NCBI RefSeq assembly: GCF_000466385.1
Contig: NZ_KE952910.1
Coordinates: 27,780 to 88,503 of the forward strand
Direction: 5' to 3'
Origin: Aneurinibacillus aneurinilyticus ATCC 12856
GTDB lineage: Bacteria > Bacillota > Bacilli > Aneurinibacillales > Aneurinibacillaceae
Length of the DNA stretch: 60,724 bases
How positions within the stretch are numbered: position 1 is the first letter of the stretch; every line of letters begins with the position of its first letter. This document shows, in pieces, positions 1 to 60,724 of this stretch. Under the pieces are notes generated by a model, which saw only the letters and a program-made list of their open reading frames with translations, made no database searches and was not told where the DNA came from. Both the position numbers and the translations under genes were made by a program.

Positions 1-40
1 GATGCGCCCTGCGCTCCGGCAGAAGAAAGGCCAATGTGTC
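1..40 (+). repeat. Partial copy of the 120-bp dispersed repeat (copy A)
   Basis: The first 40 bases match the 3' third of the repeat at 5901-6020 with three differences and also match the copy at 60595-60714. The small hairpin with GCGC arms and loop CCT is intact. The second, terminator-like hairpin is shortened because GGTTT replaces the T-rich arm. The copy is cut by the window edge. It lies directly upstream of the methyltransferase gene and has the same orientation relative to it as the other upstream copy has to its downstream gene. Confidence 0.8.
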
Positions 41-81
41 GGTTTATCAAATCAGGTGTATATCGGAGAGGAAGGGATACG

Positions 82-1242
82 ATGAATGTAACGAAAGCGA
101 TTCAACGGGCGATTCAAGAAACAGCGGAAGGCATGATTTCATTTCGTAACTATATGGAATATGCGCTGTATTCGCCGGAAGGCGGATACTATCAGCAAGA
201 AAGACCGAAAATCGGCAAGCGGGGAGATTTTTATACGAACGCTTCAGTTGGCTCTGTATATGGAGAAATACTGGCTGATACGCTATGGGAAATGATAAAC
301 AAGCTTCCTTCTACCGAGCTTGCGATTGTGGAGATGGGAGGAGGAAACGGGCAATTAAGTGCACAAATTCTTCGTTCTTTGCGGGAGACGGATCGCCTAG
401 CTACATGTACATCATCCCTGACATATGTAATGATCGAAGCAAGTGCATATCATCGTGTGCTCCAGGAGGAAGCGCTTCGCCCCTTTCGGAATAGCATTGA
501 CGTACAATGGTACAGCAGCGTGGATGAGGCGAAAGCTGTATGGCCAGAATTGCGTGGAATACTGCTATCTAATGAACTGCTGGATGCGTTCCCTGTTCAC
601 ATTGTTGAATACCGGGATGGTAGTTGGTATGAAGTGTATGTAATAGAGAATAAAGAGGGAGGTAAGCCGTTTACTGAGCGATTAGGGCCGCTTTCTACCG
701 GTATGCTTGCAGATTATATCAAAAAACAGGGCATTCCTCCGTTGGAAGGTTATCGAGCAGAAATAAATTTAGACAGTATACGTTGGATGGAAAGTGTGGC
801 GGAATGGCTGGTCAAAGGCTATGTACTTACCGTTGACTATGGATATGAGAGGGGCGTATTATATACACCTTCTCGAAAAAAAGGAACCCTTCTATGCTAT
901 AAAGAACATACAATGAACGAAAATCCTTATGAAGAACCCGGTACACAGGATATAACAACCCATGTGAATTTCTCGGCACTGATGGATGCAGCAGAAGGGA
1001 AGGAGCTTGAGACGATAGGTTTTTATACGCAGCAGCAATTTTTAATGCAGGCGGGAATATTGCAAAAGCTTGAGGAACATACAGGAGGCGATCCGTTCCG
1101 CAATGAGGCGGCAAAACGAAATCGTGCTATTCGGCAGCTCATTATGGCAGAGGGAATGGGCAGCGTATTCCGCGTACTAGTTCAGGTGAAACATGCTGAG
1201 AAGAAGCTTGCAAGTTGTACCCCCTGGACACTGCAAAGATAA
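82..1242 (+). CDS. MidA/NDUFAF7-family (COG1565) SAM-dependent methyltransferase
   Basis: A 386-residue protein of the MidA/DUF185 family. The mitochondrial relative methylates an arginine of a complex I subunit; the bacterial substrate is not established. Visible family marks are an N-terminal segment with FRNYMEYALYSPEGGYY, the GDFYTNASVG stretch, a glycine-rich SAM loop IVEMGGGNGQLS near residues 90-100, and LLSNELLDAFPVH. I chose ATG 82 because GGAGAGGAAGGG lies just before it; an upstream in-frame start at 34 has no ribosome site and overlaps the repeat. The gene ends before a strong terminator. In Bacillales it often sits near the comG competence genes, which would lie to the left if synteny holds. 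Confidence 0.85.
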   Translation: MNVTKAIQRAIQETAEGMISFRNYMEYALYSPEGGYYQQERPKIGKRGDFYTNASVGSVYGEILADTLWEMINKLPSTELAIVEMGGGNGQLSAQILRSLRETDRLATCTSSLTYVMIEASAYHRVLQEEALRPFRNSIDVQWYSSVDEAKAVWPELRGILLSNELLDAFPVHIVEYRDGSWYEVYVIENKEGGKPFTERLGPLSTGMLADYIKKQGIPPLEGYRAEINLDSIRWMESVAEWLVKGYVLTVDYGYERGVLYTPSRKKGTLLCYKEHTMNENPYEEPGTQDITTHVNFSALMDAAEGKELETIGFYTQQQFLMQAGILQKLEEHTGGDPFRNEAAKRNRAIRQLIMAEGMGSVFRVLVQVKHAEKKLASCTPWTLQR

Positions 1243-1263
1243 AAGCAAAGCGAAAGCATAGAA

Positions 1264-1292
1264 AAAACGGAGCGGGGTTCCACTCCGTTTTT
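1264..1292. terminator. Bidirectional intrinsic terminator
   Basis: Arms AAAACGGAG (1264-1272) and CTCCGTTTT (1283-1291) form a 9-bp stem flanked by A and T runs. It lies between two convergent genes and can serve both strands. Confidence 0.85.
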
Positions 1293-1299
1293 GCATGTA

Positions 1300-1587
1300 T
1301 TATAAGAATGAGGACACCGTGTTTACGATTGCGCTTGCATGATCACCTTCAAGATTCGTCGGATAGTTACCGAAGAAAGCGTAAAACATGAAGCCCGTAA
1401 ACGCTAACAGCAGATAAGTCATAAAAATCATCATGTACGTTCTTTCAGAAAGCTCAACAAAGCTTAAGGCAAGAAACATGCCCGTTTGAGCGAAAAATAA
1501 CAGTGCCATTGCTTGTAAGTCACCCCATAACCCCATTAGTGCAATGACCAGGCAAAAAAATGCCAAGACGCGGTACATGCGTGCCAT
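1300..1587 (-). CDS. yqgY: DUF2626 small membrane protein, YqgY-like
   Basis: A 95-residue protein with about three hydrophobic segments, starting MARMYRVLAFF and containing LFFAQTGMFLALSFVELSER, which matches the YqgY/DUF2626 family of Bacillales. Its function is unknown. The start at 1587 has AAAGGAGGGG about 8 bases upstream; the longer frame starting at 1635 would run through that site. In B. subtilis yqgY lies beside mgsR (yqgZ), and mgsR is close by here too, separated by one regulator gene. Confidence 0.8.
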   Translation of the reverse strand: MARMYRVLAFFCLVIALMGLWGDLQAMALLFFAQTGMFLALSFVELSERTYMMIFMTYLLLAFTGFMFYAFFGNYPTNLEGDHASAIVNTVSSFL

Positions 1588-1699
1588 TCTAAATCCCCTC
1601 CTTTTACTGCTGTTGTAGATAACCCTATTAATCATTATTATTATAATCTAATAGGTAAAGACTGTAAACGCGAAGGTTTGTCTATTGTATGACACATCA

Positions 1700-2404
1700 T
1701 TAGGAAAGACGCAACATCGTATAGTCGCAGGACTTACATCCTGTTAACATCGAGTTCTCTTCAATTAATGAAATATTTTCGCCGAAGTATGTCTCGAAAA
1801 TACCAAGCAGAAGTGCGTGGTGCATCCGGCATATACTTTGGGGATTTTTTGATGCAGCTTCTTTGAACGTGCAATTGTATACACGAAAACGGAGATTTTG
1901 TTCACCGATAAGCTCAATTTCAGGATTGAGTCCCTGTGCCAGCACTAGACGGTGAATAGAGGCGATTTTCTCCTCTGTATTCATTTCGCTAATGCTTGTC
2001 CGCTCTTTTTCAATCGCTTGTCTTGCCGCCTCATGTCCGAATTTACGTCCCATTTCGTAAAGTGCTTTCTGCCCAGCTTCCCCCAGAGAAATCAATGTTT
2101 CAATAGCAATATTGGCGAGCAATTGATAGTCACGTGGCGGGAACTGTAGGCTGATGACCTGATCAGATAAAGAGTACAAACGACTCGGGCGACCGCCCTT
2201 GCCGGTTTTTTCCGAAGCGGAATTCAACAAATTCACATCTTCAAGCTTCGTCAGGTGAAGACGCGCAACATTTGGGTGAATATCAAATTGGTCAGCAATT
2301 TCCTGTACAGTAACGGCCCGGTGGTTGGCTACAATGTATTGGTAAATGGAAAAACGGGTTGGATCAGCAAGCACGCTGGTCAATTTCAAAGTTTCATTTT
2401 CCAC
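1700..2404 (-). CDS. ArsR-type winged-helix regulator with C-terminal cysteine cluster
   Basis: A 234-residue regulator. Residues about 5-80 form a winged helix (LADPTRFSIYQYIVANH, then VQEIADQFDIHPNVARLHLT and a GGRPSRLY wing), typical of the COG2345/ArsR-like group. The C-terminal half carries Cys178, Cys192, Cys223 and Cys226, spaced C-x13-C-x30-C-x2-C. The pattern resembles regulators of this group that bind an iron-sulfur cluster or metal, such as SufR, but the ligand here is inference. The gene is transcribed away from mgsR; its likely promoter is at 2442-2470. The start ATG overlaps no other gene and is followed closely by the HTH. No target gene can be named from the context. Confidence 0.75.
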   Translation of the reverse strand: MENETLKLTSVLADPTRFSIYQYIVANHRAVTVQEIADQFDIHPNVARLHLTKLEDVNLLNSASEKTGKGGRPSRLYSLSDQVISLQFPPRDYQLLANIAIETLISLGEAGQKALYEMGRKFGHEAARQAIEKERTSISEMNTEEKIASIHRLVLAQGLNPEIELIGEQNLRFRVYNCTFKEAASKNPQSICRMHHALLLGIFETYFGENISLIEENSMLTGCKSCDYTMLRLS

Positions 2405-2441
2405 TGGTAGTCCCCCTCATTATTTCTTATATCTGGGGTTA

Positions 2442-2470
2442 ATTATAGTACAAATAAAGGAAAGGGTAAA
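2442..2470 (-). promoter_or_regulatory. Candidate sigma-A promoter of the ArsR-type regulator
   Basis: On the minus strand TTTACC (2470-2465) and a perfect TATAAT (2447-2442) are separated by 17 bp, about 40 bp before the start codon. The -35 box matches 4 of 6 consensus positions. Confidence 0.5.
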
Positions 2471-2490
2471 TGAAACTTTTGTAAACACTA

Positions 2491-2520
2491 TTGACATAGA
2501 AATAAATCCAATAATATAAT
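2491..2520 (+). promoter_or_regulatory. Strong sigma-A promoter driving the mgsR leader
   Basis: TTGACA (2491-2496) and TATAAT (2515-2520) are both perfect, with an 18-bp spacer in AT-rich sequence. Predicted transcription starts near 2527, giving mgsR a leader of about 260 nt. Confidence 0.7.
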
Positions 2521-2641
2521 TAAATAAATTAAAGATAGTAGGTATTCCTATTCTCTATTCACTTTACATTATTTATAAGCTATATATTTGTTACATATGA
2601 ACATGATTTGACTTTTCAATTATTATATCGTGGTGCGAGGT

Positions 2642-2699
2642 GGGAAAGAAGTAGGGCATTGGGAGGTTCTATATGTAGATCCAGCCCCCTTCCTTTCTC
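2642..2699 (+). promoter_or_regulatory. Long imperfect hairpin in the mgsR leader
   Basis: Within the 383-bp gap 2405-2787 the outer arms GAAAG-AAG (2644-2651) and CTT-C-CTTTC (2689-2697) pair with one bulge. The inner arms GGGAGGTTCTA (2661-2671) and TAGATCCAGCCC (2676-2687) form a second helix closed by TATG. There is no T-run, so it is not a simple terminator. It matches no riboswitch that I recognise. The rest of the gap is AT-rich and holds the two divergent promoters. Confidence 0.5.
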
Positions 2700-2787
2700 T
2701 TGTCGTACTTCGGTCCGTAAAAATGTCAATGTATCAAGCTAATTTATATAGATAACATGCGAATAGTTGACAAGGAGATGACCGGGG

Positions 2788-3147
2788 ATGAGTGAGCATC
2801 ACCTAACATTTTTTACTTATCCAAGCTGCACCTCTTGCCGTAAAGCCAAAGCGTTCCTGAAAGAGAAGGGAGTTGAATATGATGAACGTCATCTGTTCAA
2901 AAATCCTCCTTCGGCTGAGGAGTTGTTAGAAATTATTAAAATGACTAACAATGGCACCGATGATATTTTATCGACACGCAGCCGCAAGTTCAAAGAATTG
3001 GACAAGGATATTGAAGACATGACTGTCTCCGAACTGTTGGAGATGGTAAGCGAAGAGCCGAGGTTGCTTCGCCGGCCGATTATTTTTGACGGAGAGAATT
3101 TAATCATCGGCTATAATCGTACCGCCATGCAAGATTTGTTAGCATAG
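2788..3147 (+). CDS. mgsR: MgsR, Spx/ArsC-family regulator of stress genes
   Basis: A 119-residue thioredoxin-fold protein starting with TFFTYPSCTSCRKAK, with Cys14 and Cys17 forming the CxxC redox switch. Later segments ILSTRSRKFKEL and LLRRPIIFDGENLIIGYN match MgsR (YqgZ) of B. subtilis closely. In that species MgsR is a redox-sensitive partner of RNA polymerase that modulates part of the general stress regulon. ATG 2788 has AAGGAG 10 bases upstream and lies at the end of a long leader with a large hairpin. A terminator follows immediately. ArsC arsenate reductase is excluded by the CxxC motif and the Spx-like sequence. Confidence 0.9.
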   Translation: MSEHHLTFFTYPSCTSCRKAKAFLKEKGVEYDERHLFKNPPSAEELLEIIKMTNNGTDDILSTRSRKFKELDKDIEDMTVSELLEMVSEEPRLLRRPIIFDGENLIIGYNRTAMQDLLA

Positions 3148-3170
3148 CGCTACATACACTTGTCAAGTAA

Positions 3171-3200
3171 AAAGCCGACGGGCGTTCCCGTCGGTTTTTT
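3171..3200 (+). terminator. Intrinsic terminator after mgsR
   Basis: CCGACGGG and CCCGTCGG pair around a CGTT loop, followed by six T residues (3195-3200). Confidence 0.9.
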
Positions 3201-3229
3201 GTGCTACAATATGGATGGAGGAGATGACG

Positions 3230-4114
3230 TTGCAACCACATAAAATTATGCTCGTAGATGGCATGAGTTTGCTATTTCGCGGGTACTATGCGCTAGTAAA
3301 TCGGGGGCCGATGTATGCAAAGAATGGATACCCGACAAATGCTATCTACGGATTTATGCAGTATTTTTTTGATGCGATAGGAACTTTCGCTCCGACTCAT
3401 ATCATTTGTTGCTGGGATATGGGAGCGAAGACATTCCGTAATGAAAAGTTCCCGGACTATAAAGCGAACCGAGGAGAAGCTCCCGATGATCTGCTGCCAC
3501 AGTTTGAACTGGTCAAAGAGATGGTAGAAGCGCTCGGAGTACGTAATATAGGTGTGCCGGGTTACGAAGCTGATGATGTCATCGGTTCGCTTAGTCGTAC
3601 GTTTGCAAAGGAAGCACAGATTATTATTTTGACCGGCGATCATGATGCGCTTCAACTTATTGAAGAGAACGTGCATGTGGCGATTATGAAAAAAGGCTTG
3701 TCTAATTATAAAGTGTACACGCTGGACGTATTGCATGCTGAGAAGGGGCTAAGCCCGATTCAAATGATTGATGTGAAAGGTCTTATGGGAGACGCTTCGG
3801 ATAATTATCCGGGAGTTAAAGGAATAGGCGAGAAGACAGCTATTAAATTGATTACTGAATATGAAACGATTGAGAATTTGCTTGCTAATGTAGACAAGCT
3901 TACGCCTGCATTACGCAAAAAAATTACAGAAAATATCGATATGCTTCATCTATCCCGTGAACTGGCGACGATTGCCTGCGATGTCCAACACGAGATGACA
4001 CTTGATGGTTGTGCTTGGTGCATCGATATGGAGCATGCGCACCAGAAATTTGCCGAATACGAGATTCATCGTCTTTTGAACAGATTAGTTGAATATACGG
4101 ATACGGCTAGATAA
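3230..4114 (+). CDS. ypcP: 5'-3' exonuclease, FEN type (YpcP-like)
   Basis: A 294-residue stand-alone homologue of the 5' nuclease domain of DNA polymerase I, expected to remove RNA primers and 5' flaps in replication and repair. Visible motifs are LVDGMSLLFRGYYA, the acidic GYEADDVIGS and LTGDHDALQL segments that bind metal, and the H3TH region VKGLMGDASDNYPGVKGIGEKTA. I chose TTG 3230 because GGAGGA lies 8 bases upstream; ATG 3224 is only 2 bases from that site. It is followed by the crotonase gene after a 52-bp gap and both may be cotranscribed. Confidence 0.85.
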   Translation: MQPHKIMLVDGMSLLFRGYYALVNRGPMYAKNGYPTNAIYGFMQYFFDAIGTFAPTHIICCWDMGAKTFRNEKFPDYKANRGEAPDDLLPQFELVKEMVEALGVRNIGVPGYEADDVIGSLSRTFAKEAQIIILTGDHDALQLIEENVHVAIMKKGLSNYKVYTLDVLHAEKGLSPIQMIDVKGLMGDASDNYPGVKGIGEKTAIKLITEYETIENLLANVDKLTPALRKKITENIDMLHLSRELATIACDVQHEMTLDGCAWCIDMEHAHQKFAEYEIHRLLNRLVEYTDTAR

Positions 4115-4166
4115 CGTATACAGGCTTGCGAATACATACGTTCAGGAGGATAAAGGAGGGAATAAA

Positions 4167-4928
4167 GTGAATACGGTTTTACTAGACAAACAGGATGGAA
4201 TCGCACTGGTTACGTTGAACCGTCCGAGTGTCCGAAATGCCATTAGCTTCGAAATGATAGAAGAGTTGGACGTTTGTTTGGATGAGCTTGCGTCTGATAA
4301 AGAGGTGAAAGTGCTCATTTTCACGGGAGCGGGAGATAAAGCGTTTGTATCTGGGGGCGACCTGGATCAATTTTTGTCGGTGCGTACAAAGGATAAATCA
4401 TATCCTATGCTTATGCGTGTGGCCCGCCTGCTGAGTAAAATCGATCGCTATCCAAAGCCAACAATCGCGATGATGAATGGTGCTGCCATCGGTGGTGGCT
4501 GTGAATTCGCAGCCGCGTGCCGGTTTCGTATTGCAAGTGACAAGGCAAGGATGGGCTTTGTGCAAATCGGCATGCATATTATTACAGGCTGGGGCAGCGG
4601 TACCCGTTTGATGGAGAAAATAGGTACGAACAACGCTTTGGAGTTGCTGTTAACTGGAGAATTGTTTGATGCAGCGTACGGCAAGGAAATCGGATTTATC
4701 GACCGTGTATTCCCACATGAAGCATTGCATGACGAAGTGATGAAGTTTGCAGGACGGATTGCAGATAAGCCGCTTGCAGGTATTGAGGCGTATATGAAAA
4801 TAGCCAAGATGGTGGATTCCGGCCTGGCAGGGGAGGTATGTATCGAAGAAGAAATCGATTTATGCTCCTCGCTCTGGGGATCAGAAGCTCATTACGGTGT
4901 TGTTCAGAAGTTTTTGCAAAAAAAATAA
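4167..4928 (+). CDS. Crotonase-fold enoyl-CoA hydratase/isomerase family protein
   Basis: A 253-residue crotonase homologue. The oxyanion-hole segments AFVSGGDLDQF and MNGAAIGGGCEFAAACR are clear, and the first catalytic glutamate (CEF) is kept. At the position of the second hydratase glutamate the sequence reads MGFVQIGMHI, with glutamine instead of glutamate. Classical hydratase activity is therefore doubtful; isomerase, decarboxylase or thioester hydrolase activity is possible. GTG 4167 is preceded by AAAGGAGGG at a good distance; the open frame extending upstream into ypcP lacks a start signal. It is not part of the acyl-CoA carboxylase operon 1.2 kb downstream. Confidence 0.8.
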   Translation: MNTVLLDKQDGIALVTLNRPSVRNAISFEMIEELDVCLDELASDKEVKVLIFTGAGDKAFVSGGDLDQFLSVRTKDKSYPMLMRVARLLSKIDRYPKPTIAMMNGAAIGGGCEFAAACRFRIASDKARMGFVQIGMHIITGWGSGTRLMEKIGTNNALELLLTGELFDAAYGKEIGFIDRVFPHEALHDEVMKFAGRIADKPLAGIEAYMKIAKMVDSGLAGEVCIEEEIDLCSSLWGSEAHYGVVQKFLQKK

Positions 4929-5016
4929 ACGAAAAAAACACTCTTCTTCCGTTTAAATCTTTTAGCTGCTGGACATACTATTTTACTAGAAAATCATTCT
5001 ATGAACTCTAGTAAGT

Positions 5017-5047
5017 GCATAAAAATAGTGGTAACAAGGCCATTTGG
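5017..5047 (+). promoter_or_regulatory. Possible sigma-F/sigma-G promoter of the rsfA-like gene
   Basis: GCATA (5017-5021), a 16-bp spacer and GGCCATTTGG (5038-5047) resemble the forespore consensus, with one mismatch in the -10 element. B. subtilis rsfA is forespore-expressed, which fits, but the match is not decisive. Confidence 0.3.
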
Positions 5048-5069
5048 AATTAAACGGAGGGATTTATAT

Positions 5070-5741
5070 ATGACTGTAACACGTCAAGATGCATGGACGC
5101 CGGATGATGATTTGCTGCTAGCAGAAGTGACGCTACGACATATTCGCGAAGGAAGTACCCAACTGTGCGCATTTGAAGAAGTAGGTGAGCGCCTCAGCAG
5201 GACGGCGGCTGCATGTGGATTTCGCTGGAACAGTGCTGTGCGTAAACGTTATGAAGATGCCATACAAATCGCTAAGGCGCATCGCCAGGAGCGCAAGAAA
5301 GCGAAACGGAGGCTGAAAGGCATTTCTTCGGTTCCTCTTATGGAAAAGGCAAGTCTAGCAGAAGAAACCTCTCAGGCTGAAATGGATGAGGCAGTTGCTG
5401 TAAGACAGCAGGAGATGCAGGAAGAAATTTCTCTCGATGTTGTCATTCGTTTTTTGCGTGGACAGAAAGATGCATATAAGCGTATGAAGCAGCTGGAAAA
5501 GGAAGTAGCTGATAGCCGCAAGGAGCTTGCAGAGCTTCGCACCGAGAATGAGAGTCTAAGAGAAGAATTGTCTTTGATGAAGTCGGACTATCAAGTTGTT
5601 AACGATGATTATAAAGCTTTGATTCAAATTATGGATCGTGCGCGTAAAATGGCATTTCTCGGTGGAGAAGAAGAGGTTGATGTGAAACCTCGTTTTAAGA
5701 TGGATGCTAATGGAAATCTTGAGCGTGTCGATTACAGATAA
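5070..5741 (+). CDS. RsfA-family sporulation transcriptional regulator
   Basis: A 223-residue protein. Residues about 5-60 form a Myb/SANT-like DNA-binding domain (DAWTPDDDLLLAEVTLRHI, later FRWNSAVRKRY), as in RsfA and YlbO of B. subtilis, which tune forespore or mother-cell gene expression. A basic linker rich in Lys and Arg follows, and residues about 135-185 form a coiled coil (QLEKEVADSRKELAELRTEN). ATG 5070 has CGGAGG 8 bases upstream, so the longer frame from 5001 is not used. It appears monocistronic. Which of the two paralogues it represents cannot be decided here. Confidence 0.8.
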   Translation: MTVTRQDAWTPDDDLLLAEVTLRHIREGSTQLCAFEEVGERLSRTAAACGFRWNSAVRKRYEDAIQIAKAHRQERKKAKRRLKGISSVPLMEKASLAEETSQAEMDEAVAVRQQEMQEEISLDVVIRFLRGQKDAYKRMKQLEKEVADSRKELAELRTENESLREELSLMKSDYQVVNDDYKALIQIMDRARKMAFLGGEEEVDVKPRFKMDANGNLERVDYR

Positions 5742-5766
5742 AAAATAAGAAAAACTTGCAGACAGT

Positions 5767-5842
5767 GCCGTTCGTCTTTTTTTCACAACGAAGTCGAACG
5801 GCCGCTTTGTGACATGTCGGTCTTTTTCACCCGCCGTGTCAC
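5767..5842. other. Hairpin-rich block, diverged inverted relative of the element at 60391-60582
   Basis: Stems GCCGTTCG/CGAACGGC (5767-5774, 5795-5802) and GTGACA/TGTCAC (5809-5814, 5837-5842) fill the first part of the 421-bp gap 5742-6162. On the minus strand the blocks GACACGGC, CACAAAGCGGCC and AGACGAAC occur in the same order as on the plus strand at 60465-60520. No coding potential is seen. The T-run follows the left arm, so this is not a normal plus-strand terminator for the rsfA-like gene. Confidence 0.55.
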
Positions 5843-5900
5843 GTGCTCCACAGGGAATAAAGAAAACTTCGCTGGTGCCAAACTAGCGCGCAGGCAACAC

Positions 5901-6020
5901 TATATAAGTTACACTTGATATTTTGACATGATCACGTGGTTGGAAGTAGGAAATTCGGAAAAAAGAAGAGGTTGGATGCGCCTTGCGCTCCGGCAGAAGA
6001 AAGACCAGTGTGTCTTTTTC
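5901..6020 (+). repeat. 120-bp dispersed structured repeat (copy B)
   Basis: Aligned without gaps to 60595-60714 with six differences in 120 bases. It contains an AT-rich 5' half, then a hairpin GGA-T-GCGC / GCGCTCC (5974-5991) and a terminator-like hairpin AGAAAGAC / GTCTTTTT (5998-6019). Both stem substitutions between copies give G-U pairs and so preserve pairing. No terminal inverted repeats and no open reading frame of note are visible. It lies 142 bp upstream of the biotin carboxylase gene. Confidence 0.85.
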
Positions 6021-6162
6021 TAGTCTCTGATTTTCTCCGTCTTTTTTTATGACATTTAATTAAAAAAATTTTGAAATTAAGAAGGGGATTTTTAATCCTT
6101 TGTAGAAAATGTCATTTATAGAGTGATTGATTTTTACATATTGTGCATGAAAGGGTGAGCAA

Positions 6163-7515
6163 ATGAAGATCAAAACGATTCTCATTGCGAATCGGGGCGA
6201 AATCGCCCGTCGAATCATACGGACATGCAAAGCAAAAGGAATTCGCACGATTGCGGTTCATTCTGAAGCGGATGCACCCATGCCTTTTGTGCGTGAAGCG
6301 GACGCTGCGGTCGTTATTGGTCCGCCGCCGGTAGTGAAGAGCTATTTGAATATGGAAGCGATTATACAGGCTGCTAAAGACCATGGGGTTGACGCAATTC
6401 ATCCAGGTTACGGCTTGCTTTCGGAGAACGGGAATTTTGCGAGAAGGTGTGCTGAAGAAGGTATTGTGTTTATCGGTCCTCGTCCTGAAGTCATGGAAGA
6501 TATGGGCGATAAAATTCGTGCGCGAACACGAATGATGGAAGCCGGGATACCGGTAGTTCCGGGATATAACGGTAGCATTGCGGATGCGGAAGAAGCGTGC
6601 AGCATTGCAGCGGATATAGGATATCCAGTCATGTTAAAGGCAAGCGCGGGCGGTGGCGGGATCGGCATGCAAGTGTGTGAAAATGAGGAAGAAGTGCGAA
6701 AAGCGTTTCAGTCTGCCAAAGGGCGGGCAAAAGCGTATTTTGGCAACGATGATATGTTTATTGAGAAGTACATTGAAGAACCACACCATATTGAAGTGCA
6801 GATTGCTGGTGACGAGCATGGTCACATCATCCATCTGTTTGAGCGGGAGTGCTCGATTCAGCGACGTCATCAGAAGGTGATTGAAGAAAGTCCGTCTCCG
6901 TTCCTGGATGATGTGACGCGAGAGGCAATTTGTCGGACAGCCGTTCAGGCTGCACAGGCGGTTGGTTATACGGGAGTCGGAACTGTTGAATTTATTATGA
7001 ATGGAGAACAGGAGTTTTTCTTTTTGGAAATGAACACGCGCCTTCAGGTAGAGCATCCCGTTACTGAGGCGGTAACAGGCTTTGACCTTGTGGAGATGCA
7101 GTTAATGATCGCCGAAGAGAAAGCGCTCACAATTTCGCAAGAAGAGGTAATACAGCGTGGACATGCGATAGAACTTCGAATTTATGCTGAAGATCCAATT
7201 ACGTTCATGCCGTCTCCGGGTACGATTTCAAGATATGAACAACCGGAAGGGAAAGGGATTCGTGTTGATGATGCTGTTGAGTCAGGCTCAACCATTACAC
7301 CGTACTATGATCCAATGATAGGCAAGTTAATCGTCAGTGGAAACACGCGTGCCGAAGCGATCGCCCGTGCCGAGGAAGCACTCGCACAGTATGTAATCGA
7401 CGGCATTAAAACAAATCTTCCTATGCTTGGTGATGTGCTGCGTGATGAAGCGTTCGTTGCGGGAACATACACAACACAATTCGTTCAACAAATGAAGCGG
7501 ACGACCAATAAATAA
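6163..7515 (+). CDS. Biotin carboxylase subunit of an acyl-CoA carboxylase (YngHA/AccC-like)
   Basis: A 450-residue biotin carboxylase: MKIKTILIANRGEIARRII at the N-terminus, the ATP-grasp glycine loop KASAGGGGIGMQ, HQKVIEESPS and EMNTRLQVEHPVTE. It carboxylates biotin on the carrier protein with ATP and bicarbonate in the cytosol. The downstream genes encode a 71-residue carrier, an HMG-CoA lyase and a carboxyltransferase, as in the B. subtilis yng cluster. It is therefore more likely to belong to methylcrotonyl-CoA or a related acyl-CoA carboxylase than to fatty acid synthesis. ATG 6163 has AAAGGGTGAG upstream. The leader between the repeat and this gene carries inverted arms ATGACATTT (6049-6057) and AAATGTCAT (6107-6115). 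Confidence 0.85.
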   Translation: MKIKTILIANRGEIARRIIRTCKAKGIRTIAVHSEADAPMPFVREADAAVVIGPPPVVKSYLNMEAIIQAAKDHGVDAIHPGYGLLSENGNFARRCAEEGIVFIGPRPEVMEDMGDKIRARTRMMEAGIPVVPGYNGSIADAEEACSIAADIGYPVMLKASAGGGGIGMQVCENEEEVRKAFQSAKGRAKAYFGNDDMFIEKYIEEPHHIEVQIAGDEHGHIIHLFERECSIQRRHQKVIEESPSPFLDDVTREAICRTAVQAAQAVGYTGVGTVEFIMNGEQEFFFLEMNTRLQVEHPVTEAVTGFDLVEMQLMIAEEKALTISQEEVIQRGHAIELRIYAEDPITFMPSPGTISRYEQPEGKGIRVDDAVESGSTITPYYDPMIGKLIVSGNTRAEAIARAEEALAQYVIDGIKTNLPMLGDVLRDEAFVAGTYTTQFVQQMKRTTNK

Positions 7516-7537
7516 TACAATACGGGAGGAATATAAA

Positions 7538-7753
7538 ATGAAACAAATCGTAGCAAACATGGCAGGTACAATAATCAACGTATTGGTCAATGAAGGGGAC
7601 GAGGTGAGAAGTGGAGCTGATGTGGTCATGCTTGAATCAATGAAGATGGAAGTACCTGTAGCGGCCGAGACGTCCGGTAGGGTAACAGCGATAAAAGTGA
7701 ATGTAGGGGATTTCGTTAACGAAGGAGATGTGCTGATCGAGCTTGAAGGGTAA
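7538..7753 (+). CDS. yngHB: Biotin carrier protein, single biotinyl domain (YngHB-like)
   Basis: A 71-residue biotinyl/lipoyl domain and nothing else. The biotinylation motif ESMKME places the acceptor at Lys36. The domain begins close to residue 1, without the Ala/Pro-rich linker of AccB, as in YngHB of B. subtilis. It shuttles carboxyl groups between the carboxylase encoded just upstream and the transferase encoded downstream. A GGGAGG site precedes the ATG. The tight spacing of 22 bp upstream and 12 bp downstream supports one operon. Confidence 0.9.
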   Translation: MKQIVANMAGTIINVLVNEGDEVRSGADVVMLESMKMEVPVAAETSGRVTAIKVNVGDFVNEGDVLIELEG

Positions 7754-7765
7754 GGAGGAAGAAGT

Positions 7766-8686
7766 ATGACAAACCGGATTACCCTATTTGAAGTCGGTCC
7801 ACGTGACGGACTTCAAAATGAGAAGGAAATTATTGACACCTCTCTTAAAATTGAACTGATTGAGCGATTAGTCAGTTCGGGTATTCGCAGGATTGAAGCC
7901 ACTTCATTTGTTAATCCAAAGTGGATTCCGCAATTGGCGGATGCCATAGATGTGCTGAATGGAATTCGGCGAAAAGACGGCGTTGTCTATAGTGCGCTTG
8001 TGCCAAATTTGAAAGGATTGGAACGTGCGCAGCAGACCGGAATCAAGGAAATTGCGGTCTTCATGTCAGCTAGTGAATCGCATAACAAGAGCAATATTAA
8101 TAAAACGATAGAAGAAACGTACCCTGTATTACGGGAAGTGGCCGAAACGGCAACGGCGATAGGCATAAAGGTGCGTGGCTATGTATCAACTGCATTCGGC
8201 TGTCCATATGAAGGAGATGTGCCTCTTTCAGCAGTGGCCCGTGTGACGGAAGAGCTGCTGCACATGGGAGTGTATGAAGTGTCTATTGGAGACACGATTG
8301 GTGTCGGGACACCCGGACAGGTAAAAGAACGCTTCACCTCGCTTATTGAGCTGTTCGGTAAGGAGAGGCTCGCCGGTCATTTCCATGATACGCGCGGAAC
8401 CGGGCTTGCCAATGTCTATGCAGCACTTGAAGCAGGCATTCGCACATTTGACAGCTCCGTTGGCGGACTTGGCGGCTGTCCGTATGCGCCTGGTGCATCT
8501 GGCAATATCGCTACAGAAGATGTTCTCTATATGTTGCATGGCATGGGCATGGAGACAGGAGTAAAACTGGAGGAAGTCGTGGAAGCAGGTGCGTTCTTGG
8601 AGAAGATATTGAACCGCACGTTGCCTTCGCGGGTGCTGCAGGCAATGAAGACAACATGTATGGAAGGGGAAAGTGCGAATGAGTGA
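7766..8686 (+). CDS. yngG: Hydroxymethylglutaryl-CoA lyase (YngG-like)
   Basis: A 306-residue TIM-barrel lyase. Family signatures are EVGPRDGLQNE near residue 9, the metal site around GHFHDTRGTGL, and GGLGGCPYAPGASGN with the catalytic cysteine. It cleaves HMG-CoA to acetyl-CoA and acetoacetate, the last step of leucine breakdown. Its place between biotin carrier and carboxyltransferase genes supports a leucine or isoprenoid catabolic role for the operon. AAGGAGG precedes the start. The stop overlaps the next start by 8 bases, implying translational coupling. Confidence 0.9.
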   Translation: MTNRITLFEVGPRDGLQNEKEIIDTSLKIELIERLVSSGIRRIEATSFVNPKWIPQLADAIDVLNGIRRKDGVVYSALVPNLKGLERAQQTGIKEIAVFMSASESHNKSNINKTIEETYPVLREVAETATAIGIKVRGYVSTAFGCPYEGDVPLSAVARVTEELLHMGVYEVSIGDTIGVGTPGQVKERFTSLIELFGKERLAGHFHDTRGTGLANVYAALEAGIRTFDSSVGGLGGCPYAPGASGNIATEDVLYMLHGMGMETGVKLEEVVEAGAFLEKILNRTLPSRVLQAMKTTCMEGESANE

Positions 8687-10235
8687 TACACAACAGGTAA
8701 ATAAAACGTTAGAGGAGACGCTTCACGAACGGATTGAGCGGGTTCAGCGTGGCGGCGCAGAGAAATATCATTCGAAAAATAAAGAGCATAATAAGCTGTT
8801 TGTACGTGATCGGCTGAAGTTGTTGTTCGATGATGAGTTTCAACTGGAGGATGGGTTGTTTGCTAACTTTATGGCTGGGGATTTGCCGGCGGACGGTGTT
8901 GTGACCGCCATTGGTAAAGTGAATGGGCAAACCGTATGCGTCATGGCGAACGATTCCACAGTTAAGGCTGGTTCTTGGGGAGCTCGAACGGTAGAGAAAA
9001 TTATTCGTATCCAGGAAACAGCCGAAAAACTTCGTGTACCGATGATTTATCTTGTAGATTCGGCAGGTGCACGTATTACTGACCAAATTGAGATGTTTCC
9101 GGGACGTCGTGGCGCAGGGCGTATCTTTTACAATCAAGTGAAGCTATCCGGTATGGTTCCACAAGTATGTGTATTGTTTGGCCCTTCTGCAGCAGGCGGC
9201 GCATATATCCCGGCGTTCTGCGATATTGTTGTTATGGTAGAAGGTAATGCCAGCATGTATCTTGGCTCTCCGCGTATGGCTGAGATGGTAATTGGGGAGA
9301 AAGTTACGCTCGAAGAGATGGGTGGTGCGCGTATGCACTGCTCTGTCAGCGGCTGCGGCGATGTGTTGGCCTCCTCTGAACAAGAGGCGATCGAATCGGC
9401 ACGTCAATATCTATCTTATTTTCCAGCTAATTTTCAGGAGAATCCACCAGTGCGCGAAGCGAAAGCGCCGAAAGCGGAAGCTCGTAGTGTAGAAGAAATT
9501 GTACCGACGAATCAAAATGCTCCGTTTAACATGCATGAATTAATAGAGGCCATTGTAGATGAAGATTCATTTTATGAGATGAAGAAGCTGTTTGCGGCAG
9601 AGTTAATTACTGGATTCGCCCGTATGGACGGCAAACCTGTAGGAATTATTGCAAACCAACCGCGCGTAAAAGGCGGCGTACTGTTCGTCGATTCAGCAGA
9701 TAAAGCTGCACGTTTTATTAATTTGTGTGACGCGTACGGTATCCCGGTGTTGTTCCTTGCTGACGTTCCCGGCTTTATGATTGGCACAAAGGTGGAACGC
9801 GCCGGTATTATTCGTCATGGAGCCAAAATGATTTCAGCGATGTCGGAAGCAACCGTCACAAAAATTTCGGTTATTGTGCGTAAAGCATATGGTGCCGGTT
9901 TGTATGCGATGGCAGGCCCTGCGTTTGAGCCTGACTGCTGCTTGGCATTGCCTACCGCACAAATCGCGGTTATGGGACCGGAAGCCGCTGTTAATGCTGT
10001 ATATAGTAATAAAATTAATGCCATTGAGGATGCGCAGGAACGCCAGAAATTTGTAATGGAAAAACGAAAAGAATACCAGGAAGATATCGATATTTATCGT
10101 CTGGCTTCTGAGCTTATCATCGACGGAATTGTGGAAGGAAGCAGGTTGCGAGAGGAGCTTATCGGGCGCCTTGCAGCCTACAGCAGCAAGCAATTGACCT
10201 TTTCGCACCGCAAGCATCCGGTTTATCCAGTATAA
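8679..10235 (+). CDS. yngE: Acyl-CoA carboxylase carboxyltransferase subunit (YngE/PccB/MccB-like)
   Basis: A 518-residue carboxyltransferase with fused N and C crotonase-like halves, as in PccB and MccB; AccA/AccD would be split. Visible segments are YLVDSAGARITDQIEMFPGR, FGPSAAGGAYIPAFCD, PLFLADVPGFMIG-like VLFLADVPGFMIGTK and KAYGAGLYAMAGPAF. It moves the carboxyl group from biotin to an acyl-CoA. The GRRGAGRIFYNQ and MHCSVSGCGD-type segments favour methylcrotonyl-CoA, but specificity is not certain. ATG 8679 has AAGGGGA at about 9 bases; the in-frame GTG at 8673 is too close to it. It is the last gene of the operon. Confidence 0.85.
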   Translation: MSDTQQVNKTLEETLHERIERVQRGGAEKYHSKNKEHNKLFVRDRLKLLFDDEFQLEDGLFANFMAGDLPADGVVTAIGKVNGQTVCVMANDSTVKAGSWGARTVEKIIRIQETAEKLRVPMIYLVDSAGARITDQIEMFPGRRGAGRIFYNQVKLSGMVPQVCVLFGPSAAGGAYIPAFCDIVVMVEGNASMYLGSPRMAEMVIGEKVTLEEMGGARMHCSVSGCGDVLASSEQEAIESARQYLSYFPANFQENPPVREAKAPKAEARSVEEIVPTNQNAPFNMHELIEAIVDEDSFYEMKKLFAAELITGFARMDGKPVGIIANQPRVKGGVLFVDSADKAARFINLCDAYGIPVLFLADVPGFMIGTKVERAGIIRHGAKMISAMSEATVTKISVIVRKAYGAGLYAMAGPAFEPDCCLALPTAQIAVMGPEAAVNAVYSNKINAIEDAQERQKFVMEKRKEYQEDIDIYRLASELIIDGIVEGSRLREELIGRLAAYSSKQLTFSHRKHPVYPV

Positions 10236-10273
10236 TCCGCATGGTGACATGCCGGATGCATGCGGCTCCTTGA

Positions 10274-10303
10274 TTGACATTCCAGAATACGCATGGATAT
10301 GCT
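10274..10303 (+). promoter_or_regulatory. Candidate sigma-A promoter of the TetR gene
   Basis: TTGACA (10274-10279) and TATGCT (10298-10303) with an 18-bp spacer, 38 bp before the start codon. Confidence 0.5.
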
Positions 10304-10341
10304 ATGATGAAACATAATGATAGCAATTGAGGAGCAGGAAC

Positions 10342-10938
10342 ATGAGTCATTCTTTTCGGCAGCGTATTCTGGCGGCTGCGCATAAGATTTTTATCGAAAA
10401 AGGATACCGGCAAGCGGATATGCGGTCTATTGCTAAAGAGGCAGGAATTGCGGTCGGTACGATTTATAACTATTATCCGAATAAAGCCGTACTGTACCAG
10501 GCCATTCTAGTTCAGCAATCAGATGAGCTTGATTTTCGTATTTTTGAGATTACACGTGATGAGAACCAGCATACCGCTGAAAAGTTACAATCTATTACGG
10601 ATTTGCTGCTTGCTTTTGTGGTTCGCCATTCCAGTTTCTGGCGTGAGATTGTTGAGGACCCACAGCGAAATGTAGAAATACATGATGAAGGACATAAAGC
10701 GCAAATGCGGGCGCATGAGCAACTAAAAAAGCATCTGTTCAATGTGTTTGCGGAATCTTCCGAGGAGTCCTTGTGGATTGAGCGTCATGTATTGACGTAT
10801 ATAGCGGCGGTAACACATATAGGAGTATTTTTTCCTGATCAACTGGAAGAAAACCAGAGATATGTAAGGGGGCTGGTTCAACGTATGCTTAGTTTGTCGA
10901 GGGCTGAAACTGATATAGTTGAACATATTCAAGACTGA
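10342..10938 (+). CDS. TetR/AcrR-family transcriptional regulator
   Basis: A 198-residue regulator. The N-terminal HTH is typical: FRQRILAAAHKIFIEKGY, then MRSIAKEAGIAVGTIYNYY at about residues 27-45. The C-terminal ligand domain is not informative. ATG 10342 has GGAGCAGG upstream. It sits downstream of the acyl-CoA carboxylase operon with its own promoter and a terminator behind it. It might repress that operon, as FadR-type TetR proteins do for acyl-CoA genes, but no shared operator was recognised. Confidence 0.85.
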   Translation: MSHSFRQRILAAAHKIFIEKGYRQADMRSIAKEAGIAVGTIYNYYPNKAVLYQAILVQQSDELDFRIFEITRDENQHTAEKLQSITDLLLAFVVRHSSFWREIVEDPQRNVEIHDEGHKAQMRAHEQLKKHLFNVFAESSEESLWIERHVLTYIAAVTHIGVFFPDQLEENQRYVRGLVQRMLSLSRAETDIVEHIQD

Positions 10939-10946
10939 ACAGAGAT

Positions 10947-10986
10947 AAGATAGATGGGAGACATATTTCCTGTCTATCTTTTTTTT
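10947..10986 (+). terminator. Intrinsic terminator after the TetR gene
   Basis: AAGATAGA (10947-10954) pairs with TCTATCTT (10973-10980), followed by a run of T residues to 10986. Confidence 0.85.
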
Positions 10987-11119
10987 GCCTTCCGGATCAT
11001 ACATGTGATAATAACCTTGTATAAATCAAGGGAGGACAGGTAGAAAAAATCCTCACTGAGTGAAGTTTTGCTTTGTATGTTATACTTATTTAAAATAAGA
11101 GAAAGAAAGGATGAACCAT

Positions 11120-12751
11120 GTGCAGATAGAACAGGTGCAACTGCCATCCGGCCAAATGCTTGTACACGATTATATACATAATTACGGGATAGTAAGGGAT
11201 TTCTATTCATATACTCCTTACAAGCAAGCAAGTTTTGCAAAGCGTCTTACATGGCTTGAATCGCATGCAGTGCAGCATCGGGAGGAGTTAGCAGACGGAT
11301 TGCTCGCATTTAATCAGAAGATAGGCAATCATGCACGAGCTACAGAAAATATTGAAAAACTGCGCCGTTCGGATGCATATGTGATAGTAGCGGGACAGCA
11401 GGCAGGTGTATTGACCGGACCGCTTTACACGATCCACAAGGCGATTACGATTATCCGCCTTGCCGCTGAGCAAGAAAACAGACTGGGCAAGCCGATCGTT
11501 CCAATATTTTGGATTGCTGGAGAAGACCATGACTATGAAGAGGTTAATCATGTGTACACGCAGACACGCGATTCACAGGTAAAAAAAGTAAAGCTGGCGG
11601 TCGAATCAGAAGGACGATCTTCTATCTCGCATTTTAAGATAGATACAGATGAGATGCAGGCATTGGTTAATGAATACTTTGCAGAGCAAATTGAAACGGA
11701 GTTTACGGGAGAGATTAAAGAGAGGCTGTATGGATTTGCTGAACAGTCTGATACGCTGACCGGCTTCTTTGCTCGAACGATGGCGTGGCTGTTTGGTGAG
11801 CAGGGGCTCGTGTTAATGGACGCCGCCCTCCCGTTTGTACGGCGCCTTGAAGTTCCAGTGTTTACACAAATCATTGAACAGAATGCAGAGCTAAACGAGG
11901 CAGTCGCCAGGCAAGGAAAAAAACTGGAAGCACTAGGTTATCGTAAGCAGGTTGAAACGGATGCTACTAACGCACAGTTTTTTATGTATCGAGCAGGAGA
12001 ACGGATTGGCATGATACGTCTTTCTGACGGTACGTTCCAGACACGTGATGGCAGCGAGACATACGCTAAGGAAGATTTGTTGACTTTATTGAAGGAACAA
12101 CCAGAACGATTCAGCGCGAATGTGGTTACCCGTCCCTTGATGCAGGAACATTTGCTGCCAACGCTTGCTTTTGTCGGCGGTCCGGGGGAAATTGCCTACT
12201 GGGGGCTTTACGCAGAATACTTCCGGTGCATGGGTTATGAAATGCCGCCGCTTATCCCACGGTTGTCATTCAGCTTGCTGGAGGGTGCGGTTCAAAAAAA
12301 TATGCGCAAATACGAGTTGAGTGTAGAAGATGCATTGCTGCGACTTGTAGAAAAAAGGGAACAGTTCTTAATCGCGCAGGATACGCATCATCTTGAACAA
12401 AAATTCGGGAATGCAAGGGAGAGGATCAGACAACTGTATGAACCTCTTATTCAGGAAGCGACACATATTGAGCGCGGGCTACAAAAGTTGGGTGAGAAAA
12501 ATCTGGAAAAAATTTTAGAACAGGTGACTTATTACGAGCATAAAGCTCAGGCAGCATTTATTAAACAGCACGAAGCTGCCTTGCGCCAATTCGATAAGGT
12601 TGCTCTTTCATTGTTTCCATTGGACAAACCACAGGAACGCGTTTACAATATATTTGGTTATCTTAACAAGTACGGCATGGATTGGTTTAGAGAGTTTGCT
12701 TCGTATCCGTACGAAATCTCACCTGACCACTATGCGGTATCCATTGATTAA
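11120..12751 (+). CDS. bshC: BshC, putative cysteine-adding enzyme of bacillithiol synthesis
   Basis: A 543-residue protein matching BshC (YllA), which adds cysteine to glucosaminyl-malate in the last step of bacillithiol synthesis. Signatures are AGQQAGVLTGPLYTIHK near residue 97, PIFWIAGEDHDYEEVNH and, later, TLAFVGGPGEIAYWGLY. I prefer GTG 11120 with AAAGG 9 bases upstream, giving MQIEQVQLP like the B. subtilis protein. ATG 11111 directly abuts the ribosome site. In B. subtilis this gene lies immediately upstream of mraZ; here ahcY intervenes. Confidence 0.9.
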   Translation: MQIEQVQLPSGQMLVHDYIHNYGIVRDFYSYTPYKQASFAKRLTWLESHAVQHREELADGLLAFNQKIGNHARATENIEKLRRSDAYVIVAGQQAGVLTGPLYTIHKAITIIRLAAEQENRLGKPIVPIFWIAGEDHDYEEVNHVYTQTRDSQVKKVKLAVESEGRSSISHFKIDTDEMQALVNEYFAEQIETEFTGEIKERLYGFAEQSDTLTGFFARTMAWLFGEQGLVLMDAALPFVRRLEVPVFTQIIEQNAELNEAVARQGKKLEALGYRKQVETDATNAQFFMYRAGERIGMIRLSDGTFQTRDGSETYAKEDLLTLLKEQPERFSANVVTRPLMQEHLLPTLAFVGGPGEIAYWGLYAEYFRCMGYEMPPLIPRLSFSLLEGAVQKNMRKYELSVEDALLRLVEKREQFLIAQDTHHLEQKFGNARERIRQLYEPLIQEATHIERGLQKLGEKNLEKILEQVTYYEHKAQAAFIKQHEAALRQFDKVALSLFPLDKPQERVYNIFGYLNKYGMDWFREFASYPYEISPDHYAVSID

Positions 12752-12769
12752 AAATGGGAGGCTGACATT

Positions 12770-14032
12770 TTGAATAAAACGGAAAAAAGTATTGTGCGCG
12801 ATATGAGCCTTGCGCCGAGCGGACATCTGAAAATTGATTGGGTTAAAGAACATATGCCGGTATTGAACCGCATCCGTGAACAGTTCGAAAAAGAACAGCC
12901 GTTCAAAGGGCTGAAAGTGGCTATTTCTCTTCATTTGGAAGCGAAAACGGCATATCTCGCGAAGGTAGTAAAAGCAGGGGGCGCGGACGTAACGATCACA
13001 GGCAGCAATCCGCTTTCCACCCAGGATGATGTAGCGGCCGCTCTTGTAGAAGATGGTATTACGGTGTTTGCCAAGTACAATCCAGAACCGGCTGAGTATA
13101 AAGAACACATGATTAAAACACTTGAGATAAAACCGGATTTAATTATTGATGACGGCGGTGATCTTGTAACGATTCTGCACTCTGAGCGTCCGGATTTATT
13201 GGCGCAAGTACGTGGCGGTTGCGAAGAGACGACAACGGGTGTGATTCGTAACCGTGCGCTGGAAAAGTCGGGCGAATTAAAATTCCCGATGATCGCAGTG
13301 AACGATGCATACTGCAAATATTTGTTTGATAATCGTTACGGTACAGGGCAGTCCGTATGGGATGGCATCAATCGTACGACAAATCTTGTGGTAGCAGGCA
13401 AGACTGTTGTCGTTGTTGGTTACGGCTGGTGCGGACGCGGCGTAGCCCTGCGTGCAAAAGGCCTTGGCGCCAAGGTTATCGTTACAGAAATCGATGGCAT
13501 CAAAGCTATTGAGGCATATATGGATGGCTTTGAGGTAATGCCGATGGCAGAAGCAGCCAAGCATGGCGATTACTTTGTGACAGTAACAGGAAACCGCGAT
13601 GTTATCCGCGGCGAGCATATGGAGGTAATGAAAGACGGTGCCATTTTATCCAATGCAGGCCATTTCGATATCGAAATTAACAAACAGGAACTTGAAGCGC
13701 TTGCTGCATCCAAACGTGTCGTGCGCAAAGACATCGAGGAATATGCGCTAAAAGATGGACGTAAAATTTATCTGTTGGCAGAAGGGCGTCTCGTCAATCT
13801 GGCGGCAGGTGACGGCCATCCAGCAGAGATTATGGATATGACGTTCGCGCTGCAGGCCATTTCGCTCGCATACGTGAATGAGAAGTATGAAGAAATCGGG
13901 GCCCGTGTGCTGAATGTACCATATGAATTGGATGAGCGGGTAGCACGTCTAAAGTTAGAAGCTTTAGGATTAGGTATAGATATTTTGACGGAGGAACAAA
14001 AGGCATATCTGGAAAGCTGGAAAGAAGAATAG
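12770..14032 (+). CDS. ahcY: Adenosylhomocysteinase (S-adenosylhomocysteine hydrolase)
   Basis: A 420-residue hydrolase that splits S-adenosylhomocysteine into homocysteine and adenosine using bound NAD. Visible are [46 protein letters not shown], the NAD loop GYGWCGRG at residues 217-224 and [13 protein letters not shown]. The length and sequence fit the shorter form, without the insertion found in many proteobacterial and eukaryotic enzymes. TTG 12770 has GGGAGG 8 bases upstream. Many Bacillota use the Pfs/LuxS route instead, so its presence is notable. It follows bshC by 18 bp, is probably cotranscribed and is closed by a strong terminator. Confidence 0.92.
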
Positions 14033-14044
14033 GCTAAAAATCAC

Positions 14045-14084
14045 AATGTCGAATGGGTTCGTTCACTCATTCGACATTTTTTTT
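14045..14084 (+). terminator. Strong intrinsic terminator after ahcY
   Basis: AATGTCGAATG (14045-14055) pairs perfectly with CATTCGACATT (14068-14078) and is followed by eight T residues. It separates ahcY from the mraZ promoter region. Confidence 0.93.
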
Positions 14085-14161
14085 ATGCAATTAGCGCTAA
14101 TTCCACAAAACTTCCTAAATTTTTATAGAAGGATTTTGATTTATAAGCTAGAATACGTTAT

Positions 14162-14189
14162 GTGGTGTAAAGTGGGGGAAAGTGGAGGG
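14162..14189 (+). promoter_or_regulatory. MraZ operator: three 10-bp direct repeats
   Basis: GTGG occurs at 14162, 14172 and 14182, exactly one helical turn apart, in GTGGTGTAAA, GTGGGGGAAA and GTGGAGGGAA. Such G-rich repeats with a 10-bp period upstream of mraZ are the known MraZ-binding boxes. They lie 30-55 bp before the mraZ start. Confidence 0.75.
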
Positions 14190-14215
14190 AAAGGCAAACA
14201 GGTAGGTGAAAATGC

Positions 14216-14647
14216 GTGTTCATGGGAGAGTTCGAGCATACCCTCGATGATAAGGGGCGGCTGACAGTTCCTTCTAGATTTCGGGAGGAACTGGGGGAGC
14301 GCTTCGTAATGACGCGCGGTTTGGACTGCTGTTTGTTTGTTTATTCAATGGAAGAATGGAGCGTGCTGACAGGCAAGCTGAAGAATCTCCCTTTTACCAG
14401 GGCTGATGCCCGCGCATTTACCCGCTTGTTTTTCTCTGGCGCGACCGAATGTGTACCGGACAAGCAGGGAAGAGTAAGCATACCACTCGCTCTGCGTAAG
14501 CATGGGCAAATTGAAAAAGAATGCGTCGTTATCGGCGTATCCAACAGAGTTGAAATTTGGGGCCGGACGGCATGGGAAGAGTATACGTCCGAATCCGGTG
14601 ATTATTTTAATGAGATTGCAGAAAAAATTGTTGATTTTGATTTGTAG
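14216..14647 (+). CDS. mraZ: MraZ, transcriptional regulator of the dcw cluster
   Basis: A 143-residue protein with two SpoVT/AbrB-like MraZ domains, each with a DxxGR motif: [17 protein letters not shown] near residue 10 and [17 protein letters not shown] near residue 80. It forms rings, binds the repeats in front of its own operon and also interacts with RsmH. The GTG start (MFMGEFEH) aligns with B. subtilis MraZ; an AGGTAGGTG site precedes it. It opens the dcw operon, 19-22 bp ahead of rsmH. Confidence 0.95.
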
Positions 14648-14669
14648 CAGGATGCAAGGAGGATAAATG

Positions 14670-15608
14670 ATGTTCCATCACATCACGGTGCTGCACCAAG
14701 AGGCAGTGGACGGCTTGGATATTAAGCTGGGCGGGATTTATGTGGATTGTACGCTTGGGGGAGCTGGCCATAGCTCATTAATCGCATCAAGGATTAGCGG
14801 AGGAGGACGTCTCATTGCCATTGATCAGGACGATATCGCTCTCGCTAATGCAGAAGAGCGCCTCGCGCCGTACATGGAACATGTTACGCTTGTAAAAAGC
14901 AATTTTCGTCGCTTGAAAGAAGTGCTTGAAGAGTTACGTATTCCGCGGATTGATGGAGTATTGTTCGATTTGGGCGTATCTTCACCACAGTTGGATGAGG
15001 CAGAACGCGGCTTTAGCTATAATGCGGATGCACCGCTTGATATGCGGATGGACCGTACACAACCGTTGTCTGCATATGAAGTTGTCAATGAATGGCCAGA
15101 GGAAGAAATTGCTTCAATCCTGTTCGAATACGGCGAAGAGAAATTCGCACGCCGTATTGCAAAAGAGATTGTAGGCGAGCGCAAGAAGAATCCAGTTACT
15201 ACGACGGGCGAATTGGTTGAACTGATTAAGCGCGGCATTCCGGCTGCGGCTAGACGCACCGGTCCACACCCGGCAAAACGGACATTCCAGGCTATTCGTA
15301 TTGCGGTGAACGACGAACTGAATGCTTTTAAAGAAGCCCTGGAAGCAGGGATTGAACTTCTTGCTCCAGGTGGAAGGACAAGCGTCATTACCTTTCATTC
15401 ATTAGAAGATAGAATTTGCAAACAGACTTACCAGGAGTACAGCAAGGGGTGTATATGTCCACCAGATTTTCCCCAGTGCGCTTGCGGCAACAAACCGATA
15501 CTGAAGATCATTACACGCAAACCGATCGTACCAGAAGAGGCCGAGTTAAGCGAGAACCGCAGGGCACGTTCGGCGAAGCTACGAATTGCGGAGAAAGTAG
15601 AACAATAG
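14670..15608 (+). CDS. rsmH: RsmH (MraW), 16S rRNA m4C1402 methyltransferase
   Basis: A 312-residue SAM-dependent methyltransferase that N4-methylates C1402 of 16S rRNA. Signatures are [12 protein letters not shown] with the SAM loop, [41 protein letters not shown] and [11 protein letters not shown]. Two adjacent ATG codons (14667, 14670) are possible; 14670 has the better distance to AAGGAGG and matches the B. subtilis MFQH start. It is followed by ftsL after 21 bp. Confidence 0.95.
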
Positions 15609-15629
15609 GCAAAGGAGGAGACGAATGTT

Positions 15630-16013
15630 TTGCGGCCATACAACCAAGGAAATCTAGCTACACAAATTGAGCGGAGACCGAAGCCGAAACAGCGTACGAT
15701 CCAGAAGAAGCGCGTGACAATTCGCCCCGGGATTAGCTCTGGAGAGAAACTGCTTTACTTTTTTGCTGTCGTTGCGCTCGTTATTGTATCCACATTTCTC
15801 ATCGCGCGCTACGCAAAAATCTCTTACTATAATTACCAAATCCTTGAGACAAAGCATGAAGTGAAGAAGATTACGGAGCAGAATGGGGAGCTTCATGCCC
15901 AAATCGATGAGTTAAGCAAACCGGAGCGGATTCGTAGCATTGCCGAACAAATGGGATTGACCAAGCTTGATGATACAGTCCGGGTATTTAAAGGCGGCAC
16001 AGCCTCGAATTAG
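15630..16013 (+). CDS. ftsL: FtsL, divisome bitopic membrane protein
   Basis: A 127-residue type II membrane protein: a basic cytoplasmic tail of about 40 residues, one transmembrane segment (LLYFFAVVALVIVSTFLIAR), then an extracytoplasmic coiled coil from about residue 68. It joins DivIC and DivIB in the septal complex that activates PBP2B/FtsW. The TTG start has AAAGGAGGAG 9 bases upstream. Gene position between rsmH and pbpB confirms the identity, since FtsL diverges strongly in sequence. Confidence 0.88.
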   Translation: MRPYNQGNLATQIERRPKPKQRTIQKKRVTIRPGISSGEKLLYFFAVVALVIVSTFLIARYAKISYYNYQILETKHEVKKITEQNGELHAQIDELSKPERIRSIAEQMGLTKLDDTVRVFKGGTASN

Positions 16014-16024
16014 GAGGATGCGAG

Positions 16025-18232
16025 ATGAGAAAAAAGATTAACCTGCGTACGTTATTGATGGGGGGGCTATTTACGCTCTCCTTTTTTGCGCTCATTTTGC
16101 GCACGTTTTGGATTCAATATGTAGACAACACCGAGATTATGGCGAAAGCAACAAATACATGGGAACGAAGTGATGCAATTAATCCGAAGCGCGGCGATAT
16201 TACTGACCGTAATGGGAACCTCCTTGCTTATCAAGGCAAGGCGTATACTGTTATTGCACGTTTAAAGCCATATCCTAATGATGAGAAAAATAAGAACTTT
16301 GTCGCTGATCCAGAGATGACAGCGGCCAAGCTTGCACCGATTCTCAACATGTCCCAGGAAAAAATCATGGAACGTCTGACCAAAAATTTGAAGCAGGTGG
16401 AGCTTCGTCCAGGAGGATGGAAAATCCCGAAGGAAACAGCGGACAAAATAAAAGAACTTAATCTTCCGGGCATCGGGCTGTACGAAGAATCGCGTCGTTA
16501 TTATCCGTCTGGAGCATTCGCAGCGCACGTTATCGGCTATACTAATCTAGAAGGCGAAGCGAAGATGGGGATTGAAAGTATGTTCGATGGACAAATGAAG
16601 GGAGAGAAAGGGAGCTTTACATTCAAAAAAGATGCACACGGGAATCAGTTGCCAGATGGGGTAGAATCATATAAACCAGCCAAGGACGGGAATAGGGTTG
16701 TATTGACGATAGACCACCAGATTCAAAGCTATATCGAAGACGCACTCAATCAGACAACTGCCAAGTATAAGATGGAAGGTGTCAGCGTAGTGGTGGCCGA
16801 CCCGAATACCGGGCAAATTCTCGGTATGGGCACCCGGCCGACATTCAATCCGAATGCTCCGACGGACATTAAGAAGTTTTACAATCCGGTTATTGCAGAG
16901 AATTTCGAGCCTGGTTCGACGTTTAAGATTGCAACGCTTGCCGCTGCCATTGAAGAGAAAAAATTCAACCCTAATGCTGATTATATGTCGGGTACATATA
17001 CCGGTGTACCCGGCGAGCCGATTCGTGACCATAACCGGGGGATTGGTTGGGGCAGAATTTCGTATCGGGAGGGGGTTAAACGCTCCAGTAATATCGCGTT
17101 TGTTCTTCTTGGCTATAAAATGCTTGGCCAGGAGAAGCTATTCAGCTACCTTGAGAAGTTCGGATTTGGACAGAAGACGGGCATTGACCTCCCAGGTGAA
17201 GCGAAGGGGTCTTTCAATCCGAAGCGTAAATATTATCCGCGTGACGTAGCCTCTATTACATTTGGTCAGGGTGTATCAGTAACCGCCATCCAGCAGGTAG
17301 CGGCAGTGGGGGCTATTGCAAACGGCGGAAAGCTGATGAAGCCGTATATTGTTAAGGAAATAAGAGATGCCAAAACAAATCAGGTGATTCAGGAGAATAA
17401 GCCCCAGATGGTACGCCGGGTCGTTTCTGAGGAGACAGCCAAGCAGACGCGGGATTTGCTAGGTGCAGTTGTAAATGAGAAGAATGGGACCGGACAACCA
17501 TTCGCGTTGCCGGGCTATCAGGTGGCGGGTAAAACCGGGACGGCTCAGGTTGCCGAAAAAGGCCGCTATGTTGCAGGTAAATACATTAACTCATTTATTG
17601 GTTTTGCGCCAAAAGATAATCCGAAGCTCCTAATCTTTGTTGTAGTTGACCAGCCTCATATTGACGTGCCATCAGCGGGCGGAAAAATCGTTGCGGCACC
17701 GATTTTCAAATCCGTCATGGAACGCAGCCTTCATTATTTGAAGCTGTCGCCTGATAAAACTGATGAAAAGATCGTAGAAGTTGCGAAGGATGAGTCGACG
17801 TCTATGCCGGATCTTGCGGGAAAAACGGTCACGGAAGGCAAGCAGGCATTAAGGGAAGCAGGCTTGACAGCTCAGGTGCTAGGATCGGGAAAAACGGTTG
17901 TCGGACAGTATCCACAGGCGACCGCCAGGCTTACAAAAGGAACGAATGTATACATACTGACTTCCAAAGAAGGCGTGAAGATGCCGGATCTACAAGGTAA
18001 AACGCTGCGCGAAGTGATGGAACTATCGTCGCTTTTAGGTATTCAAGCACCGGGCATCATCGGAGAAGGATACGTCATCAATCAGAGTATCCAGCCTGGT
18101 ACGATGCTAAAGAAAGGGGACAAGCTTGCGGTTACGTTAGCACCGAAGTCGGAAGTTCCTACTCCCGATTCTGAAAAAGAATCGAAGAAGTCGGAAGACA
18201 AAGAGAAAACGAAACGGAAAACGGAGAACTAA
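16025..18232 (+). CDS. pbpB: PBP2B, septal class B penicillin-binding protein
   Basis: A 735-residue transpeptidase for septal peptidoglycan: an N-terminal membrane anchor (residues about 8-28), a dimerisation domain, a transpeptidase domain with Ser298-TFK, Ser354-Ser-Asn356 and Lys503-Thr-Gly, and two PASTA domains (MPDLAGKTVTEG..., MPDLQGKTLREV...) at the C-terminus. A charged Ser/Glu/Lys tail ends the protein. It works with FtsL, DivIB and FtsW. ATG 16025 follows AGGAGG. The adjacent spoVD is a paralogue with a single PASTA domain, which helps assign the two. Confidence 0.93.
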   Translation: MRKKINLRTLLMGGLFTLSFFALILRTFWIQYVDNTEIMAKATNTWERSDAINPKRGDITDRNGNLLAYQGKAYTVIARLKPYPNDEKNKNFVADPEMTAAKLAPILNMSQEKIMERLTKNLKQVELRPGGWKIPKETADKIKELNLPGIGLYEESRRYYPSGAFAAHVIGYTNLEGEAKMGIESMFDGQMKGEKGSFTFKKDAHGNQLPDGVESYKPAKDGNRVVLTIDHQIQSYIEDALNQTTAKYKMEGVSVVVADPNTGQILGMGTRPTFNPNAPTDIKKFYNPVIAENFEPGSTFKIATLAAAIEEKKFNPNADYMSGTYTGVPGEPIRDHNRGIGWGRISYREGVKRSSNIAFVLLGYKMLGQEKLFSYLEKFGFGQKTGIDLPGEAKGSFNPKRKYYPRDVASITFGQGVSVTAIQQVAAVGAIANGGKLMKPYIVKEIRDAKTNQVIQENKPQMVRRVVSEETAKQTRDLLGAVVNEKNGTGQPFALPGYQVAGKTGTAQVAEKGRYVAGKYINSFIGFAPKDNPKLLIFVVVDQPHIDVPSAGGKIVAAPIFKSVMERSLHYLKLSPDKTDEKIVEVAKDESTSMPDLAGKTVTEGKQALREAGLTAQVLGSGKTVVGQYPQATARLTKGTNVYILTSKEGVKMPDLQGKTLREVMELSSLLGIQAPGIIGEGYVINQSIQPGTMLKKGDKLAVTLAPKSEVPTPDSEKESKKSEDKEKTKRKTEN

Positions 18233-18334
18233 GGAAAGCCTGTTCTATCTTTTTTATTCATCGAATAGGGTATTGGTGAGAATATATTGCGCGGATGAAG
18301 TGAGCGCACCCATTCGGTGAGGAGGAGAAGGACA

Positions 18335-20248
18335 TTGCGTGTATCCGGTGTTACCGTTCGACGACGCATTTTTATTGCGCTATTGCTGGGATTCCTGTTG
18401 TTTTTGCTGTTGATTACACGCCTTGGCTATGTACAGCTTTGGCAAGGCTCGTGGTTAAGGGAGCATGCCGAAGACTTATGGACCCGCAATATTCCATTCG
18501 AAGCAAAGCGGGGGCGCATTCTGGATCGCAACGGCGAAGTGCTGGCGTACAATATCAGTGTGCCGTCTGTTATGGGGATTCCTGCCCAGATTAAAGATAA
18601 ACCTGACACCGCTCGTAAGCTAGCGCCGATTTTAAAAATCGAAGAACAGAAAATTCTAAAGGAAATTAGCCGACGTGAACGTATTGTGCGTGTGCCGGGA
18701 GGACGCCGCGTTTCTGAAGAAGTGGCCAAACAGGTGCAGGCACTTAACATTCCGGGTATTCAACTAGCAGAAGATAGTCAGCGCTATTATCCGAATGGCT
18801 CGCTAGCGGCGCATGTGCTTGGATTTACGGGGGTAGACAATCAAGGATTAACCGGAGTGGAGCGTATATATAATGAAAAGCTTCAAGGTAAGAAAGGGCA
18901 TGTTGCATTTGGAGCAAACGCGGCTGGACAAAAGATGCCTGGACTGCCTGAACGATTTATTCCCCCGGTAGATGGTCAGGATTTATATTTGACGATTGAT
19001 GCGAATATCCAGCGCATCATTGAGCGTGAGCTGGATCAAGCGATGGCTGTATACCAGCCCGATGATGCGATCTCCATTGCCTTTTCCCCGAAAACAGGGG
19101 AAGTATTAGGCATGGCAAGTCGTCCTAATTATGACCCTGGACATTATAAGGACTATCCCGTAGAAACGTACAATCGAAATTTGCCGATTTGGAAAACATA
19201 TGAACCAGGCTCTACATTTAAGATTATTACACTTGCTGCTGCCCTTGAAGATAAAAAGGTCGACCTAGATAAAGATACATTTAATGATCCCGGCTCTATT
19301 AAGGTAGCTGGTGCAACGCTGCGCTGCTGGAGGCGGGGTGGCCATGGACAGCAAACGTTCCTTGAAGGCGTGCAGAATTCATGCAACCCGGGTTTTGTAT
19401 TGCTGGGGCAGCGTCTCGGTAAGGAACGGCTCTTTCATTACATTAAGGAATTTGGTTTTGGAAAGCGGACGGGCATCGATCTGCTGGGTGAAGAAAACGG
19501 CGTGCTGTTTAAGCTGAATCGGGTAGGACCGGTCGAGCTGGCCACTACGGCGTTTGGGCAGGGTGTTTCTGTTACTCCCATTCAGCAGGTGCAGGCGGTA
19601 GGGGCAGCGATTAATGGCGGAAAGCTGATGAAGCCGCATCTTGCTAAGTCATGGCACGATCCGAAAACCGGCAAGACGGTACAGGAGAATAAGCCGCAGC
19701 CAGTCCGCCAGGTTATTTCTCCAGAAACATCTGCTGAAGTGCGTCGAGCGCTTGAGAGCGTTGTTGCCAATGGTACAGGGGGCAATGCCTACATCGATGG
19801 CTATCGTGTCGGGGGAAAAACCGGAACGGCCCAGGTAGTAGAGAATGGAGTGTATTCGAAGAGTAAACATATCGTATCGTTCATCGGTTTTGCGCCTGCA
19901 GACGATCCGCAAATTATTGTCTATACGGCTATAAATAACCCGAAAGGCATTCAGTTCGGAGGAGTTGTGGCTGCGCCGATCGTGCGCAATATTCTAGAGT
20001 CATCCTTACATTATATGAAAGTGCCGCCTCGTACGCAGCAGATGGACAAAAAATATAAATATCCCGACAAAAAAATCGTACAGGTGCCGAATCTTATCGG
20101 CATGGAGCGTAAAGATATTACTGCTTCATACTATGCCTTCCCGCTTGACATTGCAGGTAGTGGTACTAAAGTATCCTATCAATCGCCGCAGCCAGGCACG
20201 AGAGTGGAAGAAGGCGCGACAATTCGTGTTTATTTGGGTGACAAATAA
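18335..20248 (+). CDS. spoVD: SpoVD, sporulation class B penicillin-binding protein
   Basis: A 637-residue PBP needed for spore cortex synthesis with SpoVE. One membrane segment lies at about residues 10-32; catalytic motifs are Ser293-TFK, Ser349-Cys-Asn351 and Lys495-Thr-Gly. One PASTA domain (VPNLIGMERKDI...) ends the protein. TTG 18335 fits GGAGGAG about 8 bases upstream; the GTG at 18317 lies before that site. The 102-bp gap to pbpB could carry its own sporulation promoter, but I found no convincing sigma-E match. Confidence 0.92.
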   Translation: MRVSGVTVRRRIFIALLLGFLLFLLLITRLGYVQLWQGSWLREHAEDLWTRNIPFEAKRGRILDRNGEVLAYNISVPSVMGIPAQIKDKPDTARKLAPILKIEEQKILKEISRRERIVRVPGGRRVSEEVAKQVQALNIPGIQLAEDSQRYYPNGSLAAHVLGFTGVDNQGLTGVERIYNEKLQGKKGHVAFGANAAGQKMPGLPERFIPPVDGQDLYLTIDANIQRIIERELDQAMAVYQPDDAISIAFSPKTGEVLGMASRPNYDPGHYKDYPVETYNRNLPIWKTYEPGSTFKIITLAAALEDKKVDLDKDTFNDPGSIKVAGATLRCWRRGGHGQQTFLEGVQNSCNPGFVLLGQRLGKERLFHYIKEFGFGKRTGIDLLGEENGVLFKLNRVGPVELATTAFGQGVSVTPIQQVQAVGAAINGGKLMKPHLAKSWHDPKTGKTVQENKPQPVRQVISPETSAEVRRALESVVANGTGGNAYIDGYRVGGKTGTAQVVENGVYSKSKHIVSFIGFAPADDPQIIVYTAINNPKGIQFGGVVAAPIVRNILESSLHYMKVPPRTQQMDKKYKYPDKKIVQVPNLIGMERKDITASYYAFPLDIAGSGTKVSYQSPQPGTRVEEGATIRVYLGDK

Positions 20249-20330
20249 AACAAAGAGCATTACAATAAATTCGTTATGATTTATAGATGAAGATGAAGCG
20301 GGAGAACCGCGGGAAAGAAGGAGAAGGACG

Positions 20331-21812
20331 ATGCAACTAGAAGAGTTACTGGCACCTCTCGCTCTGTGGCGGACGACAGGGGACGTGAAAACAGAAATCA
20401 CCGGGATCGAAATTGATTCGCGCAAGGTGAAGCCGGGCGATTTGTTTATTTGCTTGCCTGGTTTCACAGTGGACGGACACGATTTTGCTGAGAAAGCCGT
20501 TCTTCAGGGGGCGGCAGCCATTTTAGCACAGCGATCAATTGAAGCAGACGTTCCTGTTATTTATGTGCCGGACACAAGGCGGGCAATGGCTGTGCTCGGA
20601 GATCGTTTCTTCGGCCAACCGACGCACCTGATGAAGGTTATCGGGGTAACGGGAACGAATGGCAAGACGACGACTACACATTTAATTGAACGCATTTTAG
20701 AAGCGGCTGGGCATCCAACGGGCATTATCGGTACGATTGAGATGCGCATTGCGGATGAAGTTCGTGAAGTAAAGAATACGACTCCTGAAGCGCTTGATTT
20801 GCACCGTGCCTTTCGCTGGATGAAAGATAAAGGCGCTGAATATGCGGCTATTGAGGTATCCTCACATGCCCTTGATATGGGGCGGGTGCGTGGTGTACGA
20901 TTTGCTACGGGCGTATTTACCAATTTGACACAGGATCATCTTGATTACCATAAAACGATGGAGAATTATCTGCAGGCGAAAGGGCTCTTGTTCTCCCAGC
21001 TTGGCAATGAGTATGATAGGGAGCGTATGAAATACGCCATACTGAATATAGATGATCCCGCAAGCGAGACCTTTGCCCGGATGACGTCGGCGCAAGTTAT
21101 TACGTATGGTATTCGGGATAAAGCCGATGTACGCGCCAGAGATATTTCGATTACGGCCATGGGTACAAAGCTAAAGCTAGAAACATTTGTGGGCAGCATT
21201 GATTTGACATTGCGCATGATCGGTAATTTTAATGTGTATAATGTGCTGGCGGCGACGGCAGCTTGCCTTGTGGAGGGTATCCCTCTTGAGACAATTAAGC
21301 GGACATTGGAGCAGGTAGAAGGTGTACGCGGCAGATTTGAGCGTGTAGATGCAGGACAGGATTATACAGTAATTGTCGACTACGCTCATACACCTGACAG
21401 CTTGGAGAATGTGCTGAAAACGGTTCGTGAGTTTGCTGAGGGCAAGGTGTACTGCGTTGTAGGCTGTGGGGGTGACCGTGATCGAACGAAGCGTCCGATC
21501 ATGGCGGCCATTGCTGCGCGTCATGCTGATATAGCAGTTATTACATCTGATAATCCACGTTCGGAAGATCCGCAGGCGATTATTGACGAGATGATAGAAG
21601 GCCTTGTTGCCAATGGTATTGATAAAGATCGGTATTTCACTCAAGTGGACCGTAGGGAAGCGATTCGGGAAACGATTCACAGGGCAGGGCCTAAGGATGT
21701 GGTACTCATCGCCGGTAAAGGCCATGAGACGTATCAAATTTTAAAAGACAAAACCATCCACTTTGATGATAAGGAAGAGGCATATCAAGCCATACTAGAA
21801 AAGAAGAAATAG
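20331..21812 (+). CDS. murE: MurE, UDP-MurNAc-tripeptide synthetase (meso-DAP adding)
   Basis: A 493-residue Mur ligase that adds the third stem-peptide residue in the cytosol. The ATP loop [13 protein letters not shown] lies near residue 110, with [12 protein letters not shown] and [11 protein letters not shown] following. The DNPR motif (Asp407-Arg410) is diagnostic of enzymes that use meso-diaminopimelate, not lysine. The C-terminal GKGHETYQ is also typical. GAAAGAAGGAG precedes the ATG. It is followed by mraY after 31 bp. Confidence 0.95.
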
Positions 21813-21843
21813 GATGAGGAGATTATAGAAAGGAGGGCGTACA

Positions 21844-22806
21844 ATGCTTGTACGGGTTTTGTTTTTTTCCATTGCCGCAGCTTTTTTAATTGCTGTGCTT
21901 CTCGCTCCGCTCTTCATCCCTATTCTAAGACGGTTGAAGTTTGGCCAGGCGATTCGTGAAGAAGGGCCGAAAGGGCATCAGAAAAAAGCGGGGACACCAA
22001 CAATGGGCGGTATTATCATTTTGCTTGCCCTTACGTTCACCGTTATTAAATTCACTAACCAATCGGTCGAGATTTTTCTTCTTCTTTTTATTACACTGGG
22101 CTATGGACTTATTGGTTTTTTGGACGATTTCATCAAGATTGTAATGAAGCGCAACCTGGGGCTGACCGCAAAACAAAAGCTATTCGGTCAGCTCGTTATT
22201 GGAGCGGTATTCTACTATGTGCTTGTCCGCAACGGATATGATACGATCATTTCTATTCCGGGAATTCATTGGAGTATTGATATCGGATGGCTGTATTTAC
22301 CGCTTGTGCTTATCATGACCATCGGGGCGTCTAATGCGGTTAATCTAACAGACGGTCTGGATGGACTGCTTGCAGGTACAAGTGCGATTGCATTTAGTGC
22401 GTATGCGGTTATTGCTTGGGTGTCGAGTCAGATGAACATTGCTATTTTTGCTGCTGCAGTAGTAGGGGCTGTGCTTGGTTTTCTGGTGTTCAATGCACAT
22501 CCGGCTAAAGTGTTTATGGGAGATACGGGATCGCTTGCATTGGGCGGAGCCATCGCCGGGATCGCTATTCTTACCAAGACGGAAATTCTGCTCATCATTA
22601 TCGGCGGTGTATTCGTTATGGAAGCTTTATCTGTTATTATTCAAGTACTTTCTTACAAAACACGTAAAAAACGGGTGTTTCGCATGAGTCCATTGCATCA
22701 TCATTATGAGTTGGGCGGCTGGTCTGAATGGCGGGTTGTGGTAACTTTCTGGTTTGCTGGATTGATTTGCGCGAGCCTGGGTGTATATATTGGGGTGTTA
22801 AGCTGA
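21844..22806 (+). CDS. mraY: MraY, phospho-MurNAc-pentapeptide translocase
   Basis: A 320-residue integral membrane enzyme with about ten transmembrane segments that makes lipid I. Signatures are GTPTMGG in the first cytoplasmic loop, [32 protein letters not shown] and the histidine-rich [22 protein letters not shown] precedes the ATG. The stop overlaps the murD start by one base. Confidence 0.95.
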
Positions 22807-24227
22807 TGTCCATTGAAGAAGGAAGAACGTTATATAAAGGAAAACAGGCGGTTGTGCTTGGCCTTGCTAAGAGCGGGGTCGCCGTGGCTCGCACACTGAA
22901 AGCGTGTGGGGGTACCGTTACAGTCAACGATAAAAAACCGGAGAATGAGTGCGAAGAAGCAGAGTTGCTCAGGAAGGAAGGAATTTCTGTTATCTGTGGC
23001 GGGCATCCAGACGATGTTGTAAATCCGAATGTTGATATTGTCATTAAAAACCCAGGTATTCCATATACGGTAGCGCCAATTCAGAAGGCGGAATCACTCG
23101 GGATTCCGGTTGTCACAGAAGTGGAGATTGCTTACGAATTGTCAGATGCACCGATTATCGGCATTACTGGATCGAATGGAAAGACGACAACTACGACATT
23201 GATTGGCCGCATGCTGGAAGAGGGCGGCCTTGCGCCGATCGTAGCTGGCAACATCGGGACTCCGCTAAGTGAACAGGCATTACAGGCGGAGGCGAGTCAG
23301 GTATTGGTAGCTGAACTTAGCAGCTTTCAACTTAAAGGCACTAGAAAATTTCATCCAGTGATCGCGTGTCTGCTAAATGTATATGATGCACATTTAGATT
23401 ACCATAAAACAAAAGAAGATTACGTACATAGCAAAAGTAAACTTTTTATGAATCAGGATGAGTCAAATGTGGCTGTACTAAATTATGATAACGAAATTTG
23501 CCGTAATCTAGCTGCAGAAATTCGTTCGCAAATTCTCTGGTTTAGCACAATAGAAACAGTAGAGCAAGGAGCCTTTCTACGGGATGGGGCCATCGTATTC
23601 AAACGTCCTTTATCAGGCAACCTGAAAGATAAGCTAGACGGGGCACCAGAAGAAGAAGTGGTAGTTCGCCTAGAGGAACTGGCGTTGCCCGGTGCTCACA
23701 ACGTAGAGAATATGCTGGCGGCAATTTGTGTGGCTCGGGCCGCTGGTGCAAATATGGAAGCGCTCCGCCATGTTCTGCGTACGTTTTCTGGCGTAGAACA
23801 TCGACTCGAATTCGTAGACGAAATCGATGGCGTTAAATACTATAATGATTCAAAGGCGACCAATCCGGAAGCGGCCAGCCGTGCGCTTGACTCATTTTCT
23901 GCTCCGATTGTTTGGATTGGTGGGGGACTTGATCGAGGTATTGATTTCCAAGAATTGGTACCTCTGCTTCGCCGACATGTCAAGGCAGTTATTACATACG
24001 GGCAGACCGCAGAAAAATTGTTGGCTCGGGCGGAAGATGCGGGGATTATTCGGACCAAGCGCGTCGATACTGTTATTGATGCGGTTGCCGAAGCCAAGTC
24101 CATTGCTCGGGAAGGCGACATTGTGCTGCTCTCGCCGGCGTGTGCCAGCTGGGACATGTACAAATCGTTCGAGGAGCGGGGGGTCTTGTTTAAGCAATCC
24201 GTGCATAAGCTTAAAACAAGCCCGTAA
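22806..24227 (+). CDS. murD: MurD, UDP-MurNAc-L-Ala:D-Glu ligase
   Basis: A 473-residue Mur ligase adding D-glutamate. It has an N-terminal Rossmann segment (VVLGLAKSGVAVART), the ATP site GITGSNGKTTTTTLIG, the central LNVYDAHLDYHKTKEDY, and EHRLEFVDEIDGVKYYNDSKATNPEA. ATG 22806 lies in TGATG, giving translational coupling to mraY; the frame extends upstream inside mraY without a start signal. Confidence 0.95.
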   Translation: MSIEEGRTLYKGKQAVVLGLAKSGVAVARTLKACGGTVTVNDKKPENECEEAELLRKEGISVICGGHPDDVVNPNVDIVIKNPGIPYTVAPIQKAESLGIPVVTEVEIAYELSDAPIIGITGSNGKTTTTTLIGRMLEEGGLAPIVAGNIGTPLSEQALQAEASQVLVAELSSFQLKGTRKFHPVIACLLNVYDAHLDYHKTKEDYVHSKSKLFMNQDESNVAVLNYDNEICRNLAAEIRSQILWFSTIETVEQGAFLRDGAIVFKRPLSGNLKDKLDGAPEEEVVVRLEELALPGAHNVENMLAAICVARAAGANMEALRHVLRTFSGVEHRLEFVDEIDGVKYYNDSKATNPEAASRALDSFSAPIVWIGGGLDRGIDFQELVPLLRRHVKAVITYGQTAEKLLARAEDAGIIRTKRVDTVIDAVAEAKSIAREGDIVLLSPACASWDMYKSFEERGVLFKQSVHKLKTSP

Positions 24228-24315
24228 CCGCTGTTTGAAGGTTTAATCAAAATCAGGTGATTGAACGGACAGGCGGCAGGGTGCGGCAAATTCTGCGCTG
24301 TAAGAGGTGTTTTGC

Positions 24316-25407
24316 GTGACAAAGGCCCGTTCAACTCCTGATTTTATTATTATTGTCGTGACATTTGTGTTGCTGGCGATTGGCGTGGTCATGGTGTACA
24401 GCTCAAGTGCTGTGGTCGCCGCCCAGAAAGGCGACCCCTTCTTTTTCACCAAGCGCCAGCTTATTTTTGCTACACTTGGTATTGCGGCGATGTTTGTAAC
24501 AATGAACGTAGATTATTGGGTATGGAAAAAATGGGCGAAGCCGGGTCTCATTTTTTGCTTCTTTCTACTGATTATCGTTCTGATTATTGGTAAAGAAGTC
24601 AATGGAGCAAAAAGCTGGCTTGGTATCGGTGCATTTGGAATTCAGCCGGCAGAGTTTATGAAGCTGGGAATGGCGGCATTTCTGGCAAAATGGCTATCAG
24701 ACAATCAGAAAGACATCGGTTCGTTCACTAAAGGGCTGGTACCTACGCTTGGCATCGTCTGCCTGGCATTCGGAATGATTATGCTTCAGCCGGATCTTGG
24801 AACAGGTACGGTATTGTTCGGTACTTCTGTATTGATGATTTTTGTAGCAGGTGCACGGATGAAGCACTTGCTCGGCCTGGCCCTGCTTGGGGTAATTGGA
24901 TTCATAGGGCTTGTGTTGGCTGCGCCTTACAGAATTAAACGAATAACGTCCTTTATCGATCCATGGTCGGACCCGCTTGGCGCTGGCTATCAATTGATTC
25001 AATCATTATATGCGATTGGACCGGGTGGGCTGATGGGACTCGGAATCGGAATGAGTCGGCAGAAGTTCCTGTACTTACCTGAACCGTATAATGATTTTAT
25101 CTTTTCGATTTTGGCTGAGGAGCTTGGGTTTATTGGAGGGGCGACCGTGCTTCTGCTGTTTCTGCTGTTATTATGGCGAGGCATGCGTACCGCAGTGACA
25201 GCACCTGATTTATTTGGAAGCCTGCTTGCAACTGGCATTATTGGAATGCTGGCGATTCAGGTCATTATTAATGTGGGTGTAGTCACGGGCATGTTTCCGG
25301 TAACGGGCATTACGCTTCCGTTTCTTAGCTATGGAGGTTCTTCGCTTACACTTATGCTTACAGGAATTGGTGTTCTATTAAATATTTCCCGCTATTCCAA
25401 GATGTAG
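24316..25407 (+). CDS. spoVE: SpoVE, SEDS-family peptidoglycan glycosyltransferase
   Basis: A 363-residue SEDS protein with about ten membrane segments, paired with SpoVD for spore cortex synthesis. It matches SpoVE closely: MVYSSSAVVA, NGAKSWLGIGAFGIQPAEFMK (broken here for length), LQPDLGTGTV and the final TLPFLSYGGSSLTLML. GTG 24316 has AAGAGG 8 bases upstream; GTG 24307 overlaps that site. A vegetative FtsW role cannot be fully excluded, but the position in the dcw cluster is that of spoVE. Confidence 0.88.
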   Translation: MTKARSTPDFIIIVVTFVLLAIGVVMVYSSSAVVAAQKGDPFFFTKRQLIFATLGIAAMFVTMNVDYWVWKKWAKPGLIFCFFLLIIVLIIGKEVNGAKSWLGIGAFGIQPAEFMKLGMAAFLAKWLSDNQKDIGSFTKGLVPTLGIVCLAFGMIMLQPDLGTGTVLFGTSVLMIFVAGARMKHLLGLALLGVIGFIGLVLAAPYRIKRITSFIDPWSDPLGAGYQLIQSLYAIGPGGLMGLGIGMSRQKFLYLPEPYNDFIFSILAEELGFIGGATVLLLFLLLLWRGMRTAVTAPDLFGSLLATGIIGMLAIQVIINVGVVTGMFPVTGITLPFLSYGGSSLTLMLTGIGVLLNISRYSKM

Positions 25408-25466
25408 ACGAACAGGGTACAATAGAAAACGGTAGTTTTGGTGCTGAGAATGATGTAGTTTTTATG

Positions 25467-25610
25467 TCGGGATGCAGGGCGCAAAGCCATAGCTTTTCTT
25501 TTTAGTCTAGTATATGTGCTTCCACGGCTCTTGTTTGGGTGCATGTATATGGACGGTGCTGCTTTTGTAGGCAGAAAAGAAACCAGCTCGGCGCGTGCCC
25601 TGCATTTCGA
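25467..25610 (+). other. Stem-closed structured element between spoVE and murG
   Basis: In the 269-bp gap, TCGGGATGCAGGGC (25467-25480) pairs with GCCCTGCATTTCGA (25597-25610). That is 14 bp with two G-U pairs, and one or two more inner pairs are possible. An inner helix CTTTTCT (25494-25500) / AGAAAAG (25573-25579) stacks inside. No T-run follows, so it is not a terminator, and no open frame fits. It could be a structured RNA domain in the transcript or a small inverted-repeat insertion; I see no target-site duplication. Confidence 0.55.
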
Positions 25611-25676
25611 TATTATTTTGCAACATACGTCGATAACGGAAATACAATAGTTTGATATAAAAGGAGCCAGGTTCAT

Positions 25677-26777
25677 ATGAATATTGTTATTAGCGGAGGA
25701 GGGACAGGTGGCCACATATATCCTGCTCTTGCACTTATTAAAGAAATTAAGCGGCATGAACCCGATTCTCGCATTTTATATATCGGAACAGAAAAAGGAC
25801 TGGAAGCTCAAATTATACCAAAGGAGGGCATTGCTTTTGAATCGGTGTACATTACCGGATTCAAGCGAAGTCTTTCGTTTGATAACGTAAAAACTGTAGC
25901 CAGATTTCTCAAGGCGACCCGTAGGGCAAAGCGGATTATCCATGATTTTAAACCGGATGTTGTTGTAGGCACTGGCGGTTACGTGTGCGGTCCGGTTGTA
26001 TACGCTGCAAGTGCGCTTGGCATACCGACGCTTGTTCATGAGCAGAATGTGATTCCCGGATTAACCAATAAATTTTTGTCCCGTTATACAAGTCGGGTAG
26101 CCGTAACATTTTCGGGTTCGGCCACCTACTTTCCACAAGGGAAAACAGTAGTAACCGGCAATCCCCGTGCGACAGAGGTGGCTCTGGCAGACAAGGATGC
26201 AGGTCTTGCCTCGTTGAATGTGCCTGAGGGCAAGCGATATGTATTAATCGTGGGGGGAAGCCGTGGAGCTAGAGCGATTAATGAGGCGGTAGTCGACATG
26301 GCGGCTTCATTTTCTGATTATCCAGATTATCATTTTATTTATGTGACCGGGGAAGTGCATTACGAGAAAACGCTAGAAGCGCTGCAACGAAATGGAAAAC
26401 TGCCTACAAATATGACCGTGCGTCCGTTTATTTATAATATGCCGGAAGTATTGGCAGGCATTGATTTAATCGTAAACCGTGCCGGAGCCTCGTTTCTTGC
26501 CGAGATTACGGCACTTGGTCTGCCTTCCATTCTCATTCCTTCACCTTATGTAACGAACAATCATCAAGAGAAGAATGCAAGGTGGCTGGAGGCGAAAGGT
26601 GCAGCACGCGTCATTATTGAATCAGAGCTGAGTGGCTCAGCCATGCTGGCAGAAATTGATGAAGTGCTTAAAGACGGTAAGCGGATAGAAACGATGCGCA
26701 GTGCGGCAAAGGCGCTCGGGCAGCCTGATGCGGCCACGCTTGTCTATAATGAATTAAAAGCGATTGCCCGCGCCTGA
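25677..26777 (+). CDS. murG: MurG, lipid II-forming GlcNAc transferase
   Basis: A 366-residue GT-B glycosyltransferase at the inner face of the membrane that converts lipid I to lipid II. Visible are [43 protein letters not shown], and [19 protein letters not shown] with [15 protein letters not shown], typical of the UDP-GlcNAc site. AAAGGAGCC precedes the ATG. Unlike B. subtilis it is separated from spoVE by a long gap with a structured element. Confidence 0.95.
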
Positions 26778-26874
26778 CTGTAACATAGTGGGCGGGGCGA
26801 GCATACATTATCCTAGGCGCGTGACCCATAGGGCGTTGCATACCAGGCAGGGATTCATAGAGGAGGTTCTATAT

Positions 26875-27783
26875 ATGCAGAAGCTGATTACAGAGCTGAA
26901 AGAAGCTAACATCGGAACAGTGCTTATTAATGAACCGCTGGCGAACCACACAACGTGGAAAATCGGCGGGCCGGCAGATATTCTTGTTGAACCGACTAAT
27001 AAAATGGCGTTAGCTCATAGTATGAAGCTCGTTCACAAGTATAATGTGCCATGGCAAGTGCTGGGCAGAGGTTCGAATATGCTTGTACGGGATAAAGGAA
27101 TTCGCGGCGTTGTTTTTAAACTGGCTGAAGGATTTGATCACCTTACCTTTAACGGGGAAGAGGTAGAGGTGGGAGCTGGCTATTCGTTTATACGATTAGC
27201 AGTGATGGCCGGGAAAGAGGGATTGACCGGGCTTGAATTTGCCGGCGGTATTCCAGGTACAGTGGGCGGCGCAGTTTATATGAATGCAGGTGCGCATAGT
27301 TCTGACGTTTCACGCATTCTTAAATCGGCTGAAGTGTTACTCGAAAATGGGGAGTTAGTTTGGCTTTCTCCAGAAGAACTCGGTTTTAGCTACCGCACGT
27401 CCGTGCTTCAGAAGGAGCGAAGGGGTGTTGTGGTGAGTGCCGTATTTAGGCTCCAATACGGCGACCGTAAAACAATTGCTGGCCATATGGCGGCATATAA
27501 AGACCGACGGCGTCAGACACAGCCGTTATCTATGCCGTGTGCAGGCAGCGTATTCCGCAATCCGCCGGGAGACCACGCAGGGCGCTTGATTGAGAGCGCC
27601 GGGCTTAAAGGTCTTACAATCGGAGGTGCGCAGGTTTCGGAGAAGCATGCTAATTTCATCGTAAATCGGGGGAACGCGACGGCTCAGGATGTCCTCGACC
27701 TCATGGAACGGGTTATTGAAATCATTGATGAACGTTATCAGGTACGACTTGTTCCGGAAGTATTGGTGGTGGGCGAGGGGTAA
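26875..27783 (+). CDS. murB: MurB, UDP-N-acetylenolpyruvoylglucosamine reductase
   Basis: A 302-residue FAD enzyme that makes UDP-MurNAc with NADPH. The FAD site shows NHTTWKIGGPADILVEP, LGRGSNMLVRDKG and GIPGTVGGAVYMNAGAH; CAGSVFRNP carries the catalytic serine, and PEVLVVGEG ends the protein. This is the short type II form common in Bacillota. ATG 26875 has AGAGGAGG at a good distance; the frame extends upstream into murG without a start signal. Confidence 0.95.
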   Translation: MQKLITELKEANIGTVLINEPLANHTTWKIGGPADILVEPTNKMALAHSMKLVHKYNVPWQVLGRGSNMLVRDKGIRGVVFKLAEGFDHLTFNGEEVEVGAGYSFIRLAVMAGKEGLTGLEFAGGIPGTVGGAVYMNAGAHSSDVSRILKSAEVLLENGELVWLSPEELGFSYRTSVLQKERRGVVVSAVFRLQYGDRKTIAGHMAAYKDRRRQTQPLSMPCAGSVFRNPPGDHAGRLIESAGLKGLTIGGAQVSEKHANFIVNRGNATAQDVLDLMERVIEIIDERYQVRLVPEVLVVGEG

Positions 27784-27797
27784 ACGGAGGTGAAATC

Positions 27798-29048
27798 TTG
27801 GAGTCATTCGTGATTGAGGGAGGAACCCCTCTTTCGGGAGAACTGCGTATTCAGGGCGCGAAGAACGCTGCCCTCCCCATTTTGGCGGCTACCGTGCTTA
27901 CCGGAGGTTCCTATACCATCTACGATGTACCCCGTCTCTCTGATATTGATGTTATGCTCAAAATTTTAACGAAATTAGGCGCTGTATGTTCGCACGAGGG
28001 GACGACGGTTCATGTGGATACAACAGCGCTTGCCTCTTCGACCGTTCCAGAGGATTTGATGGGGCAGATGCGCTCTTCTATCTTTCTTATGGGGCCGCTT
28101 CTGGCTCGGTTCGGCGAAGTCATTCTTACCCGTCCGGGCGGCTGCGCGATTGGGGAGCGAAGAATCGATCTTCATCTTAAGGGGCTGGAAGCACTCGGTG
28201 CACGTATTATTGCTCAGGACGGATATATCCGCTGCACAGCTGATAAGCTAAAAGGTGGTATGATTTTTCTCGACTATCCAAGTGTGGGAGCGACGGAAAA
28301 TATTATGATGGCTGCTGTGCTAGCTCAGGGAGAAACTGTTCTGTCTAATGCGGCACGCGAGCCTGAAATTATTGACTTACAGAACTTCCTTAACTGTCTG
28401 GGGGCCCGTGTGTGCGGAGCAGGAACGGACCGTATCGTAATTGAGGGAGTCTCTCACCTGCAAGCTACGGATTATCAGGTCATTCCCGATCGTATTGTTA
28501 CAGGAACGATGATGCTGGCTGCAGCGATTACCCAGGGAAAAATTGTCTTGCGAAACGTTAATCCAATGCATGTGGTAGCAATACTGGATGTTGTTAAACA
28601 ATGCGGTGTTGAAATCGACTATGGGCATGATATAATTACGGTAAAGGCAAGCGGACCATTCCGTGCTGTCGACCGTATTATTACAGCCCCATACCCTGGG
28701 TTTCCGACGGATATGCAGTCACAGACGATGGCGTTTCTTTCTGTGGCAAAAGGTTGTAGCATCATTAAAGAAACGGTATTTGATGGAAGATTTAGGCATG
28801 TGAATGAGTTGTGTCGTCTAGGTGCCGATATTTATGTGGATTTACACACCGCTTTTATTCGGGGGGTACCACGTTTATCCGGGACGGTAGTGGAAGCGAC
28901 CGATTTACGTGCTGGTGCGGCGCTCATCATTGGAGGGCTTGCTGCGGAAGGAGAGACGAAGGTGACGCAAGCGTATCATATCGATCGCGGCTATGACCGG
29001 ATTGAGGAGCAGCTTGCAAGTCTGGGAGCCCGTATTCGAAGGGTATAA
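27798..29048 (+). CDS. murA: MurA, UDP-GlcNAc 1-carboxyvinyltransferase
   Basis: A 416-residue enzyme, first committed step of peptidoglycan synthesis and target of fosfomycin. It has GAKNAALPILAATVLT, MRSSIFLMGPLL, and RPGGCAIGERRIDLH with the active-site Cys116. TTG 27798 has CGGAGGTG about 6 bases upstream. In B. subtilis murAA is elsewhere, so the murB-murA-divIB order marks a different branch of Bacillales. A terminator-like hairpin follows. Confidence 0.94.
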   Translation: MESFVIEGGTPLSGELRIQGAKNAALPILAATVLTGGSYTIYDVPRLSDIDVMLKILTKLGAVCSHEGTTVHVDTTALASSTVPEDLMGQMRSSIFLMGPLLARFGEVILTRPGGCAIGERRIDLHLKGLEALGARIIAQDGYIRCTADKLKGGMIFLDYPSVGATENIMMAAVLAQGETVLSNAAREPEIIDLQNFLNCLGARVCGAGTDRIVIEGVSHLQATDYQVIPDRIVTGTMMLAAAITQGKIVLRNVNPMHVVAILDVVKQCGVEIDYGHDIITVKASGPFRAVDRIITAPYPGFPTDMQSQTMAFLSVAKGCSIIKETVFDGRFRHVNELCRLGADIYVDLHTAFIRGVPRLSGTVVEATDLRAGAALIIGGLAAEGETKVTQAYHIDRGYDRIEEQLASLGARIRRV

Positions 29049-29087
29049 CCAGATCACACTTTCCATTACGTATATTTTGTGCATGTG

Positions 29088-29115
29088 AAGCGGCATATGA
29101 GAGTATGCCGCTTTT
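29088..29115 (+). terminator. Terminator-like hairpin between murA and divIB
   Basis: AAGCGGCATA (29088-29097) pairs perfectly with TATGCCGCTT (29104-29113) around TGAGAG, followed by only four T residues. It may terminate partially inside the dcw operon and lower expression of the divIB-sbp genes. Confidence 0.65.
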
Positions 29116-29150
29116 GCAAGTTTACAGGTTCAATAGCGGAGGAATACGGA

Positions 29151-29933
29151 ATGGCAAATATAGAGAAAATCCCGCATCTACGAAAAGAGAATCGGAAAAA
29201 GAAAACCAATCGTCAGTTGCTCATCCTGATGCTGTTGTTTTTTACAGTACTGCTTATAGTTCTTTTTTTTCAGTCATCTATTAGTCGAGTACAGGACATA
29301 TCTGTTACTGGAGCCAAGCTTGTACCGCCTGAGGAAGTAATCAAATACTCGCAACTTACGTTTGATATGCAGTATTTGTTCGTTAACAAGCAGAATGTGG
29401 AGCAGTTGATTATTGCCGCACTTCCGGCAATCGAAAGCGTGGATGTTCGAAAAAAATTCCCTGGTAAGGTCGAACTTGTGGTAACAGAGCGACCTCGGGT
29501 GGCGCTATTGATGAACAGTCAGGGAGCGATGTACCCTATCACGGATAAAGGCGGTGTGTTAAAACAATATCCGTCAGGGGATGGAGCAGTGGACAAGCCG
29601 ATTATTCGACGGTGGGGAACGGAGCAGCTTCTTCCTAGGTTTGCCGGTGAATTGAATAAGCTTGACCCTGGTATCCGTCAGCAAATTTCCGAGATTCGAC
29701 ACGAACCAACCAAGAATAATCCCGAAAATCTTGTATTATTTATGAAGGACGGATTTGAAGTGCATACCACTATACAGAACTTCGCCAGCAATATGGCGTG
29801 GTATCCTTCCTTTGTACAGAGCCTGAAGCAGGAAGGAAAAACGGAAGGGATTATCAATCTATCAGAGGTGAAATGGTTTGCACCGTACAAACAGCAGCCG
29901 ACAAACAGTGAAAAACAGTCTAAGAGTCCGTAA
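29151..29933 (+). CDS. divIB: DivIB/FtsQ, cell division protein
   Basis: A 260-residue bitopic protein: a basic N-terminal tail (HLRKENRKKKTNR), one membrane segment (LLILMLLFFTVLLIVLFF), then the POTRA domain beginning VQDISVTGAKLVPPEEV and the beta domain. It stabilises the FtsL-DivIC complex at the septum. ATG 29151 has GCGGAGG upstream. The 3' end overlaps the ylxW reading frame. Confidence 0.92.
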   Translation: MANIEKIPHLRKENRKKKTNRQLLILMLLFFTVLLIVLFFQSSISRVQDISVTGAKLVPPEEVIKYSQLTFDMQYLFVNKQNVEQLIIAALPAIESVDVRKKFPGKVELVVTERPRVALLMNSQGAMYPITDKGGVLKQYPSGDGAVDKPIIRRWGTEQLLPRFAGELNKLDPGIRQQISEIRHEPTKNNPENLVLFMKDGFEVHTTIQNFASNMAWYPSFVQSLKQEGKTEGIINLSEVKWFAPYKQQPTNSEKQSKSP

Positions 29934-30663
29934 AATCCATGTGTATTTAACACTTGTGCTTCTTGTATTCGGGTTTATCGTTGCATATTCAGTTCAATTG
30001 ACGATGTCAGGGGCAAGCAATCTTCCTTCTTCAACGAAGGATAACGAATGGGAGAAAAAAGTAAGGTTAAATGAGAAGCTGATTAACGAAAAAGAGACGA
30101 ATGAGAATCTGGAAAAGCGGCTCGCAAAACTTCGCATGGAAGTTACCGCAAAGGAAAAAGAGCTGTCGGAGAGGCAGACAGTCTCGAAACAGATGTTGAG
30201 CCGCCTGGAAGAGTTGCGAATGAGAGCCGGCTTAATTCCGGTAACAGGTCCCGGTGTTGCCGTCACGCTTGATGATAGCAAATCTGCTCATACATTTGAT
30301 AATGTCGCGGAAGGGATTGTGCATGATCAGAATATTCGCGATGTAGTAAACGAATTGTTCTCAGCAGGAGCAGAGGGAATTTCGGTGAATGGACAGCGTT
30401 TAATCGGTGGTTCCAGTATACGGTGCGTAGGTCCGACGGTTATTGTAAATGATACGAAGCTGGCCCCGCCTTTTGTAATTGAGGCAATTGGTGATAAGGA
30501 TACGCTAGTGAGCGCTCTGCGGATGCCAGGCGGTGTCATTGATATACTAAAGCAACGAACTTTAGAAATCTCCATTAATAGCTCAGATAAAATTGAGTTG
30601 CCGGCACACGTCGGAGAAACACAAACAAAAGCAGGGGTTAAACCTCCTGTGAACCAGGGGTAG
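29878..30663 (+). CDS. ylxW: DUF881-family protein YlxW
   Basis: A 261-residue membrane-anchored protein: basic N-terminus, one membrane segment at about residues 21-40, a coiled coil (residues about 55-115), then the DUF881 domain with LIPVTGPGVAVTLDDS and SAGAEGISVNGQRL. Function is unknown. TTG 29878 has AGAGGTG 7 bases upstream and overlaps divIB by 56 bases; a GTG at 29908 lacks a ribosome site. It matches the first of the two DUF881 genes found between divIB and sbp in B. subtilis. Confidence 0.8.
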   Translation: MHRTNSSRQTVKNSLRVRKIHVYLTLVLLVFGFIVAYSVQLTMSGASNLPSSTKDNEWEKKVRLNEKLINEKETNENLEKRLAKLRMEVTAKEKELSERQTVSKQMLSRLEELRMRAGLIPVTGPGVAVTLDDSKSAHTFDNVAEGIVHDQNIRDVVNELFSAGAEGISVNGQRLIGGSSIRCVGPTVIVNDTKLAPPFVIEAIGDKDTLVSALRMPGGVIDILKQRTLEISINSSDKIELPAHVGETQTKAGVKPPVNQG

Positions 30664-30681
30664 AAGCGGTGGAAAAACAAT

Positions 30682-31413
30682 ATGAAAAATAATCGGCAGG
30701 TCCCATTCATTATCACGACCATAAGCATTATTATTGGTTTCATGCTAACGCTTCAGTTTCGTTCAAATCAGTCAACATTCGCTACTGAACGACAAGATAC
30801 GTTTCAGCTACGGCAGAATGTACAAAAGGAAATGGAACACCATCAGAAGCTACTAAATGATATATCAAAGTATGAAAAGCTATTAAGTGAATATGAAACA
30901 TCAATAAATGAAGGCAGCGGTCCTTCCGTGATGCAGGACGAGCTCATTCGTCTTGAGAAAGAACACGGCTTTGCGGATATAGCGGGTTCCGGCATCATTG
31001 TTACTATAGAAGATGAGCCCTCTGCTCCTGGTGCAGACAGGTTGCAATCCCCTGTTATTGACCAGGATTTAACTGACTTGACGAGCCTGTTGTTTGCAAA
31101 TGGTGCAAAGGCAATTGCGGTGAATGGAAATCGTTTAATTGTCAATAGCTCCATTCGCAGCGTTGGCGAGGGTATTCAGGTAGATACCAAGCCTATTGAT
31201 ATGCCTTATATCGTGAAGGCCATAGGTGATCCACAAAGCCTGGAAGCAGCTCTGCGCCTTCCCGGTTCGGATCGTGAGTCGATGGAGGACTGGTTTCATT
31301 TTTTGAACAAGAAATTTACCATCCAGAAGTCGGAAAGCATCACGGTTCCTGCCCATAAGGGGGCAGGTGGAGTGAAATATATGAAACCTCTGGAGCAAAA
31401 AGGAGCGTCATAA
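30682..31413 (+). CDS. ylxX: DUF881-family protein YlxX
   Basis: A 243-residue paralogue of the preceding gene with the same plan: membrane segment at about residues 8-24, coiled coil, DUF881 domain (GSGIIVTIEDE, ANGAKAIAVNGNRLI, VNSSIRSVGEGI). The two proteins probably arose by an old tandem duplication, which is common to Bacillales. The role, presumably in or near the divisome, is inferred from position only. The next gene follows after 4 bp. Confidence 0.82.
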   Translation: MKNNRQVPFIITTISIIIGFMLTLQFRSNQSTFATERQDTFQLRQNVQKEMEHHQKLLNDISKYEKLLSEYETSINEGSGPSVMQDELIRLEKEHGFADIAGSGIIVTIEDEPSAPGADRLQSPVIDQDLTDLTSLLFANGAKAIAVNGNRLIVNSSIRSVGEGIQVDTKPIDMPYIVKAIGDPQSLEAALRLPGSDRESMEDWFHFLNKKFTIQKSESITVPAHKGAGGVKYMKPLEQKGAS

Positions 31414-31417
31414 GCGG

Positions 31418-31780
31418 ATGTGGTTACCTGTCATTGGTTTGATTATTGGTGTTGTTCTCGGATTGTCGTTTGAATTCCGCGTGCCGGAAGAGTATAGCAG
31501 CTATCTCTCTATTGCTGTGCTAGCTGCTCTGGATACGATTTTCGGTGGCTTGCGGGCCCATCTGGATAACTACTTTGACATTAAAGTGTTTATGTCAGGC
31601 TTCTTTTTTAACACGCTTCTTGCAGCTGGACTGGCTTTTCTTGGTGTATATATGGGTGTGGATTTGTATTTAGCGGCGATTTTTGCGTTCGGGGTTCGCC
31701 TGTTTAACAACATCGCCGTAATCCGCCGTATCCTCATTGGGCGCTGGTTTGGCGATAAGGAAGAAAAACCATTGTCTTAG
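31418..31780 (+). CDS. sbp: Small basic protein Sbp (DUF1290)
   Basis: A 120-residue membrane protein with three or four hydrophobic segments (LPVIGLIIGVVLGLSFEF, then LAALDTIFGGLRAHLDN) matching the DUF1290/Sbp family found upstream of ftsA in Bacillota. Function is unknown. AAAGGAGCG lies upstream of the ATG. It ends the divIB-sbp set; a promoter for ftsAZ follows. Confidence 0.88.
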   Translation: MWLPVIGLIIGVVLGLSFEFRVPEEYSSYLSIAVLAALDTIFGGLRAHLDNYFDIKVFMSGFFFNTLLAAGLAFLGVYMGVDLYLAAIFAFGVRLFNNIAVIRRILIGRWFGDKEEKPLS

Positions 31781-31805
31781 TGCATATTTTTTATAATTTT
31801 TCACG

Positions 31806-31833
31806 CTGAAAAAAAAGGGAAACACCGTATAAT
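31806..31833 (+). promoter_or_regulatory. Candidate promoter of ftsA-ftsZ
   Basis: A perfect TATAAT (31828-31833) lies 70 bp before ftsA, with a weak CTGAAA -35 box at 16 bp spacing. ftsAZ of B. subtilis also has local promoters. Confidence 0.45.
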
Positions 31834-31903
31834 GTGGAAGTAAATACAGTAACTCATTTTTAGCGCTTGGTTACAAAAATAAAATAAAGAGGAGGTGCCA
31901 AAC

Positions 31904-33181
31904 TTGAACAACAGTGAATATATAGTCAGCTTAGATATTGGTACATCCAAAGTCAGAGTAATCATTGGAGAAATTAACAGCGGAACCATCAATATTATCG
32001 GGGTTGGAACTGCGGATTCGCAAGGAATAAAAAAAGGCGCCATCGTTGATATCGATGAAACCGTACAAGCGATTCGCGAAGCTATAGAGAAAGCGGAACG
32101 GATGGTCGATTTGCCGATTCGTCACGTTGTCGTGGGGATTTCCGGTAATCATATTCAGCTTCAATCCAGTCATGGCGTGGTTGCCGTATCGAGCGAGAAT
32201 CGAGAAATCGCCGACGAAGATATCGAGCGAGTGATGAAGGCTGCACAAGTGGTTGCTATCCCGCCAGAAAAAGAAATTATCGACGTGGTTCCCGTTCAAT
32301 ATATTGTCGATGGCCTTGGAGAGATTAGTGATCCGAGAGGTATGATGGGTGTGCGTCTGGAAATGGAAGGCACAATCATTACAGGGGCCAAGACTGTCAT
32401 ACATAACTTAGTGCGTTGCGTAGAACGGGCAGGCTTATCTATTGTCGGAATGTATCTTATGCCGCTTGCATCCAGTGAAATTGCGTTGACGAAGGATGAA
32501 AAAAATTTAGGTGTAGTGCTTGTAGATATCGGCGCCGGATCTACCACGGTGTCCGTTTTTGAGATGGGTATGTTAAGCTCATTCTCCGTACTTCCGATTG
32601 GTGGGGATTACATTACGAATGATATTGCCATCGGACTGCGTACTACTACGGAGGAAGCAAAGCAAATCCAGCTGAATAACGGATGTGCGCTAATTGAAGA
32701 AGCAAGTGAAGATGAATGCTTTCTGGTTAAACGAATTGGAAGCGATGTAGAAAAGGAATTTACGCAAGTTGAATTGGCCAGTGTAATTGAGCCCCGCGCT
32801 GCAGAAATTTTCAATTTAGTAGAAGATGAACTGCACCTCCTCGGTTATGATACGAGCATACCGAATGGCTTTGTATTGACCGGGGGTGTCGCTAATATTC
32901 CGGGCTTGCTGGAGTTGGCGCGTTACGAATTGCAGGCGCCGGTGCGAATTGCTATTCCGGATTACATCGGAGTACGCGATCCCGCTTATACGACGGGGGT
33001 CGGTTTAATCAAGTATGCGTCCAAATATTACATGCATCAGATGCCACAGCAACTCGAGATGAAACAACCTCAACCGAAAAGTAACCGAAAGCCTAGTAGT
33101 GCACCTAAAGTGCCGAAAGAGCCTAGGGAGCATGGGGGGGTTATCAGAAAGGTTAAAGACTGGTTTAGCGAATTTATTTAG
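31904..33181 (+). CDS. ftsA: FtsA, actin-like FtsZ membrane anchor
   Basis: A 425-residue actin-fold ATPase: YIVSLDIGTSKVRVIIGE at the N-terminus, the 1C insertion, VLVDIGAGSTTVSVFE and LTGGVANIPGL. The C-terminus VKDWFSEFI is the amphipathic helix that binds the membrane. TTG 31904 (MNNSEYIV) aligns with B. subtilis FtsA and has GAGGAGGTG about 7 bases upstream; GTG 31895 overlaps that site. It is followed by ftsZ after 35 bp. Confidence 0.94.
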   Translation: MNNSEYIVSLDIGTSKVRVIIGEINSGTINIIGVGTADSQGIKKGAIVDIDETVQAIREAIEKAERMVDLPIRHVVVGISGNHIQLQSSHGVVAVSSENREIADEDIERVMKAAQVVAIPPEKEIIDVVPVQYIVDGLGEISDPRGMMGVRLEMEGTIITGAKTVIHNLVRCVERAGLSIVGMYLMPLASSEIALTKDEKNLGVVLVDIGAGSTTVSVFEMGMLSSFSVLPIGGDYITNDIAIGLRTTTEEAKQIQLNNGCALIEEASEDECFLVKRIGSDVEKEFTQVELASVIEPRAAEIFNLVEDELHLLGYDTSIPNGFVLTGGVANIPGLLELARYELQAPVRIAIPDYIGVRDPAYTTGVGLIKYASKYYMHQMPQQLEMKQPQPKSNRKPSSAPKVPKEPREHGGVIRKVKDWFSEFI

Positions 33182-33216
33182 ACTGTTTGCATGATAAGTG
33201 AGGGGGACTTTAATAC

Positions 33217-34392
33217 ATGTTGGAATTCGATTTGGAAATGGATACACTAGCGCAGATAAAGGTTATCGGTGTCGGCGGTGGCGGTAGCAACGCCGTGAAC
33301 CGTATGATCGATGGCGGCATCCAGGGCGTGGAATTCATCGCTGTAAACACGGATTACCAGGCGCTGAATCTGTCAAAGGCGCAGCACAAGTTGCAAATTG
33401 GTGCTAAACTAACACGGGGACTTGGAGCAGGTGCAAATCCGGATGTCGGAAAGAAAGCAGCAGAAGAGAGCCGTGAACAAATCGAGCAAGCCTTGCGCGG
33501 AGCGGATCTTGTATTCGTTACGGCAGGAATGGGTGGAGGAACCGGAACAGGTGCTGCGCCTGTTATTGCAGAAATCGCCAAAGAAATTGGCGCGTTGACT
33601 GTAGGAGTCGTGACCCGTCCTTTTACGTTTGAAGGACGTAAACGCCAGGTACAGGCAGAACAGGGGATTTGTGGATTAAAAGAAAAAGTAGATACGTTAA
33701 TTGTCATTCCGAATGATCGCTTGTTGGAAATTGTCGATAAAAATACCCCGATGCTTGAAGCGTTCCGTGAAGCGGATAATGTGCTGCGCCAAGGGGTACA
33801 GGGTATTTCCGATTTGATCGCCGTTCCTGGTCTTATCAACTTGGATTTTGCTGATGTGAAGACGATTATGACAGAGCGTGGTTCTGCCCTGATGGGAATC
33901 GGAATTGCTACAGGCGAGAATAGAGCGGCTGAGGCGGCAAAGAAAGCAATTTGCAGTCCGTTACTTGAGACATCAATTGACGGCGCCCGCGGTGTGTTGA
34001 TGAGTATTAACGGTGGTACGAATTTAAGCTTATATGAAGTGAATGAGGCAGCTGATATTGTAGCTTCCGCTTCTGATGCGGAAGTAAATATGATCTTCGG
34101 TGCCGTGATTAATGAGAATTTGAAGGACGAAATTGTCGTTACTGTAATTGCGACTGGATTTGAAGAATCACAGCAGCAAATGGCACGTCGTCCACAAATG
34201 GATACGGGCCGTGAAAAGCAAATGGGCGTGCAAAACGTGAGAACAGCTCGCCGTGTGAGTCAGGTAGAGGCCGAACGGGAAATTGAAGAGCCTCAAATGC
34301 CGTTGCGTCCGGAACCCCGTCAGGCTAATGGCGGTGGTCTAGATAATCTTGATATTCCGACTTTTCTACGCAATCGTAGACGTAAAAAATAA
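33217..34392 (+). CDS. ftsZ: FtsZ, tubulin-like division GTPase
   Basis: A 391-residue GTPase forming the Z ring. The tubulin signature GGGTGTG lies at residues 106-112, preceded by [14 protein letters not shown]. The T7 loop and N-terminal domains are complete. A linker of about 45 residues precedes the C-terminal peptide [16 protein letters not shown] that binds FtsA and SepF. GAGGGGG lies upstream of the ATG. A strong terminator follows, closing the dcw cluster. Confidence 0.97.
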
Positions 34393-34399
34393 ACAAAGA

Positions 34400-34431
34400 A
34401 GCCCTGAGCGCTCTGCTTAGGGCTCTTTTTT
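34400..34431 (+). terminator. Intrinsic terminator after ftsZ
   Basis: AGCCCTGAGC (34400-34409) pairs with GCTTAGGGCT (34415-34424), followed by a T run. Confidence 0.9.
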
Positions 34432-34532
34432 ACTTTAGTATAATTATAGAACTTATGTTCGTGAATTGCAAGCTTGATTATGAGCTGGTTCAAGCTGTCT
34501 CATTGAATCTCTTTCTTTTACGTTTGAAATAT

Positions 34533-34622
34533 AGTGTCGCACATTGTCTAAATTTCCCCTCATATTTTGTCTTAATTTTTCATACGATTTAAGGACACTC
34601 CCATCTTTTTCTATGTGATAAT
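34533..34622 (+). promoter_or_regulatory. Possible Spo0A-controlled promoter of spoIIGA
   Basis: Three 0A-box-like sites, TGTCGCA (34535-34541), TGTCTAA (34545-34551) and TGTCTTA (34568-34574), lie upstream of GATAAT (34617-34622). A partial -35 (AGGACA at 34592) sits 19 bp from it. B. subtilis spoIIG also uses a poor sigma-A promoter with abnormal spacing activated by Spo0A. The rest of the 270-bp gap shows no gene. Confidence 0.35.
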
Positions 34623-34662
34623 AAGAGCACGGAAAAAAGAAGGAAGGAGGCCTGGAACGAAT

Positions 34663-35589
34663 GTGACGATGTATGCTGACGTCGTGTTTCTGACGAATGC
34701 CATCATTGATTATATGCTTCTGTATATAACCGGGCATATCTGCCGCCAGCCGCTGAGAAAACGAAGGCTTCTGCTTGCTTCTCTGGTTGGGGCCGCGTAT
34801 ACCGTTTTTTTATTTTTTCCGCCCTTATCTTTCGCATTTACTTTCTTAGCGAAATTTTTATTCTCCTGTTTTATGCTTTTGCTTGCATTTCGCTGGACAA
34901 GAATCTGGAACCATCTCCGACTTCTTGGCGTATTTTACGCCGTTTCCTTTTTTATTGGCGGAGGGCTTCTGGGGATTCATCTGATGTTGAAAGAGAAGAG
35001 TGAAATCGTTAACGGTATTGTCGTTACACATACTGGCTCATCAGGAACAGATCCGACGCTTTGGTTTATTGTGATTGGGTTCCCATTATTATGGTGGTGT
35101 ACACGGCGTGGCTATTATAGCTTGAAAGCCAATCGTCAGGCCGATATGCAGCACGTTCGGCTTGAAGTGGACGTGTTCGGTCATACCATTAGTTGCCAGG
35201 GTTTCATTGATACGGGAAATCGACTCTATGACCCGTTATCGCGGACGCCAGTCACTGTTATGGAAGCACAAATCTGGGAAGGTATCTTGCCTAAAGAATT
35301 GATGCAGCAGTTGGACGGGGACATGCAAGTGGATGAGTTGAATATACCAGAAGAAGAGAGTTGCTGGCTTGAAAGAATGAGATTTATTCCCTATCGTACT
35401 GTATCAAGTCAATCCAGTTTTCTGGTTGCTATTCGTCCGGATGAAGTACGCATATATACGGACGATAAAGCCTATCGCCTGACTCGAATGCTTATCGGAT
35501 TACGTACTGTGAGACTTACAGCTGATGGAAGCTATCAAGCGATTGTACATCCGTCAGCAATAGAAGAAAGGCATGAGATGGCCTCTTAA
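34663..35589 (+). CDS. spoIIGA: SpoIIGA, membrane aspartic protease for pro-sigma E
   Basis: A 308-residue protease with about five N-terminal membrane segments and a C-terminal aspartic-protease domain. It matures pro-sigma E in the mother cell after a signal from SpoIIR. The catalytic aspartate is in [12 protein letters not shown], at residue 183 when the GTG at 34663 is used, the position I recall for B. subtilis. The GTG start gives [12 protein letters not shown], which also aligns with B. subtilis. GGAGG lies 12 bases upstream, rather far. It is adjacent to sigE as expected. Confidence 0.92.
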
Positions 35590-35621
35590 TAGCTACTATT
35601 TTACCGAAGAGGAGTGATTGG

Positions 35622-36344
35622 ATGGTTGCAAAGCTACGCTTACTTGTTCAATTATGGTGGTATCGTCTGCTGATTCGTATTGGAGCAAAGGCGGAAGAAA
35701 TCCATTATATTGGCGGCAGTGAAGCACTCCCGCCTCCGCTGAACAGGGAAGAAGAAGAATATTTGTTAGGCCGTCTTCATACGAAAGATCCGGCGATTCG
35801 TTCCATTCTCATTGAACGTAATTTACGTCTGGTCGTCTATATTGCCCGTAAATTTGAGAACACGGGCATTAATATTGAGGACCTGGTAAGCATCGGGACG
35901 ATTGGATTGATTAAAGCTGTAAACACATTTGATCCGGAGAAAAAAATCAAACTGGCCACATATGCTTCCCGTTGTATTGAGAACGAGATTCTCATGTTTT
36001 TGCGCCGTAACAGCAAAGTCAAATCTGAAGTATCGTTTGATGAACCGCTTAATATTGATTGGGATGGAAATGAACTACTGCTCTCCGATGTGCTGGGAAC
36101 TGAAAATGATATCATCTATCGTGATCTTGAAGAGCAGGTGGATAAAAAGTTACTGTATAAGGCGCTTGATAAGTTATCAGAGAGAGAACGTGTAATTATG
36201 GAAATGCGCTTTGGTCTCAATGGAGAGGAAGAAAAAACACAAAAAGATGTCGCTGACATTCTGGGAATTTCCCAGTCTTACATCTCACGTCTGGAAAAAC
36301 GCATTATTAAAAGGCTAAAAAAAGAGTTCAATAAAATGCTGTAA
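35622..36344 (+). CDS. sigE: Pro-sigma E, mother-cell sporulation sigma factor
   Basis: A 240-residue sigma-70 family factor. The first 27 or so residues ([17 protein letters not shown]...) form the pro-sequence removed by SpoIIGA, just before [12 protein letters not shown]. Region 2 shows [18 protein letters not shown] and [17 protein letters not shown]; region 4.2 shows [17 protein letters not shown]. Near-identity to B. subtilis sigma E supports the assignment. GAGGAG precedes the ATG. Confidence 0.96.
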
Positions 36345-36395
36345 ATCGCTTGAATTGCCTGATGATTCGAAAGCGAATGTCTCATAATAGTCACT

Positions 36396-36424
36396 GCATA
36401 ATTTTTCCCTTCACGGAGATACTT
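36396..36424 (+). promoter_or_regulatory. Candidate sigma-F promoter of sigG
   Basis: GCATA (36396-36400), a 14-bp spacer and GGAGATACTT (36415-36424) match the forespore consensus; the -10 element is perfect against GGnnAnAnTW. The site lies 37 bp before the sigG start. In B. subtilis sigG is switched on by sigma F in the forespore. Confidence 0.55.
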
Positions 36425-36460
36425 ATCAGTAACGCTGGCTCCTTCAGGAGGGAAAAATAC

Positions 36461-37237
36461 GTGACACGCAATAAGGTAGAAATCTGCGGAGTGGATACTT
36501 CCAAGCTACCCGTACTGACTAATACGCAGATGCGGGAACTGTTTGTCCAACTGCAAAGCGGAGAGTACGCAGCAAGAGAGCAATTGGTAAATGGCAACTT
36601 ACGCCTGGTGTTAAGTGTAATCCAGCGCTTTAACAATCGCGGAGAATATGTGGATGATTTGTTCCAGGTAGGATGTATAGGGCTAATGAAAGCCATTGAT
36701 AATTTCGACTTAAGCCAGAATGTTAAATTCTCCACGTATGCTGTTCCGATGATTATCGGAGAAATTCGCAGGTATCTCAGGGATAACAATCCCATCCGCG
36801 TCTCCCGTTCTTTACGAGACATTGCATACAAAGCGTTGCAGGTGAGGGATACGCTAACAAATAAAAATTCGCGTGAGCCGACTATCATGGAAATTTCTGA
36901 GGAATTGAATGTACCAAAGGAGGATGTGGTCTTTGCACTTGATGCCATCCAAGATCCGGTGTCGTTGTTTGAGCCGATATATCAGGATGGTGGCGATCCG
37001 ATTTTTGTAATGGATCAAATTAGTGACGAACGGAACCGTGATAGCCAGTGGACCGAAGAGATTGCACTCAAGGAAGCAATGCATCGACTAACGGATAGGG
37101 AGAAATTGATCTTATCAATGCGTTTTTTTGAAGGCAAGACGCAGATGGAAGTAGCAGAGGAAATTGGGATTTCTCAGGCCCAAGTATCTAGGCTGGAGAA
37201 GGCGGCTATTTCACAAATGCACAAGCATGTACAATAG
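36461..37237 (+). CDS. sigG: Sigma G, late forespore sigma factor
   Basis: A 258-residue sigma factor nearly identical to B. subtilis sigma G: TRNKVEICGVDTSKLPVL at the N-terminus, NNRGEYVDDLFQVGCIGLM and KFSTYAVPMIIGEIRRYL in region 2, ISQAQVSRLEKAAISQM in region 4.2. GTG 36461 has CAGGAGGG 8 bases upstream; the frame running upstream to 36350 is not coding. A terminator follows. Confidence 0.96.
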   Translation: MTRNKVEICGVDTSKLPVLTNTQMRELFVQLQSGEYAAREQLVNGNLRLVLSVIQRFNNRGEYVDDLFQVGCIGLMKAIDNFDLSQNVKFSTYAVPMIIGEIRRYLRDNNPIRVSRSLRDIAYKALQVRDTLTNKNSREPTIMEISEELNVPKEDVVFALDAIQDPVSLFEPIYQDGGDPIFVMDQISDERNRDSQWTEEIALKEAMHRLTDREKLILSMRFFEGKTQMEVAEEIGISQAQVSRLEKAAISQMHKHVQ

Positions 37238-37263
37238 AATAAATAGAAAAGATAACATGAAGC

Positions 37264-37297
37264 ACAAGCGTCCACCTGATGATGGACGCTTGTTTTT
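37264..37297 (+). terminator. Intrinsic terminator after sigG
   Basis: ACAAGCGTCCA (37264-37274) pairs perfectly with TGGACGCTTGT (37283-37293), followed by five T residues. Confidence 0.92.
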
Positions 37298-37346
37298 ATA
37301 TAAAGAATCACAGTTACGGAGAAAATCATTGACAGAAGCGAATGTG

Positions 37347-37393
37347 TTGTTTAATGTATTAAGTGTACTATATAAGATGATACACTTAATACA
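37347..37393 (+). promoter_or_regulatory. Promoter and GntR operator of the ABC transporter cassette
   Basis: A perfect 13-bp inverted repeat, TGTATTAAGTGTA (37355-37367) and TACACTTAATACA (37381-37393), encloses the -10 box TATAAG (37371-37376). TTGTTT at 37347-37352 fits as -35 with an 18-bp spacer. The layout is that of a repressor site, most simply for the GntR protein encoded 30 bp downstream. Confidence 0.75.
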
Positions 37394-37421
37394 CATAAGA
37401 TTAAAGAAAGGAGGCGAAAAA

Positions 37422-37811
37422 TTGATTACGATTAATGAACGAAGTACGCTACCTATTTACGAGCAAATTATCCAGCAAATGAAAGAAGCGATTCTTAAAG
37501 GGATGCTGCAAGGAGGGGAAAAACTTCCATCCGTACGGGAGTTATCGGCCAGTCTCTTAGTGAATCCAAATACGGTCAGTAAAGCGTACCAAGAATTGGA
37601 ACGCCAAGGTGTAATCGAAACACTGCGTGGCAAAGGAACATTTGTCTCTAAAAGAACCTCGCCGAGGATGGAACAAGAGCGGCTCGAACAGTTTCAAATG
37701 TCGCTCAGGCAACTGACAGTAGAGGCGTTTTATCTTGGAATTAGCACCAAGCAATTTAAGGATTGGGTGGATGAATATATGAGAGAACTAGGGAGGGATA
37801 AGCATGCTTAG
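37422..37811 (+). CDS. GntR-family repressor, YtrA subfamily
   Basis: A 129-residue protein with a winged helix at residues about 10-78 (LPIYEQIIQQMKEAI, KLPSVRELSASLLVNPNTVS, GVIETLRGKGTFVS) and a short C-terminal helix pair, the plan of YtrA-type regulators of ABC transporter operons. TTG 37422 has AAAGGAGGCG at good distance. It overlaps the ATPase gene by 8 bases. It probably represses the three-gene operon through the 13-bp dyad upstream; the inducer, possibly a cell-wall stress, is unknown. Confidence 0.85.
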   Translation: MITINERSTLPIYEQIIQQMKEAILKGMLQGGEKLPSVRELSASLLVNPNTVSKAYQELERQGVIETLRGKGTFVSKRTSPRMEQERLEQFQMSLRQLTVEAFYLGISTKQFKDWVDEYMRELGRDKHA

Positions 37812-38685
37812 TGTAAAACGCTTGTCAAAAGAGATGGATGGCCGGCCCACATTATGCGAAGTTTCATTTGAAATTGAGCAGGGTTCGATTGTTGGACTGC
37901 TCGGACGCAACGGAGCCGGGAAAACAACGCTGCTACGAACGATGACAGGAATTTTGGATCCAGAGGAAGGATGCGTCGAGTTTGAGGGGAAGGATGTACA
38001 CCGTTTTCCGGAATATAGACGTCAATTTTTGTATGTTCCCGACTCAACCGAAGTATTTGTTGGCTACACGCCTGATGAATGGGCGGATTTCTATGCAGCG
38101 ATATATCCAGCATTTGATAAAGCATATTATGGTCAGCTTATGGAACGGTTTGAGTTGCCGCGGCGAAAAAAAATCAAACACTTCTCTAAGGGAATGAAGG
38201 CGCTCACTGCAATGATTATGGCATTCTCTGCACGAGTGAGACTTATCTTGCTCGACGAACCGACAAACGGACTCGATCCGATTGTGAAGAAGCAGGTACT
38301 TGCCTACCTAGTGGAAGAAGTAGCGGATACAGGTGTGTCACTCATTATTTCCTCGCACCATCTGGAAGAAATTGAGCGTATTGCTGATACGGTCATCTGG
38401 CTGAAGAACGGACGAATAGAAGAGGTAATGGTGCTTGAACAATTAAAAAATTCGTTACATAAATTGCAGATTGTATTTAAAGACGAAGCACCTGCTGCTT
38501 TGCTTGAAATGCCGAATGTGAGAGTAATTAGTAAAGTAGGGCGTGTATATACGGTTTTAATTGAAGAAAGCGGAACAGATACAGTGCGTCTATTTGAAGT
38601 GGAGCAGCCGCTCCTGCTTGAGAAGATGCCGATTCAACTTGAAGATGTATACGTCTTTAAATTAGGAGGAGAGAGACATGTTTAA
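37804..38685 (+). CDS. ABC transporter ATP-binding protein (YtrB-like)
   Basis: A 293-residue ATPase. Walker A GRNGAGKTT lies at residues 34-42 and Walker B LILLDEPTNGLD around 150. The signature is FSKGMKA, diverged from LSGGQ but usual in the YtrB-type exporters. A switch histidine is in IISSHHLEEIERI. The C-terminal 75 residues form an accessory domain. It overlaps the gene on each side by 8 bases, so the three products are probably made in fixed proportion. The substrate is unknown. Confidence 0.88.
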   Translation: MLSVKRLSKEMDGRPTLCEVSFEIEQGSIVGLLGRNGAGKTTLLRTMTGILDPEEGCVEFEGKDVHRFPEYRRQFLYVPDSTEVFVGYTPDEWADFYAAIYPAFDKAYYGQLMERFELPRRKKIKHFSKGMKALTAMIMAFSARVRLILLDEPTNGLDPIVKKQVLAYLVEEVADTGVSLIISSHHLEEIERIADTVIWLKNGRIEEVMVLEQLKNSLHKLQIVFKDEAPAALLEMPNVRVISKVGRVYTVLIEESGTDTVRLFEVEQPLLLEKMPIQLEDVYVFKLGGERHV

Positions 38686-39712
38686 GCATGCATTATGGAA
38701 GAAGGAGTATCGGCAGGCGAAGTTGCTGCTTTGGTTAATTCCTATTGTCTGCCTGCTATTTATGGGAGTGGCGCAAGGATTTCTTATCTGGAATTGGCTT
38801 ACATACTATGAACATACGTATAACCATGATGTAAGTGCGGAGTCGTTCTACACGGTGATAGATTGGCTGTTTCTTATGCGTAATGTTGTTCTCGCCCTAT
38901 TGATGGTCATATTGGCTGCTTCACTTATCGGGGTGGAGCGGCGAAATTTACAAAATGATTTTACGTTTTCGTTGCCGTTTTCGAGGGCGCATGTGTTTTT
39001 GATCAAGTGGGGGATTGGTGTTGTCTTTCTCGCAGGAGCGCTTTTAAGCAATACAATCATTGATGTTCTTATTATATTGTTCTCCCCTTTTGCCGATCAT
39101 TTGAACGGATCCTATCACATAAAAGATGTAGTTTTTACTGTCATTATTATAACAGGAATTTATACATTTGCATTGTTTATAGGGACGATTACAGGAAGCG
39201 CAGCGGCGCAAACAATTTTGACGGGAATTTTCAGCGTCTTCCCGCTTGGATTTATGGCCATTGTTACGTTCTTTGTTTATGTAAATCTCGGAAGAGACAT
39301 AGGTAATGTAGTTCATGTATTTAATGCACCTATTTTTAATTTAGTGATTAACTCGACTCTATTTTTCCACGTGGTGGGAGGAAGAGAGATAGTCGCAGGT
39401 GAATATATTCACATATGGGGACCGCTATCGTATATCGTGGTGTTTTTGCCTCTCGGACTGTATTGCTACCGTAACAATCGGCTAGAGTACAATGGATGCA
39501 TCATTTTATTTCCACAGTTACAGCCCGTATTCAAAGTTGGCGTTGCCTTATGTTTTGCTTTATCTCTCGGAATGTTTTTAACGGTGCTGACTGTTGATTT
39601 TGATAGCAATCGGTCAGTGTTACTTTTATCATATTATCTAGGATTTATTGGGGGCGGACTGGTAACACTGGTGCTAATGCGAAAGATAATGAAAATTCGT
39701 TTCAAAGTATAG
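38678..39712 (+). CDS. ABC transporter permease-like membrane protein
   Basis: A 344-residue protein with about eight hydrophobic segments. It begins MFKHALWKKEYRQAKLLLW, a cytoplasmic coupling-type start seen in YtrC/YtrD-like permeases, and contains ERRNLQNDFTFSLPFSRAHV. It is the membrane partner of the upstream ATPase. No substrate clue is seen. The gene ends just before a strong bidirectional terminator. Confidence 0.8.
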   Translation: MFKHALWKKEYRQAKLLLWLIPIVCLLFMGVAQGFLIWNWLTYYEHTYNHDVSAESFYTVIDWLFLMRNVVLALLMVILAASLIGVERRNLQNDFTFSLPFSRAHVFLIKWGIGVVFLAGALLSNTIIDVLIILFSPFADHLNGSYHIKDVVFTVIIITGIYTFALFIGTITGSAAAQTILTGIFSVFPLGFMAIVTFFVYVNLGRDIGNVVHVFNAPIFNLVINSTLFFHVVGGREIVAGEYIHIWGPLSYIVVFLPLGLYCYRNNRLEYNGCIILFPQLQPVFKVGVALCFALSLGMFLTVLTVDFDSNRSVLLLSYYLGFIGGGLVTLVLMRKIMKIRFKV

Positions 39713-39735
39713 ACGATAGAGAGACAACTATAAAG

Positions 39736-39770
39736 AAAAGCTGCCCTGCGTTATGCGCAGGGCAGCTTTT
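39736..39770. terminator. Strong bidirectional terminator
   Basis: AAAAGCTGCCCTGCG (39736-39750) pairs perfectly with CGCAGGGCAGCTTTT (39756-39770). It lies between convergent genes and ends both transcripts. Confidence 0.92.
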
Positions 39771-39780
39771 CCTTTGAGGA

Positions 39781-40560
39781 TTATTTTCCTAAATACTTAT
39801 TATAGATTTCATCGTATTTTCCGTTTTCTTTTACAGTGGCAAGACCCTTATTAAGTTTATCGAGCAGCTCTTTATTCCCTTTTTTTACAGCGATACCATA
39901 TTGCTCTTGCTCAGCTGATGTATCCTCGATGATGTTTACATTATCGAGTTTTAGTTGTTCCATAAATTTCTTTACTACCGCATTATCAGCGACTACAGCA
40001 TCAATACGGCCATTTTTCATATCTTCAATAGCGCCTGCTACTTCTTCGAAGCCTTTCAGTCCGCTATATCCTTTACCAAGATGTTTCTCCACAAGAAACT
40101 GCCCGGTTGTTCCAGATTGCACACCAATTTTTTTGCCTTTCAAATCAGCGACTTTACTTACAGCAGGAGCGTTTTTCTTCATAAGAATGACCTGTTTTGC
40201 GGTAAAATACGGCGTGGTAAAATCAAATGATTTTTTACGTTCCTTTGTAATTGTAATACCTGCAATTCCTACATCGACGGAGCCGTCCTCAAGTCCGGCC
40301 ATCATAGCATCCCATCCGGTATGTTTGACCTGAACCTCGATATTTTGTGTTTCGGCAATCGCTTTAATTAGGTCGATATCAAATCCCTGAGGCTCTCCTG
40401 TTGGAGACATGAATTCAAACGGTGGAAAGGAAGCGTCGGTTCCGACCGTAATTTTTTTTCCGCTTGCGGATGTGCTTCCTTCTTTTGCTCCACCTCCGCA
40501 TCCAGCAAGAGCAAAGACAAACAAACATGCAAGAAACAACAATGAGAACTTCTTTTTCAT
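39781..40560 (-). CDS. Polar amino-acid-binding lipoprotein (SBP family 3)
   Basis: A 259-residue extracellular solute-binding protein. The signal peptide MKKKFSLLFLACLFVFALAGC ends in a lipobox with Cys21. The mature part shows ITVGTDASFPPFEF, GFDIDLIKAIAE, DVGIAGITITKERKK and GVQSGTTGQFLVEKHLG, typical of glutamine or arginine binding proteins. Start 40560 has GGAGGTCAAC upstream; the ATG at 40578 lies before that site. No permease or ATPase of this family is adjacent, so it is an orphan subunit here. It faces away from the ylm cluster. Confidence 0.88.
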   Translation of the reverse strand: MKKKFSLLFLACLFVFALAGCGGGAKEGSTSASGKKITVGTDASFPPFEFMSPTGEPQGFDIDLIKAIAETQNIEVQVKHTGWDAMMAGLEDGSVDVGIAGITITKERKKSFDFTTPYFTAKQVILMKKNAPAVSKVADLKGKKIGVQSGTTGQFLVEKHLGKGYSGLKGFEEVAGAIEDMKNGRIDAVVADNAVVKKFMEQLKLDNVNIIEDTSAEQEQYGIAVKKGNKELLDKLNKGLATVKENGKYDEIYNKYLGK

Positions 40561-40620
40561 GTGTATGTTGACCTCCATTGCTTAGTAACCATATTGTTTA
40601 TTCATAAACATACGCGAATA

Positions 40621-40649
40621 AGTATACAACCGAGTGCTTATTCTGACAA
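40621..40649 (-). promoter_or_regulatory. Sigma-A promoter of the amino-acid-binding protein gene
   Basis: On the minus strand TTGTCA (40649-40644) and TATACT (40626-40621) are 17 bp apart, giving a start about 55 nt ahead of the gene. Confidence 0.65.
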
Positions 40650-40770
40650 GTCCTGAAAATATAAGAGGGCCTTTTAGGACATTTCTCAAAGTTTCTTCAT
40701 ATACTGAATACAAGCGGGTTGCTATTGAAATATCAAACGGCATATACGTACAAAGCGAGGTGAACAGGAT

Positions 40771-41061
40771 ATGGTTAAAGTTTCTGAATTTCAGGAAAAA
40801 GATGTGGTAAATATATTAGATGGGAAAAATCTAGGACAGGTGACCGACTTGGAAATTAACCTGCAGGCGGGACAAGTGGAGGCAATTGTCGTGCCTGGTA
40901 AAGGAAATGGCAAATTCTTTGGTTTTTTTGGCGGAGGGGAAGATATCATTATTCCGTGGCGTAACATTGTCAAAATTGGCAAAGATGTCATTCTTGTTCG
41001 TTTGGATGATATGATGCCACTTACGAAACCGGAAGCTGTGGAAGGAGGATACCGTCCGTAA
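40771..41061 (+). CDS. ylmC: YlmC/YmxH-family PRC-barrel sporulation protein
   Basis: A 96-residue single PRC-barrel protein: VVNILDGKNLGQVTDLEI, then DIIIPWRNIVKIGKDVILV. It matches the YlmC/YmxH family whose members are sporulation-associated and of unknown function. It opens the ylm cluster as in B. subtilis. GCGAGGTGAAC precedes the ATG. The intergenic region 40579-40770 has several AT-rich hexamers but no clear sporulation promoter. Confidence 0.85.
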   Translation: MVKVSEFQEKDVVNILDGKNLGQVTDLEINLQAGQVEAIVVPGKGNGKFFGFFGGGEDIIIPWRNIVKIGKDVILVRLDDMMPLTKPEAVEGGYRP

Positions 41062-41130
41062 CACCCGTGTTCCTTTCTTCCTTTTCTTATAGGAAAGAGA
41101 ATGGTAAGATTCTTATGAGGAGGGAAGAGA

Positions 41131-41958
41131 ATGGAACCATTTATCATGCGGGAGCGGGAATTCATGCTGCATCTTGAAAGCTGGGAGCGCAGGTGGCCTC
41201 AGCTTGTGGCCGGCTTTTCCACACGAAAGGGCGGAGCGAGCCGGAATGAGTTCGCCAGTTTTAACTGTGGATTGCATGTAGGTGATACCGCAGAGCATGT
41301 GATTGAGAATAGACGAAAGCTCGCCTGTGAGAACGGATTTTCCTACACCGTTTTTACGTGTGCGGATCAGGTGCACGGAAACGGGATTCGCATTATTGCG
41401 GGAGAAGATATAGGAGCAGGCAGAGCGGCGCATGATGAAGCGATTAGGCAGACAGATGGATTACTTACAGATAAACCGAATGTGTTTCTGGCATCTTTCT
41501 ATGCTGATTGTGTACCACTCTTCTTTTATGCACCGAGCGCGCAGATTCTCGGGATAGCCCATGCCGGGTGGCGGGGAACGGTGGCGCGCATCGGTCCCGG
41601 AATGGTACAGACGATGAGGCGGACATGGGGCATCAAATCGGAAGATATTTATGCCGCCATTGGTCCATCCATTGGTTCATGCTGCTATGAAGTGAATGAT
41701 GCGGTGTCGGATCGGGTGAAAGAGGTGGTGGGAGATAAAGCTGCACACGTTCTGGCACCAGGAATTGAAGCTGGAAAATATATGTTGAATTTACAGGAAA
41801 CAAATCGAATTTTGCTTGAAGAGGCAGGAATCTCACCTGCGCATATCGAAGTGAGTCATTTATGTACAAGTTGTCGAACAGACTTATTCTTCTCTCATCG
41901 AAAAGAAAATGGAAAGACAGGTCGGATGGCAGCTTTTATCGCATTGAAAGAGGGGTAA
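41131..41958 (+). CDS. pgeF: PgeF/YlmD, peptidoglycan editing factor (laccase-domain)
   Basis: A 275-residue protein of the DUF152/COG1496 family. The metal site is formed by QVHGNGI, YADCVPLFF and IAHAGWRGT (His, Cys, His). The E. coli homologue removes mispaired residues such as L-Ser from peptidoglycan precursors; relatives act on purine nucleosides. The gene sits between ylmC and ylmE as in other Bacillales. GAGGAGGG precedes the ATG. Confidence 0.9.
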   Translation: MEPFIMREREFMLHLESWERRWPQLVAGFSTRKGGASRNEFASFNCGLHVGDTAEHVIENRRKLACENGFSYTVFTCADQVHGNGIRIIAGEDIGAGRAAHDEAIRQTDGLLTDKPNVFLASFYADCVPLFFYAPSAQILGIAHAGWRGTVARIGPGMVQTMRRTWGIKSEDIYAAIGPSIGSCCYEVNDAVSDRVKEVVGDKAAHVLAPGIEAGKYMLNLQETNRILLEEAGISPAHIEVSHLCTSCRTDLFFSHRKENGKTGRMAAFIALKEG

Positions 41959-41967
41959 GGAAGGACG

Positions 41968-42660
41968 TTGTCATATATTACAGAAAATTTGCGACAAGTA
42001 CAAGCAACCATTCAATCTAGCTGTGAACGAGCAGGACGCTCTTCATCGGAAGTGCAAATTGTGGCAGTGACTAAATATGTATCATTAGAGACGACGCGTG
42101 CAGCACTTGAGGCTGGCATTCGCCATATTGGAGAGAGTCGTACGCAGGATGCTGTGCCTAAGTGGGAAGCGCTTGGTGAAAAGGCAGCCACATGGCACTT
42201 TATTGGCCATTTGCAAACAAATAAAGTACGGGATATGATTGGTCGTTTTGCATATGTTCATTCGCTTGATCGCCTGTCTTTAGCGAAGGAATTGAACAAG
42301 CGCAGTGAACAGCAGCAGAGTATAACCCATTGTATGGTTCAGGTTAACATCTCAGGAGAAGAGACCAAGCATGGTCTCACACCACAGGAGGTACCGGACT
42401 TTCTTGCAGCTATTCATGATATGCCTTACATCAAGGCGAATGGATTCATGACAATGGCGCCGTATGTGGAAGATCCTGAAGAGGTAAGATGGGTTTTCCG
42501 GGAACTTCGCGAGCTTCGTGAACGTATGCAACAGCAATATCCGAAGCTTTCGCTGGAACATTTGAGCATGGGCATGTCGAACGATTATCATATTGCCGTG
42601 GAAGAAGGAGCTACGTTCATTCGGTTGGGCTCTACGTTGGTTGGTGACGAACGAAATTGA
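41968..42660 (+). CDS. ylmE: YlmE/YggS, PLP homeostasis protein
   Basis: A 230-residue PLP-binding protein of the YggS/PROSC family, which buffers pyridoxal phosphate and influences amino-acid pools. VAVTKYVS carries the PLP lysine near residue 36; HFIGHLQTNK, GFMTMAPY and LSMGMSNDYHIAVEEGAT are typical. The TTG start has AAGGAAGGA upstream. It lies 9 bp after pgeF. Confidence 0.92.
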   Translation: MSYITENLRQVQATIQSSCERAGRSSSEVQIVAVTKYVSLETTRAALEAGIRHIGESRTQDAVPKWEALGEKAATWHFIGHLQTNKVRDMIGRFAYVHSLDRLSLAKELNKRSEQQQSITHCMVQVNISGEETKHGLTPQEVPDFLAAIHDMPYIKANGFMTMAPYVEDPEEVRWVFRELRELRERMQQQYPKLSLEHLSMGMSNDYHIAVEEGATFIRLGSTLVGDERN

Positions 42661-42688
42661 GATTACTTATGTAAGGAGAGCGATGTAC

Positions 42689-43132
42689 ATGGGCGTCGTT
42701 AACAAAATCAAGGAGTTTTTGGGGCTTGGTGGCGATGCGGCATATTATGAGGAAGAAGTCATCGACGAACGTACAGAGTATGAAGAAGAGGAAGAATCAT
42801 ACGTAAAGCCGCGCAAAAACCGTCAGGGTAATAATGTTGTTAGCCTGCATGCCGTCAAAGAACAGGCGCCCCGTGTCATGCTGGTGGAGCCGAAATCTTA
42901 TGAAGAGGTTCAGGAGATTGCGGACCATCTTTGCTCCAGACGAGGGGTCGTCATTAACTTGCAGCGTGTCCCAGCAGAACAGGCAAAGCGAATTATCGAC
43001 TTTTTGAGCGGTACAGTGTACGCTATTAATGGAACGATTCAGCGTATTGGGCATAAGACGTTTTTGTGCCTGCCCGAGTATATGGAGGTGCAGGGCAACA
43101 TTACAGAAATGATGTTTGATGATAGAGGTTAA
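42689..43132 (+). CDS. sepF: SepF, FtsZ-bundling and membrane-anchoring protein
   Basis: A 147-residue protein: an N-terminal amphipathic helix (MGVVNKIKEFLGLG), an acidic linker rich in Glu and Tyr, and the SepF core (PRVMLVEPKSYEEVQEIADHL..., FLSGTVYAINGTIQRIG). It polymerises into rings and tethers FtsZ to the membrane. Two in-frame ATGs, 42683 and 42689, follow AAGGAG; I chose 42689 for its spacing, but 42683 (MYM...) is possible. Confidence 0.92.
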   Translation: MGVVNKIKEFLGLGGDAAYYEEEVIDERTEYEEEEESYVKPRKNRQGNNVVSLHAVKEQAPRVMLVEPKSYEEVQEIADHLCSRRGVVINLQRVPAEQAKRIIDFLSGTVYAINGTIQRIGHKTFLCLPEYMEVQGNITEMMFDDRG

Positions 43133-43149
43133 GCAGCCGAGGTGAAAAA

Positions 43150-43413
43150 ATGGTTCAACTTACTGGGATTATAGGATTTGCATTTAATATTTATTATTAC
43201 ATGATCATTATTTATATTTTAATGTCATGGCTTCCCCAATTACGTGAGACATCGTTTGGGGAAATGCTGGGCCGATTGGTGGAACCGTATTTACAGATTT
43301 TCCGCCGCTTTATTCCGCCCCTTGGCATGATTGACATTTCGCCGATTGTTGCACTGTTTGCTTTGCATTTTGCGCAACGTGGACTTTTAAGCATCTTGTA
43401 TTCACTGGTGTAG
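43150..43413 (+). CDS. ylmG: YlmG, YggT-family membrane protein
   Basis: An 87-residue protein with two hydrophobic segments flanking the conserved SWLPQ and RRFIPPLGMIDISPIVA motifs of the YggT family. It is linked to division or plastid-like membrane organisation in relatives, with no proven activity. GAGGTG precedes the ATG. Five bases separate it from ylmH. Confidence 0.9.
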   Translation: MVQLTGIIGFAFNIYYYMIIIYILMSWLPQLRETSFGEMLGRLVEPYLQIFRRFIPPLGMIDISPIVALFALHFAQRGLLSILYSLV

Positions 43414-43418
43414 TATAA

Positions 43419-44192
43419 ATGGATTTACATCAGCATTTCCGGCGGGATGAGCATCCGTTCGTGGAACGGGTGCTGGAGTGGACAAGCCGTGTCAGCGACC
43501 GATACGAAGTCATTCGCACGGATTTTCTTGATCCGCGTCAGGCATTTATCGTACGGGCGCTCGCAGGTCGGGAAGTCGGCGTATATTTTGCACTATGCGG
43601 TGGATATGAAGGGGCCGAGCGCGTACGCGGAATCCTCCATCCAGAGTATATGGAGCCGGAGCGAGAAGAGTTTGGAGTACAGCTGCTTGAAGTAAAGGGA
43701 AGCAATGAGTTTCTTTCACTTGAGCATCGCGATTATCTTGGTTCGTTGCTCGGTCTAGGTATAAAAAGGGAAAAATTTGGAGATATACTTGTCCATAAGG
43801 ACAGCGCACAGCTTATTGTTGCAGAAGAAATTGCCGAGTATGTGCGTTTACATATGACCCAGGTTCACCGGATTCATGTTACAGTGGAGTCTAAACTGCT
43901 TGATGAGGTGAATGTACCCGAGCAGTCGTTTCGCCCGCTTTCGTTTACCGTGCAATCCCCAAGGCTTGACGCTGTAATTGGAGATGTATACCGCCTTTCA
44001 CGGGCAAAAGTTATCGCACCCATTCAGAATGGAAGGGCGAAGGTGAATTGGCGAGAGGTCAATGATCCTGCGTTTCGACTTGAAGAAGGAGATGTTGTCT
44101 CGTTCAAAGGTTTTGGCAGATTTAAGGTGAGCGGGATTGGCGGAGAAACGAAAAAAGGGCGAATAAAAATGGAAGTTGCGGTTTTTGATTGA
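43419..44192 (+). CDS. ylmH: YlmH, S4-domain RNA-binding protein
   Basis: A 257-residue protein with an N-terminal RRM-like part (YFALCGGYEGAERVRG) and a C-terminal S4 domain (LDAVIGDVYRLSRAKVIAPIQ..., VNWREV, GDVVSFKGFGRFKV). It matches YlmH, which binds ribosome-nascent chain complexes in relatives. It lies in the ylm set between ylmG and divIVA. Confidence 0.9.
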   Translation: MDLHQHFRRDEHPFVERVLEWTSRVSDRYEVIRTDFLDPRQAFIVRALAGREVGVYFALCGGYEGAERVRGILHPEYMEPEREEFGVQLLEVKGSNEFLSLEHRDYLGSLLGLGIKREKFGDILVHKDSAQLIVAEEIAEYVRLHMTQVHRIHVTVESKLLDEVNVPEQSFRPLSFTVQSPRLDAVIGDVYRLSRAKVIAPIQNGRAKVNWREVNDPAFRLEEGDVVSFKGFGRFKVSGIGGETKKGRIKMEVAVFD

Positions 44193-44232
44193 ATCACGTA
44201 ATGAAGTTTCACTTTATAGGAGGTGGACCGGT

Positions 44233-44727
44233 GTGTCGTTAACACCATTGGATATTCATAATAAGGAATTTAGCCGCGTATTCCGCGGATATGATGAAGA
44301 TCAAGTAAATGAGTTTCTTGATCAAATTATTAAAGAATTTGATATTATGCTGAAAGAAAAGCGTCAGCTCGAAGAGAGGGTCGCAACGCTGAATGAAAAG
44401 CTTTCACAGTTCGCCAACATTGAAGAGACGTTGAAGAAGTCGCTTATCATGGCACAGGAAACGGCGGATGAATTAAAAGCCAATGCACGTAAAGAAGCAC
44501 AGCTTATCGTTAAGGAAGCGGAGAAGAACGCGGATCGCCTTATTAATGATGCGCTCGCAAAATCACGTAAGCTTGTCTCCGAGATTGACGAGCTTAAACG
44601 CCGGGCTTCCGTATATCGCATGCGTTTTCGTTCCATTTTAGAAGCGCAACTGGAAATGCTTGATAATGGCGATTGGGAGAACTTCGAGAAAATTGAGGAA
44701 GACCTTGCAAAAAATATGACAGAGTAA
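44233..44727 (+). CDS. divIVA: DivIVA, membrane-curvature-binding division protein
   Basis: A 164-residue coiled-coil protein: LTPLDIHNKEFSRVFRGYDEDQV is the lipid-binding head (shown here only in parts), with Phe17 and Arg18 at the membrane-inserting tip as in B. subtilis. A heptad-rich coil follows to the end. It marks negatively curved membrane and positions Min proteins. GTG 44233 (MSLTPLD) fits AGGAGGTGG at 7 bases; the frame running into ylmH is not used. Confidence 0.93.
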   Translation: MSLTPLDIHNKEFSRVFRGYDEDQVNEFLDQIIKEFDIMLKEKRQLEERVATLNEKLSQFANIEETLKKSLIMAQETADELKANARKEAQLIVKEAEKNADRLINDALAKSRKLVSEIDELKRRASVYRMRFRSILEAQLEMLDNGDWENFEKIEEDLAKNMTE

Positions 44728-44749
44728 TACCGCGCACGCCCCGTGTTAG

Positions 44750-44779
44750 TTGACGTTAGGGTAATAACTGGTCTATAAT
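44750..44779 (+). promoter_or_regulatory. Sigma-A promoter of ileS
   Basis: TTGACG (44750-44755) and a perfect TATAAT (44774-44779) are 18 bp apart. An imperfect dyad CTGGT...ACCAG (about 44768-44794) spans the -10 box. Confidence 0.75.
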
Positions 44780-44817
44780 TCTTAAGATAACCAGGTTTCT
44801 TCAAAAGGGATATTTAG

Positions 44818-44867
44818 TAGCCTTCTCGTCCCGTCTAGATGGGCTGGGGAGGCTATTTTGTTATTTA
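44818..44867 (+). terminator. Terminator or attenuator hairpin in the ileS leader
   Basis: TAGCCTTCTCGTCCC (44818-44832) pairs with GGGCTGGGGAGGCTA (44841-44855), with two G-U pairs and a two-base mismatch, followed by TTTTGTTATTT. It lies between the ileS promoter and the gene, so it should act on ileS itself. The T-box sequence found before many ileS genes is absent. Confidence 0.75.
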
Positions 44868-44896
44868 GTATATTCACTGTGGGAGATGAAACGAGG

Positions 44897-47668
44897 ATGG
44901 ATTACAGTAAAACCTTGAAACTGCCAAAGACGGATTTCCCGATGCGGGGAGGTCTGCCAACCCGTGAGCCTGAGATGCAGGCCCAATGGGAAGAGAATAA
45001 TATTTATAAAAAAGTGCAAGCTCGTACTAATGGGCGTCCGAAATTCATTCTGCATGACGGACCGCCGTATGCTAACGGTGATATTCATATCGGGCATGCG
45101 CTGAATAAAGTGCTGAAGGATTTTATCGTTCGCTCCAAGTCGATGTTAGGTTTTGACGCTCCGTATGTTCCAGGGTGGGATACCCATGGTCTTCCGATAG
45201 AGCATGCCATTATCAAAAACGAAAAAATTGACCGCCACAAAGTTGGCATCGTTGAATTTCGTGAACGCTGCGCGGACTATGCCTACAAATATGTTGAGAA
45301 GCAAAAAGAGCAATTTAAACGTCTTGGCGTACGTGGCGACTGGGACAATCCATACATTACACTAAAGCCTGAGTATGAGGCACGCCAGATTAAAATTTTC
45401 GGAGAGATGGCGAAAAAAGGCTATATTTACAAGGGGCTTAAAGCTGTGTACTGGTCTCCTTCATCTGAGACAGCACTGGCAGAAGCCGAAATTGAATATA
45501 AAGATAAGCGCTCTGCTTCGATTTATGTGGCGTTCCCGGTTATTGAGGGGAACGGCAAACTGGCGGAAGGCGACAAAGTTGTAATTTGGACGACCACACC
45601 TTGGACCATGCCGGCTAATCTGGCAGTTGCTATCCATCCTGAGCTGGAATACTCGCTTGTTAAAACAGGCGGGGAAAAGTTCCTGATCGCTTCCGGTTTA
45701 CTAGAAAATGTGGCACAAACGATCGGGTGGGAAACATATGAGGTCGTAGCTGAATATAAAGGTGCCGAACTGGAAGGTGTCGTATGTCGTCACCCATTCT
45801 ATGATCGCAGATCCCCGCTTCTGCCAGGTGAGCATGTTACGCTTGAAGCTGGTACCGGTTGTGTTCATACTGCCCCAGGACACGGGGAAGATGACTTCTA
45901 TCTTGGACAGAAGTACGGACTTGATATTTTATGTCCAGTAGATGGCAAAGGAGTCATGACGAAGGAAGCACCAGGTTTTGAGGGCGTATTTTATGATGAC
46001 GCCAATAAGCTAATTACGGAAAAGTTAAAAGAAGTCGGCGCTCTTCTGCATATGAATTTCATTACACACTCATATCCGCATGATTGGCGTTCAAAGCAGC
46101 CGATTATTTTCCGTGCGACTGAGCAATGGTTTGCATCCATAGATGGCTTCCGCCAGGAGATGCTTGCTGCTATTAAGGAAGTAAAATGGATGCCGCACTG
46201 GGGTGAACAACGTCTGCATAATATGATTGCTGATCGTGGAGACTGGTGCATTTCCCGTCAGCGTGTCTGGGGTGTTCCGATTCCGATTTTCTATTGCCTG
46301 GATTGCAATGAGGCACTGATTAATGATGATACGATTAATCATGTTTCTGACTTATTTCGTCGTGAAGGTTCTTCTGTATGGTTCGCCAAGGAAGCTGATG
46401 AACTGCTACCGGAAGGCATGACATGCCAGCACTGTGGTGGCAAGCACTTCCGCAAAGAGACGGACATTATGGATGTTTGGTTCGACTCGGGTTCTAGTCA
46501 TGAATCGGTATTAAGAGAACGTGAAGAGCTGGCATGGCCGGCTGACTTGTACCTGGAAGGATCGGACCAATACCGTGGCTGGTTCAACTCGTCCTTGTCG
46601 ACTGCGGTAGCCGTATATGGACGCGCGCCGTACAAAGCCGTATTAAGCCATGGCTTTACGCTGGACGGAGAAGGACGTAAAATGTCCAAATCTCTGGGCA
46701 ATGTTATCGTGCCGAAGAAAATCATGGATCAGCTTGGTGCAGATATATTGCGTCTGTGGGTAGCATCTGTGGATTACCAGTCGGATGTGCGCATCTCTGA
46801 TGCTATTCTGAAGCAAATTGCAGAAGCATACCGTAAAATCCGCAATACATTCCGTTTCCTGCTCGGCAATCTGGAGGGATTCGATCCGAAGACGGATCGT
46901 TTGTCATATGAACAGCTTGATGAGCTTGACCGTTACATGGTTTTGAAAAACCAGAAGGTGATTCAGAAGGTACGTACAGCATATGAGGAATATCAATTCC
47001 ATATAGTGTATAACACAATCCATAATTTCTGCTCGATTGAGCTTAGTTCATTCTATCTTGATATTTCTAAGGACCGTTTGTATGCAGATGCAGAAAAGTC
47101 GCTGCGTCGCCGCTCGGCACAGACCGTTATGTATGATATTCTTCTGGATCTTGTCCGGCTGGTTGCTCCTATCATTCCGCACACGGCGGATGAAGTATGG
47201 AACTACATCCCGGGTACAGACGTTGAAAGCGTACAATTGACGGATATGCCTGAAGCTGATATGAAGCAACTGGATGAAGCGCTTGAAGTGAAATGGGACC
47301 GTCTGGTGGAAATTCGTGATGAAGTGAACAAAGCGCTTGAGGAAGCGCGCCGTGAAAAAGTCATCGGTCAATCGCTCTCCGCTTCCGTAGCGATTTATCC
47401 GGGGGAAGCGGCAGAAAAAGCGTTGAAGAAAGCAGAAGCTCGTTTGAAAGAACTGTTTATCGCTTCGCATGTCACGCTTTACCCTTCCTCCGAAAAGGCG
47501 CCAGAGACTGCTGTACAGCTTGAAGGACTTGCAGTTGCGGTGAAGCCGGCGGACGGGGAGAAATGCGAACGCTGCTGGATCATCACGCCTGAAGTGGGAA
47601 GCGATGCTGACCATCCAACATTGTGCTCGCGCTGCGCATCGGTTGTTAAACAGGAAGTAAATGCGTAG
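44897..47668 (+). CDS. ileS: Isoleucyl-tRNA synthetase
   Basis: A 923-residue class I synthetase. The HIGH motif lies at residues 64-67 ([16 protein letters not shown]) and KMSKS at 595-599. An editing domain ([12 protein letters not shown]) and a C-terminal zinc finger (CERCW ... CSRC) are complete, as in the bacterial type sensitive to mupirocin. ATG 44897 ([18 protein letters not shown]) aligns with B. subtilis; GGGAG lies 11 bases upstream. The long frame starting at 44858 begins inside the terminator. Confidence 0.95.
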
Positions 47669-47695
47669 CGACGCGCGGAGGCGGGAGGAAGTCTT

Positions 47696-48166
47696 TTGAT
47701 TTATTATTATGTGCTTGCGCTGCTCGTATTTTTTGCCGATCGCATAGCGAAATGGCTGGTCGTGACTTATATGGAGTTTGGCCAGTCCATCCCCTTGTGG
47801 GAAGGAGTATTTCATCTGACTTCTCACAGAAATAGAGGGGCAGCATTCGGAATTTTAGAGAATCAGCGCGGTTTCTTTATTGTCATTACCATAGCGATTA
47901 TCGTCGGGATTATATGGTATTTGCGGAAGGCATATAAGGAGAGCAAGCTTGTCTCCTTAGCACTGGCACTTATTCTAGGGGGCGCGATCGGCAATTTCTA
48001 TGATCGTGTGCTAACAGGAGAAGTGGTCGACTTTTTGGACTTTACGCTAATTAACTTCCCGATTTTTAATATCGCCGATTCGGCCATTGTCATCGGTGTC
48101 AGTCTATTTGTAATCGATGGCATACGGGAGTTATTGATGAACGGACGGGATCGCAAATATGAATAA
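47696..48166 (+). CDS. lspA: Lipoprotein signal peptidase II
   Basis: A 156-residue membrane aspartic protease with four transmembrane segments that cleaves prolipoproteins before the lipidated cysteine. Catalytic motifs are GGAIGNFYDRV and NFPIFNIADSAI; HRNRGAAFGIL is also typical. TTG 47696 follows GGGAGGAA. It overlaps rluD by 8 bases. Confidence 0.94.
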   Translation: MIYYYVLALLVFFADRIAKWLVVTYMEFGQSIPLWEGVFHLTSHRNRGAAFGILENQRGFFIVITIAIIVGIIWYLRKAYKESKLVSLALALILGGAIGNFYDRVLTGEVVDFLDFTLINFPIFNIADSAIVIGVSLFVIDGIRELLMNGRDRKYE

Positions 48167-49088
48167 CGAAGAACGTTATGAACGCCACGATTGGCTAGTA
48201 GAGCCGGAAGATATCGGAGAGCGTGTAGATAAATTCCTTGCCACTATGCAGGAAGAATGGTCTCGCAGCCAGCTCCAGAGCTGGATTAAAGCTGGATTGC
48301 TTACGGTAAACGGAAAGCTGATTAAAGGAAATTACCGCCTCCAGGGGGACGATGAAGTAACGCTGATGGTACCTCCGGCTCGCGAAGTCGATATTCAGCC
48401 GGAGAATATTCCGCTTGATGTTGTGTACGAAGACAGTGACGTTATTGTTGTGAACAAGCAGCGTGGACTGGTCGTTCATCCAGCACCAGGCCATTATTCG
48501 GGCACATTGGTCAATGCGCTGCTGTATCATTGTCAGGATTTATCAGGCATTAATGGCGTACTTCGTCCAGGTATTGTACACCGAATCGATAAAGATACAT
48601 CCGGTTTACTAATGGCAGCCAAAAATGATAAGGCACATGAGTCGTTGGCTAATCAATTGAAAGACCATACGGTTACCCGGCGCTATATTGCGCTGGTACA
48701 CGGGGTTATCTCGCATGAAAAAGGAACCATTGATGCACCGATAGGCCGCGATCCGAAGAACCGTCAACAAATGGCGGTCGTATTTGAAAACAGCAAGCCT
48801 GCGATTTCGCACTTCGTTGTGCTGGAGCGTTTTAAAGAACATACGCTTGTTGAAATGAAGCTGGAAACAGGGCGAACGCATCAGATTCGTGTGCATATGA
48901 AATATATCGGGCATCCATTGGTTGGTGATCCGAAATATGGACCGAAGAATTTGTTTTCTATCGAAGGGCAGGCGCTGCATGCGAAAACGCTCGGGTTTAA
49001 TCATCCTACAACAGGGGAGCACCTGGAGTTCCATGCACAGTTGCCGCATGATATAGAAGCAATTCTAGCTCAGCTTAGACTTGAATAA
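48159..49088 (+). CDS. rluD: RluA-family pseudouridine synthase (RluD/YlyB-like)
   Basis: A 309-residue pseudouridine synthase of 23S rRNA. An N-terminal S4 domain (ERVDKFLATM...SQLQSWIKAGLLTVNG, in parts) precedes the catalytic domain with HRIDKDTSGLLM, where the aspartate is the nucleophile. GRTHQIRVHMKYIGHPLVGD is typical. Target uridines are assumed from RluD. It is followed by the pyr promoter. Confidence 0.92.
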   Translation: MNNEERYERHDWLVEPEDIGERVDKFLATMQEEWSRSQLQSWIKAGLLTVNGKLIKGNYRLQGDDEVTLMVPPAREVDIQPENIPLDVVYEDSDVIVVNKQRGLVVHPAPGHYSGTLVNALLYHCQDLSGINGVLRPGIVHRIDKDTSGLLMAAKNDKAHESLANQLKDHTVTRRYIALVHGVISHEKGTIDAPIGRDPKNRQQMAVVFENSKPAISHFVVLERFKEHTLVEMKLETGRTHQIRVHMKYIGHPLVGDPKYGPKNLFSIEGQALHAKTLGFNHPTTGEHLEFHAQLPHDIEAILAQLRLE

Positions 49089-49094
49089 ATGATG

Positions 49095-49123
49095 TTGACA
49101 GTTTCCCGATTTCATGTCATAAT
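49095..49123 (+). promoter_or_regulatory. Sigma-A promoter of the pyr operon
   Basis: TTGACA (49095-49100), a 17-bp spacer and CATAAT (49118-49123). Transcription should start near 49130, ahead of the PyrR attenuator. Confidence 0.8.
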
Positions 49124-49129
49124 TCATTT

Positions 49130-49271
49130 AATTACAAAGAAACCTTTAATTCAGTCCTGTGAGGCTGGCAAGGAAATCGGACACGTTTGGTGAAAAAAGG
49201 GGAGAGTTGTATAGCTCCTGCATTTTTCCTGAACTTGAAAAGCTTTCTGCCTCTCGCAGAAAGCTTTTTTT
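49130..49271 (+). promoter_or_regulatory. PyrR-dependent attenuator in front of pyrR
   Basis: The PyrR-binding loop AGTCCTGTGAGGCTGG (49153-49168) matches the known consensus. Downstream lies a strong terminator, AAAAGCTTTCTGC (49238-49250) with GCAGAAAGCTTTT (49256-49268) plus a T run. When UMP or UTP is high, PyrR is expected to hold the loop and let the terminator form; an antiterminator involving the AAGGAAAT segment and ATTTTTCCTG is possible. Confidence 0.9.
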
Positions 49272-49303
49272 ATGCCTGATTACTTTATTTACGGACAAAA
49301 TAA

Positions 49304-49888
<585 letters not shown>

Positions 49889-49914
49889 AAGAATTAAGAT
49901 AAGTCAATCCAAAC

Positions 49915-49956
49915 ATACCCTTTAACTCAGTCCTGTGAGACTGGTAAGGAAGGAGA
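49915..49956 (+). promoter_or_regulatory. PyrR-binding loop overlapping the pyrP ribosome site
   Basis: AGTCCTGTGAGACTGG (49929-49944) is a clear PyrR loop with a lower stem CCTTTA/TAAGG. The 3' side of the stem runs into the pyrP Shine-Dalgarno AAGGAAGGAG (49946-49955). The 75-bp gap has no terminator hairpin, unlike the B. subtilis pyrR-pyrP region. PyrR would therefore most simply block pyrP translation. Confidence 0.75.
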
Positions 49957-49963
49957 AAACAAA

Positions 49964-51340
49964 ATGATCAAGAAGGACTATATTGATGTACACGAAACGC
50001 CTGCTATCCAGAAGCTTATACCGCTGAGCTTGCAGCATTTGTTCGCCATGTTTGGCTCAACTGTGCTGGTACCGCTTCTGACTGGGCTTGATGTATCTGT
50101 CGCGCTGCTGACAAGTGGGATCGGCACGCTCCTGTTTTTGCTGATTACAAGGGGCAAGCTACCGAATTATCTCGGCTCATCCTTCGCTTTCATCGGTCCG
50201 ATTATTACCGTAAGCGCAAGTCAGGGAGTTGGAACGGCCATGCTTGGCTGCTTCATTGCAGGTCTGGTCTACCTCGTGGTAGCGCTGGTTGTCAAAATGG
50301 CAGGGATTAATTGGCTCAATCGTCTGCTTCCGCCTGTGCTTATCGCATCGATTATTATCGTTATCGGTCTGAGCATTTCCGGTGTAGCGGTCGGCTGGGC
50401 ATTGAATGACCCGCTAAGTGACCCGGCTAAGCCCGCATACTCACTTGCTGCAGTAGAAGTAGCGTTTGTGACATTAGCGATGACAGTAATCGCTAATCTG
50501 TTCTTCCGTGGTTTTTTATCTGTACTTCCGGTTCTAATGGGAATGGTTGTTGGTTATATCTATACGTACATTCGTCATCCGGAATGGATTGACTTTAAAA
50601 GCGTAGCGGCAGCGCCGCTCTTTATTACACCGAGTATGTGGATGAAAGAACATTTTGTTACAGGCCAGGTGCTTGATGCGTTTACGTCTCCAACTGCATG
50701 GATGACTGCACTTATTATTGCACCTGTAGCCTTCGTTACACTGGCTGAGCATATCGGTCACCTACTGGTGACAGCCAATATTATGAATCGTGACTTGATG
50801 CGCGACCCGGGCCTGCACCGCTCGGTTGCAGGCGATGGTGTAGCGGTTATTTTCGCTTCCTTTCTAGGAGGGCCGCCGAGCACAACATATGGAGAGAACA
50901 TGGGAGTTTTGGCCATGACGAAAGTGTACAGTCGCGTGGTTATTGGTGGTGCGGCCTGCTTCGCGATTTTGTTCGCCTTCGTAGGTAAAATCGGTGCCCT
51001 GCTCATGACGATTCCAAAGCCGGTATTAGGCGGTGTCACCATTGTGCTGTTCGGTATTATCGCAGTACAAGGTATGCGCATGTATGTTGAACATAATATT
51101 GACTTTGCTCATAAGCGAAATATGGTGGTTGCAGCAATTGTGCTCGTAACTGGAATTGGAGGGTTCAAATTGGACTTCCACGAAATAACGTTCAGCAATT
51201 TCATAGCACACTTGACTGTCGATAATATTGCAATGGCTACCTTCCTCGGCATGCTGCTGCACGCAGTATTGCCGAATAAAGAGGTCGCTTTTGGAAACAA
51301 CGGTAAAAAAAATGAACAATTGCATAAGCAAGCATCATAA
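49964..51340 (+). CDS. pyrP: PyrP, uracil permease (UraA/NCS2 family)
   Basis: A 458-residue uracil:proton symporter with about 14 membrane segments. Family marks are PLSLQHLFAMFGSTVLVP at the start, the PNYLGSSFAFIGP segment and VTLAEHIGHLLV with the substrate-binding glutamate, then FLGGPPSTTYGENMGVLAMTKVYSR (in parts). AAGGAAGGAG precedes the ATG and overlaps a PyrR loop. Position after pyrR matches B. subtilis. Confidence 0.94.
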   Translation: MIKKDYIDVHETPAIQKLIPLSLQHLFAMFGSTVLVPLLTGLDVSVALLTSGIGTLLFLLITRGKLPNYLGSSFAFIGPIITVSASQGVGTAMLGCFIAGLVYLVVALVVKMAGINWLNRLLPPVLIASIIIVIGLSISGVAVGWALNDPLSDPAKPAYSLAAVEVAFVTLAMTVIANLFFRGFLSVLPVLMGMVVGYIYTYIRHPEWIDFKSVAAAPLFITPSMWMKEHFVTGQVLDAFTSPTAWMTALIIAPVAFVTLAEHIGHLLVTANIMNRDLMRDPGLHRSVAGDGVAVIFASFLGGPPSTTYGENMGVLAMTKVYSRVVIGGAACFAILFAFVGKIGALLMTIPKPVLGGVTIVLFGIIAVQGMRMYVEHNIDFAHKRNMVVAAIVLVTGIGGFKLDFHEITFSNFIAHLTVDNIAMATFLGMLLHAVLPNKEVAFGNNGKKNEQLHKQAS

Positions 51341-51341
51341 T

Positions 51342-51515
51342 CATCCTTTAAAACAGTCCCGTGAGCCTGGTAAGGATGCCGTGGTGTATATGAAACAGGA
51401 GAAAGCAGCCTTCATCTGGTCGCAAAGACGGATGATTGGGAAAGACAGGCTCCTTTTTTCCGAGTGCATATACAAAAGGGCTTCTTACCGAACGGGACGG
51501 TAGGAAGCCCTTTTT
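51342..51515 (+). promoter_or_regulatory. PyrR-dependent attenuator between pyrP and pyrC
   Basis: CATCCTTTA and TAAGGATG frame a PyrR loop AGTCCCGTGAGCCTGG (51355-51370). The terminator is GGGCTTCTTACC (51478-51489) with GGTAGGAAGCCC (51499-51510) and a T run. GGTAAG (51369-51374) can pair with CTTACC (51484-51489) of the terminator arm, giving a plausible antiterminator. In B. subtilis the matching attenuator precedes pyrB, which is absent here. Confidence 0.88.
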
Positions 51516-51576
51516 GCTTGGCGTATACCAAAACAGTGCAAATTGAACATGATTTTATGATAAAGGGGAGAATACG

Positions 51577-52875
51577 ATGGGTACAATTTTACGAAATGGT
51601 CGATTGCTAGTAAACGGAGAATTAGTAATAAAAGATATTTTAATCGAGGGAAACACCATTGAAAAAATTGGGGACGGTTTAGAAATTGCTGACCACAAAG
51701 TAATTGATGCAACAGACAAGCTGGTTACACCAGGTTTTATTGATATGCACGTTCATCTGAGGGAGCCGGGATTCGAGGCGAAGGAGACGATTGCTACAGG
51801 AACGGCGTCTGCAGCGCGCGGCGGATTTACTACGGTAGCATGTATGCCGAATACTCGTCCTGTCATTGACACGCCGGAAACGGTAAAACAAATTCTCAGC
51901 AAAGCAAAGGCGGAAGGCAGTGCCCGCGTTCTGCCGATTGGCGCAATCACAGTACGAGAACTCGGTAAAGAGCTGACGGACATGTCAGCATTGAAGGAAG
52001 CAGGAGTTATCGCAGTATCTGATGATGGGGTAGGTATACAGACAAGTCAAGTGATGAAAGATGCGATGAAAGTGGCAACAGGGCTGGGCCTGCCAGTTAT
52101 TGCACATTGCGAAGATGATAGTTTGGCTGAAGGAGGCTGCGTACACGAAGGTGTATTTAGTGAAAAGCACGGGTTAAAAGGAATTCCGTCCGAAGCAGAA
52201 TCCATTCATGTTGGCCGTGATATCCTGCTGGCCGAAGCGACAGGCGTACACTACCATGTATGTCACATCAGTACGGTTGAATCAGTACGTCTGGTACGTG
52301 AAGCAAAACAGCGTGGCGCACGAGTGACAACGGAAGTATGTCCGCATCACCTCTTGCTATGCGATGAAGATATTCCAGCCTTAGATGCCAATTATAAAAT
52401 GAATCCGCCACTGCGCTCTCGCCGCGACCGTGACGCGCTTATTGAAGGATTAAAAGATGGTACTATCGATATGATTGTTACCGACCACGCACCGCATACA
52501 GCAGAAGAAAAACAGCGTGGCATGGAGCTTGCGCCATTCGGCATCGTCGGCCTGGAAACGGCTTTTCCGCTCCTTTACACTAAGCTAGTACTTGAAGGTT
52601 CATTCACGCTGCAAGAGATTGTTGAACGCATGACAAAAGTGCCGGCGGACGTATTTAATCTGCCATGGGGTACTTTGCAGGAAGGCGCAATTGCCGATAT
52701 TGCGGTCATTGATTTGGAAACAGAAAAAGAGGTAAATCCTGAAGATTTTGCAAGCAAAGGACACAACACGCCATTCACTGGCTGGAGATTAAAAGGTTGG
52801 CCGGTATTGACCATGCTAGAAGGTCAAGTGGTATGGCAGGCAGATGAGATGAACAGCGAAGGAGCGAGACAATAA
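51577..52875 (+). CDS. pyrC: Dihydroorotase, PyrC
   Basis: A 432-residue class I dihydroorotase. The first metal motif is PGFIDMHVHLREPG; others are PVIAHCEDD, VCHISTVESV and VTDHAPH. It closes carbamoyl aspartate to dihydroorotate. AAGGGGAG precedes the ATG. The upstream enzyme, aspartate carbamoyltransferase, would normally be encoded just before it but is missing. The stop overlaps the next start (TAATG). Confidence 0.95.
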   Translation: MGTILRNGRLLVNGELVIKDILIEGNTIEKIGDGLEIADHKVIDATDKLVTPGFIDMHVHLREPGFEAKETIATGTASAARGGFTTVACMPNTRPVIDTPETVKQILSKAKAEGSARVLPIGAITVRELGKELTDMSALKEAGVIAVSDDGVGIQTSQVMKDAMKVATGLGLPVIAHCEDDSLAEGGCVHEGVFSEKHGLKGIPSEAESIHVGRDILLAEATGVHYHVCHISTVESVRLVREAKQRGARVTTEVCPHHLLLCDEDIPALDANYKMNPPLRSRRDRDALIEGLKDGTIDMIVTDHAPHTAEEKQRGMELAPFGIVGLETAFPLLYTKLVLEGSFTLQEIVERMTKVPADVFNLPWGTLQEGAIADIAVIDLETEKEVNPEDFASKGHNTPFTGWRLKGWPVLTMLEGQVVWQADEMNSEGARQ

Positions 52876-53978
52876 TGGTAAAACAAGCGAGACTCGTATT
52901 GGAAGACGGTACAGTATTCATTGGAAAGTCGTTCGGAGCGGAAGAAGAGTCGCTCGGCGAGGTCGTATTCAATACCGGGATTACGGGCTATCAGGAAGTA
53001 TTGTCCGACCCGTCGTATTGCGGACAGATTGTTACGATGACCTATCCTATGATCGGAAACTATGGGATTAACCGTGACGATTTTGAATCCATGCGTCCAT
53101 TTTTACACGGATTCGTTGTACGTGAACATTGCGAAGTGCCAAACAACTGGCGCAATGAGCAAACAGTTGATGCAATGCTGAAGGAGTATGGAATTCCAGG
53201 CATTGCAGAAGTGGATACACGCAAATTAACACGCATTATTCGTCAGCACGGTACGCTCAAAGGTGTAATTACCACATCAGGTGAATCCGTAGAATCACTG
53301 CTTGAAAAGCTGAAAGCTCCGCTTATGGAGGATCAGGTAGCTCGGGTTTCCACGAAAAATCTTTTTCCGGTGCCAGGCCGAGGGCCGCGTATCGTATTGG
53401 TCGATTTCGGAGCCAAGTACGGTATTCTGCGAGAGCTAACTAACCGAGGCTGTGACGTTATTGTTGCCCCGTATAATGTTACCGCTGATGAAATTCGCCG
53501 CATTCGTCCCGACGGAATTCTGTTATCTAACGGACCTGGAGACCCGAAGAATGTTCCGGAAGCAATCCGCATGATTCAAGAGATTCTTGGGGAATATCCA
53601 CTGTTCGGTATCTGTCTCGGTCATCAATTGTTTGCACTGGCCTGCGGTGCTGATACGGAGCGCATGAAGTTTGGTCATCGGGGAGGCAACCACCCGGTGA
53701 AAGAGCTTGTTACCGGCCGCACGCATATTACTTCGCAAAACCACGGCTATGCTGTATCCGCTGATTCAGTGGCAAACACTGAGCTTGAAGTTAGCCATAT
53801 CGCACTTAATGACGGGACAGTAGAAGGCCTTATTCATAAAAAACATGCGGCGTTTTCTGTGCAGTACCACCCAGAAGCTGCGCCGGGACCATACGATTCC
53901 AATTACTTATTCGACCGCTTCCTAGAGCAGGTAGCCACATTTGTTAAGGGGGAAAAAGCGCATGCCACGACTCGATAA
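52875..53978 (+). CDS. pyrAA: Carbamoyl-phosphate synthase small subunit (pyrimidine-specific)
   Basis: A 367-residue glutaminase subunit. The N-terminal domain carries [21 protein letters not shown] (in parts); the class I amidotransferase domain has Cys247 in [12 protein letters not shown] and the His/Glu pair in YHPEAAPGP. It supplies ammonia to the large subunit. ATG 52875 overlaps the pyrC stop by one base. It overlaps pyrAB by 17 bases. Confidence 0.95.
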
Positions 53979-56900
53979 CATCAAGAAAATCCTTGTGATT
54001 GGCTCAGGCCCGATTGTCATCGGACAGGCCGCAGAATTCGATTATGCCGGAACCCAGGCTTGCCAGGCCTTAAAAGAAGAAGGCTTCGAAGTCATTCTGG
54101 TCAACAGTAATCCAGCGACGATTATGACCGATACGAATATGGCCGATAAAGTGTATATCGAACCGCTGACGAAAGAGTTCGTCACACGCATCATCCGCCA
54201 GGAGAAACCGGACGGTTTGTTGGCTACCCTTGGGGGGCAGACAGGGCTAAATCTTGCGATGGAACTGGATGAAGCCGGCATTCTGGAGGAAGAGAACGTA
54301 GCGTTGCTTGGAACAGACCTTGAAGCCATTAAAAAAGCGGAAGACCGCGATTTGTTCCGTAGCTTGATGCAGGAAATCGGTGAACCGGTACCGCCGAGCG
54401 ATATTATTCACACGGTAGAAGAAGCGTTGAAGTTCGCTGAACGTATCGGATACCCGATTATTGTCCGTCCGGCTTATACACTGGGTGGTACAGGCGGCGG
54501 TATTGTAACGAACGAAGAAGAACTGCGAGAAATTGTTGCCAGCGGTCTGAAATACAGCCCGATTACTCAGTGCCTTGTAGAGAAAAGCATTGCGGGTTTT
54601 AAAGAAATCGAGTACGAAGTTATGCGTGATGCAGCTGATAATGCCATCGTCGTATGTAATATGGAGAATATTGACCCGGTCGGCATTCACACCGGCGATA
54701 GTATCGTCGTAGCGCCGAGCCAGACGATGTCAGACCGTGAATATCAAATGCTGCGTTCATCTTCATTGAAGATTATTCGGGCGCTTAACATTCAAGGCGG
54801 ATGTAACGTACAGCTGGCGCTTGACCCGGACAGCTTCCAATATTACATCATTGAGGTAAACCCGCGTGTAAGTCGCTCATCTGCCCTGGCCTCCAAAGCA
54901 ACTGGCTATCCCATCGCGAAAATGGCAGCAAAAATTGCAGTGGGCTACACACTGGATGAGTTGAAAAACCCAGTAACAGAGCAGACATATGCATGCTTTG
55001 AGCCGACGCTCGATTATATTGTCACGAAAATTCCGCGCTGGCCGTTCGATAAATTCATCTCCGCCAACCGTAAACTCGGTACGCAGATGAAAGCAACCGG
55101 CGAGGTTATGGCTATTGGCCGTACGTTGGAAGAGTCGCTGCATAAAGCTGTGCGCTCGCTCGAAATCGGCCTGCATAGCCTCGAATTGCCAGAAGCAAAA
55201 GAACTCAGTCAGGAAGAGCTGGAACACCGTCTAGTAAAAGCGGATGATGAGCGCTTATTCCTTATCATGGAGGGAATGCGCCGTGGTATGACTGAGGAGA
55301 AGATTCATGAATTAACCAAAATTGATTACTTCTTCCTTGCGAAGTTTAAAAATATTATTCATCTCGAAAAGGAAATGGCAGAAGCAATAGCTTCCCGCAC
55401 ATTCGATATGCAAATGCTGCGCCAGGCTAAGCGCATGGGCTTTACAGATCGTCGAATCGCAGAGGTGACCGGGCTTGCTTCCTCGGACGTTGAAGCCCGA
55501 CGCAAAGAAGCCGGCCTCACCCCTGTTTACAAGATGGTAGATACATGCGCTGCGGAATTCGAAGCGGCAACACCGTATTACTATTCTACTTATGAAGATG
55601 AGGATGAGAGAGAAGAGACGGGCAAACCGCGCGTCATTGTACTTGGCTCTGGTCCGATTCGTATCGGACAGGGCATTGAGTTTGACTATTCGACAGTGCA
55701 TGCCGTTTGGGCATTAAAAGAAATGGGCTATGAAGCGGTTATTATTAATAACAATCCAGAGACAGTCTCGACCGACTTCAGCACCTCGGATCGTCTCTAC
55801 TTTGAACCGCTTTACATTGAAGATGTACTGCATATCATCGAGAAGGAGAAGCCGGAAGGTGTTATCGTACAGTTCGGAGGCCAGACAGCCATTAATTTAG
55901 CGGCTGACCTTGAAGAGGCCGGTGTGAAAATTCTCGGAACCGACCTAGCCAATATCGATGCGGCAGAAGATCGGGAGAAATTCGAAAAGCTGCTTCGTTC
56001 GCTTGATATTGCACAGCCGCCGGGTAAAACGGTAACGACGGTAGAAGCAGCGGTAGAAGCTGCGGATTCTCTCGGATATCCGGTACTTGTTCGTCCGTCC
56101 TATGTATTGGGCGGCCGCGCCATGGAAATCGTCTATAACGAGCAGGAATTACTAACATACATGCGTGAAGCAGTTAAAATCAATCCGGATCATCCAGTGC
56201 TTGTCGATACGTACCTGATGGGTGCGGAAGTGGAAGTGGATGCGATTAGTGATGGCGAAAATGTGCTGATTCCCGGGATTATGGAGCATATCGAACGGGC
56301 CGGGGTTCACTCGGGCGATTCGATCGCTGTATATCCAGCGCAGACCATTCCGGGCCAACTAAAAGAAGAATTGATTGATATGACGACCCGCATCGCGCGG
56401 GGCCTGCAAATCAAAGGCTTGCTTAACATTCAATTCGTCATCCATAAAAATAAGGCATATGTGCTGGAGGTTAACCCGCGTTCTTCCCGTACCGTACCTT
56501 TCTTAAGCAAAATCACTAACCTGCCGATGGCCAACATTGCTACTAAAGTGATTCTCGGCCATACGATTCCAGAACTTGGTTACACTCCGGGGTACCATCC
56601 GGAAGCGGATCATGTTTCCGTAAAAGTTCCGGTGTTCTCCTTCGCCAAGCTGCGTCGGGTTGATACAACGCTTGGACCGGAAATGAAGTCGACGGGCGAG
56701 GTCATGGGGCGCGATACAAATCTAGCTAAAGCACTATATAAGGGACTTATTGCTTCCGGTATGAGCATTCCGACACACGGTTCGCTGCTGGTGACGGTTG
56801 CCGACAAAGACAAAGAAGAAGCGGTCGATATTATTCAAAGCTTCCATCGACTCGGTTTTAAATTGCTGGCAACAGAAGGAACGGCGCGTTACCTGGAGGG

Positions 56901-57181
56901 CAAAGGAATGAACGTAACGTGTGTGCGCAAAGTAAACGAAGCCTCGCCGAATATGCTCGATATTATCCGTGAAGGAGAAGCAAGCTTCGTATTGAATACA
57001 TTGACGAAAGGTAAAACGCCTGAACGTGATGGATTCCGTATTCGTCGTGAATCAGCGGAGAACGGCGTCGTCTGTCTGACATCGCTTGATACGGCACAAG
57101 CGCTGCTCCGTGTGCTCGAAGCAATTACGTTCAGCGCAGAGTCTATGCCGCGCTTTGCAGCATCAGAGGGGGCATATGTGC

Positions 57182-57189
<8 letters not shown>
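53962..57189 (+). CDS. pyrAB: Carbamoyl-phosphate synthase large subunit
   Basis: A 1075-residue synthetase with two ATP-grasp halves: [20 protein letters not shown] and [20 protein letters not shown] begin each half, and [20 protein letters not shown] and [20 protein letters not shown] are the paired metal sites. A C-terminal allosteric MGS-like domain ([13 protein letters not shown]) ends the protein. ATG 53962 has AAGGGGG 9 bases upstream. It forms carbamoyl phosphate for pyrimidine synthesis. Confidence 0.96.
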
Positions 57190-59619
<2,430 letters not shown>

Positions 59620-59630
<11 letters not shown>

Positions 59631-60255
59631 TACAGCTACAGCACGACAAATTGCGGAAAAATTGTTGGATATTGACGCGGTGGCTCTGCGTCCGGATGAA
59701 CCTTTTACCTGGACATCAGGTATAAAAAGCCCAATTTACTGTGATAACCGGATGACGATGTCTTATCCTGAAGTACGGCAGCTAATATACCGTTCTTTTG
59801 CTGCACAAATTCGGGAAAAGTATGGAGAAGCCCAGGTTATTGCAGGAACAGCAACTGCGGGTATTCCTCATGCAGCGTGGGTGGCCGAGGAGCTGGGTTT
59901 ACCGATGGCATATGTACGCTCCAAGCCAAAAGGGCACGGCAAAGGTAATCAAATTGAGGGCAAGCTCGCACCCGGTGCCAAAGTCATCGTAATCGAAGAT
60001 TTAATCTCTACCGGCGGCAGTTCGATTGAGGCGGCTCGTGCAGTGCAGGAAGCGGGTGGAGAAGTGCTGGCTGTGCTGGCGATTTTCTCCTACCAATTTC
60101 CTGCGGCAGAGAAGGCATTTGCAGAAGCGGGCTTTTTGTTTGAGACACTCAGCAATTATACCGTTCTTCTCGAGGTTGCCATAGAGAAAGGCACCATTCG
60201 TCCAGAACAAATCGAGGCGTTGAAAGCTTGGCGTGAAAATCCGCAGGCGTATTAA
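59620..60255 (+). CDS. pyrE: Orotate phosphoribosyltransferase
   Basis: A 211-residue PRT enzyme converting orotate and PRPP to [37 protein letters not shown] and the PRPP loop [14 protein letters not shown] are clear. Its start overlaps pyrF by 11 bases, with AAAGGAG inside pyrF. It is the last gene of the operon and is followed by a large terminator. Confidence 0.95.
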
Positions 60256-60259
60256 GTAG

Positions 60260-60338
60260 AAAAAACACGTGCAGGGCATATACCAAGTGGTTGTTCCTTT
60301 TTTTGAAGGAACGAGTGGGGGCCCGGCACGTGTTTTTT
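60260..60338 (+). terminator. Large nested terminator of the pyr operon
   Basis: AAAAAACACGTGC (60260-60272) pairs with GCACGTGTTTTTT (60326-60338). The stem continues with GGGC/GCCC (60274-60277, 60321-60324). An inner hairpin GTTCCTT/AAGGAAC (60293-60299, 60306-60312) sits in the loop. The A and T flanks would let it act on both strands. Confidence 0.85.
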
Positions 60339-60390
60339 ATCTGCGGTTTTAGAATAGTTAGCAGTGGTAAATAATATATTGTATCACACC

Positions 60391-60582
60391 TGTTGATTAT
60401 CCATAAGGTGGAAGAAAGAAGATGCACGCGTCGGCGTGTTCCCTCGTCTTTCTCACGAGGAAGAGACACGGCCCCTGGCGCCACAAAGCGGCCCTCTGAG
60501 CTTGGGTGCGGGAGACGAACCGATGCCCGTTTGGGGCACGGTGTGATGGCGATCCATTCTGGCTCATACTGGATAATCAACA
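60391..60582. other. 192-bp structured element bounded by a perfect 13-bp inverted repeat
   Basis: TGTTGATTATCCA (60391-60403) and TGGATAATCAACA (60570-60582) are perfect inverted repeats. Inside are CACGC/GCGTG (60425-60438) and CCTCGT/ACGAGG (60442-60460) hairpins and a GC-rich right half. Three short blocks are shared with 5770-5840 on the other strand. Two overlapping open frames cross it but look non-coding. This is most of the 469-bp end region 60256-60724. It could be a structured RNA or a miniature inverted-repeat element; I recognise no family. Confidence 0.6.
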
Positions 60583-60594
60583 CCCTTGATATTA

Positions 60595-60714
60595 TATATA
60601 AGTTACACTTGATATTTTGACATGATAACGTGGTTGGAAGTAGGAAATTCGAAAAAAAGAAGAGGTTGGATGTGCCCTGCGCTCCGGCAAAAGAAAGGCC
60701 AGTGTGTCTTTTTC
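60595..60714 (+). repeat. 120-bp dispersed structured repeat (copy C)
   Basis: Six differences from 5901-6020 across 120 ungapped bases. The same two hairpins are present, GGA-T-GTGC / GCGCTCC and AGAAAGGC / GTCTTTTT, each with one G-U pair in place of a Watson-Crick pair of copy B. It starts 12 bp after the inverted-repeat-bounded element. The last ten bases of the window (60715-60724) show nothing recognisable. Confidence 0.85.
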
Positions 60715-60724
60715 CGACCGTGCC

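Follow-up and report, generated by a model that had tools for sequence, protein, structure and literature searches.

A dispersed repeat of Aneurinibacillus with predicted hairpins as a probable IS630-type MITE family

Dispersed repeats of ~100–200 bp are found in genomes of Bacilli, for example, the bcr repeats of the Bacillus cereus group, and the MITE family described here is of the same general appearance but belongs to a different genus. Several of its traits recur in RUP of Streptococcus, which, like the Aneurinibacillus MITE, is short and non-autonomous, reaches ~100 or more copies per genome, carries terminal repeats that resemble those of the IS630 family and is predicted to fold with its termini paired (PMC3049150). 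The two differ in length (~107 bp for RUP, compared with ~200 bp) and in sequence, and RUP has a known proposed partner insertion sequence, IS630-Spn1, whereas the Aneurinibacillus MITE has a candidate type only, IS630. The ERIC and Correia (CREE/Nemis) elements are likewise short, high-copy sequences that would form a stable hairpin if transcribed; these elements are mostly intergenic, and their copy number differs strongly between related species (PMC10969869). ERIC is hosted by Enterobacteria and Vibrio, and Correia by Neisseria, and, by the published descriptions, both differ from the MITE in length and sequence. For IS630/Tc1-mariner elements, insertion at TA with duplication of this dinucleotide is the rule (PMC2170065), and a preference of IS630 for CTAG has been reported (Tenzen and Ohtsubo 1991, cited in PMC2170065). 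The MITE shares the TA target, the TA duplication and the CTAG preference with the IS630 family and ISY100, and TATATA, with which it begins, is also the start of IS630 elements in its own genus; unlike them, it contains no transposase gene and is only ~200 bp long. Elements of this kind are well known, the repeat being a new family among them, and a literature search found no description of such a MITE family in Aneurinibacillus.

The window, that is, the entire stretch of 60 724 nucleotides from Aneurinibacillus aneurinilyticus ATCC 12856 that was analysed, contains two copies of a 120-bp sequence, at 5901–6020 (copy A) and 60595–60714 (copy B), which an earlier note had described as differing at 6 positions, a number that a recount reproduced exactly (repeat positions 33 C/A, 58 G/A, 79 C/T, 83 T/C, 96 G/A and 104 A/G). 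The similarity is far beyond chance (within-window E = 6e-51), and the partial third copy claimed at 1–40 (copy C) aligns with 5975–6014 with 3 mismatches. The sequence is dispersed, as claimed, but its extent had been underestimated: the whole element is ~195–203 bp long, the 120 bp are its middle, and a right border was seen there because copies A and B hold alternative modules beyond that point (TAGTCTCTGATTTT.. versus CCGACCGTGCCC..). In an nhmmer search with a profile of full-length copies, copy A occupies 5901–6049 of the forward strand (E = 3.9e-41), corresponding to model positions 2–152 of 198; it starts with TATATAAGTTACACTTGATA at 5901 and is 3'-truncated, the final ~45 bp being missing. 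The alignment of 77–92 full copies places its left terminal inverted repeat at 5901–5928 (forward strand), and the outermost TA of this repeat would be the target duplication. The 5' two thirds of copy B fill 60595–60724 (forward strand; E = 9.5e-40), and the copy resumes past the window, beyond a 100-N gap, up to contig position 88692 (contig sequence L062). Copy C (1–64, forward strand) is an internally deleted 3' end that comprises the tip hairpins and the right terminal repeat GGTTTATCAAATCAGGTGTATATC; the 5' part of the same copy is separated from it by a 100-N gap upstream and belongs to a subfamily with a variant 5' end.

The 100-N runs that flank the window (contig positions 27680–27779 and 88504–88603) are located within copies C and B, respectively; the window is therefore what lies between two breaks that the repeat caused in the assembly. 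At the break in copy B, the flanking sequences overlap (TTTTTCCGACCGTGCC), so that the real gap length is probably zero or less. Because both borders are assembly gaps within copies, the repeat might itself be thought to be an assembly artefact or a vector or contaminant sequence. The probability of this is practically nil: a second, well-assembled genome (one 4.9-Mb contig) contains hundreds of diverged copies with different flanks, which refutes the artefact reading and makes the gaps a consequence of the repeat rather than its cause.

Full copies range from 129 to 222 bp, with most at 193–203 bp. The ends are imperfect terminal inverted repeats that begin with TATATA, TATATAARTTACACTTGATAKTTTGACA on the left and TGTCGATTTATCAAAYCAGATGTATATA on the right, the reverse complement of the latter (TATATACATCTGRTTTGATAAATCGACA) being the imperfect inverted partner of the former; as a search pattern, the pair of ends is TATATAARTTACACTTGATA..TGTCGATTTATCAAAYCAGATGTATATA. 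To the right of the 120 bp, the aligned copies extend for another 70–80 bases, by way of either of two alternative modules (TAGTCTCTGATTTTCTCC.. or CCGACCGTGCCCACCCACCGCCC..), up to the common end TACCTCCTACCACAAAAGTTTGTCGATTTATCAAAYCAGATGTATATA. No transposase gene was found within any MITE copy examined, and the G+C content of the MITE is 43.4% compared with 46.4% for the window, so that the element is only slightly more AT-rich, a point against reading it as a MITE. Another way to account for the similarity of the terminal sequence to IS630 ends would be that the repeats are what remains of the termini of a single long insertion sequence, with the 120 bp as one conserved end. This reading is extremely improbable given that both ends are ~200 bp apart in at least 89 copies; these full-length copies refute it. 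A longer autonomous element was considered for opposite-facing ends located 2–3 kb apart in a MITE-rich congener, and rejected, as these pairs are two separate MITEs around ordinary genes, with no transposase found in between.

The arms of the element are complementary over nearly the whole length, making it palindromic from one terminus to the other, and in single-copy folds (approximately −57 to −71 kcal/mol) the arms are paired along their entire length. The two hairpins to which the earlier note had drawn attention are the tip of this palindrome: tip hairpin 1 is at 5971–5994, as predicted in folds of single copies and of copy A, and tip hairpin 2, the purported terminator, is at 5998–6020 (both on the forward strand). 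The copy-based profile gives hits on both strands at the same locations, in line with the palindromic structure. In the subfamily with a variant 5' end (TATGTAGAATTCACTTGACGTAGTAACAAAAGTTCAG..; loci L016, L050, L054 and L061), the tip and the right end are unchanged, and the right ends at L034, L043 and L058 are preceded by unrelated sequence; both observations may reflect modular exchange or recombination among copies.

For a protein encoded in the window, the nearest named relatives, at up to 83–84% identity, come from Aneurinibacillus species, which places the host in this genus. The MITE family is abundant in the host genome (5.31 Mb, searched as 285 contigs), where a search of the kind that had been suggested yielded many further copies. 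There are at least 41 BLAST matches to the 120-base repeat; a 27-base core occurs 54 times when up to 3 mismatches are allowed (a lower bound for the family), compared with 0 matches of the reversed core, and 160 copies of the right (3') end are present. The same end is present in 267 copies in a second Aneurinibacillus species (congener G005, 6.3 Mb), in 0–3 copies in each of five other congeners and in 0–1 copies elsewhere in the bacterial family; an unbiased 400 kb of the MITE-rich congener contains 24 copies. An exact-pattern scan for the right end in a wider collection of contigs, which may omit near genomes, gave no match, and the repeat had no match in plasmid, phage and Rfam collections. 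A diverged full copy in another genus of the family (L205:359–548, with the ends TATATAAATAACGCTTGATGTTTCGACA and TATATAAATCGCTTTTGATATATCGACA) suggests that the MITE family is older than the genus Aneurinibacillus and was amplified in two of its species. The most similar pair of copies is 98.8% identical and no identical copies were found, so that current activity of the MITE is unproven.

The MITE inserts at TA, duplicating it, with a strong preference for CTAG. Among the full copies, 66% have C at position −1 and 68% have G at +1, and both flanks occur together in 33 of 89 copies; by comparison, 1.8% of the TA sites are CTAG in a 400-kb portion of the congener genome. To find related empty sites, the two flanks of every copy were fused and the fused sequence was compared with the retrieved loci. 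In two cases, a single TA is present before the insertion and two are present after it: L138 is filled (GGCATC-[TATATA..TATATA]-GTTATT) where L136 is empty (GGCATCTAGTTATT), and L089 is filled (GC-[..]-GGCTGC) where L143 is empty (GCTAGGCTGC). Filled and empty sites were also paired between species (L068/L114, L025/L104 and L142/L024); in L068/L114, the target keeps TA beside G, and the sites of the other two pairs are too diverged for exact reading. At L024, one copy is nested within the left end of another, at the second TA, with the TA duplicated. Outside the TATATA ends, there is no notable excess of identity that would indicate target duplications of 2–10 bp. The copies have unrelated flanks, and insertions of one species are missing from the matching site of the other; together, the terminal repeats, the TA duplication and the presence or absence at matching sites mark a mobile element.

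The TA duplication, the CTAG preference and the TATATA ends of IS630 relatives jointly point to a MITE of the IS630 type. IS630 (DDE_3) genes are present in both MITE-rich genomes, and across the bacterial family, including the congeners, the IS630 ends start with TATATAAGTT, TATATAAATC or TATATACATT, in a similar layout. Past TATATA, these ends agree with the left end of the MITE at up to 15 of 23 positions, compared with a mean of 6.5 of 23 for background TATATA sites, none of which reaches 15; the likeness of the IS630 and MITE terminal repeats beyond TATATA is moderate. None of these ends is similar enough to mark its element as the partner of the MITE, and in neither MITE-rich genome was an autonomous IS630 found that shares the terminal repeats past the first ~10 bases. 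We infer that the MITE is mobilised in trans by an IS630 transposase. In congener G004, three two-ORF IS630 copies (L154, L162 and L169) that are 99.7–99.9% identical and have TATATAAGTTGAATTAAA ends were likely active recently, and the host genome contains a degraded relative (L121).

Copy A lies 113 bp upstream of a biotin carboxylase gene on the same strand, as had been observed; the same had been claimed for copy B, but there is no gene downstream of it inside the window, and beyond the window a small same-strand ORF is followed by a large gene on the opposite strand. Across the family, copies located between co-directional genes have the same orientation as these in 34 cases and the opposite one in 21 (p = 0.10, with crude ORF calls), which is at most a weak tendency, and the placement of the copies is close to that expected from intergenic space. 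Counts of copies inside ORFs, which rest on the same crude calls, were discounted because short ORFs over the element may be spurious. The second hairpin does not qualify as a terminator, given that its T-run is inside the stem and that a scan of 5740–6170 detected 0 intrinsic terminators. A mechanically called ORF at 34–1242, the product of which belongs to the Methyltransf_28 family, has its start codon, the ATG at 34, within the right end of copy C; the real start is likely the ATG at 82, after GGAGAGGAAGGG. Elsewhere in the window, a PyrR binding-site leader (Rfam) at 49139–49273 is followed by an apparent pyrimidine operon (49310–60255), with a phosphoribosyltransferase as the last gene, and copy B and a second repeat are located just past the end of this operon.

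The second repeat (60385–60588, forward strand), directly before copy B, is a distinct high-copy short repeat that is not part of the MITE. It is ~204–220 bp long, has the ends CACRCCTGTTGATTATCCA and TGGATAATCAACACCCTTG (given also as CACRCCTGTTGATTATCCATAAGG and CATACTGGATAATCAACACCCTTG) and is present in at least 40 copies in the host genome. Direct repeats of 9 bp flank several of these copies (for example, L213, GCATTTAGT; L210, AAATGAACT; L212, GTATATAGA), which gives the repeat the appearance of a further MITE, one that belongs to a different IS type. At L212, the target (GATGTATATAGA) of one insertion of the second repeat was the right end of an IS630-type MITE copy; the second family was thus active once that MITE copy was in place.

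The stable folds of single copies, along with the weak same-direction tendency among co-directional genes, could be taken as signs of a dispersed structured RNA, a small RNA or a 5' leader regulator, with two hairpins under selection. The hairpins are indeed predicted in single-copy folds, but the further claim that their structure is kept by selection fails, because covariation does not exceed that in shuffles. With the fold of one copy (L004) overlaid on the 77-copy alignment and 500 shuffles used as the control, paired cells amounted to 85.1%, compared with 84.9% in the shuffles; the covariation score was 0.090, compared with 0.088, with 53 of the 500 shuffles as high, and for pairs altered on both sides, 51 of 500 were as high. 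The RNAalifold consensus of the 77 copies retains only 26 pairs, 4 of these compensatory, with a covariation term of −0.39. The two stem differences between copies A and B that give G-U pairs, previously offered as support for a conserved structure, are expected because transitions give G-U about half the time, and a single pair of copies with two such differences provides no evidence that RNA structure is maintained. Copy-specific one-sided stem changes give 28 G-T and 31 A-C mismatches in the arms; for the tip hairpins, the numbers are 17 and 13, respectively. The totals, 45 and 44, reveal no excess of G-U over A-C, although selection on RNA pairing would be expected to favour G-U. The raw arm counts (G-T 413 versus A-C 51) were set aside as evidence because a structure taken from the plus-strand fold of one copy favours G-U.

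The stems are not more conserved than the loops, substitution density being 1.35% in stems and 0.77% in loops of the tips, and 1.27% and 1.32%, respectively, in the arms, so that substitutions across many copies ignore both stems, the very pattern that the earlier note had named as contradicting its proposal. The two strands have similar folding energies (mean −60.2 and −57.9 kcal/mol), which leaves little strand asymmetry as a sign of RNA function, and the Rfam search gave no match at the repeat. All these tests agree, within a power limited by the copies being related and fairly recent, and they lend no support to selection for RNA structure. With the terminal repeats, TA duplication and presence or absence at matching sites marking a mobile element, a structured RNA is a very improbable explanation.

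Compatible with the MITE assignment, and in effect a variant of it, is partial co-option, whereby individual copies would serve the mRNAs that they interrupt as RNase III sites or attenuators, and some insertions would be retained for this reason. The long hairpin predicted in transcripts, the location of copies between co-directional genes and the precedent of the Correia and ERIC elements (PMC10969869) are in its favour, but the structure across copies bears no sign of selection and the placement is near the expectation from intergenic space, and we regard co-option as unlikely. A more elaborate possibility, which appears distinctly unlikely, is a modular MITE family in which 5' ends and middle modules come in alternative forms, the modules staying complementary to the opposite arm, and in which the plus orientation is slightly preferred in transcription units as the hairpin RNA is processed (e.g. 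by RNase III), tuning neighbouring genes in the two amplified species.

The repeat is thus very probably a MITE family of the IS630/Tc1-mariner type in Aneurinibacillus, dependent on a transposase acting in trans and not selected as RNA. Under this assignment, an IS630-family transposase would bind both terminal repeats, excise the MITE and paste it into a TA; the MITE would have been amplified in the lineage of the two MITE-rich species, and most copies would now be decaying neutrally. The hairpins would arise from the palindromic architecture rather than as a selected regulatory RNA, and the MITE would be passive towards neighbouring genes, although the long double-stranded RNA that any transcribed copy would form could have incidental effects on a neighbouring transcript. 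For Aneurinibacillus, the outcome is a practical one for the annotation of the draft genome: this high-copy MITE, located at the assembly breaks, should be masked before genes are called or regulatory RNAs are searched for.
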